Source: Planctomycetia bacterium (GTDB taxonomy: Bacteria > Planctomycetota > Planctomycetia > Gemmatales > Gemmataceae). Taken from it: a stretch of DNA of 35,594 nt. Shown piece after piece: positions 1-35,594 of this stretch. The stretch is taken from the NCBI GenBank assembly GCA_005799265.1, contig SYHD01000047.1, forward strand, positions 1 to 35,594. Reading direction: 5' to 3'. The notes beneath the pieces are model-generated. The model was not told the origin of the DNA. It ran no database searches and was given only the letters and a program-made list of their open reading frames with translations. Both the position numbers and the translations under genes were made by a program. Position 1 is the stretch's first letter, and each line of letters begins with the position of its first letter.

Positions 1-254
1 ACAAACCCGCACGGATTCGCCGCACCATGACGCGTCGCACCCAGCGCAGCGAACAGGCGCGGTTCTATCATTGGAAATCGCGCAACCGCTTGGCACCAAA
101 ACGAGTTCAGTGAACCGAGTAAACCGATACAGTAGAACTAAAGAGTTACGAAAGAAGAAAGACAAGAAAACGGCAGGTTCAGATTCAGATTCCCGCCGGT
201 ACCGATGTCGAATGGGGGATTTCGTATTTCGATGCCCCGTCGACTGGCAAGTGC
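1..254. other. Non-coding or edge region, nothing firm
   Basis: This stretch lies downstream of the giant minus-strand gene that ends at 255. I see no convincing gene. A minus-strand reading frame opens with ATG at 71 and runs off the window edge (begins M-I-E-P-R-L-F), but it has no clear ribosome site and only 23 codons are visible, so it cannot be judged. Bases 130-180 are noticeably purine- and A-rich compared with the surrounding GC-rich DNA. No terminator hairpin with a T-run was recognised. Confidence 0.3.
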
Positions 255-3200
255 TCACTTCCCAAGGGCATGCACCGTATTGTGGATGACGCCAGCAACG
301 ACGCGGCCGTCAGCGCCGTTCAGCAGGTACCTGATCTCCATGCACCAGGTCGGGGCGAGGTCGGGCAAGTCGAGGCGCACCGTCTTGCCGTCCCGTGAGA
401 CGACGGCTTTCGCCACGGTCAGCGGCTTCTCGTCGATGTGCTTGGAGCCGTATTTCTGGCTACGCTTGAGTCCCCACACCTTCACGTCGAAGCTCTTGGC
501 GTCCACCGTCTTCGGGTCGAGGGCATCCGTGAACGTGAGTTCGATTGCACCTGTTTTCGCTTTCAACCCGACCGGCAAGTCCGCGGGTTGGCCGGTGTAG
601 CGGACGCGGTAGAACCCGCCTGGGGCGGTCTGGTTTCCGGCCCAGGCGTACATGCCGCACACGTACAGGTTGCCGTCGGTCGGATGGAAGCGCGGCCGCA
701 TCACGCCGGTGGGGAACGTCGGCAACGGCAGCGCACACAGGCCGCCCTGCGCCTGGCTGTTTACCGTCTCGTGCGGGACGACGTAAATCTTGCCCATGCC
801 GTACGACGTGTTCAGCAGCGAGCCGGCGAGCGGCCCCCACGTCTTCGCGGGCACCCACACCAACTCCGCGGGCGAGCGATCGAAGGCGTTGGTGATCCAG
901 CACAGCGGTTGCTTCATCGCCGCGTCCGCCGTGTCGGTGATGTCGGTGTAGCCCCACATGTTGCCGTAGAACCCGCCCTTCTCGACGAGATTGATGCGGT
1001 TCTTCGGCGTCCAGAAGCCCTCCTGATCGGTCACGAAGAACGTGCCGTCGGGATTCAGGCAGACGCCGTTCGCGGCCCGGAAACCGGTGGCGAGGACCTC
1101 GGTCTTCGTTCCGTCCTTGCTCACCTTGAGCAGCGTGCCGTGGTGCGGCACCAGCGCGGGCAGGGCGTGCCGGCCGCTCCTGGCGTAGTAGAAGTTCCCC
1201 TCCGCGTCGGTCTGGAGGCCCATCGCGAACTCGTGGAAGTGCTCCGTCACCTGGTGGTCGTTGTTGAAGCACTCGTAGAAGTCGGTCTCGCCGTCGCCAT
1301 TCAGGTCGTGCAGCTTCACGATCTGGTCGCGGCAGCAGACAAAGACCGCCCCGGCGCGGATCTTCAGTCCGAGCGGCTGGAACAGCCCGGACGCGATCCG
1401 CTGCCACGTCAGTCCGGCTTCGGGTTGGTCGATCCCGCTCACCGTCCACACGTCGCCGTCCCAGGTACAGACGGCCATCCGCTTGCCGTCCGCGAAGAAG
1501 TCGAACCCCGTGAGCCGCAGCAGGGCGTTCCACGGGTTGCGGTCGGGTATGCCGAACGTGTCTACCGCGAACGGGCCGTCGTTCTTGCCGATGATGGCGG
1601 TGGTTTTCAGCACCTCCGGCCAGCGCTTCGGCCCGCCCTCGGTGAGCGGCTTGAGCGGCCGCGGGGCGGGAGTGATCTTGGCGAAACCGGCAAGGTCGGT
1701 TGCCCCCTTCGACATCAGCACCTTCACCAGTGTCGGCGTGGCAGTGGCCGGGATTTTCAGCACGTGGAACCCGTCCTGCTTCGCCAGTGACACTTTGCTG
1801 TCACCAATCACCGCGACTGCAACGCCGTCCGGAGCGATGCGGGCGTGCAGATCGCGGGATGACTTCGCCACCTCCAGCGTGCGGGTGAACACGGTTCCCT
1901 TCTGGCCATCGGCTTCGGCCCCTTCCACTTCAAGGATGTTTGCATCGCCGACCGTGTATGCGATCAGCGTCTGATCGCCGTAAGCGTAGGTGCCCTGGAA
2001 GCGTGCCCACTTCCGCGGCAGCGGGCCGTACGGGCGCTTGTCGCGGCCGAGGAAGCGGGGGTCCTTGAAGCTGCCCGTCTCCGGGTCGGCCCAGCCCGGC
2101 CCGACCGGGTTCTCCACGTGCCGCTCGCCGATCAGCTTCGGGTGAACCTGATGCTGGCCGTTGAAGTGGATGCCCTTCCAGTCAATAAACCCGTCGCCGG
2201 CCCAGCCGGCAGCGTACCGCATCGTGTCGTGGTCGAACAGTGCCCAGCTCTTCCCACGCGAGACACCTCCTGCCCCGGCGTCCAGTCGAACGGCGATGCC
2301 CTTGTACGCAAAATTCGGCCCCGGCCCGCCCACCTCGTAGGTGTTCGTCAGGCTCGGCCCGTAGTCCATCGCCATCCACGATTCAACGCTCGCCGGAGCC
2401 GGGCCGAACTCGCCCTTCGTGCCCGCAGGGAGCTGGGCGAAGTACGCGTCGTCGGCTTGGGTGTACTGCTTCGGGTTGTGCGGCTTCAAGTAGGCTTCAC
2501 GCAGGTAGTGGATGACGTCGTACTTCTGCCGCGGCACCATCCACGTCTGCGGGGCCATCAGGTTGTAGCCGTGCGTGAGCGTGCGATACAGGCTGTGCGG
2601 GTCGCTGCCGTTCTTGAAACTGTGGGCGGCGAACCTCGGCGAGTTGGGGAGCGAACCGGGCTGGTCCTTGGTGCCGTGGCAGTTGGCGCACACGCGGGCG
2701 TAGATCGCCGCGCCGCGCTTGAACGCCTTGTCGTCCAGCCCGCGGATTAGCCCGGCGTGGTCGATGTTCTTCTCGTACTCGGGGATCACGAGTGCCGTGA
2801 ACGCTGGCCGCAACTCCTTCGCTCGGCTTGGCCCGCCCTCGGCAATCTCGATCAGGTACTTCGCCAAGTCGAGAAACTGTTGGCGATCTGAAAGCGAGTT
2901 CACCAGCCCGTCGGGCATGAGCGACTGCTTCCCGACGATTCGCTCCTCGATGTTTGCGGTCGGTATCGTCACCCGCTTCCCACCCGCCGGGTCAATGAGC
3001 GTGAGCGCACCATTCTTCGTCTCCGCCAGCAGCCCGGAGAAGATCCTACCGTCTCTGGTGCTCACTGTGAGCGGCTCGTACCCCTTCTTGATAACTTTGG
3101 ACGGGTTCAGCACCGATTCGATCAGGTACTCGGCCGTCGCCTCCTTGCCGGCCTGGGCCAAGTCCGGGCCGAGTTGCGTACCGGCCTCGGCGTTGTGGCA

Positions 3201-6200
3201 CCTCGCACACGCCAGGAACGGCTGGAAGAAAAGCACCGCCCCCCGGCCAGCGTCGCCGCGCTCACGGGCGGCCTGAGCCAGCTTCGCCGGCGATTCCTTC
3301 AACAGTTGTTCCGTCAGCGTCGGCGGGCTTGCCAAGGATACGGTTTTGGCGGTGACCTGCCAGAGTTTGCCGAGCAACTCGAACATCTCCGGGTCGTGTT
3401 TCTTCAGTTCGTCGCGGGTGAAGGGGAAAAAGTCATTCCGGCCGAAGTATGCTTCGGTCGTTTCGGCGAAGTATTCCATCGGGTTCGTCAGCGCGTACGC
3501 CTTCTCGCGGGTGTTGGGTTTGCCGTTGCCGAAGTGGCGCTCGACCTTGTCGTACTTGCCCGAATCCTTGGCCCGCGCGTAGGCGGCGGCGATTTGCGGG
3601 TTACCGAACCCCTCCGGCAGCTCGCGGTCGTGGTAGGCGTGAGCGAGTTCGTGCAGCACAAAATTCGGCATGCGGTTTACTTCGGCTTCAAAGATGCGGA
3701 CATTGGTGAACTCGACCGCCTTCGCCATCGCCGGGTCGCGGCCATGCGCGCGAAGCCAGCCGGCTCCCGGGTGGTACTCGGCGATGGGGCGCACGCCGGG
3801 ATATTCCGGGTTGAAGTAGAGCGGCACCCGCTGGAGCTTCTTCACGGCTTCCTTCGGCACGACTTCCGTAATTTCCTTGAGCTGCCGATCGAGCAACTCG
3901 AGAACCTTCGCGGTTTGTCGCACGTCCGAGGCGAGCAGTTCGCGGTTGATGTGCACCGTCCATCCACGGAGAATTCGTGTCTCGTAGACGGAGTCCTGTG
4001 CGGGTGCGTGCCGGGATTGCAGGTTGTCGCGGAGGAAGCGCGTCATCGTCTCCATCAGGTGCTGGTCCGTGTTCCGCCCTTCGCGGATGGCGTGGGTCCG
4101 GTTCGGGTACGGCAGCACGCTGAACCGCTTCCCCTTGGCGATCAGCTCATCCATCAAGCGCTCGGTGCCTTTGTAGTGGCAGTTGTCGTCGCCGGTGCCG
4201 TGGATGAGCAGCAGGTTGCCCCGCAGCTTGCCGGCGTGGGTGATCGGCGAACCGTCGCGATACCCGGCCTCGTTGTCCGCCGGCAGGCCCATATAGCGTT
4301 CCTGGTAGATCGTGTCGTACAGCCGTTGATCCGCCACGGGAGCGACGGCGATGCCGGTGCGGTACAGGTCCGGGTGCCGAAAGAGGGCGTTCAGGCTCAT
4401 GCTGCCGCCGCCGCTCCAACCCCAGGAGCCGACCCGGCCGGGATCGACAAACGGCCAGCGTTGGAGCAACACCCGGACGGCCGCGGCTTGCTCGGTCGGG
4501 GCGAGAATGCCGATCTTGCGGTGAACGGACTTCCGCCACGCGCGGCCGCGCGGCACGTTGGTCCCGCGGTTGTCCACGCTGGCCATGACGAACCCCTGCT
4601 GGGCGAGCATCCAGTGCCACAGCCCGCGGGGGCCGGGCCAGGCGTCGCGCACCGTCTGGCCGTGCGGCTCGCCGTAGACGTACATGAGCAGCGGCAGTTT
4701 CGCGGTTGGATCGATGTTCGCGGGCTTCATGCTCCACCCGTCCAGCGTGACGCCGTTGCCGATCGGGACGCGCATGAACTCGATCTCCGGTCGTTTCAGG
4801 GCGGCCAGTTTCTCGCGCAATTTCGCGTTGTCGGTCAACGTGCGCACGACGCTGTGATCGCCCGCACTTACCAGTTCCACAACCGGCGGCGTGGTGAAGT
4901 TCGACCACGTGTGAAAGGCCCACTTCGCGTCGGGGGAAACGTCGTAGGTGTGCCAGCCCGTCTGTTTTGCAGGGGAAAGTTGCTCGGTCTTGGTGCCGTC
5001 GAGTTTCACCCGGAACAGGTAGCGCCGGGTCGCGTCCGTCGGCGAGGCCGCGTAGTACAACCACCCGCCCGCCGTGTCCACTGCTTCGACGCCGATGATG
5101 TCGAAGTCGCCTTTCGTGATCGGCTCCAGCGGCGCGCCGTCGACGCGAGCGCGGTAGGCGTGACGCCATCCGGAGCGTTCGCTGAGCCAGAGGAAGCTCT
5201 TGCCGCCGTCCAGCCAGCGCCACGGATTCTCGTTCTCCAGCCACGCGGCATCCTTCTCGGTGAACACGGGCTTCGCTTGGCCGGTGCCGGGATCGGCCCG
5301 CCACACCCGCAGTTGCGTTTGCAGGCGGTTGAACTGCTGCACGAGTATTTGCGAGCCGTCGGGCGTCCAATCGGCGTGGGGCAGATAATGCTCCCGCGGG
5401 TTCCCAGGGAGGTCGAGCCATTGCGTCTTGCCGCCGCCCGCCGGGATCACGCCCAACCGAGTAGCCGAGTTCTTCTCGCCCACCGTCGGGTAGGCGAACG
5501 TGGTGATCCGCGGCGTCTTGCTGACGACGTTGTCGATGAGGTGGAACTCCGCAACCCCGGTGGTGTCGAATTGCCAGAAGAGGATGCGTCGGCCATCCGG
5601 GCTCCAGCGGAAGCAATTGCGCAGGTCCAGTTCCTCTTCATTCACCCAGTCGGACGTGCCATTGATGAGCGTCTTTGAGCCATCGGTAGTCAAGGGAGTG
5701 ATTTTCAGGTCATCCAGGTTCTGAACGTACAGGTTGTTCGCACTGACGAACGCCACGCGTGTGCCGTCCGGCGACAGGGTGGCGAACATTAGCGACGACG
5801 GGGCGGCGTCTCCGCCGAGTTTGCGGAGCTTGCGCGTCATCACGTCGAGCACCCAGTAGTCGCCGCGGGTGTTCCGCCGCCAGACTCGCTGGCTGTTCGT
5901 GTAGATGAGTAGCCGCGACTCGTCGGCGGAGAACTCGAACGCCTCGACTGCGAGAGGTCCCTTCGCCCCGCTCGGCACGAACGCCGTCGCGGGCACGACG
6001 ACTTCTTTCTTCCCCGTTGCGGGATCGGTGCGGACCACCTCACTCCCGCTGCCGGCGCTGGGTTTCTCCAGGGTGAGGTAGGTTGATGTCCGTTTACTCC
6101 AGCGCCGTGCCGGGAGTGAATCGGTGTCGAACTCCCTCGTCCCGAACAGACGGCCGACGGTCAGGAGCGAGTCATCGGCACGCAGTGTCCCGCACGCGAC

Positions 6201-6257
6201 GAGGCATGCCGTGATGATGACCAGTGCCCAAGCTAACTGAGTGCGGACTCGTTTCAC
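255..6257 (-). CDS. Giant secreted fusion: DPP-IV-like peptidase, zincin, two c-type haem domains, propeller
   Basis: A 2000-residue exported protein, five times the size of its neighbours. The start is GTG at 6257, preceded by GGAGGA. The N-terminus has a signal with a possible lipobox (L-V-A-C, near residue 22). Residues 90-740 are an S9B dipeptidyl-peptidase-like unit: the DW(V)xEEE signature at about 204-209 (Glu207-209) for the substrate amino terminus, then catalytic Ser615 in GWSGGG, Asp690 in GDDN and His722, spaced as in DPP-IV. Residues 755-985 are a zincin: HELAH at 869-873 and a downstream MEYFAET, with Glu928/932 as candidate third ligand. Residues 990-1125 resemble the planctomycete haem-binding domain (C1017-A-R-C1020-H). 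A second cytochrome-c-like unit has C1190-A-N-C1193-H. Residues 1270-1480 look like DUF6797, and 1520-1890 like a sorbosone-dehydrogenase-type propeller. The role is inferred: extracytoplasmic peptide breakdown tied to electron transfer. Haem attachment is unproven. Confidence 0.9.
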   Translation of the reverse strand: MKRVRTQLAWALVIITACLVACGTLRADDSLLTVGRLFGTREFDTDSLPARRWSKRTSTYLTLEKPSAGSGSEVVRTDPATGKKEVVVPATAFVPSGAKGPLAVEAFEFSADESRLLIYTNSQRVWRRNTRGDYWVLDVMTRKLRKLGGDAAPSSLMFATLSPDGTRVAFVSANNLYVQNLDDLKITPLTTDGSKTLINGTSDWVNEEELDLRNCFRWSPDGRRILFWQFDTTGVAEFHLIDNVVSKTPRITTFAYPTVGEKNSATRLGVIPAGGGKTQWLDLPGNPREHYLPHADWTPDGSQILVQQFNRLQTQLRVWRADPGTGQAKPVFTEKDAAWLENENPWRWLDGGKSFLWLSERSGWRHAYRARVDGAPLEPITKGDFDIIGVEAVDTAGGWLYYAASPTDATRRYLFRVKLDGTKTEQLSPAKQTGWHTYDVSPDAKWAFHTWSNFTTPPVVELVSAGDHSVVRTLTDNAKLREKLAALKRPEIEFMRVPIGNGVTLDGWSMKPANIDPTAKLPLLMYVYGEPHGQTVRDAWPGPRGLWHWMLAQQGFVMASVDNRGTNVPRGRAWRKSVHRKIGILAPTEQAAAVRVLLQRWPFVDPGRVGSWGWSGGGSMSLNALFRHPDLYRTGIAVAPVADQRLYDTIYQERYMGLPADNEAGYRDGSPITHAGKLRGNLLLIHGTGDDNCHYKGTERLMDELIAKGKRFSVLPYPNRTHAIREGRNTDQHLMETMTRFLRDNLQSRHAPAQDSVYETRILRGWTVHINRELLASDVRQTAKVLELLDRQLKEITEVVPKEAVKKLQRVPLYFNPEYPGVRPIAEYHPGAGWLRAHGRDPAMAKAVEFTNVRIFEAEVNRMPNFVLHELAHAYHDRELPEGFGNPQIAAAYARAKDSGKYDKVERHFGNGKPNTREKAYALTNPMEYFAETTEAYFGRNDFFPFTRDELKKHDPEMFELLGKLWQVTAKTVSLASPPTLTEQLLKESPAKLAQAARERGDAGRGAVLFFQPFLACARCHNAEAGTQLGPDLAQAGKEATAEYLIESVLNPSKVIKKGYEPLTVSTRDGRIFSGLLAETKNGALTLIDPAGGKRVTIPTANIEERIVGKQSLMPDGLVNSLSDRQQFLDLAKYLIEIAEGGPSRAKELRPAFTALVIPEYEKNIDHAGLIRGLDDKAFKRGAAIYARVCANCHGTKDQPGSLPNSPRFAAHSFKNGSDPHSLYRTLTHGYNLMAPQTWMVPRQKYDVIHYLREAYLKPHNPKQYTQADDAYFAQLPAGTKGEFGPAPASVESWMAMDYGPSLTNTYEVGGPGPNFAYKGIAVRLDAGAGGVSRGKSWALFDHDTMRYAAGWAGDGFIDWKGIHFNGQHQVHPKLIGERHVENPVGPGWADPETGSFKDPRFLGRDKRPYGPLPRKWARFQGTYAYGDQTLIAYTVGDANILEVEGAEADGQKGTVFTRTLEVAKSSRDLHARIAPDGVAVAVIGDSKVSLAKQDGFHVLKIPATATPTLVKVLMSKGATDLAGFAKITPAPRPLKPLTEGGPKRWPEVLKTTAIIGKNDGPFAVDTFGIPDRNPWNALLRLTGFDFFADGKRMAVCTWDGDVWTVSGIDQPEAGLTWQRIASGLFQPLGLKIRAGAVFVCCRDQIVKLHDLNGDGETDFYECFNNDHQVTEHFHEFAMGLQTDAEGNFYYARSGRHALPALVPHHGTLLKVSKDGTKTEVLATGFRAANGVCLNPDGTFFVTDQEGFWTPKNRINLVEKGGFYGNMWGYTDITDTADAAMKQPLCWITNAFDRSPAELVWVPAKTWGPLAGSLLNTSYGMGKIYVVPHETVNSQAQGGLCALPLPTFPTGVMRPRFHPTDGNLYVCGMYAWAGNQTAPGGFYRVRYTGQPADLPVGLKAKTGAIELTFTDALDPKTVDAKSFDVKVWGLKRSQKYGSKHIDEKPLTVAKAVVSRDGKTVRLDLPDLAPTWCMEIRYLLNGADGRVVAGVIHNTVHALGK

Positions 6258-6308
6258 GCCTTCCTCCGGGTGCTGACAATCGTCGGTGCGGGTTCACCCC
6301 CCTCTCTC

Positions 6309-6397
6309 GGTACTCCGGGAGAGGGGCGGTGGGTGAGGGCCGCACATTCAGGTGCTGCCTGTGCTGCCCTCACCCCCAACCCCTCTCCCGGAGTACC
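6309..6397. repeat. Imperfect 32-bp inverted repeat
   Basis: Arms at 6309-6340 and 6366-6397 match at 29 of 32 positions, with the first 18 perfect, and are separated by 25 bases. The arms carry the CCCTCACCCC/CCCTCTCCC pattern seen in many dispersed bacterial repeats. It lies between the stop of the esterase fusion (6420) and the ribosome site of the giant gene (6258), both on the minus strand, so its RNA hairpin could end or attenuate transcription between them. There is no clear T-run, so calling it a terminator is a guess. Confidence 0.75.
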
Positions 6398-6419
6398 GGG
6401 TGAGGGGAGTGAACGGTAT

Positions 6420-8045
6420 TCATTTCCCTTCCGGGGCGTACGTGAACGCGTTTTCGACCGCCGGGAGAACCCACACGTTTCGGAACCTCACGGCATTGCC
6501 GTGATCCTGAAGGAACACCGGACCGGTCATCGTCTTCTTCTGCCGATCTCGGATCTGTTCCAGGTACGGGGTCGTGCCGTAGCGGAACGGGTGGTACACC
6601 GATTTCGGTTCGCCGAACGGAGTGCCGTCCTGAACCTTCTTCCCGTTGAACCACACCGTGACGGTCCCGTTCTCGACAATCTTCCCCGATTCATCGCGAC
6701 GCGGAGCCCGGTAGCGAATGTCGAACACTTGCCATTCGCCCGGCATTCGGCAGGCATTTTCAAGCGGCGGCGCGAACCCGTACAGCGCGCCGGCGTCTTC
6801 CTGCGTGACCTTCTGCTTGCCGAACGAATTCAGAATCTGGACCTCGTAGTTCCCGTGAATGTAAACCCCGCTGTTGCCCGACCCCTTCTCCGGCAACAGG
6901 AACTCGACGTGGATGTCGGCGTCCTTGAAGTGCAGTTTGGAGACGATGTGGTTCTGGTTCTTCTTGTTGGACGTCGAGACAATGACGCCGTCCTCGACCG
7001 GCCAGTTGATCTTCTCGCCGGCCATGCTCAAGAACGAATGGTTCCCCTTCTCGTCGAGGAGCACCGTCGCCCCTTTCGGCGCTGGAACGGGGAGTTTGCT
7101 TTGATCCGGGTTGAAGTTTGGCTTCGTCGCGCGCAACTTCTTCATCGCATGGCCCATCGCCTCGCCAATCAGGTAATATGTCTCGGCGTTGCTGTTCCAG
7201 TGGTAGCCCTGCCCGGTCGGCGACACCTCTTTCTCGCGCCAGAACGCCTTGGTGCCGACGAACGCGACGTTGCCCTTGAACTCCTTGTACTCCGCCACGG
7301 CCGCCTGGGCTTTCATCAGCGAGAGCGCCCGCGGGTGATTCTCGTTCGGGCCGGTCATGCCCGACTCGGCGATCACGAACGGCAGATGTTTCACTCCGAG
7401 GTCCTTGCGGACATCGCGGATGAAGTGGGCCATGTTCTTCTCGTACTCGTCGTTGAACGCCTGGTTGATGCGGTCGTTCCAGCCCTGGTGCCAGCCGAAC
7501 CCGGCAAGCTCGTAGCCGCGGTCCCCGAGCTCCGGGAACTCCATCTTCAGGTCCTTCAACACGGCCTTCGTGCGGTTGATGACCTCCTTGTAGTACGGCC
7601 CGACCTCGCCGCCCGCGCTCGGCGGTCGGAAGTCTTTCGCCAGACTCTTCCCGCCCCACGCCAACTTGATGAGCAGCACCGGTTCGTCGTAAGCATCCCC
7701 GATCACGAAGCCGAAGCCGAGTTCCGGCCCGATGCGATCCTCTTTCACCCCGAAGCCAGCCGTCAGCTTGCCCTTGCGGTCGAGGTAGTGAACCCACACG
7801 TCGTCGCGGACGACCCACTTGCCGTCCTTGCCGAGCAAGTGCTTGAACTTGTCGGCCGTGGCTTTGTCTTTGGTCAGATATTCGAGGCTGCCTTTGCCGC
7901 CGTTGCGTTTCGGGTCGGCGGCGATGTACCCGTGCCCCTCCATGTTCGACTGGCCGGCGAGGATGAACACCTTCACCGGCTTGTCGGTTGCGGTGGCGGA
8001 GCCGACGATGGCGAGAAGGGCAACGACGGCTGCACTGTGTTTCAC
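6420..8045 (-). CDS. Secreted sialate O-acetylesterase-like / DUF1080 fusion
   Basis: 541 residues. I chose the GTG start at 8045 because AAGGA lies seven bases upstream and a clean signal peptide follows (cleavage near ATA-TDK, residue 19). A longer frame reaching 8087 has no such site. Residues 25-300 form an SGNH-type carbohydrate esterase (SASA/DUF303): nucleophile Ser33 in AGQSNMEG, block III in GWHQGWND (185-191), and a late YHWN histidine as likely catalytic base. Residues 320-541 form a 3-keto-disaccharide hydrolase/DUF1080 jelly roll (VYIHGNYEVQI, GPVFLQDHG). The family is known for deacetylating sugars, and the DUF1080 half binds or cleaves sugars. The fusion probably trims acetylated polysaccharide outside the cytoplasm. 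The exact substrate is not readable from sequence. Confidence 0.9.
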   Translation of the reverse strand: MKHSAAVVALLAIVGSATATDKPVKVFILAGQSNMEGHGYIAADPKRNGGKGSLEYLTKDKATADKFKHLLGKDGKWVVRDDVWVHYLDRKGKLTAGFGVKEDRIGPELGFGFVIGDAYDEPVLLIKLAWGGKSLAKDFRPPSAGGEVGPYYKEVINRTKAVLKDLKMEFPELGDRGYELAGFGWHQGWNDRINQAFNDEYEKNMAHFIRDVRKDLGVKHLPFVIAESGMTGPNENHPRALSLMKAQAAVAEYKEFKGNVAFVGTKAFWREKEVSPTGQGYHWNSNAETYYLIGEAMGHAMKKLRATKPNFNPDQSKLPVPAPKGATVLLDEKGNHSFLSMAGEKINWPVEDGVIVSTSNKKNQNHIVSKLHFKDADIHVEFLLPEKGSGNSGVYIHGNYEVQILNSFGKQKVTQEDAGALYGFAPPLENACRMPGEWQVFDIRYRAPRRDESGKIVENGTVTVWFNGKKVQDGTPFGEPKSVYHPFRYGTTPYLEQIRDRQKKTMTGPVFLQDHGNAVRFRNVWVLPAVENAFTYAPEGK

Positions 8046-8100
8046 GATGAAGTCCTTGAAAGAGTCGCCGCGAGAAAGACACGCCATGACGGCCGATGAT

Positions 8101-8148
8101 CAACAACTGCGGTCCCCGTCAATATTATTGATGGGAACATCGTTGTTG
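8101..8148. repeat. Nested inverted repeat in intergenic DNA
   Basis: Outer arms 8101-8107 and 8142-8148 (CAACAAC/GTTGTTG) enclose inner arms 8115-8123 and 8127-8135 (nine pairs, one G-T, three-base loop), giving a long two-part hairpin. It lies just upstream of the esterase fusion on its promoter side and could be an operator or the base of a leader hairpin. No function is shown. Confidence 0.55.
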
Positions 8149-8213
8149 GAAAAAAACTATTGACCGGCGTGTTGGAAGAGGGACCGAAGCCAAAGCACCC
8201 GAAAGGACACCCT

Positions 8214-8333
8214 ATGTCGAAGACGCGACTTGCCCTGATGCTCCTACTGTTCATCCCGTTCCCGAGAAGAAGGACAAGTAAGCATGTGGCGAATTCTCAC
8301 GCTGGGGTTCGCGTTACGGTTCGCGTTACCTAA
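8214..8333 (+). pseudogene. Possible remnant of a small secreted protein
   Basis: ATG at 8214, preceded by AAAGGA, opens a 39-codon frame with a hydrophobic start (M-S-K-T-R-L-A-L-M-L-L-L-F). After about 14 codons it becomes arginine-rich and unlike a protein. Shifting the frame by one base in 8247-8279 gives V-H-P-V-P-E-K-K-D-K-stop, a tail typical of small planctomycete exported proteins. I therefore suspect a frameshifted short gene ending near 8281. Evidence is thin. It could equally be chance. Confidence 0.25.
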
Positions 8334-8345
8334 CCATTGCGAGGC

Positions 8346-10226
8346 CTATTTCTCTTTTCGCAGATCATAACAGTAGATGCCATCCATGCCGCGCACGAAC
8401 AGACGGCCATCGACGACGGGAAAGCCCAGCGAATGCACGGCGTAGGCGGTCGTCGAGTTGTTGGGTGGCGACCACCTCGGGCCGAGCGGTTTGAGGATGT
8501 TGGCGTCGATCCATTGCAAGCGCTGGCTGCCGTGCTGGCCCTCGGGCGAAAGGAGCAAGCGAGCACCGACAACGGCGAGCCATTGGTTGCTGCCGATGGG
8601 GTCGGCCTTTTCGTCGAAGACCTGTTTGCCGAGCAGTTTGCCGGTGGCGATGTCGAGCGAGCGAATCTCGTTCCGACCGACGAGGTAAGCTTTGCCGTGC
8701 CCAAGAGAGACCGTGAGGTTTTCGTCGTAGGCGAGGAAGTCGTCTTGCCAAATCCTGTTGGCGCCGGCATCGCTGAGCTTGTAGCCCTGGAAGTACCCAC
8801 CCTGCTTCTTTGGATCGGGCACGATGTGGGCGATAAGGATGTCGCCGTGAATCAGTGCCGCGGAACCGGAGGTCCCGACGAGTTTCTCTTCTAGGGTCCA
8901 GAGGAGCTTACCATTGGCGGCGTCCAAGCAGGCCGGCCCTTTGTCGCCGAGGAAGAGCACGCGCACGGCCCCGGCCTTGCCCCAGACGAACGCTTGTCGG
9001 CCGCCGGGTTGTTGCCACACGATCTTGCCCGTCTTGGGGTCGACGGCTTTTGCCGGCTCACCGCCGACCGATGGCAGGATCGCCAGCGAACCCGCCTGAA
9101 CCGCGCCCAAGGCCGCCTGATTACCCTGGACTTTCTGGCTGCGCCGGATGGTCCAGAGCACATCGCCCTTGATCGCATCCAGGGCCACCCAGTTGTTGGC
9201 GTAGTCGTTGGCGATCAACACGCCGTGGATGACGGACGCCGTCGGATTGAGCCCGCGCCATTTGTGCGTTTGATAATTGCCCGAGAGAAAGGGGAAGCGA
9301 ACGCTCCAGAGAACCGCCCCGGTTTGGGAATCGAGGCATGTGACGATGGTGTCCGAGAAGGGACGGCAGATATCGACCAGTGCTTCGCGCTCGATAGCGG
9401 TCGGCTTGCGTTTGGCTTGTTTCTCGAAATCCGCCAGCACCTTTTCTAGCAGCTTGGCGTCGGGTTCGCCGGACGGGACGTAATGAAAAAGGTAGACCCT
9501 GCCGTCCGCAACGACCGGAGTGCCCGAACCGCCGCAGACGGTCCCATAGGGCGCCCGCCAGGTGTAGCGACTGTCGACGCCGGTGCCCCAACCCGAGCGC
9601 GTGGGCATCTCGGCACGCCAGACGGGCCGGGCCTTGGAGAGATCGTCGATGAGCGAAACGGTGCTGTCGGCTGCGCGATTGGCCAGGTGCGGGCTGTGAT
9701 AGCTCGGCCAATCGACGCCGGGCGCGAACGGCTGCGCGGCCCGAAGCGTTTTCTCATCGATGAGCATTCCGCGGACTGAGCCGCTGGTCTTCTTGCCGCC
9801 GGCGATTTCGCTGGTCCAGGTGCCGGCGAAACCATCCTTCGACTTCTTGGCGTCGATGGTCATGGTGACCTGCGCAAGAAGCTGCATCGGCGCCCAGATG
9901 CTTACCTGCCGCAGCTCGATGGTCCCCGAAAGCGAATCGCTGGTGACGGCGAGGTTGTGTTTATCGATCACCATGCGGTAGGTTCCCGTCTTTTTCACGC
10001 CGCCGGGAACGTCGTCGCCGACCAACCAGGCGACCGTGGACTTGCCGCCGCGCATGCCGACGAAGGCACGCGCTGGCTCGCCGCCGTCAAACGTTAGCCA
10101 GAGATGCTGATACTCACCCGGACCTGGCCGATGAACCTCCGGCTTCCCAGGCGGCTGTGCGTTTACCGTCCCGCCCGCCCAGGTGAGCCATATCAGCGAG
10201 GCGGCCGCAAGTGTGATTCTCTTCAT
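8346..10226 (-). CDS. Secreted PQQ-like beta-propeller protein
   Basis: 626 residues. Start at ATG 10226 (AGG five bases upstream). A TTG five codons earlier is less likely. Signal peptide about residues 1-23, ending VNA-QPP. Residues 30-160 are a beta-rich domain without a known match. From about 200 to the end there are repeated blades of the PQQ_2 type, with motifs such as CLDSQTGAVLWS, ALDAIKGDVLWTI, AVDPKTGKIVWQ, CLDAANGKLLWT and SLDIATGKLLGK. The family shape is an exported propeller. Many members in planctomycetes do not bind PQQ and act as scaffolds or sensors. No catalytic residues were recognised, so enzymatic function is unknown. It is separated from both neighbours by intergenic DNA with hairpins and may be transcribed alone. 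Confidence 0.88.
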   Translation of the reverse strand: MKRITLAAASLIWLTWAGGTVNAQPPGKPEVHRPGPGEYQHLWLTFDGGEPARAFVGMRGGKSTVAWLVGDDVPGGVKKTGTYRMVIDKHNLAVTSDSLSGTIELRQVSIWAPMQLLAQVTMTIDAKKSKDGFAGTWTSEIAGGKKTSGSVRGMLIDEKTLRAAQPFAPGVDWPSYHSPHLANRAADSTVSLIDDLSKARPVWRAEMPTRSGWGTGVDSRYTWRAPYGTVCGGSGTPVVADGRVYLFHYVPSGEPDAKLLEKVLADFEKQAKRKPTAIEREALVDICRPFSDTIVTCLDSQTGAVLWSVRFPFLSGNYQTHKWRGLNPTASVIHGVLIANDYANNWVALDAIKGDVLWTIRRSQKVQGNQAALGAVQAGSLAILPSVGGEPAKAVDPKTGKIVWQQPGGRQAFVWGKAGAVRVLFLGDKGPACLDAANGKLLWTLEEKLVGTSGSAALIHGDILIAHIVPDPKKQGGYFQGYKLSDAGANRIWQDDFLAYDENLTVSLGHGKAYLVGRNEIRSLDIATGKLLGKQVFDEKADPIGSNQWLAVVGARLLLSPEGQHGSQRLQWIDANILKPLGPRWSPPNNSTTAYAVHSLGFPVVDGRLFVRGMDGIYCYDLRKEK

Positions 10227-10247
10227 GTGAACCTGGTGCAAGCGGTC

Positions 10248-10337
10248 CTATCCAGCCCCGGCGATGTACAGCGTGCGGCCATCACCCGACACTCTGGGCA
10301 TGGCGATCGCCGGGTGGATCTCTTGGATTGAATTCGT
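10248..10337 (-). pseudogene. C-terminal scrap of a propeller-type protein
   Basis: On the minus strand an open 30-codon stretch follows a TAA inside the hairpin at 10335-10372 and ends at TAG 10248. It has no start codon context. It reads like the end of an exported propeller or cytochrome-linked protein (IAMPRVSGDGRTLYIAGAG). Its upstream part is missing, as if cut off at the palindrome. The identification rests on style of sequence only. Confidence 0.35.
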
Positions 10338-10372
10338 TTAGCGCCCGCAGGGCGCCTTGCGGACGCTAAACG
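10335..10372 (-). terminator. Hairpin after the PDZ gene
   Basis: Arms CGTTTAGCG (10335-10343) and CGCTAAACG (10364-10372) pair perfectly. After one mismatch, CCGCA (10345-10349) pairs with TGCGG (10358-10362), leaving an eight-base loop. It begins ten bases past the stop of the minus-strand PDZ gene. No T-run follows, so it is a transcript-end hairpin or a dispersed palindromic repeat rather than a classical intrinsic terminator. Confidence 0.55.
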
Positions 10373-10381
10373 AGAAGGGTG

Positions 10382-11146
10382 TTATTTGGCGCCGCTGATC
10401 GTCAGGCCCTGGACGGTTTGCTCTTTTCCTTCGCGCAATACCAAAACGTCAAACGGCGTGTCGGTCTTGATGCCGGCGAGAATCTTGTGGAACTCCTTCA
10501 TGTTGCTCGGAACTATTGTTCCGTCGATCTTGAGGAGGATATCCAGAGCTTTCAGGCCAGCCTTGGCGGCGGGCGATTTCGCGTCGACTCTGTCCAGGAC
10601 CAGCCCCTGATTCTTGGGCAGCGCGAGTTGCTTGACGAGCGTCGCGTTCGGCGTGCCGACATGGATCCCGAGCCGTTGTTCTTCCGTCGGCGGCGTTCCG
10701 CCAACCTTGACACCGTATTGAACCTGAATACGCAGACCGCCGAGCTGGTGCTTCTTCGATTGGAGCCAGGCGATACGGATAATCGCGTCGGTGTCCCCCG
10801 GCTTTTGAGCGTCTTGTTCCTTCTTGATCAACTCGTTGAGCTTCGTTTCCTCGTCGGCAATCTCCTTCAACATCGCCAGGCGAATCTTGGCGATTTCGTC
10901 CTCCTGTTTCTTCAGACGAGCCTTCAGATCATCGAAGGGAAACAAGTCGACGGGTTTCTTGGCGTCTTTCTTCGCCGTCGGTTGCTTGGCTTCTTTCTTC
11001 TCCGCTTGGGTCTTGGGCGCAGCTTCCTTCTTGACGTCGGGCTGCTGCGCGGCCATTGCGTAGGTCGCCAGGGTAACTACGCCGCCGGCAAACAGACCGA
11101 CAACCAGGAGCAATACGAGTGCGGATTTGAGTTTGGTAAGGAACAT
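10382..11146 (-). CDS. Membrane-anchored coiled-coil PDZ protein
   Basis: 254 residues. ATG 11146 follows GAGGGAG eight bases upstream. One hydrophobic segment at about 8-30 anchors or exports it. A Lys/Glu/Ala-rich linker (33-66) and a likely coiled coil (70-120) follow. Residues about 165-250 form a PDZ domain (GLVLDRVDAKSPAAKAGLKALDILLKIDG shape, with the carboxylate-binding loop altered to a variant). No protease domain is present, so it probably binds peptides or tails of exported proteins. The start MFLTKLKSALVLLLVVG resembles, from memory, the transmembrane part found in extended planctomycete ECF sigma factors. A gap of 109 bases separates it from the hydrolase upstream. Confidence 0.8.
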   Translation of the reverse strand: MFLTKLKSALVLLLVVGLFAGGVVTLATYAMAAQQPDVKKEAAPKTQAEKKEAKQPTAKKDAKKPVDLFPFDDLKARLKKQEDEIAKIRLAMLKEIADEETKLNELIKKEQDAQKPGDTDAIIRIAWLQSKKHQLGGLRIQVQYGVKVGGTPPTEEQRLGIHVGTPNATLVKQLALPKNQGLVLDRVDAKSPAAKAGLKALDILLKIDGTIVPSNMKEFHKILAGIKTDTPFDVLVLREGKEQTVQGLTISGAK

Positions 11147-11255
11147 TGCTTTGAACTCCCTCGGAAAGAGCGGTCACGTTGGACGAGATTACGCTGCGGA
11201 TGCGCCGCCCGCCGCCAATACGTGGACAGCTTGGATCGTAAATGTAGTCCGTTGG

Positions 11256-12449
11256 CTACTTAACAACCACCGTGTTTGGTTTTGAGGTTCGCGTCTGCCC
11301 GGACTCCTCAACCGTGGCGAAAAGCGAATGGATGCCGGGCCGTAACGAGACCTCGAACGTCCAGGGCGCCTCGGTGCGCTGGGCCAGGCGCTCGTGGGCG
11401 TCCCACAGCTCCACCTTGGCCGGTTTCAGCTTGACGGCCACGTGAACCTTTGCGACCAGGGGCTTGCCGGCGGGGTGGACGCTGAATTTCTGCTTGTCGC
11501 CCAGGCCGGCGGGCTGTTCAAGGATCACGTCGTTGGCGCCCGCGACAAAAGCTTGCCAGACCGCGGCGGTGCGCTGCGTGGGAAACCAGCAGGCCTGATC
11601 GCGCTCGCCCTTGAAATCCTTCCAGGGAGCGATCGTGGGGCGTCGGCCATCTTTTCCCCAGGCGGACATATCGCCCAGCCAGCCGGCTTCGAGCGGGATT
11701 TCCGCCAGCTTTGTCGGCCGGCTCGGATCGACTTCTTTCGGCAGGCGCTGGGCGAGCACGTCATCGAGGAACGCAAACGACATGTTGTTCGCGCGGGCGA
11801 ATTCGTGCCCCTTGCCCCATTGCACGACGATGCCATAGCGGGCGCCTTGCCTGCGTTCGACCGGCAGGCGCATGAGGAGCTTGGTCATCTGCGAACCGTC
11901 TTTCTCGCCGAAGACCGTCAGCACGGGGATGCGCCGCGTCGCGTCGGAATTCGGTCCCACTTCCAGGCACACCGGCACGCTGGCCAGAGTGCGCTCGGGC
12001 ATCAGCTCGGCCAACTGCATGCTCATGCCGCCGCCGCGCGACATGCCGGTGAAACACAAGGGCATGTGTTCCAACTCGGGGTGGCCCGTCTTCTTGGCAA
12101 GCTCGGTGAGCCCTTGTGCAAGCAGCGTGAATTCGTCCTTCTTGACCGCATCGAAATCGACCTGCACGTAGGCGAATTTCCACAGTCGGCACGCAGCCTG
12201 CCAATGAGCGCTGACGTTGTCTCCCTTGGAGAATGGATTGCACATCGCCCCGCGCACGGTCTTGACGCCGGCGGGAATCCACACGCTGACGACGACCTTG
12301 TCCCGCGCCCCACCCAGCACCGGATCGCGCGGCCGCGGCGTCTTGAGTGAGTACTCGACTCGGGCGACTGTGCCCTTTGCGTCCTCTCCGGCATGCGCCA
12401 TGCCAGCCAGCAGTCCGAGGAGCAGCACGATCCAAGTTCGGCTCAGCAT
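11256..12449 (-). CDS. Secreted alpha/beta hydrolase (esterase-like)
   Basis: 397 residues. ATG 12449 has AGGAG seven bases upstream. Signal peptide 1-20 (MAHA-GED). The fold is alpha/beta hydrolase: nucleophile elbow GMSRGG with Ser137, Asp184 in FGEKDGS and His215 in WGKGHEF give a plausible triad. The C-terminal 100 residues (about 295-397) look like an Ig/fibronectin-like beta domain (WTFEVSLRPGIHSLFATVEESG). This suggests an exported ester or acyl hydrolase. Substrate is unknown. It follows the DUF1549/1553 gene after 32 bases and is probably co-transcribed with the cluster starting at 20553. Confidence 0.82.
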   Translation of the reverse strand: MLSRTWIVLLLGLLAGMAHAGEDAKGTVARVEYSLKTPRPRDPVLGGARDKVVVSVWIPAGVKTVRGAMCNPFSKGDNVSAHWQAACRLWKFAYVQVDFDAVKKDEFTLLAQGLTELAKKTGHPELEHMPLCFTGMSRGGGMSMQLAELMPERTLASVPVCLEVGPNSDATRRIPVLTVFGEKDGSQMTKLLMRLPVERRQGARYGIVVQWGKGHEFARANNMSFAFLDDVLAQRLPKEVDPSRPTKLAEIPLEAGWLGDMSAWGKDGRRPTIAPWKDFKGERDQACWFPTQRTAAVWQAFVAGANDVILEQPAGLGDKQKFSVHPAGKPLVAKVHVAVKLKPAKVELWDAHERLAQRTEAPWTFEVSLRPGIHSLFATVEESGQTRTSKPNTVVVK

Positions 12450-12481
12450 GATTTTCTCCTGCGCTCGCTGACCACTTCATC

Positions 12482-14086
12482 TCAATGAACGAAGCGAAAT
12501 TCCGTGGAATTCAGCAGTGCCCAGACCACATCGCGGACGAGCTGGTCGCGCGGCACGCCGGTGGTTTGCAGATACTTCGAGACGGCGTCGGCCTCCGTTC
12601 GCGTCGGAAGGCGCGACAGAACGGAGAGATAGACCTCCTGGCCGAATGACTCCGCATCGTTGGTCTTGATCAGGCGCGCCGAGAGGTTGCCGGCGACGGG
12701 TTGCAGGTATTTCTGCGTAGTCTTGTTGAAAGTCATGAACAGGGCTTGCCCGGTCGTCGCGGCGAAGCGATCGTTCTCGTCTTCGTAGTGTTCGATGAAG
12801 AGCTTGTAGTCCTTCTCCAATTCCGCCCGCAACTCCCCTTTTTTCTTCTGCGCTTTGACAACCTCGGTATAACCCGTCGCAGTCGCCAGCGAGACGGCAA
12901 GCTGTTCGGGAGTCAATGGACGAAGATTGAAAACGGCGTACTGCTTTTCCATGGGGCGCTCTTTGTCCGGCCAGATGCTGCCCCGGCGGTACGCTTCGGT
13001 CTGCATGATGTTGGCGATCAGGCGTTTGAGGTCGAAGCCGTGCGCCGCGAAATCCTCGGACAACAGCTCAAACATCTTGGGATGCGACGGCGCGTTGCCG
13101 CTGTGGATTTGATCGACCGGCTCGACGAGGCCGACGCCCATCAGCTCCTTCCACAGGCGATTGACGACGGCACGCTTGAAGTACGGATTGCCCGGCACGA
13201 AGGCGTAGTCCGCGAGGGTCTTGCGCGGGCTGAAGTCGGCGATGGTCGGCAACTCCGTTTTTTCCTTCTTCGTCTGCTTCTTGTCGCGCTTCGGCTCGGC
13301 GAAAATCTTGTCATCGAGAAAGCGCAATTCCGCCTTGAAGCTCTCACGCTTGCGATTCTGAAACACCACTTCACCGGCGTCGCGCTCGCGCAGCGTCGGT
13401 TTCGCGTTGACGATGGACAGCTCGGTTCGGGTCAGGAAGGAGGCCAGACCGTAGTAGTGATGCTGCTTCCATTCATCGACGTACGGATGATCGTGGCACT
13501 TGGCGCATTCCATGCGGACGCCGAAGAAGGTGCGGGCAACGGCGACGGTCATGCCATCGAGCCGTTCTTCCTTGTCGCTGGTTCGCAGTCGCACGCCGAG
13601 GAAGAACGCCGCCGGTTGCGTGGGACCGTCAATCGGCAGCAGCAACTCGCGAGCCAGTTTGTTCCAGGGCTTGTTCTCGGCCAGGCTGGCGCGAAGGTAT
13701 TCGCGGAACTCCTTGAAGCCGAGGCCGGGGTCCGGCGATTTGCCGTTCATCCAGCCATGCAGCACATCGCACCAGTAGGCGGGCATTTCCGCATGGGCGA
13801 GCAGATGTTCAACGAGCCTACGTTCCTTGTCGGCGTTCTTGTCCTCGAAATACGCCTTCGCTTCGTCGGTGGTTGGGATTCGGCCCAGCAGATCGAGATA
13901 GGCACGGCGACCAAACTCCGCGTCCGAGGCGGGGCCGACCGGCCTGAGCTTGGCCGCGCCCAGGGCCGCGTTAATTTCGGCATCGACGGCCGCGCTGACT
14001 TTCGCATCGCCGAAGGGCTTGGCCTGGGCCAATGCACTCGTCGGGATCACAACGCCTAACATACAGGTGAGAAACCAACGCATCAT
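12482..14086 (-). CDS. DUF1549/DUF1553 planctomycete cytochrome-type protein
   Basis: 534 residues. Start at the first of two adjacent ATGs (14086), GAGG upstream. Signal peptide 1-20 (ALA-QAK). Residues about 30-240 are DUF1549 (PSCyt2), with the hallmark C194-A-K-C197-H-D-H-P. Residues about 290-530 are DUF1553 (PSD1), recognisable by NRLWKELMGVGLVEPVDQ and SDEDF-like stretches. The families are abundant and secreted in planctomycetes. CxxCH suggests haem binding, but the function is unproven. Shorter than many members (700-1000 residues) because there is no N-terminal PSCyt1 domain. Located between the WD40 gene (21 bases upstream) and the hydrolase. Confidence 0.92.
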   Translation of the reverse strand: MMRWFLTCMLGVVIPTSALAQAKPFGDAKVSAAVDAEINAALGAAKLRPVGPASDAEFGRRAYLDLLGRIPTTDEAKAYFEDKNADKERRLVEHLLAHAEMPAYWCDVLHGWMNGKSPDPGLGFKEFREYLRASLAENKPWNKLARELLLPIDGPTQPAAFFLGVRLRTSDKEERLDGMTVAVARTFFGVRMECAKCHDHPYVDEWKQHHYYGLASFLTRTELSIVNAKPTLRERDAGEVVFQNRKRESFKAELRFLDDKIFAEPKRDKKQTKKEKTELPTIADFSPRKTLADYAFVPGNPYFKRAVVNRLWKELMGVGLVEPVDQIHSGNAPSHPKMFELLSEDFAAHGFDLKRLIANIMQTEAYRRGSIWPDKERPMEKQYAVFNLRPLTPEQLAVSLATATGYTEVVKAQKKKGELRAELEKDYKLFIEHYEDENDRFAATTGQALFMTFNKTTQKYLQPVAGNLSARLIKTNDAESFGQEVYLSVLSRLPTRTEADAVSKYLQTTGVPRDQLVRDVVWALLNSTEFRFVH

Positions 14087-14107
14087 GTTCTGCCTCGAAG
14101 GCGTGAG

Positions 14108-15202
14108 TTACTTTTTTGTTACCGTCCACAAACCAACGGTTGATTCTCCAACGGCAGCGGCGACGCGCGAGCCGTTGGGATGGACCGCCAGGCCGTAACC
14201 GCTATTGCGCTTCAGCGTCGCGATCGTGTCACCGGCCGGGCCGGTTGTCTTGCCCTTCTTGCCGAGCGGATCGAGCGATAGTTTTTCGAGTTTGGCGGGA
14301 TCAAGGCGCATCACCTTGGTGTCGTTGAAGCCGGCGATGACGAATCGGCCCTGCGGATAGAACACGGTGTCGAAGCCGAGGTTCTCCGCGGCGACCAGAT
14401 TGCCCGTTTGCAGGTTGTACAAGCCGAACTTGTTCTGGCCGGCCGCCGCAAGCCATTTGCCGTCGGGACTGATCGCGAGTCGAAAAACGCCGCTCTGCGC
14501 CGGGTCCTGCCCTTGCTGCTCGTTGACGTTGCCGAATTCGAGCGTGCGCACGATCTTCTTGGCGGCCAATTCGTAGACGACGATCTTGCCATCTTCGCCG
14601 CCGGTGTAGATGAACTTGCCGTCGGGGGACCAGGTGAGATCGCGTATTGGTTTGGCATGAGCGGAGTAGGTGTCGAGCGACTTCATTCCGTCCGAGTCCC
14701 AGAGGCGAACCTTCAGATCGCTGCCGGCCGTGGCGAGCGACTTGCCGTCGAGAGAATACGCGACCGCCTCGATCCAGCCCTGATGGCCGTCGACTTCGAC
14801 GAGCGGTTTCGTCTTGTCGCCCCAGGCCCATTTACGCAGCTTGCGATCGGACCCGCCCGTAATGAGCCACTGCCCGGACGGATGAATATCGAAGCCGGTG
14901 ATCCAGCCTTCCTTTTGCTCGGCGTGGTAATCGGGAAGGACGGTCGGCTCCTTCTTCCCCTTCGCGGCTTGCGGCTTGGCGTTCAAGTCCCAGATAGCGA
15001 GGCGCTTGTCGCTCACCTGCGCGATGAGCTTCGGCTCGGTGGGATGGAAACGCAAGCGAACCGTGCGGACGGGCGAGTAATTGTTGGGAACCGAGTACGT
15101 GGCGTCTTCCTTCGCCAGTACTAATGATTTTGGATCGTCCTGCGCGTTCAGAGCACAGAACGAAAACAACACGCCGGCGAATGCAAACGCGATACAGCGC
15201 AT
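14108..15202 (-). CDS. Exported WD40-repeat protein
   Basis: 364 residues. ATG 15202, twelve bases after the stop of the DUF1501 gene. The ribosome site is weak. Signal peptide about 1-20 (LNA-QDD). Six to seven WD40 blades are visible by their GH...D....WD spacing (GHQGWIEAVAYSLDGKSL, then RLWD; IRDLTWSPDGKFIYTGGEDG). A seven-blade exported propeller is a binding platform with no active site. In planctomycetes such proteins often sit beside DUF1549/1501 genes, as here. The tail is TVTKK-stop. Partner unknown. Confidence 0.9.
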   Translation of the reverse strand: MRCIAFAFAGVLFSFCALNAQDDPKSLVLAKEDATYSVPNNYSPVRTVRLRFHPTEPKLIAQVSDKRLAIWDLNAKPQAAKGKKEPTVLPDYHAEQKEGWITGFDIHPSGQWLITGGSDRKLRKWAWGDKTKPLVEVDGHQGWIEAVAYSLDGKSLATAGSDLKVRLWDSDGMKSLDTYSAHAKPIRDLTWSPDGKFIYTGGEDGKIVVYELAAKKIVRTLEFGNVNEQQGQDPAQSGVFRLAISPDGKWLAAAGQNKFGLYNLQTGNLVAAENLGFDTVFYPQGRFVIAGFNDTKVMRLDPAKLEKLSLDPLGKKGKTTGPAGDTIATLKRNSGYGLAVHPNGSRVAAAVGESTVGLWTVTKK

Positions 15203-15214
15203 GGTTGTGGTCGC

Positions 15215-16531
15215 TTAAAAAAGCTCGTTGATCGGCTCGCCCTGGCGATTCTCCACAATCGGAATGGGCCGATCGCGGAAGTGGAGCTGCCGACGATGGT
15301 TGATGCCCAGGGCACGATAGAAGGTGCAGAAAAGATCGGCGACGCTGACGGGCCGATCGCGTACCTCGGTGCCGTCCGCGTTGGTGGCGCCGACGACCAC
15401 CCCGCCGCGAATGCCGCTGCCGCCCAGCGACAGCGACCAGCTTCGGCTCCAGTGATCGCGCCCGCCGCCACCCTGGCCGTTGATCATCGGCGTGCGGCCG
15501 AACTCGCCCATGCACACCAGCAGCGTGTGGTCCCAAAGGCCCTTGTCGATGAGATCGTCAACGAGCGCGCTGACGCAATGATCGAACTCGGCGGTGATGT
15601 GCCGTTGCGTGCGGAACGCATTGCGATGTTTGTCCCAGGCGCCGCCGCGCTGGTGCTGGACGCGCACGAAGGAGACGCCATGTTCGATCAAGCGGCGTGC
15701 GAGCAAGAGGTCCTTGCCAAGGGCGCTCGCGCCATAGCGTTCGCGCAGGCGCTCTGGTTCGCGCGTGATATCGAACGAGACCTGCCGGCGCATCAGCGTG
15801 CTCATGCGGGCGAAGGCCACATCGTGCGACTCGACCAGTTCCGGCGGGCGGCCCTGGTTGAAGCTCCGGCCCAGCTGGCTGCGCAGGTTCTCGCGGCGAT
15901 CCTGGGCAGCAATCTCCGCCTCTCCCGCGCGCGGCAAATCGGACGGCGGCAGGCCGTTGCCCGGACACGCCAGTGCCTGACACTCCGCGCCCAAGAACCC
16001 TGGGCCGGGTGTCGGAAACGTTCGGCCATCGTCTCCCATCGTCACGTACGGAGGCAGGCCGTTGCTGTTCTCGCTCGACAAGAGCCGCGAACAGATCGAC
16101 AGCCAGTGCGGCGGCGACGCGATCGCGGGACTCGGCAAATACGCGCTCTGCGTGTGCAGGCCCGCGACGACGTGGTCGTTCGACGGCGTGCTCATCGAGC
16201 GAATCACCGCCATGCGATTGGCGAGCCGGGCCAGGTTGGGCATGAACTCATCGAAGCGGACGCTGGTGATCGCCGTCGGGATGGTCATGTGCGGCCCGGA
16301 CGTGCGTTGCCCTGGCTTGGGGTCCCACGTCTCGAACTGGCTTGGTCCGCCGCTCATGTAGACGAGGATGACGTGCTTCTGCCGCCGCGCCACTTCTTGA
16401 GCGTGCGCCGCGGAGAACAGCGTGTCGAACCCGCTCAGGGCCAAGCCGCTGCCGGCCAACCCTTGCAGAAACAATCGGCGTGAAAAGGTGTGCTCTTGCA
16501 GGTTGCACGAGCCAAGTGGTGAGCGTACCAT
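15215..16531 (-). CDS. DUF1501 Tat-exported protein
   Basis: 438 residues with the start at ATG 16531, chosen because GAGGAAAAAC precedes it. A longer frame to 16600 would run through a palindromic repeat. Twin-arginine signal TFSRRLFLQGLAG (Arg18-Arg19). DUF1501 is related to the alkaline phosphatase/sulfatase fold. Typical blocks are SGGPSQFETWDPKPG, RSMSTPSNDHVVA, VRVQHQRGGAWDKH and MGEFGRTPMINGQGGGGRDHW. The Asp and His residues in the last blocks are likely metal ligands. Substrate is unknown. It belongs to the minus-strand run with DUF1592 and DUF1552, 76 bases after the latter. Confidence 0.93.
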   Translation of the reverse strand: MVRSPLGSCNLQEHTFSRRLFLQGLAGSGLALSGFDTLFSAAHAQEVARRQKHVILVYMSGGPSQFETWDPKPGQRTSGPHMTIPTAITSVRFDEFMPNLARLANRMAVIRSMSTPSNDHVVAGLHTQSAYLPSPAIASPPHWLSICSRLLSSENSNGLPPYVTMGDDGRTFPTPGPGFLGAECQALACPGNGLPPSDLPRAGEAEIAAQDRRENLRSQLGRSFNQGRPPELVESHDVAFARMSTLMRRQVSFDITREPERLRERYGASALGKDLLLARRLIEHGVSFVRVQHQRGGAWDKHRNAFRTQRHITAEFDHCVSALVDDLIDKGLWDHTLLVCMGEFGRTPMINGQGGGGRDHWSRSWSLSLGGSGIRGGVVVGATNADGTEVRDRPVSVADLFCTFYRALGINHRRQLHFRDRPIPIVENRQGEPINELF

Positions 16532-16552
16532 GTTTTTCCTCGGTGTATGGTA

Positions 16553-16595
16553 GCACGACGCTCCGCGTCGTGACTCACGACGCGGAGCGTCGTGC
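16553..16595. repeat. Perfect 20-bp palindrome (REP-like)
   Basis: Arms 16553-16572 and 16576-16595 are exact reverse complements around a three-base loop (ACT). It sits between the DUF1552 stop (16607) and the DUF1501 start (16531), both minus strand. It has the style of dispersed palindromic elements of large planctomycete genomes. It would form a very stable RNA hairpin inside the operon message, possibly protecting the upstream half or cutting expression downstream. Confidence 0.9.
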
Positions 16596-16606
16596 CACAA
16601 TGGTGA

Positions 16607-17935
16607 CTATGCCAACAATTCAGTGATCGGTCCGCTGCTCTCCTTGAAAGAGCGCACCGGGCAGCCGAGCTGTTGCAGGATCGTCAGGTAGAGGTCGGAC
16701 ATCGGCTTGCGTTCTTGCTGGTAGCGGATGTGCTGGCCGTGGCGGAAGCCGAGGCGTCGGCCGCCTGCCAGCAAGGTCGGGAAGCTCTTGCCGGAATGGC
16801 TGCTGATTTGCGCGCCGCCCAACAGCAGCACGGTGTGGTCGAGCAGCGTTCCTTCCGTGGCGCGAATGTCCTTGAGCCTGTCGATCATGCGGGCGAAGAG
16901 TTCGCAGAACATCAGGTCGCGTGAGGCGATGACGCGGGCATCCGCCGAATCGGGCGCCGCCTGGCCCCCCTTGTGGTGCACGTCGTGAGCGCCGCGCACG
17001 GGAGCGCCGGCGCGCATCGCCCAGTCGCGGTATTCGTCGTAGTTCGGCCCGCCTTCGCCGCCGAGGCTGTGCGTAACGACGCGCGTCATGTCGGTCTGGA
17101 ACGCCAGGACAATCAGATCCAACATCAGCTCGATGTGCTCACGCATACTGTTGCGAGCCTCGGGCTGGACACGGACTGCCGCCTCATTGAAGCGAGGCCG
17201 ACCGCGCTGGAGGATGCGTTCGCTGTCGTTGAGCCGGCGTTCCACCTCGCGGATGGATTCGAGGTATTGATCCAGGCGACGGCGGTCCGCGGCGCCGAGC
17301 GGACGCTGAAAGTCGCGGACGCTTTCGCCGGCCGTGTCGAGAATGCTGCGATTCAGTTCGAGTCGATTTTGGGCCTCGCGGAGCTGATCGCGGTCCGCGG
17401 GCGGGAATAGGCGAGTGAAGACGTTGCGATGGTTCGACGTCGCGGGAATGTCGACGCCGAGCGAGTTGCGCGAAAGCGTCGCAGTGCCGACGCCGTCGCC
17501 GAACGAGAGGGCCAGCGACGGCAGCCAGGTGGGGCCGAGATGCCGGGCGGCGACCTGGTCCATCGAGACGGTGTTCGTGATCGTGCCTGGCGTGAGGTTG
17601 ATGTTGTGGCCCGTCAGCCAGTTGTAAGGATGCACATGCCCGCTGATGCGTCCCTGGATGTGCAGCAAATTCGTGAGCACGGTGAAGTCGTCGCGATGCC
17701 GGGCCAGCGGTTGATGCGTCGGGGCGATCGTGTAGTTGCGGCCCGTATCGCGCGGGAACCAGCCGTGCCGATCGATGGCGCCGGGGATGTAGAAGCACGC
17801 GAGGCGGCGCGGCTCGCGCTGGCCTGCCTGGGCGTGGACGGTGGAGCCTCCCATGATCTCCAGGTACGGCAGAGCCACGGTTGCTCCGAGGCCGCGCATG
17901 AAGGTACGTCGGTTGATCGGATTCTTCGGATTCAT
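16607..17935 (-). CDS. DUF1552 Tat-exported protein
   Basis: 442 residues. ATG 17935 with AGGAG six bases upstream, overlapping the preceding gene's TGA in an ATGA, so translation is coupled. Twin-arginine signal INRRTFMRGLGA (Arg9-Arg10), cleaved near VHA-QAG. The whole chain matches DUF1552, e.g. CFYIPGAIDRHGWFP, HPYNWLTGH, SILDTAGESVRDFQ and HHKGGQ. The family nearly always accompanies DUF1592-type cytochrome proteins in planctomycetes and myxobacteria. Biochemistry unknown. Probably acts in the periplasm-like space with its partner encoded just upstream. Confidence 0.95.
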   Translation of the reverse strand: MNPKNPINRRTFMRGLGATVALPYLEIMGGSTVHAQAGQREPRRLACFYIPGAIDRHGWFPRDTGRNYTIAPTHQPLARHRDDFTVLTNLLHIQGRISGHVHPYNWLTGHNINLTPGTITNTVSMDQVAARHLGPTWLPSLALSFGDGVGTATLSRNSLGVDIPATSNHRNVFTRLFPPADRDQLREAQNRLELNRSILDTAGESVRDFQRPLGAADRRRLDQYLESIREVERRLNDSERILQRGRPRFNEAAVRVQPEARNSMREHIELMLDLIVLAFQTDMTRVVTHSLGGEGGPNYDEYRDWAMRAGAPVRGAHDVHHKGGQAAPDSADARVIASRDLMFCELFARMIDRLKDIRATEGTLLDHTVLLLGGAQISSHSGKSFPTLLAGGRRLGFRHGQHIRYQQERKPMSDLYLTILQQLGCPVRSFKESSGPITELLA

Positions 17936-20553
17936 GGAGGACTCCTGCCAATGGAGGGTTGATTTTTGGGAAGCGGCTGCTGAGATTCGAGGAACGCTTG
18001 CGAGCGGACCACGGCCTTGAGCAGATCACGCAGCGGATATTCGCTGGCGCGATGTTCTTTCATGATCGCCGCGATTTCCGTGCCGTCGTCAATGCCGGGC
18101 AATCGGCCGGTTGCATAGATCACGAAGTTCTTCATGATACCGCGCACCATGTCGGTTTGATAGTCTTTCACGATGATCGATTTGAATTCCGCAAATGTCT
18201 TGAACTCCTCGCCGCGCGGCAATTGGCCGACGGTATCGACCGGCCGCGTTGTGCCGACGCCGCGCCAGGAGACGCGGCCATCGAGTTCGCCGCGGGCGTA
18301 GCTCTCGTGCTCGACCTTGCGCCAGCGGCCGCTGATGTCGAAGTTCTGAAACGCGAAACCAACGGGGTCCATGCTCTTGTGACACACGGCACATCGGGCG
18401 TCCTGCTGGTGCTGCCTGAGCAATTCGCGGAACGGCTTCCCCTTGTTCTTGCCTTCGGACGGGTTGAGTTCTGGCACTTCCAACGGCGGGGGCGGCGGAG
18501 GCTGATCGAGAATGTGGCGCAACGTCCAGGCGCCGCGGTAGATGACCCAGTTCTCGCCCATCCAGCACAGCATCGATTGAATGCCCGCGTGACCGAGAAT
18601 GCCGCCGCCGCGCGGATCATCGGGGCGAAGTTTGACTTTGCGGAGTTCGCCGCCCTCGATGCCCGAGTAGCCATAGTGAATCGCCAGGGCATCGTTCATC
18701 ATGGTCCAGTCGCTGACGATCAACTCCTTGGCGGGGCGATTTTCCTGAAAGAGCTGCGTGATGTAGGCGATGGTTTCTTCGCGCATGGACGCCTTGTAGT
18801 AGCGTGCCCACCGAAAATCCTGCATCTGAATGTAGTCCTGCGCAATCGTTATCGGCTGCTCCATTTCGAGCCATTGCATCACGAAGGGGCGCAGAAAGCC
18901 GTCGCTGCGCGGATCGGCGAGCAGGCGATCTACCTGGGCATCGAGAACGGCGGGATCACGTAATTTCCGCTGCGTGGCCAAACGGCGCAGCTCGGCGTCG
19001 GGCGGTCCGCCGGTGAGCATGAAACTGAGCCGCGAGGCAATGGCGTGCTGGGCGATCACAGCATCGGGATGCGCCGGCGACGCCTGATAGCGGAACGCGG
19101 CACTCATGAGCACCGACTGAAACGTGGCACGCAACGCATCGTCGAACGGCATGCCCTTGGCGCGAAGCTTCTCGTAGAGCTTCAGGAACGGCGCCTGTTC
19201 CGTCTCGGTCACGGGCCGACGCCACGCGCGATCGATCCAGATCGCGAGCAGTTTCTTGGCCGAGGATGCGTCATCTTTAATAGCGCTGACGTTGGCTTTC
19301 CACTCGGCGGGAGGCCAGGCGATGGTCACGTCCGGCTCGATGACGATTCGCTCCAGGACGAGGTACGGCGCCGGCTGTTTCTCCGGCGGTGTTGTCTTGC
19401 GATCGAAAAGCGGGCGGAACAAACCGGTTCCATTGGGCGGCGGATTCTTGTCCTTGGGGTTGGTCCGGTCCTCGTTCTCGTAGCCTTTGACGGCGTAGGG
19501 GATCTCGACCTTGTTGCTGAGGTGGACGCTCACGCCTTTGCTCTGCACGACCAGATCGCCAAGTTGAACTTCGTAGACCAGGCGCTCGGATGCCGACTTC
19601 CCCTCGCCCTCTGGGAGAGGGGCAAGGGGTGAGGGCACGCGGATTTCGCGGTAGTCGATGTCTTTGCCGCCGATCTTCACCCACAGGCGCGGATTGGGGA
19701 TGCCGGCCATTGGTTTCATGGCGGAGACATCCAGAGTCAGACGCAGGACCCCTTCGCGATCGAGACGAGTCGGAATGGTAAAGCTGAACGTGTCCTGCTC
19801 GCCGACGGCGCGCGGCACGATGAGCATGCCGACGCCCGGCCGACCGATGGCGATCTGGCCGGGCACCTTGGCGATCGCGCCTTGCTCTTTCCAATCGTCG
19901 AAAATTTTCTTGTAGGGATCGGGTCCTTTTTTCACGGGCTGTACGTCACGAAAATTAGCCGAGAAGATCTTCCCTTTGGTCGGCTGCAGAAAATGAATGC
20001 CCGCCACGGCGCGGCGCGTCACCTGCAGCCACTGTGCGACCGCGTCCGATGCTTCTTGCAGCGCATCGGCCCCGGTGTCGAAGCCGCCGACCGTGCCGTC
20101 CCCCGGCAACGCCTGGGCAAAGTCGATCGCCAGCCCGGTGACGTCGCGCAGCGCCGCCGACAACTCGCGCCGATTGAGCCGGCGCGTGCCGCCGGGGCCT
20201 AGCGAGCGCTGTTGCTCGGCGATCCATGTCAAGAGTCTCTTCTTGTCCGCGTCCGCCGGCTGCGGCCGGTCCTTCGGCGGCATTTCGCCAGCCAGGATTC
20301 GCTCATGCACCATCGTCCACAGGTTTCGATTGCCCGCTTGCACGCCGGTGACTTCATCGAGCCGGAGACGGGATTCTTGCTTCTTCGGTCCATGGCACAC
20401 GAAGCAATGTTCCTTGAGAAACGGCGTGACGAACTTCTGAAAGGCGGCGTCCTGGGCCGAAGCGTGGAAGGGACTCAGCAGAACGATAAGGAGCGCGCAG
20501 AATTTCCACGGGACAAAGGATGTGCATCTCGAACGGTGGTTGGGTCGTATCAT
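17932..20553 (-). CDS. PSCyt1-DUF1587/1592/1588/1585-type cytochrome protein
   Basis: 873 residues. Start ATG 20553 (MIRPNHR), because a signal segment follows (FCALLIVLLSPFHASA-Q). The open frame continues to 20928 but there it only overlaps the divergent WD40 gene. Residues about 38-110 are a PSCyt1 haem-type domain (C50-F-V-C53-H). The DUF1587, 1595, 1592, 1588 and 1585 modules follow in order. The second motif C721-A-V-C724-H (DARCAVCHKSMDPVGFAFQNFD) marks DUF1588. Oddity: residues about 305-320 (PSPLAPLPEGEGK) are the translation of a dispersed repeat inserted in frame (19600-19635). It overlaps the DUF1552 start by four bases. Proposed role: exported electron-transfer or oxidative enzyme, unproven. 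Confidence 0.93.
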   Translation of the reverse strand: MIRPNHRSRCTSFVPWKFCALLIVLLSPFHASAQDAAFQKFVTPFLKEHCFVCHGPKKQESRLRLDEVTGVQAGNRNLWTMVHERILAGEMPPKDRPQPADADKKRLLTWIAEQQRSLGPGGTRRLNRRELSAALRDVTGLAIDFAQALPGDGTVGGFDTGADALQEASDAVAQWLQVTRRAVAGIHFLQPTKGKIFSANFRDVQPVKKGPDPYKKIFDDWKEQGAIAKVPGQIAIGRPGVGMLIVPRAVGEQDTFSFTIPTRLDREGVLRLTLDVSAMKPMAGIPNPRLWVKIGGKDIDYREIRVPSPLAPLPEGEGKSASERLVYEVQLGDLVVQSKGVSVHLSNKVEIPYAVKGYENEDRTNPKDKNPPPNGTGLFRPLFDRKTTPPEKQPAPYLVLERIVIEPDVTIAWPPAEWKANVSAIKDDASSAKKLLAIWIDRAWRRPVTETEQAPFLKLYEKLRAKGMPFDDALRATFQSVLMSAAFRYQASPAHPDAVIAQHAIASRLSFMLTGGPPDAELRRLATQRKLRDPAVLDAQVDRLLADPRSDGFLRPFVMQWLEMEQPITIAQDYIQMQDFRWARYYKASMREETIAYITQLFQENRPAKELIVSDWTMMNDALAIHYGYSGIEGGELRKVKLRPDDPRGGGILGHAGIQSMLCWMGENWVIYRGAWTLRHILDQPPPPPPLEVPELNPSEGKNKGKPFRELLRQHQQDARCAVCHKSMDPVGFAFQNFDISGRWRKVEHESYARGELDGRVSWRGVGTTRPVDTVGQLPRGEEFKTFAEFKSIIVKDYQTDMVRGIMKNFVIYATGRLPGIDDGTEIAAIMKEHRASEYPLRDLLKAVVRSQAFLESQQPLPKNQPSIGRSPP
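19600..19635. repeat. Repeat element inside a coding region
   Basis: CCCCT (19600-19604) and CCCTCT (19607-19612) pair with AGAGGG (19616-19621) and AGGGG (19625-19629) around GGG. It shares the CCCTCxCCC/GGGxGAGGG pattern with the intergenic repeat at 6309-6397. On the minus strand it encodes SPLAPLPEGEG, a peptide commonly seen when such repeats are translated. It leaves the frame of the cytochrome-type protein open. Confidence 0.75.
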
Positions 20554-20640
20554 TCTTACTAACCTGCCACGCTTGGCAACTGCATGCAGATTTAGATATT
20601 TTGAATTGAACCCCGTGGCCAGCGAGAGGTTTCGTTTCCG
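20554..20640. promoter_or_regulatory. Divergent promoter region
   Basis: These 87 bases separate the divergent starts of the DUF1592-type operon (minus, 20553) and the WD40 gene (plus, 20641). It is more AT-rich than its surroundings around 20580-20605 (tgcatgcagatttagatatt). Both promoters must lie here or inside the coding edges. Exact boxes cannot be assigned. Confidence 0.5.
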
Positions 20641-21615
20641 ATGAGATCCGAGAGAAAATTCTTGGTGGGCTTGACCCTCTTCTTCGCTCTGGCGGGCATG
20701 AAGGGAATCGGTCAGCAGAAGAATCCCACCGATTTGTCGCTTATGACCCTGCACGGCCACGACAGCTGGGTCACGGCCGTCGCCTGCAGCCCCGACGGTA
20801 AACGCATCGCCTCCGGCAGCAGCGATGACCTCGTGATTCTGTGGGACGCGACCACTCGCAAGCCGCTCAAGAAGCTGAAGGTCAATAGCAAGGGCGTTAC
20901 CGCCCTCGCATTCAGCCCGGATAGCCAACGCATCGTCTCAGCCCACTGGAACAAGACCCTGAAAATCTGGGATGCCAAGAGCGGCGAAGAAGTCTTCACC
21001 CTGCGCGGCCACAAGGAAAGCGTTACGTCCGTCGCCTTCAGCCGCGACGGCAAACGCCTCGTCTCCGGCAGCGCCGACGACACCATGAAGATCTGGGACG
21101 CCGCCACGGGCAAAGAACTGCGCACCATCGACCCCGACAACGAATACGACATCAACGCCGTCGCCTTCAGCCCCGACGGCAAACGCGTGGCCTCCGGCGA
21201 CGGCGAGAACAACGTCAAGGTCTGGGACGCCGACACCGGCAAGGAGCTGGAACTCCTCGAAGGTCACGAAGCAACCGTCACGTCCGTCGCCTTTAGCCCC
21301 GATGGCAAACGCATCGTCTCCGGCAGCATGGACAACACGATTCGCATCTGGGATGCGGCGACCGGCAAGACGCTGCACACGCTCGTCGGCCACAAGGACA
21401 GCGTCGCCGCCGTCGCCATCAGCAAGAACGGCGCTCACATCGCTTCCGCCAGCGAAGATGCAACGGTGAAGATATGGAACGCTGACACCGGCAAGGAACT
21501 GGCGACACTGCGCGGGCACAAAGACGCCGTGATGTCGGTGACGTTCAGCCCGGACTGTCAGCGTGTCGTCTCGGGCAGCAAAGGCGTCCTGAAAATCTGG
21601 AACACGCCAAGGTAA
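20641..21615 (+). CDS. Exported seven-blade WD40 protein
   Basis: 324 residues. ATG 20641, with GAGAGG eleven bases upstream. Signal peptide about 1-24 (GIG-QQK). The rest is a single clean WD40 propeller of seven blades with 42-residue period: LHGHDSWVTAVACSPDGKRI, LWDATTRK, LRGHKESVTSVAFSRDGKRL, IWDAATGKEL and so on. The DNA shows a matching repeat of about 126 bases, suggesting blade duplication. The fourth blade has DPDNEYDINAVAF in place of a GH pair. Function: exported binding platform, partner unknown. It is the only plus-strand gene before 33 kb. Confidence 0.93.
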   Translation: MRSERKFLVGLTLFFALAGMKGIGQQKNPTDLSLMTLHGHDSWVTAVACSPDGKRIASGSSDDLVILWDATTRKPLKKLKVNSKGVTALAFSPDSQRIVSAHWNKTLKIWDAKSGEEVFTLRGHKESVTSVAFSRDGKRLVSGSADDTMKIWDAATGKELRTIDPDNEYDINAVAFSPDGKRVASGDGENNVKVWDADTGKELELLEGHEATVTSVAFSPDGKRIVSGSMDNTIRIWDAATGKTLHTLVGHKDSVAAVAISKNGAHIASASEDATVKIWNADTGKELATLRGHKDAVMSVTFSPDCQRVVSGSKGVLKIWNTPR

Positions 21616-21668
21616 TCTCAGGGTTCGCCGACGCTCACCACAGTGCCGTCTATTTGCACAGGCTTCAC

Positions 21669-21696
21669 CCCCGCGAATCGCTGCTCACCTGCGGGG
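21669..21696. terminator. Possible shared hairpin between convergent genes
   Basis: CCCCGC (21669-21674) pairs with GCGGGG (21691-21696) with a 16-base loop, in the 88 bases between the WD40 stop (plus) and the propeller gene stop (minus). Placement suits a two-way terminator, but the stem is short and no T-run follows. Confidence 0.3.
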
Positions 21697-21703
21697 CTTG
21701 GGA

Positions 21704-24223
21704 TTACTTCTTGATGCCTCGCAGTTGCAGGGCGAACGGGTGCGCCGGGCTGATCTTGTCGGTCGGCAGGTCGATCGCCTTCGTCTCCAGCTTGAGCGGC
21801 TGGACAAAGCCGAGGCGCCAGTTCTCCACCTCATAAATGTTGTTGCTTGCTCGACCCATCAACAGGTAGACCTTGTCGTTCTTCGTATTGAGGAAGTGCC
21901 GGCCAAAATACGCGCCGCCGCTGTGCGAGTACATGCCGCCGGGTTCGAGTCGGCCGAAGCGGAAGCGGTCGTACATGAGCGTGTCGACGTAGAGGCCCTC
22001 GGTCGTGAAGACGAGGTAGATGCCGTTGCCGTCCATCATGCCCAGCAGGCCGTGATGCGGCGGGCTGATGTGCATGGTGGCGTAGACCTCGCCGGGCTGG
22101 GCGGCCCCGAACGCCTTGCGGCCCACGCGCCACGCGCGTTGGTAGCCCCCCTTGCCGTCGGGGACCAGGCACGTCAGCTTCCACTGAGCGCAGATTTGGC
22201 CAGCCTCGTCGAAGCGATAATCCTTGCGGGCGTCGGGCTTGTAGACGCCGGCCAGATAGAAGGCCTTGTCGGGATCGCCGGTGATGTCGGACCAGTTCCA
22301 CAGGCTGCGGCCCAGCTCGTTGCCACCGTAGAGAGGCTTGAGCTTGTCGCGTTTGACGAAGCCGGTCCAGTCATCGACGAAGATTTGCTTCCAGGCTTTG
22401 CCGTCGTAGATCGGGTTGCCGTGCTTGTCGAAGTCGCGCGGCTTGAGGCGCAGCACGTCGTTGCCGTTCTGGCGGACGTGCATGATGGAGAGGTCGTCGA
22501 GAAACGAGTCGGCCCAGTAGGTGCCGCCGGGGCCTTTGTTGTCGCCGGTGAATTCGCTGTCCTGGATTTGGCCGTCGCCGTTGGCGTCATGCCACCAGCG
22601 GCCCTTGATGGCGGTGGCGGAGAGCTTCCACTTGTCGGCGTCGAGGCGAAAGATCATCCAGCTCCCGGCCGAGCGAAACGAGCCGCCGCCGAACGCGAGG
22701 TACTTGTGCCCCTTGAGATTGATGATGCGCGGGAACAGTCGGCCGCCGGGGAACGCGACCTCCCAGTAAGCATCGACGTGCCACTTGCCCGTGTCGTAAT
22801 CGACGTGGTAGCGAATGATGCCCGGTGTGTTCAGGCTCGACACGTAGATGTGCGACGGCGACTCGGGATCGAGGCAGAAGCCGCCGGCCGCGTTTTGGCA
22901 CAGGAACCACTGGCGCAGCAGTTTGCCGTCGGCGCATGACCATTCGCTGATGCGCATCGGGCCGGCGGTCTCGGTGACGAGAATGCGGTCATGCCCGGCC
23001 TTGTCGGTCCAGCACGCGACCTTGTGGAGGCCGACGAAGATGTTCGGATCGTACGCCCCTTCGAGCTTCTGATTCTTGCCGATGCGAGCGAGCAGCTTGC
23101 CGTCGGGCGAATACTTGCAGATCTGGCGTTGGCCGGGTTCGACGATGAAGAAGTTGCCCTGCCGATCCTGATCGAGATCGCCCGCGGAGGTTTGCGAGGC
23201 GTCGAGCGGGAACAGCGTTTTCCATTCGCCGGCGGGGAGGCCGTCCTTCAGTTCGATGGCTTGCACATCCCATTTGCCCTTGTCGATCTCGTGAGTCGCG
23301 AAGAGTCTGCTGCCCTTGTCGGCGCGCGCCATGGCGATCCCGGCAGCTTTCATATTGCCGATCTCCTTCACCGTTTTCCCCGTGTTGCCGTCGAGAACGC
23401 TGACGCGCTCGGCGTAAGGCTCCGAGACGTACAGGTACGGCTTCTTGCCGACCTTGACGACGGCGAGATCGTTCGGCGCCTCGCCGGGTTTCTTCGATAG
23501 CCGTGTGACGATGCGGCCGCGATTGTCTTTTTCGGTGCCGAAGAATTTCTGCGAGGGCGAGGTGATCATGCCACCGCGCGACACCCAGGTGTGCGTGCCG
23601 TCAAAGGCGCAAAGTTGGCCGCCAGCGAAGCCGGATGAGTCGAAGCTGAAGACGACCTGGTCGATGCCGACGTCGCGATTGAGATCGACGAGAAACGGGT
23701 TGCGCCAGTTCTCGATGTAGCCGGAGTAGAAGATCGCCTTGCCGCCGTCGGCGACGCTCACCTGATAGATCGGCTCGAAGACGTGGCCGTGGATCGGCGG
23801 AAAGCGATGATCTTGCTCCCTGGGCGGCGTCCACGAATCGCCCGGCGAGGCGATGAACTTCGGGATCAGCGAATGAAACTGCCCGTTGATCTTCCATTTC
23901 TGCGCGGGCATGAAGATGCCCTTGAACGTGTATTCGCCCGGCGGCACCGGCATGAAGTTGTCGTCGAGGCCGTTCCACTCGTCGGTGAAGACGCCCTGGT
24001 TTTTGTCGTTGACGGTGCGGACCGCACCTGCGAGGAACGTGCCGACGAGCCACTTGGGGTCATCCTTCGGCGCTGCGGCCAGGGTAACACGGTAGGTCTG
24101 CTCCTTGCCGCCGTAGGGCAAGCGATAGGTGACCTTGTTGGTCTTGGGCGTGTCCGTTTGCGGCAAAGCGATGACGGTCGTCAGCAGCCATAGGGTAAAA
24201 ACCAAGCCATAACGAATGATCAT
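21704..24223 (-). CDS. Exported NHL/six-blade propeller-like protein
   Basis: 839 residues. Start at ATG 24223, because GAGGA lies six bases upstream. The ATG at 24235 has no such site, and the frame further upstream only translates a repeat. Signal peptide about 1-20 (MIIRYGLVFTLWLLTTVIAL). Residues 30-130 are a FlgD-like Ig beta domain (PPGEYTFKGIFMPAQKW). Residues about 190-800 are propeller blades (YVSEPYAERVSVLDGNTGKTV; IVEPGQRQICKYSPDGKLLARIG). A DANGDGQIQDSEF loop near 570 looks like a calcium-binding EF-hand/dockerin loop. No catalytic motif was recognised. Last gene of the run that begins with the ECF sigma factor. Its signal peptide and leader are duplicated from, or to, the adjacent HEAT gene. 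Confidence 0.85.
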   Translation of the reverse strand: MIIRYGLVFTLWLLTTVIALPQTDTPKTNKVTYRLPYGGKEQTYRVTLAAAPKDDPKWLVGTFLAGAVRTVNDKNQGVFTDEWNGLDDNFMPVPPGEYTFKGIFMPAQKWKINGQFHSLIPKFIASPGDSWTPPREQDHRFPPIHGHVFEPIYQVSVADGGKAIFYSGYIENWRNPFLVDLNRDVGIDQVVFSFDSSGFAGGQLCAFDGTHTWVSRGGMITSPSQKFFGTEKDNRGRIVTRLSKKPGEAPNDLAVVKVGKKPYLYVSEPYAERVSVLDGNTGKTVKEIGNMKAAGIAMARADKGSRLFATHEIDKGKWDVQAIELKDGLPAGEWKTLFPLDASQTSAGDLDQDRQGNFFIVEPGQRQICKYSPDGKLLARIGKNQKLEGAYDPNIFVGLHKVACWTDKAGHDRILVTETAGPMRISEWSCADGKLLRQWFLCQNAAGGFCLDPESPSHIYVSSLNTPGIIRYHVDYDTGKWHVDAYWEVAFPGGRLFPRIINLKGHKYLAFGGGSFRSAGSWMIFRLDADKWKLSATAIKGRWWHDANGDGQIQDSEFTGDNKGPGGTYWADSFLDDLSIMHVRQNGNDVLRLKPRDFDKHGNPIYDGKAWKQIFVDDWTGFVKRDKLKPLYGGNELGRSLWNWSDITGDPDKAFYLAGVYKPDARKDYRFDEAGQICAQWKLTCLVPDGKGGYQRAWRVGRKAFGAAQPGEVYATMHISPPHHGLLGMMDGNGIYLVFTTEGLYVDTLMYDRFRFGRLEPGGMYSHSGGAYFGRHFLNTKNDKVYLLMGRASNNIYEVENWRLGFVQPLKLETKAIDLPTDKISPAHPFALQLRGIKK

Positions 24224-24360
24224 GATGTTCCTCATCGGAAGAAAAACAAGCTCACGCAAAGGCGCAAAGGCGCAAAGAATTAACGCACTGACCCGCCATG
24301 ACTCTTTTCTTTGCGCCTTTGCGTGAGATCGTATTTGATAGTTTCTGCGCTCGGTTCGTC
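24168..24360. repeat. Duplicated leader, copy A
   Basis: Covers the signal-peptide codons and upstream DNA of the propeller gene and closely matches 27638-27819. It contains inverted arms of GGCGCAAA units: 24251-24277 and a shorter 24309-24327, which has lost one eight-base unit relative to copy B. The translated repeat gives LCAFAPLREL-type peptides, a well-known artefact in bacterial ORFs. Confidence 0.9.
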
Positions 24361-24385
24361 GTGCCCCTGGTAAATAGGGCCGTAG
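24361..24385. repeat. 25-base fragment of the sialate esterase gene
   Basis: Identical over 25 bases to 28106-28130 inside the sialate O-acetylesterase gene. It follows copy A of the duplicated leader directly, as a leftover of the same duplication with about 285 bases deleted in between. Confidence 0.85.
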
Positions 24386-24403
24386 CACGATCCGGCCGTA
24401 CCG

Positions 24404-27400
24404 TCACTGCGACTTGCGAAGCTGCTTTGGCAGCGGCTCGCTCTTGCCGAGGTTCAACGGCGTGATGGTATTCTTCTCGAAGTCGTAGACGGCCGAATAG
24501 AGACCGACCCGGACCGTGACCTGCGGAGAATTCACCTGCCCGCGCAAATAAGGGCTGTCGAAGCGCATCGTCTCACCGCGTGCTGAAAAAGGTTGGCCGG
24601 CCACGAGCGACGGCTGCTTCCAATCGGTGAAGAACTCGACGGCGGGCAGGCGCGGGCCGGTGTAGCGGAGCGATGTTGTCGTCCAGTTCAGCGGCGCCTT
24701 CAGGATGGCTGCCTGGAATTCGTCGAAGGAACCGAACGACTGCTTGTCGCCCGCCTGCAAGATGACCATCGCGGCCGTTGAACGCGGCTGGATGTAAACG
24801 ATGTCGTCTCCGAAGTTTCCCGGAAAACGATCATGGCCGCCTGCGATGAAGAGGCCCGCGTAGCCGGAACCGTTACTCAGAAAGAGCCAGCCCTTCTGCT
24901 CGGCGATCTTCAAATTGGCGGAAAACGCGATCGAACGCCGCGGCTTGGGTGCGAAGACGGCACGGGACATCATCAGGTTGTCGAGGCGGACCGACTCGTT
25001 TCGCCAGATGCGCTCCATGAAGAAGACGGCGCTCATGTCGTCGAAAACGAGGCGGTCCCAGGCGCGGGCGAATTCGCCGATGTAGTAATGGGCGGGAGTG
25101 TGGGCGGCGAGGATGTAGTGCGGCGTCACATACGCGGTGGTGACGCCGCCGTCGGCGTCGTGATTCTTGACGGCGGCGTGCGCGACAGGCCGTTCGAGCT
25201 TGCGAAGCAGAACGACCGGCGTCGGCATTTCGTAGCTGGTGGTCCACAGCGCGCCGCGCATGCCGGAGGTGTCGTGCGCGAGACGCCGCGATGGCTCGCC
25301 CAGGAGCAAGTCCTTCCACTCGCACAAGCCGCATTCCGGACGTGCGCTGTTGCCGCGCCGGCTGCCCCGGTCGCCGTGGACGGAGAGTTGCTCATCTTCG
25401 ACGAAGCTGATATCAAGGAGCATCTTGAAGCGTTGTTTGAGAGGGTTGTCCTTGGCGCAGTCGTGGACGTTGAGCAGTGCGGCCCAGACGTTAAGCTGTG
25501 TTGCGGGATGCGCGAGACTGGACCACGTGCCGACGGACTGGCGCTTCCCGGCCCATTCCAGCCACCAGGCCGACCAGGCGCGATGCAGCTTGTCGAGCGA
25601 CTTGCCGCGGATGTGGCGATTTTTGAAGTCGGGGTCGTCCTTGAGGATGTCGAGCACGAGCAGGAGCGACGTGCCCCAGATCAGGCGGTCGGCGGCCATG
25701 GGTAGCGCAGCATCCGCCAGTGCCGGCGGTTCCCAGCTCCGGCGCGGCGCCGTCTCGTTGATATGGCGCCAACACGATTCCTTCAGCGCCAGTTCCGTGG
25801 CCGGATCGAGTCGGCGTTTGCCGCCCGCACCGTAGAGTGCCAGGGCGCGAACGAAGCTGGGGCTCGACGTCCCCATCGGCTCGCTCGCGGAACAGCGATG
25901 CATGAGCAAGTCGTTGGCCAACTCATTGAGCTCGCCGGCGGCGAAGAGCGCCAGGATGGTCTCCATCGAGTCGTCGTCGAGGTTCTCGAGTTGTTGATTC
26001 GCCAGGGCTTCATCGCGCAGCGCCTTCGATTTTGCCCGCGTTGCCGCAACGAGCCGATCGACCCATTCGGTAGTCAACCGGGCCGCGGCCTCTTTTGGCG
26101 CGAGAACTTGAAGAGTACGCAACGCCGCGAAGCGAACGGCGGGATCTCCATCGAGTCGGTCAACGAGACCGGCGAGCGCCTTCGTCGTCTCGGGGTTGCC
26201 TGCGCCGCTCTCGACGAGAGCTTTGCACGCCAGGATTCGAATTTCGGGAGCGGCGTTGCCGATCAGCTTCAGCAATGCGGCGCTGTCGGCTTTCTTCGCC
26301 AGCTCGCGCGCGCCGACCACGGGATCGACGCGCAACAACGCGGCCGCTAGTTCGCGTTGGTCCAGGCTGTCCGCGAGAATCGCCTCGACGAGGACCGGGG
26401 TCAGCTCGTTGCCGCGTGCGGTGGTCGCGGCGATGGCCTTGGCCGCGGCTCGTTGTACGCGGTCGTTCTTCGAGCGGACGGCGGCGACCAGCGTCGGCAA
26501 TGCCGCGGCGCCGCGCTTCGCCAGCGCGGCGGCGACCGCGTTGCGCACGATCGGCTCGTCGTCGTTCATCATGTCTTTCAGCGTGTCGATGCCCAGCGTG
26601 TCCTCCAGGGCTTGCACGGCCGCTTGACGCACGTCGGGGTTCTGGTCCTTGAGAAGCGGCTCAACTTCGAACCGTACGCCCGGCGCGATGCGCCGGGCCG
26701 CGCGTGCCGCGGCGACGCGCACCAGGAGGTCCTTGTCGCGCAGCATGTCGAGCAGCGCCCCCCTGAGCTTGGCGAACGATTTACGCGTCGCTTCCGTCGG
26801 CTTCCTGTCGAGCATGGACTTGTTGATGCGGTTGAGCAAGGCGATCCGCAGCCCCGCGTCGGGGTCGCCCAGGAGACCCGCATTCACGACGTAGTAGGGG
26901 TCGAGCTTTTCGAGCGCCGTCAAGGCGCGTTCCCGCACGATCGTGTTCGGGTGGCGCAGCGCGTCGACGAAGACCTTCTTGTGCTCTTCTTTCGGGTGCA
27001 TCGTGCTGAGCGCGAGCAGCGCCTCGGCGTACACCCAGCGCGGCGGGTCGCTGTTGATGACCTTCACGAGCACCTCGATGCGCGCCTTGCCGTACTTGGC
27101 GAATTCCACCGCCACGGCACGGCGCGTCTGCGCGTCCTTGTCGTTGAACCCCGCGATCACCGGATCGCGATACTCGTCGTTCTTGGGGCCGGTGGGATAG
27201 TTTCGTATCAGAGACGTGAAGGCGGCCCGGCGAATTTCGGGCTGCGCATCTTCCATCCACTTGATCAGCGCCGCCCGACTCGTGTCGGTCCGCAGAGTCA
27301 GTTCGCCAAACAGCGTGGCAATCGCCGCCCGATCCGCCCAGTCCTTGGTTTTCGCCATGTCGTCGAGCAACGCGGTTTCGACCAGGCCAGGCAACTTCGA

Positions 27401-27694
27401 CTTGGCTCGCCCGGCGAGCTGGCGAATGACCATCCCCGCAGCCAGCCTGACCTCCAGCGCCGAGTCGCCCGAGAGGAGCGGCACCAGCATCTCGATCGCT
27501 TTGGGACCATCGGCCTCGGTGCCTTTCAGCTTCTTGATCGCCTCGACGCGTCCAGCATCGTTCGGATCCTGCAATGCCCGCTTCAACCGGTCGATCCCGG
27601 ATGGATCGCCAGCCAGGCAGCGGCCACACGCGACAGGCGCAATGGCGGTCGTCAGCAGCCACAGGGTACAAACCAAGCCATTGCGAACGATCAT
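24404..27694 (-). CDS. Exported HEAT-repeat protein with large novel C-terminal domain
   Basis: 1096 residues. Start ATG 27694 with GAGGA upstream, as in its paralogous leader. Signal peptide about 1-28, with a possible lipobox (P-V-A-C). Residues about 35-560 are HEAT/PBS-lyase-like repeats: alternating helices with D-P/A-R-A and RxxAxxAL patterns (VRVAAARAARRIAPGVR, DVRQAAVQALEDTLG). Residues about 600-1060 form a distinct domain with LCEWKDLLLGEP, HYYIGEFARAWDRL and VYIQPRS. I do not recognise the family. An exported polysaccharide- or glycoside-acting domain is only a guess from its esterase neighbours. It follows the sialate esterase by 126 bases, which hold repeat copy B. Confidence 0.82.
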   Translation of the reverse strand: MIVRNGLVCTLWLLTTAIAPVACGRCLAGDPSGIDRLKRALQDPNDAGRVEAIKKLKGTEADGPKAIEMLVPLLSGDSALEVRLAAGMVIRQLAGRAKSKLPGLVETALLDDMAKTKDWADRAAIATLFGELTLRTDTSRAALIKWMEDAQPEIRRAAFTSLIRNYPTGPKNDEYRDPVIAGFNDKDAQTRRAVAVEFAKYGKARIEVLVKVINSDPPRWVYAEALLALSTMHPKEEHKKVFVDALRHPNTIVRERALTALEKLDPYYVVNAGLLGDPDAGLRIALLNRINKSMLDRKPTEATRKSFAKLRGALLDMLRDKDLLVRVAAARAARRIAPGVRFEVEPLLKDQNPDVRQAAVQALEDTLGIDTLKDMMNDDEPIVRNAVAAALAKRGAAALPTLVAAVRSKNDRVQRAAAKAIAATTARGNELTPVLVEAILADSLDQRELAAALLRVDPVVGARELAKKADSAALLKLIGNAAPEIRILACKALVESGAGNPETTKALAGLVDRLDGDPAVRFAALRTLQVLAPKEAAARLTTEWVDRLVAATRAKSKALRDEALANQQLENLDDDSMETILALFAAGELNELANDLLMHRCSASEPMGTSSPSFVRALALYGAGGKRRLDPATELALKESCWRHINETAPRRSWEPPALADAALPMAADRLIWGTSLLLVLDILKDDPDFKNRHIRGKSLDKLHRAWSAWWLEWAGKRQSVGTWSSLAHPATQLNVWAALLNVHDCAKDNPLKQRFKMLLDISFVEDEQLSVHGDRGSRRGNSARPECGLCEWKDLLLGEPSRRLAHDTSGMRGALWTTSYEMPTPVVLLRKLERPVAHAAVKNHDADGGVTTAYVTPHYILAAHTPAHYYIGEFARAWDRLVFDDMSAVFFMERIWRNESVRLDNLMMSRAVFAPKPRRSIAFSANLKIAEQKGWLFLSNGSGYAGLFIAGGHDRFPGNFGDDIVYIQPRSTAAMVILQAGDKQSFGSFDEFQAAILKAPLNWTTTSLRYTGPRLPAVEFFTDWKQPSLVAGQPFSARGETMRFDSPYLRGQVNSPQVTVRVGLYSAVYDFEKNTITPLNLGKSEPLPKQLRKSQ

Positions 27695-27819
27695 GATGTT
27701 CCTCATCGGAAGAAAAACAAGCTCACGCAAAGGCGCAAAGGCGCAAAGAATTAACGCTCTAGCCCGCCATAACGCCTTTCTTTGCGCCTTTGCGCCTTTG
27801 CGTGAGATAGGTTCGTCGT
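27638..27819. repeat. Duplicated leader, copy B, with perfect 27-bp inverted repeat
   Basis: Counterpart of 24168-24360. The arms 27722-27748 and 27780-27806 are perfect 27-base reverse complements built from GGCGCAAA units, 31 bases apart. The hairpin lies between the sialate esterase stop (27821) and the HEAT gene start (27694). Confidence 0.92.
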
Positions 27820-27820
27820 T

Positions 27821-29359
27821 CTATTTCTCCCACGTATCCGTGCGGAATGCGAGGGCGGGCAGGCCGTCGCGATTGAACAGGTTCGCCCACGGGTGCGTCA
27901 GGCTCCAGGCATAGCGAACGGCCACCGGCTCGGACACCAGCGCACTCGACAACACCACCGTGTCGCCATCGATGACGGCGTCGGCCCAGACGAATTTCTT
28001 GTCGGCGCCGGCAATCGCGAAGCCCTGGAGCTTGTCGCCGTGCTTGTGTGCCAGGCCCTGACCGACGTGCGTGAAGGTCACGCGCATCTTGTTGCCCTCA
28101 ATCTTGTGCCCCTGGTAAATAGGGCCGTAGTACTCGACCTTCTTGCCGTAGACCAGGCCCAGTGCGGCCTTGCTTGCCCGGACGCCGTAGCCCGATCGGT
28201 TGACCGGGTGCAGTCCAGGGCACAGGTCGCTGCTGATCGCCATCGCCGTGTTCGGGTGCTTCATGATGCGAATGTAATCCTCACGGTATTTCCCGGTGCT
28301 GAGCGGCGGCACTTTGTCCGGCAACGACGCGAACTTGTCCGAGTACTTTGCCGCCGGATCGTCGTCATCCCAGGCGCAGCCATGGCCGCTCGGCTTCTGG
28401 ATGTAGACAAACGCGAGGTCCAGTCCCCACGCCTGCCTCCAGCCGCGAATCAGAGCACCCATGAGCGTGTACTGATCGAGAGTGCTGATGCCCGTGCCGG
28501 CTTCTCCCTGATCCCAAAGCACGCCGCGAATTGCAAAGGGCACAAAGGACTTGAGGTTGCCATGGTAAAGCCCGCCGAAGGAATCCTTCGGTTCGGCAGG
28601 TTTTGCCGGTGGCTTCTTCTGGTCCGTTTTCGCCCTTTCCACGGCCTTTTCCCACGCGGCCAGATCGATCTCGTATTTCTTCTTCCGCTCTTCGGGCGTT
28701 TTCAGGAACTTCTGCGTTCCCGGTCGGCAAGCTGGGTCTGCGAGCAGCATCGCGTCGGTGAGCCACGCTCCAGAAGACGAGCCCGAGGCCGCACAGACGA
28801 TCAGTCCGACTGGAACATCGAGTTCCTGGTGCAAACGCAACCCGAAGGAGAACAGCAAGGCGGAGAAGCCAGGACTCGTCCTGGGACCGGCTTCGACCCA
28901 GCCTTTTCGGCCGACGCCCGTCAGGCGAATTTTCGGATAGCTGCCGGCCATGAGCTTTCCAAGCACCGGATCGATGACTAGCCGGCTGCTGCCATGAGTG
29001 GTCATGTTCGACTGCCCGGAACCAAGCCAGACTTCGCCGACGAGCACGTCATCGAGTGTCAGGGTGTTGTCGCCGCGGACGGTGAGCACATCGGGGCCGC
29101 CGGCCTTGAGCGGATCGAGCTTGACCATCCAACGGCCCTTGTCGTCGGCCTGCGTCGATTTTTCCTGATCGCGAAACTTGACCGTGATCTTCTCGCCGGG
29201 ATTCGCGTCGCCCCAGATCGGCGCCGGCACGTCGCGCTGCAAGACCATGTGGCTGCTGAGAATTAGCGGCAGCTTGACGTCGGCGCTGGCCCGCGCCGGC
29301 AACAAGGCCAGCGCCAGGCCGCTCGTCCACAGAATGACAGACAATCCACTGCGTTGCAT
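27821..29359 (-). CDS. Secreted sialate O-acetylesterase
   Basis: 512 residues. ATG 29359 (MQRSGLSV) with AAGGA eight bases upstream. The longer frame to 29389 lacks a site. Signal peptide about 1-26 (ASA-DVK). Residues 27-105 are a jelly-roll part (LSSHMVLQRDVPAPIWG), a hallmark of the family. The SGNH esterase follows: nucleophile Ser116 in GSGQSNM, the LWDQGEAG block at about 290, and a DLCPGLHPVNRSGYG block at about 385-400 supplying Asp/His. Known reaction: removal of O-acetyl groups from sialic or similar sugars outside the cell. In this operon it probably deacetylates polysaccharide. It differs from the SASA/DUF1080 fusion at 6420-8045. Confidence 0.92.
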   Translation of the reverse strand: MQRSGLSVILWTSGLALALLPARASADVKLPLILSSHMVLQRDVPAPIWGDANPGEKITVKFRDQEKSTQADDKGRWMVKLDPLKAGGPDVLTVRGDNTLTLDDVLVGEVWLGSGQSNMTTHGSSRLVIDPVLGKLMAGSYPKIRLTGVGRKGWVEAGPRTSPGFSALLFSFGLRLHQELDVPVGLIVCAASGSSSGAWLTDAMLLADPACRPGTQKFLKTPEERKKKYEIDLAAWEKAVERAKTDQKKPPAKPAEPKDSFGGLYHGNLKSFVPFAIRGVLWDQGEAGTGISTLDQYTLMGALIRGWRQAWGLDLAFVYIQKPSGHGCAWDDDDPAAKYSDKFASLPDKVPPLSTGKYREDYIRIMKHPNTAMAISSDLCPGLHPVNRSGYGVRASKAALGLVYGKKVEYYGPIYQGHKIEGNKMRVTFTHVGQGLAHKHGDKLQGFAIAGADKKFVWADAVIDGDTVVLSSALVSEPVAVRYAWSLTHPWANLFNRDGLPALAFRTDTWEK

Positions 29360-29425
29360 GGTGACCGTCCTTTCGACGGGTCGGGACATTGGAGACGACT
29401 ACCGACTCTTCTTTTCGAACGAGAA

Positions 29426-30235
29426 TCACTTCGCCTTTCCGCCGCCGAGTTGCTTCAGGATCCACTCGGCCGATTTCGCGCTGGCTCCGGGCGGCGTCGT
29501 GTGGCCACGCGGCTGTTTCGCGACGTGCAGCTCAACGCGATCCTCCAATTTGCGGGCGCTCGCGGCGTCCTTGATCCTGCGGGCCAGGTCGACGGCGTGC
29601 TCCGTGCCGACGCGGCTGTCGCCCTCGCAGATGGCGATCCAGACAGCCCGTCCGGCCAGCTTGTCCGCCTGCCTGGACAGCGCCAGCGATTTGGCCAGTT
29701 CGTTGTCCTTGGCGGCGCGGAATTCTTCCATGGCGGTCAGCACCGTGACCGGGGCATAGCCGACCGCGCAGCGCACCCGTTCGTCGTGCGCGGCGAAATG
29801 CAGCGCAAGGAACCCGCCGCGGGATGTCCCACAGATCGCGACTTTCGCCGGGTCGGTGTAGCCATCGGCAATCAGGTGGTCGAGCACCCGCGTCATCTTC
29901 CGATTCACCTCCGCGACGAAGTCTTCGCCTTTCTGGCAGCGGCCAGACCAACTCGACAACCCTGGCAGGTCAACGGACGCGCACAAATATCCGTGTTCGG
30001 CCAGCACGTTGCCGCACTGGCGAAAGTAGGGACTCCCGAGCGCGTCGCTGATCCCGGACGCCAGGATGAACAGCGTCGGCGCCGGCGCTTTCGGCTTCTC
30101 GCCCCAGATGCCAAAACGATCGCCTGTCTTGGTCTGAAGCAATTGCACCTTGCGCGGCATCGGCTCCCCGGCAGACGCGGCCGCGCACATCACACCGAGC
30201 ATGAGCGCGATTAGTAGTCGTTGATTGCAGTTCAT
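29426..30235 (-). CDS. Secreted dienelactone-type alpha/beta hydrolase
   Basis: 269 residues. ATG 30235, with AGAGG nine bases upstream. A TTG three codons earlier is less likely. Signal peptide about 1-22 (ASA-GEP). Compact alpha/beta hydrolase with Ser138 in GTSRGG, Asp206 in CEGDSR and His245 in PRGHTT as a likely triad. Resembles prolyl-oligopeptidase/dienelactone hydrolase-like esterases. Short (no cap domain). It starts 24 bases after the FecR-like gene and ends 66 bases before the sialate esterase start, consistent with one operon for acyl removal from sugars. Substrate unknown. Confidence 0.85.
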   Translation of the reverse strand: MNCNQRLLIALMLGVMCAAASAGEPMPRKVQLLQTKTGDRFGIWGEKPKAPAPTLFILASGISDALGSPYFRQCGNVLAEHGYLCASVDLPGLSSWSGRCQKGEDFVAEVNRKMTRVLDHLIADGYTDPAKVAICGTSRGGFLALHFAAHDERVRCAVGYAPVTVLTAMEEFRAAKDNELAKSLALSRQADKLAGRAVWIAICEGDSRVGTEHAVDLARRIKDAASARKLEDRVELHVAKQPRGHTTPPGASAKSAEWILKQLGGGKAK

Positions 30236-30259
30236 GTGCGTCAACCTCTGGGCCAGTCG

Positions 30260-31783
30260 TCAATTCGGCACAGGCGAGCCGTCGATCCGAAAACGCCGGC
30301 CCACGTTGCGCGGCGGATCGGCCCACATCTCCACGTTGGCGGCAATCTCGCCCGGCAACTGCAGGCGGACATCATTGCGGATGCCTTCCCATGCCGACGC
30401 GTGCCGGCACAAAATATGGTTCCAGCCTTGCTTCAACTCGATGGCCTGCTGATCGACGGGATGCGTCACCATGGGATTGTCCTTATCGATGCGATAGGCG
30501 CGCAAGCCTCGACCATTGACCCAGGCGGCGACCAACACGCCCAGCCGCGTCTTGCCATGCGGCTCCTGCCCGTAACCGTGGAATTCGATCTCGGCCGGCG
30601 AGTCCTGCGGCAGATGAATCCAGGTCGAGAAGTACGCCAGGCCGGCGCTTTTCTCCATTTGTTCGGCGGCAGGATAGGCGACCGGATCGCGGTGCAGATC
30701 GCGCCTGACCCATTTCACTTCGCTTTGGTTACCCGCGACATCCTGCGTCAGCTCTCCGTTCCATTTCGCATCCAGGTCGATCACGCCCTTGCTGCCGGGG
30801 TCCATCGGATACAAGCCGCTGCCAAAGCTCCGGGCAAACATGCTGAAGAGGAGGTTGTAATTGCGGATCTCCTTCGCTCCGATCGGCGGAATCGTCCAGT
30901 TCTCCGGCCGTTCTTTCAGGCGGGGATGTCCGAGCGGTCCGAGGGCATACCATTTCTTCAGGCGCACGCTGACCAGCCGATCCACTTTCGTCTTGGCGAA
31001 TCGCCCCGGTTCAGCAGGCACGCGCGTTCGGCCCCGGTCGCTGTCGAAGCGAACGGCCTGATTCGCCTTTACCTCGATCATCGGCGCATCGGCTGTCGGG
31101 TGCGCTTCGATCATGCCGGTGAATACGTGGACTTCGACGCTGTCATCGGCCAGCACTTGCATGCCGAATTCGGCCCCGCGCTCGACGAGCCGGCCCATGG
31201 GCGAGTCGATCGTGAAACCGCCGGCGCCCGGCCGACTCGACGCGGTCACCTTGCCGCGCGACAGCGTCATCTCGGCATCGCCGCGGATGACGACCTTGCA
31301 CGGCGCCTCCAGCACGACGCGCTCCCCCTTGGCGAACTCGACCGCGGCGACCCCCTCGATCAGTTCGAGCGTCTGACCGGCGCGCAGCCTGGCGTCCGGC
31401 CTGGCGTCGTCGGCCCAGCGGCATTCTTCCGCTGCTGTTAGCTGCGCGACCGCCGAGTGCGTCGGATGGGCACGATTGGCTTGAATCGCCACGTAGATGC
31501 CCAGCGCCACCAGGATCATGGCGGCCGTCGCCGCGAGCCAAAGCGCCAGGCGCTTCGCCCCCCACGCGTCTCGAATCGTCGCCGCCGGCGCCGGGTTGGC
31601 AAACTCGGGTGTCGCGAACGCCCACTCCAGGAGCGTGTGCATCTCGACGTGACGCCGATAGAGTTCGCGGGCCTCCGCGTGTTCCCGCAGAAGCGCGTTC
31701 AGGCGTGCGGCGTCATCAAGGGACAACTCGTCGTCCGTCAGCCTGGTCAGAAGGGGCGCGAGTTCGATTTCAACGGGGGTCAT
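30260..31783 (-). CDS. FecR-like transmembrane regulator (anti-sigma type)
   Basis: 507 residues. ATG 31783 overlaps the sigma-factor stop in ATGA. The longer frame to 31972 only shadows that gene. Residues 1-70 are a short cytoplasmic helical domain (LLTRLTDDELSLDDAARLNALL), typical of planctomycete anti-sigma/FecR partners. One transmembrane segment lies at about 78-102 (LALWLAATAAMILVALGIYV). The FecR domain (about 115-260) is extracytoplasmic (VEFAKGERVVLEAPCKVVIRGD; GRLVERGAEFGMQV). The C-terminal half (about 290-507) is beta-rich, perhaps a LamG/jelly-roll sugar-binding part. Likely role: senses an outside ligand and controls the ECF factor. This is inferred from pairing, not seen. Confidence 0.85.
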   Translation of the reverse strand: MTPVEIELAPLLTRLTDDELSLDDAARLNALLREHAEARELYRRHVEMHTLLEWAFATPEFANPAPAATIRDAWGAKRLALWLAATAAMILVALGIYVAIQANRAHPTHSAVAQLTAAEECRWADDARPDARLRAGQTLELIEGVAAVEFAKGERVVLEAPCKVVIRGDAEMTLSRGKVTASSRPGAGGFTIDSPMGRLVERGAEFGMQVLADDSVEVHVFTGMIEAHPTADAPMIEVKANQAVRFDSDRGRTRVPAEPGRFAKTKVDRLVSVRLKKWYALGPLGHPRLKERPENWTIPPIGAKEIRNYNLLFSMFARSFGSGLYPMDPGSKGVIDLDAKWNGELTQDVAGNQSEVKWVRRDLHRDPVAYPAAEQMEKSAGLAYFSTWIHLPQDSPAEIEFHGYGQEPHGKTRLGVLVAAWVNGRGLRAYRIDKDNPMVTHPVDQQAIELKQGWNHILCRHASAWEGIRNDVRLQLPGEIAANVEMWADPPRNVGRRFRIDGSPVPN

Positions 31784-32310
31784 GACATGCCTCCCTCCGC
31801 CTGAAGCCGGCGGCGAACGCACTCCGCCAGAGCTTGACGGATGCGGTAAAGCGAAGTGGCGACCGAGGCAGCGGTTCGATGCAAGATGTCCGCGACCACG
31901 CGGACCTTCTTGTCCTCGCGATAGCGCTCTTCCACAAGACGTCGGTCGGACGCCGACAGTCGATCGAGGCATTCACTCAAGGCCCGCAACGCCGCGTCAT
32001 CTTCCGAAACGTCGCCGCCGCTCTCCTGTGCGAGCTGGGCCAGCAGTGCGTCGTCGAAGAGCAGCTTGTCGCGCTGGCAGGCTTTGCGATGCGCGAGAAC
32101 CTGATAATAGGCGTGCCGCGCCGCCCACGCGCCAAAGTCGCGCACGCCGGCAAATTCCTCCTCTTTCTGCAGCAGCAAGAGGTTGGTCTTCTGCAGGACA
32201 TCCTTCGCCTCATCGGTGCGCGGCAACAGCTTCAGGATGTAGGCGTACAGCGAACGCTGGCATCCCATCAAGGCACCGAGGAACGCAACGTGACTTTGGT
32301 CTGCGGACAT
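31780..32310 (-). CDS. ECF RNA polymerase sigma factor (Rhodopirellula/Verrucomicrobium type)
   Basis: 176 residues. ATG 32310, with GGGAG eight bases upstream. Region sigma-2 spans about 10-75 (YAYILKLLPRTDEAKDVLQKTNLLLLQKEEEF, then FGAWAARHAYYQVLAHRK), and sigma-4 about 110-165 (LDRLSASDRRLVEERYREDKKVRVVADILHRTAASVATSLYRIRQAL, the helix-turn-helix). Lengths and wording match the short planctomycete/verrucomicrobial group. The partner is the FecR-like gene immediately downstream. The pair probably switches on the downstream esterase/HEAT/propeller genes. Its own leader can fold over the ribosome site. Confidence 0.93.
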   Translation of the reverse strand: MSADQSHVAFLGALMGCQRSLYAYILKLLPRTDEAKDVLQKTNLLLLQKEEEFAGVRDFGAWAARHAYYQVLAHRKACQRDKLLFDDALLAQLAQESGGDVSEDDAALRALSECLDRLSASDRRLVEERYREDKKVRVVADILHRTAASVATSLYRIRQALAECVRRRLQAEGGMS

Positions 32311-32313
32311 ACG

Positions 32314-32355
32314 ATTCGCTCCCTCGCAAAAATATGTAGCCGACGGAGAGCGAAT
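32314..32355 (-). promoter_or_regulatory. Leader hairpin covering the sigma-factor ribosome site
   Basis: On the minus-strand message, ATTCGCTC (32348-32355) can pair with GAGCGAAT (32314-32321). The latter overlaps the end of the GAGGGAG Shine-Dalgarno of the ECF gene. Eight pairs, 26-base loop. Possible translation control; chance cannot be excluded. Confidence 0.4.
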
Positions 32356-32409
32356 ATCACGCGAAACTGTTGCGCCGAGATGAACTATTATCGTAATCGG
32401 AACGCTTGT

Positions 32410-33096
32410 TCAATTGCCGGGCTTCTTGGGAAAACGATTGACGAAATAGGCCTGCCATTCCTGGAGATGATCGACCATCGCACGCTGGGCTTCCTTGGCA
32501 TCCCGTTTTTCCAGCGCGTCGAGGATGCGAACATGCTCCTCAAGGGCGTGTTCGAGTCCTTCGGGCGTGGTTCCCAGTTTATTGAAACCGCGATGCAACA
32601 GGTGGTAGCGGGCGATATCCTGCCAGAGCCGCGGACTGCCGCTGGCCTTGGCGATGGCGTTGTGGAATTCTTCGTCGAAATCGGCCCAGAGTTCGGTCCA
32701 GTCGGCCCTATCGCGATTCTGGGCCAGCATATCCGCCGTTTCGCGCAGGTGGGCCAGCGTCGCGCGGTCCATGCCCTTGGCTGCGAGCCGCGCGGCTTCG
32801 CCTTCGAGCAGCTTACGCATTTGATAGAGATCGTGGATGTCGGCGGCCGTGAACTCCGCGATGACCGCCCGGTGATTGGCACGCTGCCGCACCAGGCCAT
32901 CTTTCGCGAGCTGGCGCAGGGCATCGTGAACAGGCGTCCGACTCACTTGGAGTTGCCGTGCGATAGCTACTTCGCTGACGATTGTGCCCGGTTTTAGCTT
33001 GCCCGAGATGATGCCATCGAGCATGGTCTCATACACGGCATCCGAGAGGCGTTTACCAGCCCTGCATGCACCCTGAATGGTCAGGGTCGAAACCAT
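32410..33096 (-). CDS. GntR-family regulator, FadR/FCD subgroup
   Basis: 228 residues. ATG 33096, GAGG seven bases upstream. Winged helix at 15-80 (SEVAIARQLQVSRTPVHDALRQLAKDGLV, wing RANHRAVIAEF). FCD ligand domain at 85-220, with likely metal ligands Asp141, His145, His188 and His210 (FDEEFH, EEHVRIL, MVDHLQEW). Such factors sense carboxylic acids or sugar acids and release DNA on binding. Divergent from the plus-strand cluster starting at 33267, so it may control that cluster and itself. Target is inferred from position. Confidence 0.93.
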   Translation of the reverse strand: MVSTLTIQGACRAGKRLSDAVYETMLDGIISGKLKPGTIVSEVAIARQLQVSRTPVHDALRQLAKDGLVRQRANHRAVIAEFTAADIHDLYQMRKLLEGEAARLAAKGMDRATLAHLRETADMLAQNRDRADWTELWADFDEEFHNAIAKASGSPRLWQDIARYHLLHRGFNKLGTTPEGLEHALEEHVRILDALEKRDAKEAQRAMVDHLQEWQAYFVNRFPKKPGN

Positions 33097-33266
33097 GACA
33101 GATCCTCAAGAGAATAGTACACAACAAGTGAATGCACTTCCTATTATGAAGTATACCAGATTTGTGCCGTTCCGAGTGCGAGTGCGGGAAAAAGAACGAA
33201 CCAAGTAACGACCCGGACAGCACCTACTCAACAACGCCGCCCTGCGCGGCAAGGAGAACGAGAACC
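33097..33266. promoter_or_regulatory. Divergent regulatory region with possible GntR operator
   Basis: AT-rich stretch between the GntR gene (minus) and the plus-strand gene at 33267. At 33126-33139 AAGTG-aatg-CACTT forms a palindrome, and GTATAC occurs nearby (about 33152-33157). Either could be the operator. Promoters for both directions are expected here, but -35/-10 boxes were not assigned. Confidence 0.4.
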
Positions 33267-33668
33267 ATGATTCGCACGATTTGTTTCACCCTCTTGGCCA
33301 TGCTGGCGGTTGCCTTGACGGACACGATCGGTCAGGAAAGGGAGAAAGCTCGTCCCAAGAGCATCACGGGCATCGTGTCGAAGGTCGATGCGACCTCGTT
33401 GACGGTCACGCAACGCGGCGACGGCGGCGACCGCTCAACGACTTTTGCCGTTGGCGACAAGACGAAAGTGACCGTGCAAACGAACGAGGATCAGGCCGTC
33501 AAAGGCGAAGGCGGGGGAGAGCGAAAGATTCCCAAAACGCGCGAAGGCAAATTGGCCGACGTGAAGGCCGACAGCCGCGTGACCGTCACCTTTGCCGAAG
33601 CGGGCAAGGCGGATAGCATCCTTGTGCTGCGCCCGACTCCGCCGCGCAAGAAAGAAGGCGAAAGGTAG
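33267..33668 (+). CDS. Small secreted beta-barrel-like protein
   Basis: 133 residues. ATG 33267 with AAGGAG ten bases upstream. An upstream frame to 33162 has no site. Signal peptide about 1-22 (TIG-QER). The body has the pattern ITGIVSKVDATSLTVTQRG, TFAVGDKTKVTV, KLADVKADSRVTVTF and DSILVLRP. This is the shape of DUF5666-like or OB-fold proteins that bind or coat something outside the cell. The C-terminus is basic (PPRKKEGER). Not a recognised enzyme. It is 36 bases upstream of the selenoprotein and may be co-transcribed with it. Confidence 0.75.
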   Translation: MIRTICFTLLAMLAVALTDTIGQEREKARPKSITGIVSKVDATSLTVTQRGDGGDRSTTFAVGDKTKVTVQTNEDQAVKGEGGGERKIPKTREGKLADVKADSRVTVTFAEAGKADSILVLRPTPPRKKEGER

Positions 33669-33704
33669 ATTGAATATTCAGTCGTACAACAAGGAGATAT
33701 TTTC

Positions 33705-34673
33705 ATGTATCGTCGATTCGCAATCACCTTGGCCGGTCTCGTGGCCATTTCCGCTGCCCTCGGCCAGGACAACCCTTTGCAGAAGGCGCTCAAGGATGTC
33801 GATGTGCAAGGGGAGTGGATCTACAACGACCTCCCCAAGGGGTATGCCGAGGCGAAGAAGACCGGCAAGCCGATGCTGGTCGTGTTTCGCTGAGTGCCGT
33901 GACTGGGCTGCAAAAGCCTGGACGGGCAGGTTGCTCGTCGTGACCCTCAGATTACCGAATTGCTCGACAAATTCGTGTGCGTGCGGCTCATCCAGGCCAA
34001 CGGCATGGATCTTTCGTTGTTCCAGTTTGATTATCGCCTGACCTGGGCGGCTTTTTTCATGAACGCCGACCGCGTCATCTATGGTCGTTATGGAACCCGC
34101 GCAGACCACAAGAGCCAACGCGGGGCGCCGGAGTCGGCTCAAAACGTCTCACTCGACGGCATGAAAAAAGCGCTCGAAGCCGCCCTGGATCTGCACAAGA
34201 ATTATCCCGCCAACAAAGAAATGCTGGCAGGCAACATCGGCCCGGCCCCGAAATACAAGGCCCCGGAGGAGTTTCCGAGCCTGGCCAAGAAATTCAAGGC
34301 GACCATCGAACCCAATGGCCGCGGCTGCATCCATTGCCACACGGTGAACTCGGCCCAGGCCAAGTTCAACCCCAAGGACGATCGCTGGTTGTTTCCTTAT
34401 CCCATGCCTGAAACGATCGGGCTGGCCCTGGATCGCAAGGAGAGGGCGAAGATCAAGTCGGTGCTGGCCAATTCGCAGGCCGAGAAGGACGGCTTCAGGG
34501 CGGGGGATGAGCTGCTGACCCTGCGAGGCCAACCGCTCTTGTCCATCGCCGACGTGCAGTGGGTCTTACACAATGCGAAAGATTCCGGCATCCTGGACGC
34601 CGTCGTGTTGCGTGATGGCGCCAAGGTCGATCTGAGGCTCCAGCTTCAGGCCGGCTGGAGAAAGTTGAAATAG
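33705..34673 (+). CDS. Putative UxxU selenoprotein: thioredoxin-like, CxxCH and PDZ
   Basis: 322 residues if both in-frame TGA codons are read as selenocysteine. ATG 33705 with AAGGAG eight bases upstream. Signal peptide about 1-20 (ALG-QDN). Residues about 35-160 are thioredoxin-like: GKPMLVVFR leads into Sec63-Val-Pro-Sec66-Leu-Gly-Cys69, where relatives have CxxC. TGA1 is 33891-33893 and TGA2 is 33900-33902. No other stop occurs and both halves share one frame. C208-I-H-C211-H is a haem-type or zinc motif. Residues about 240-322 are a PDZ domain (AEKDGFRAGDELLTLRG). A hairpin at 33921-33939 has an AGGUU loop. Likely role: exported thiol/selenol oxidoreductase handling peptides or methionine/disulfide damage, inferred. 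Alternative: pseudogene or sequencing errors at exactly two Cys codons. I judge that unlikely. Confidence 0.85.
33921..33939 (+). promoter_or_regulatory. Candidate bacterial SECIS hairpin
   Basis: GACGGGC (33921-33927) pairs with GCTCGTC (33933-33939), seven pairs with one G-U, around the loop AGGTT. The loop starts 34 bases after TGA1 and 25 after TGA2, within the usual distance for SelB recognition. The loop has the GG(U) pattern of the E. coli formate dehydrogenase element. An earlier weaker hairpin (33903-33921, loop GCAAA) overlaps it by one base. Confidence 0.65.
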
Positions 34674-34715
34674 GCATCGCTAGACGCTCTCAAACCTAAC
34701 AAGACGGAGAATATC

Positions 34716-35594
34716 ATGATCAAGGCCCGAATGCTGACGTCCGTTGTCGCTCTGCTGTGGTTGTCGAGCACAGCTGTTTTCGCCTGCCCGGAATGCGAAA
34801 AGCTGGCCAAGGCCGGTCTGCAAGCCAGCGGTACCGGCACACGCTGGTCCGATCCGGCCACCTGGGCCGGCGGCAAGCTGCCCCAGGCCGGGCAGGCGGT
34901 CGTCATCCCCGAAGGCAAGAGCGTCATTCTCGATGTCAGCCCGCCGCAACTGAAGAGCATCCTCATCAAGGGGCAACTCCGCTTCGATCGGAAAGACATC
35001 GCTCTGAACGTGGGCTGGATTCTCATCGTCGGCAAAAATTCGCTCCTGGAAATCGGCAGCGAAACCGACCCCTTCAAGCACAAGGCCGTCATCACGTTCT
35101 TCGGCGCCGATGCCAAGGAAAACGTCATCGGCGACGCGCAGCTCGCTGCTGGGACCAAATTTCTCTGTGCGATGGAAGGCGGTCGTTTGGAGCTTCACGG
35201 CAGCCGACGTGACGCCGTGAGCTGGACCCAACTTGAGGCCCACGCCGAGGTGGGCGCCCGGCAGATCACCCTCAAGGATGAAGTGGCGTGGACGGCCGGC
35301 GATCGGATTTGCATCGCCCCTAGCGGTTATGACCCCCTCGAAGCCGAGCTCGTCACCGTCACCGAAGTCACCGGGAAGGTCGTGAAGTTCGAGCCCGGGC
35401 TGAAATACAAGCACTGGGGCACGTTGCAAAAGATTCAGGACCGCTTCCTGGATGAACGCGCCGAGGTCGGGCTGTTGACGCGCAACATCGTGCTGCAAGG
35501 CTCTGACGAATCGATCAAGTCCGGCTTCGGCGGCCACGTCATGATCATGCCCGGCGGCACGGCTCACGTTGAGGGCATCGAGTTCTTCCGCATG
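34716..35594 (+). CDS. G8-domain secreted protein, N-terminal part
   Basis: Frame open from ATG 34716 (GGAG seven bases upstream) to the window edge, 293 residues visible, no stop. Signal peptide about 1-23 (TAVFA-CPEC). The cysteine after VFA could be a lipobox cysteine (V-F-A-C) or half of a CPEC pair. Residues about 40-150 fit a G8 domain (RWSDPATWAGGKLPQAGQAVV, then VILDVSPPQLKSILIKG, VGKNSLLEIGSE), followed by beta-helix-like repeats (GGHVMIMPGGTAHVEGIEFF). G8 proteins of this type (CEMIP/TMEM2-like) act on or bind extracellular carbohydrate. Follows the selenoprotein after 42 bases, likely the same transcript. Confidence 0.88.
   Translation, partial: MIKARMLTSVVALLWLSSTAVFACPECEKLAKAGLQASGTGTRWSDPATWAGGKLPQAGQAVVIPEGKSVILDVSPPQLKSILIKGQLRFDRKDIALNVGWILIVGKNSLLEIGSETDPFKHKAVITFFGADAKENVIGDAQLAAGTKFLCAMEGGRLELHGSRRDAVSWTQLEAHAEVGARQITLKDEVAWTAGDRICIAPSGYDPLEAELVTVTEVTGKVVKFEPGLKYKHWGTLQKIQDRFLDERAEVGLLTRNIVLQGSDESIKSGFGGHVMIMPGGTAHVEGIEFFRM

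What the first reader, a model, noticed from the sequence alone, without database searches (positions are those of the whole stretch)
33705..34673. Two in-frame TGA codons replace both cysteines of a thioredoxin CxxC (UxxU selenoprotein)
Seen: the frame from ATG 33705 to 34673 is open except for TGA at 33891-33893 and 33900-33902. They stand at residues 63 and 66, after GKPMLVVFR and in the U-x-P-U spacing of a redox CxPC, with Cys69 three further on. Both flanks are good protein in the same frame: signal peptide before, thioredoxin-fold, CxxCH and PDZ after. Two independent stop mutations at exactly the two active-site codons are very unlikely in a decaying gene. Inference: a diselenol/diselenide active site, which would be very rare.
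Basis: partly seen in the sequence, partly recalled or inferred. Interest (0 to 1): 0.95.

Follow-up and report, generated by a model that had tools for sequence, protein, structure and literature searches.

The report
Two-UGA diselenide thioredoxin with twin hairpins
This planctomycete gene has UGA stop codons in place of both active-site cysteines of a thioredoxin-like protein, both are predicted to be read as selenocysteine, and it and most relatives with the same double UGA carry an extra RNA hairpin after them that likely helps the ribosome read two such codons in a row.

Summary
Confirmed: the frame 33705-34673 is open except for TGA at 33891 and 33900, at the two Cys codons of a thioredoxin CxPC. 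The protein passes the NCBIfam cut-off for trx7_PDZ_seleno (NF041199), listed in reviews as CxxU with one Sec. The genome encodes tRNA-Sec, SelA, SelB and SelD, plus three full-length CxxU paralogues. The double TGA is no local oddity: 58 of 67 pattern hits in public genomes and all 63 fetched multi-TGA members from other planctomycetes are UxxU; no UxxC form occurs among 225 distinct members. Downstream lies a covarying SECIS-type hairpin B (7 bp, loop AGGUU), paired in 91% of UxxU and 85% of CxxU cells but 16% in CxxC genes. New: between the second UGA and B, UxxU genes add a hairpin A (86% of 104, against 15% of 75 CxxU and 7% of 45 CxxC), which follows UxxU/CxxU changes on the tree (about 10.6 of 14 independent pairs, median p 0.006). 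A's loop mostly sits 16 nt after UGA1. I read this as a double-selenocysteine (diselenide) redox centre decoded with the help of two hairpins. Sec insertion, diselenide formation and the role of A are untested.

The parts
33705..34673 (+). Trx7/PDZ selenoprotein gene (322 aa; TGA63 and TGA66 read as Sec by inference)
   Evidence: NF041199 313 bits against cut-off 300
33891..33893 (+). UGA1, codon 63, first Cys of the thioredoxin CxPC in homologues
33900..33902 (+). UGA2, codon 66, second Cys of CxPC in homologues
33905..33919 (+). Hairpin A: stem GGGCU/AGCCU, loop GCAAA; apical loop begins 16 nt after UGA1; feature of most UxxU genes
   Evidence: -7.0 kcal/mol, z -2.43
33921..33939 (+). Hairpin B, SECIS-type: stem GACGGGC/GCUCGUC, loop AGGUU; loop 25 nt after UGA2, 34 nt after UGA1
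   Evidence: -10.2 kcal/mol, z -4.30; covariation; fits the printed bSECIS model
33816..34064 (+). Thioredoxin_7 domain (residues 38-120)
34326..34340 (+). CxxCH (CIHCH, residues 208-212), possible haem c attachment site
   Evidence: in 158 of 160 rows; the 2 without it are truncated rows
34434..34643 (+). single PDZ-like domain (residues 244-313)
33690..33695 (+). AAGGAG, likely ribosome-binding site upstream of ATG 33705
   Evidence: read directly

Best explanation
The gene encodes a thioredoxin-fold/PDZ protein, predicted to be exported, in which both active-site codons are UGA and are predicted to be read as selenocysteine, likely giving a U-V-P-U diselenol/diselenide redox centre. Shown: the two TGA codons at the two Cys positions, the Sec genes in the genome, a covarying SECIS-type hairpin B 25 nt after UGA2 in Sec-type but not Cys-type genes, and an added hairpin A that goes with the second UGA. 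Inferred: SelB bound at hairpin B delivers Sec-tRNA at UGA2; hairpin A, whose loop mostly lies 16 nt after UGA1, serves UGA1, either as that codon's own SECIS or by folding away the spacer so that B comes within reach. The exported protein would cycle between diselenol and diselenide (or mixed Se-S with Cys69) to reduce or isomerise extracytoplasmic disulfides; the conserved CxxCH may bind haem c as electron partner, and the PDZ-like domain would bind client C-termini.
For: Frame and TGA positions; NF041199 equivalog above cut-off with TGA scored as Cys; tRNA-Sec 71.8 bits and ARAGORN tRNA-SeC, selB 364 bits joined, selA 569 bits, selD 289 bits; three full-length paralogues with one TGA each, all CxxU. 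UxxU in 58 of 67 pattern hits, and in 105 of 225 distinct contexts with CxxU 75, CxxC 45, UxxC 0. Hairpin B: 91% of pair cells standard in 104 UxxU and 85% in 75 CxxU genes, 16% in 45 CxxC; re-dealt 3' letters never reach the observed value in UxxU or CxxU (0 of 500 each), in CxxC 488 of 500 do; all 7 pairs have double changes in UxxU; partners slid by 1-3 nt give 27-51% in UxxU. Hairpin A: MFE <= -3 in 86/15/7% of UxxU/CxxU/CxxC; mean z against synonymous codons -2.02/0.01/-0.66; re-dealing 3' halves lowers pairing in UxxU (0 of 500 reach the observed) but not in CxxU (197 of 500); on the tree 10.6 of 14 independent pairs agree, 0.7 disagree; spacer GC is 57% in both UxxU and CxxU. A (>= 4 bp) and B (>= 5 bp) stand together in the minimum fold in 78 of 98 UxxU, 24 of 75 CxxU, 0 of 46 CxxC. 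Model: residues 63-66 lie between strand 57-61 and helix 67-77, the thioredoxin active-site place.
Against: No protein or selenium data. 14 of 98 UxxU genes lack hairpin A by the MFE rule and 11 of 75 CxxU genes pass it, among them the window genome's own paralogue L022 (-4.3); by the looser 4-bp count 27 of 75 CxxU genes have an A-like stem. Only 35% of UxxU genes beat the synonymous null one by one at p < 0.05. In 25 of 84 UxxU genes with A its loop lies 13-15 nt after UGA1, under the printed minimum of 16; A alone misses the printed energy limit of -7.5 kcal/mol (window -7.0). Folding 60 nt that include both UGAs gives another minimum in which B is not intact, although a ribosome would hold that stretch open. 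B alone lies within 16-37 nt of both UGAs, so A need not be a SECIS. The p of the tree test ranges from 0.0005 to 0.065 over random pairings. The tRNA-Sec model also passes its cut-off in 5 of 14 control genomes, so that hit rests on ARAGORN too. The active-site block of the model has pLDDT only 67-71 (residues 61-80). Haem binding, PDZ ligand and direction of electron flow are untested.
Confidence: 0.82

Rival explanations
1. One SECIS (hairpin B) serves both UGAs, and hairpin A is not a second SECIS: it shortens the path to B, slows the ribosome or keeps the release factor away at UGA1. (Not exclusive with the UxxU reading; it differs in what A does.)
For: B's loop lies 25 nt from UGA2 and 34 nt from UGA1, both inside the printed 16-37 nt range; A's commonest loops (GCA, GCAA, GCC) lack the AGGUU of B; 14 of 98 UxxU genes do without A.
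Against: A's loop has G in its first two positions in 86% and begins 16 nt after UGA1 in 56 of 84, as the bSECIS model asks; A tracks the second UGA across the tree.
Confidence: 0.45
2. Decaying gene: the two TGA are true stops and the downstream part is a pseudogene or starts at an internal codon.
For: The window copy is shorter than most relatives (260 residues from site 1 to the stop against a UxxU median of 367).
Against: 105 distinct contexts share exactly these two TGA; Sec genes are present; hairpin B covaries; the sister L284 has the same short form (264); third-position excess.
Confidence: 0.02
3. UGA is read as another amino acid (recoded genome or read-through by a near-cognate tRNA) rather than Sec.
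For: Only UGA is affected.
Against: tRNA-Sec with anticodon TCA and selA, selB, selD are present; the two TGA fall on positions that are Cys in 119 of 119 listed homologues; SECIS-type hairpin B in UGA genes only. Other TGA-ended genes of the genome were not counted.
Confidence: 0.03
4. Hairpin A is a by-product of the protein sequence or of base composition in UxxU genes.
For: A contains the Cys69 codon at a fixed place in most genes, and UxxU genes share ancestry.
Against: Synonymous-codon null, equal spacer GC, Cys69 about as common in CxxU genes (69 of 75 against 91 of 105), re-dealt halves, independent tree pairs.
Confidence: 0.08

Closest known systems
NCBIfam NF041199 trx7_PDZ_seleno (in reviews 'PDZ domain-containing protein, Thioredoxin_7, CxxU' and 'Trx7/PDZ domain-containing protein, CxxU, 1 Sec'; passages read in PMC9312934, and PMC13188914; probably the 'putative secreted serine protease MucD' of PMC2398784, passages read)
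   Same: Same family by curated cut-off; Sec at the second active-site position; a SECIS-type hairpin after it.
   Different: Listed as CxxU with one Sec; here UxxU with two, an added hairpin A, and a single PDZ-like domain (profile 2-278 of 390). That the 2008 'MucD' entry is this family is inferred from the shared motif and citation, not shown.
UxxU Prx-like / SelL selenoproteins with a diselenide bond (Shchedrina et al. 2007: only the title seen, in a reference list; content recalled)
   Same: Two Sec in a UxxU redox motif; precedent for a diselenide.
   Different: Peroxiredoxin-like domain (listed as pfam00578, or near pfam04592), not Thioredoxin_7; haem motif or PDZ not known to me there (recalled).
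UxxU metal-binding protein NF041115, listed with 2 Sec in PMC13188914
   Same: Two Sec in UxxU.
   Different: Unrelated 74-position metal-binding model; in 392 planctomycete genomes no match passed its cut-off and no UxxU case was confirmed.
Bacterial SECIS model (PMC13188914, Fig. 2 legend)
   Same: Hairpin B meets loop size, stem, G position, spacing and energy.
   Different: The model as printed describes one hairpin after one UGA; two serial hairpins after two UGAs 9 nt apart are not described in the passages read.

Membership tests
NF041199 trx7_PDZ_seleno | whole-protein score above the curated cut-off (300 bits) | tested here: met
   313 bits with TGA scored as Cys; in the six-frame genome search 296 bits, just under
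NF041199 trx7_PDZ_seleno | Thioredoxin_7 domain with CxPC-type site | tested here: met
NF041199 trx7_PDZ_seleno | full profile length including a second PDZ | tested here: not met
   profile 2-278 of 390; the short form is shared with sister L284
NF041199 trx7_PDZ_seleno | Sec codon at the second active-site position (listed as CxxU) | tested here: met
   TGA at codon 66; TGA also at codon 63
bacterial SECIS (model of PMC13188914), hairpin B | 3-9 nt loop, 4-16 bp stem, G in first two loop positions, 16-37 nt from UGA, MFE <= -7.5 | tested here: met
   AGGUU (GGU where A-U pairs), 7-8 bp, 25 and 34 nt, -10.2 kcal/mol
bacterial SECIS (model of PMC13188914), hairpin A for UGA1 | same rules | tested here: inconclusive
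   window: loop GCAAA, 5 bp, G first, 16 nt from UGA1; -7.0 kcal/mol misses -7.5
Sec-encoding organism | selA, selB, selC, selD in the genome | tested here: met
diselenide redox protein | Se-Se bond between the two Sec | not testable with these tools
   needs purified protein
c-type cytochrome | haem covalently bound at CxxCH | not testable with these tools
   motif conserved, Cytochrom_C only E 0.17, two PF01578 assembly-type proteins in the genome

The most novel reading that the evidence does not exclude
Bacteria that place two Sec codons nine nucleotides apart have evolved a tandem SECIS: hairpin A is UGA1's own element and hairpin B is UGA2's, gained and lost together with the second UGA many times, so that one ribosome is served twice within four codons to make a diselenide active site.
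Probability: 0.4. Interest if true: 0.87.

Novelty: new variant of a known kind. Interest (0 to 1): 0.74.

Why it matters
How a bacterial ribosome decodes two UGA codons three residues apart is an open question as far as I could find, since the printed SECIS model pairs one hairpin with one UGA. This family offers natural pairs of genes that differ in just that trait (UxxU against CxxU), with a candidate RNA part that goes with it, so the question becomes directly testable. It also shows that UxxU, listed for only a few families in the reviews read, is a common state of a planctomycete and poribacterial protein family whose genes ordinary annotation would cut at the first UGA.

Tried and rejected
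Rfam scan of the window at gathering cut-offs: no match. UxxU pattern in viral contigs: 0 stretches. A second UxxU family as a control for hairpin A: NF041115 in 392 planctomycete genomes gave no match over cut-off; the 9 TGA-containing places among the rows listed were fetched and showed a single-Sec MTUxxC-like motif in 2 (L318, L321); UxxU-like strings appeared only on the strand opposite the match (L315, L319, L321), so no UxxU case was confirmed, and whether A occurs in other UxxU families stays open. Foldseek with the whole model is dominated by PDZ-bearing proteases; the thioredoxin part surfaced only in the second look (3f9u). The sequence search of solved structures gave PDZ-bearing proteins in the 60 of 72 rows shown. 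Pseudogene and recoded-code readings rejected for the reasons given above. Direction of evolution (UxxU first or Cys first) left open: the trees are unrooted, the first (7 changes) rested on UxxU rows picked by pattern, and many forks are weakly supported. Paper searches listed no paper on serial SECIS hairpins in bacteria that I could recognise from title and abstract; only open-licence PMC papers are held. The deep-Sep paper (PMC12013277) has none of the terms UxxU, PDZ, Planctomycet or Poribacteria in its main text. Passages of the Porphyra planctomycete genome paper (PMC4807772) name other selenoproteins; its table of candidates is a supplement that I did not see.

Rows dropped before counts: 9 of 67 pattern hits as not family members by the local HMM; those 9 and 4 fragments before the first tree; 6 short rows before the second; identical contexts counted once. 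Protein rows in the first tree were every fourth of the 119 usable ones. Of the non-own rows listed, sequence was looked at for 32 of 32 with one TGA and 63 of 66 with two or more (G244, G459, G465 not fetched).

Full report
OBSERVATION. The frame 33705-34673 translates to 322 residues with exactly two internal stops, TGA at codons 63 and 66. An AAGGAG lies upstream of the ATG (read). All 119 listed homologues other than the window's own fragment read RC[IV]PCxxC at this place, and C63, P65, C66, C69 and CIHCH (208-212) are invariant in a 44-row alignment. The protein passes the curated cut-off of NCBIfam NF041199, trx7_PDZ_seleno (313 bits against 300, TGA scored as Cys), a family whose name already says '(seleno)protein'. 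In two reviews its motif is given as CxxU, with one Sec in the 2026 one (passages read: PMC9312934; PMC13188914). A 2008 metagenome paper reports a CxxU 'putative secreted serine protease MucD', which is likely the same family (passages read: PMC2398784; the identity is inferred).

THE GENOME CAN MAKE SEC. In the window's own assembly (6.47 Mb, 372 contigs, 87% complete) there are tRNA-Sec (71.8 bits, over cut-off; ARAGORN agrees, anticodon TCA), selB, selA and selD, all over cut-off. In the 14 control genomes the cut-offs are passed in 5, 2, 1 and 2, so the tRNA model is the least specific of the four. Three further family members are full length with one TGA each; all three are CxxU.

HOW COMMON UxxU IS. 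One degenerate pattern (GKP..FR-TGA-NNNNNN-TGA type) scanned over genomes of 84,980 species gave 67 stretches; 58 of 67 are family members by a local HMM, in records titled Planctomycetota, Poribacteria, Verrucomicrobia, Abditibacteriales, Armatimonadetes and others. The other 9 look like chance, about what I expected from the pattern's information content (my estimate, no call). Viral contigs gave none. As a sample not chosen by that pattern, NF041199 was searched in 392 planctomycete genomes: 123 had a match at E <= 1e-60, and 150 matches are listed (the list is cut there): counted from the listing, 48 have no stop, 35 one TGA (3 own) and 67 two or more (1 own). Of the non-own rows all 32 with one TGA are CxxU, and all 63 fetched of 66 with two or more are UxxU. 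Over everything aligned, 225 distinct contexts are UxxU 105, CxxU 75, CxxC 45, UxxC 0; this total is enriched in UxxU by the pattern.

TREE. In a 219-row tree (quick, LG+G4) the window gene is sister to L137 (= L284, a groundwater planctomycete, UxxU; SH-aLRT 98; 64% identity over 271 columns). The three states need 24 changes; starred branches alone force at least 17 for the UxxU label and 15 for the CxxU label. Sec has thus come or gone at position 63 many times. An earlier 160-row tree with fewer planctomycete CxxU genes needed 7 changes. The window gene and its sister both end after the first PDZ-like domain (260 and 264 residues from site 1 to the stop, UxxU median 367).

HAIRPIN B. Starting 18 nt after UGA2 there is a 7-bp stem with loop AGGUU (window 33921-33939, -10.2 kcal/mol, z -4.30). 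In 104 UxxU genes 91% of pair cells are standard, in 75 CxxU genes 85%, in 45 CxxC genes 16%. In UxxU all seven pairs show changes on both sides (five in CxxU); sliding the 3' partner by 1-3 nt drops pairing to 27-51% in UxxU; re-dealt 3' letters never reach the observed value in UxxU or CxxU. It meets the printed bacterial SECIS rules (3-9 nt loop, 4-16 bp, G in the first two loop positions, 16-37 nt from UGA, MFE <= -7.5; PMC13188914 Fig. 2 legend): 25 nt from UGA2 and 34 nt from UGA1.

HAIRPIN A. In UxxU genes the 18 nt between UGA2 and B also fold (window 33905-33919, -7.0 kcal/mol, z -2.43). MFE <= -3 holds in 86% of 104 UxxU, 15% of 75 CxxU and 7% of 45 CxxC genes (Mann-Whitney UxxU against CxxU p 5.5e-19, relatedness ignored); against random synonymous codons the mean z is -2.02, 0.01 and -0.66, and 35%, 1% and 7% of genes pass p < 0.05 one by one. 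A run of four or more pairs occurs in 81% of 98 UxxU genes; re-dealing the 3' halves among them gives 44% (0 of 500 as high), while in CxxU re-dealing changes nothing (40% against 38.5%, 197 of 500). Along the following 252 nt, apart from the stretch that holds B, no 18-nt stretch has MFE <= -3 in more than 48% of UxxU genes or shows a like contrast with CxxU; spacer GC is 57% in both groups. To allow for relatedness: on starred branches there are 14 independent pairs of UxxU and CxxU rows; hairpin A goes with UxxU in 10.6 on average, against in 0.7, no difference in 2.6; median p 0.006, range 0.0005-0.065. One UxxU gene nested among CxxU genes (L059) has lost Cys69 yet has a 4-bp hairpin A. 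The loop of A begins 16 nt after UGA1 in 56 of 84 genes (13-15 nt in 25, 17 nt in 3), hence a median of only 7 nt after UGA2, with G in its first two positions in 86%. Against this: 14 of 98 UxxU genes lack A by the rule, among them the verrucomicrobial branch L123, L155, L174; 11 of 75 CxxU genes pass it, among them the own paralogue L022 at -4.3.

NOVELTY. UxxU sites are listed for other families, and a diselenide is in the title of a 2007 paper on another family; this family is listed as CxxU. The UxxU form and the serial hairpins were not in the passages read, nor recognisable in the listings of searches of open-licence papers. I rate it a new variant of a known kind.

Noticed in passing
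L061 (G008:C332): UxxU member with a shorter stretch after the motif (FHULTUGCSFD), so that hairpin B is shifted by one codon; short form with one PDZ-like domain.
   Followed up: partly
L063/L132 and L064/L166: UxxU members in two assemblies titled Gemmatales; in L063 the frame breaks 112 residues after site 1, possibly a decaying copy; L064 is cut by the contig end.
   Followed up: no
L124: One 8-kb stretch holds both a UxxU and a CxxC copy of the family; the CxxC copy is sister to a UxxU gene (L261) on the tree.
   Followed up: no
L318, L321: Metal-binding (HMA-like) domains in planctomycetes with TGA at the first Cys of a CxxC (MTUASC, MTUGGC): likely further single-Sec proteins.
   Followed up: no
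window 34716-35594: Next gene downstream carries a G8 domain (PF10162) and runs off the window; 42 nt separate it from the selenoprotein gene, same strand.
   Followed up: no
window 17932-20928: Minus-strand gene with DUF1592/DUF1588/DUF1585 and planctomycete cytochrome C (PSCyt1) domains.
   Followed up: no
L123, L155, L174, L175: Verrucomicrobial UxxU branch (FRUAPUxNGRxFD) that has lost Cys69 and lacks hairpin A.
   Followed up: partly
window 21704-24388 and 30260-31972: Long minus-strand open frames (894 and 570 aa) without any Pfam match at E <= 0.001.
   Followed up: no
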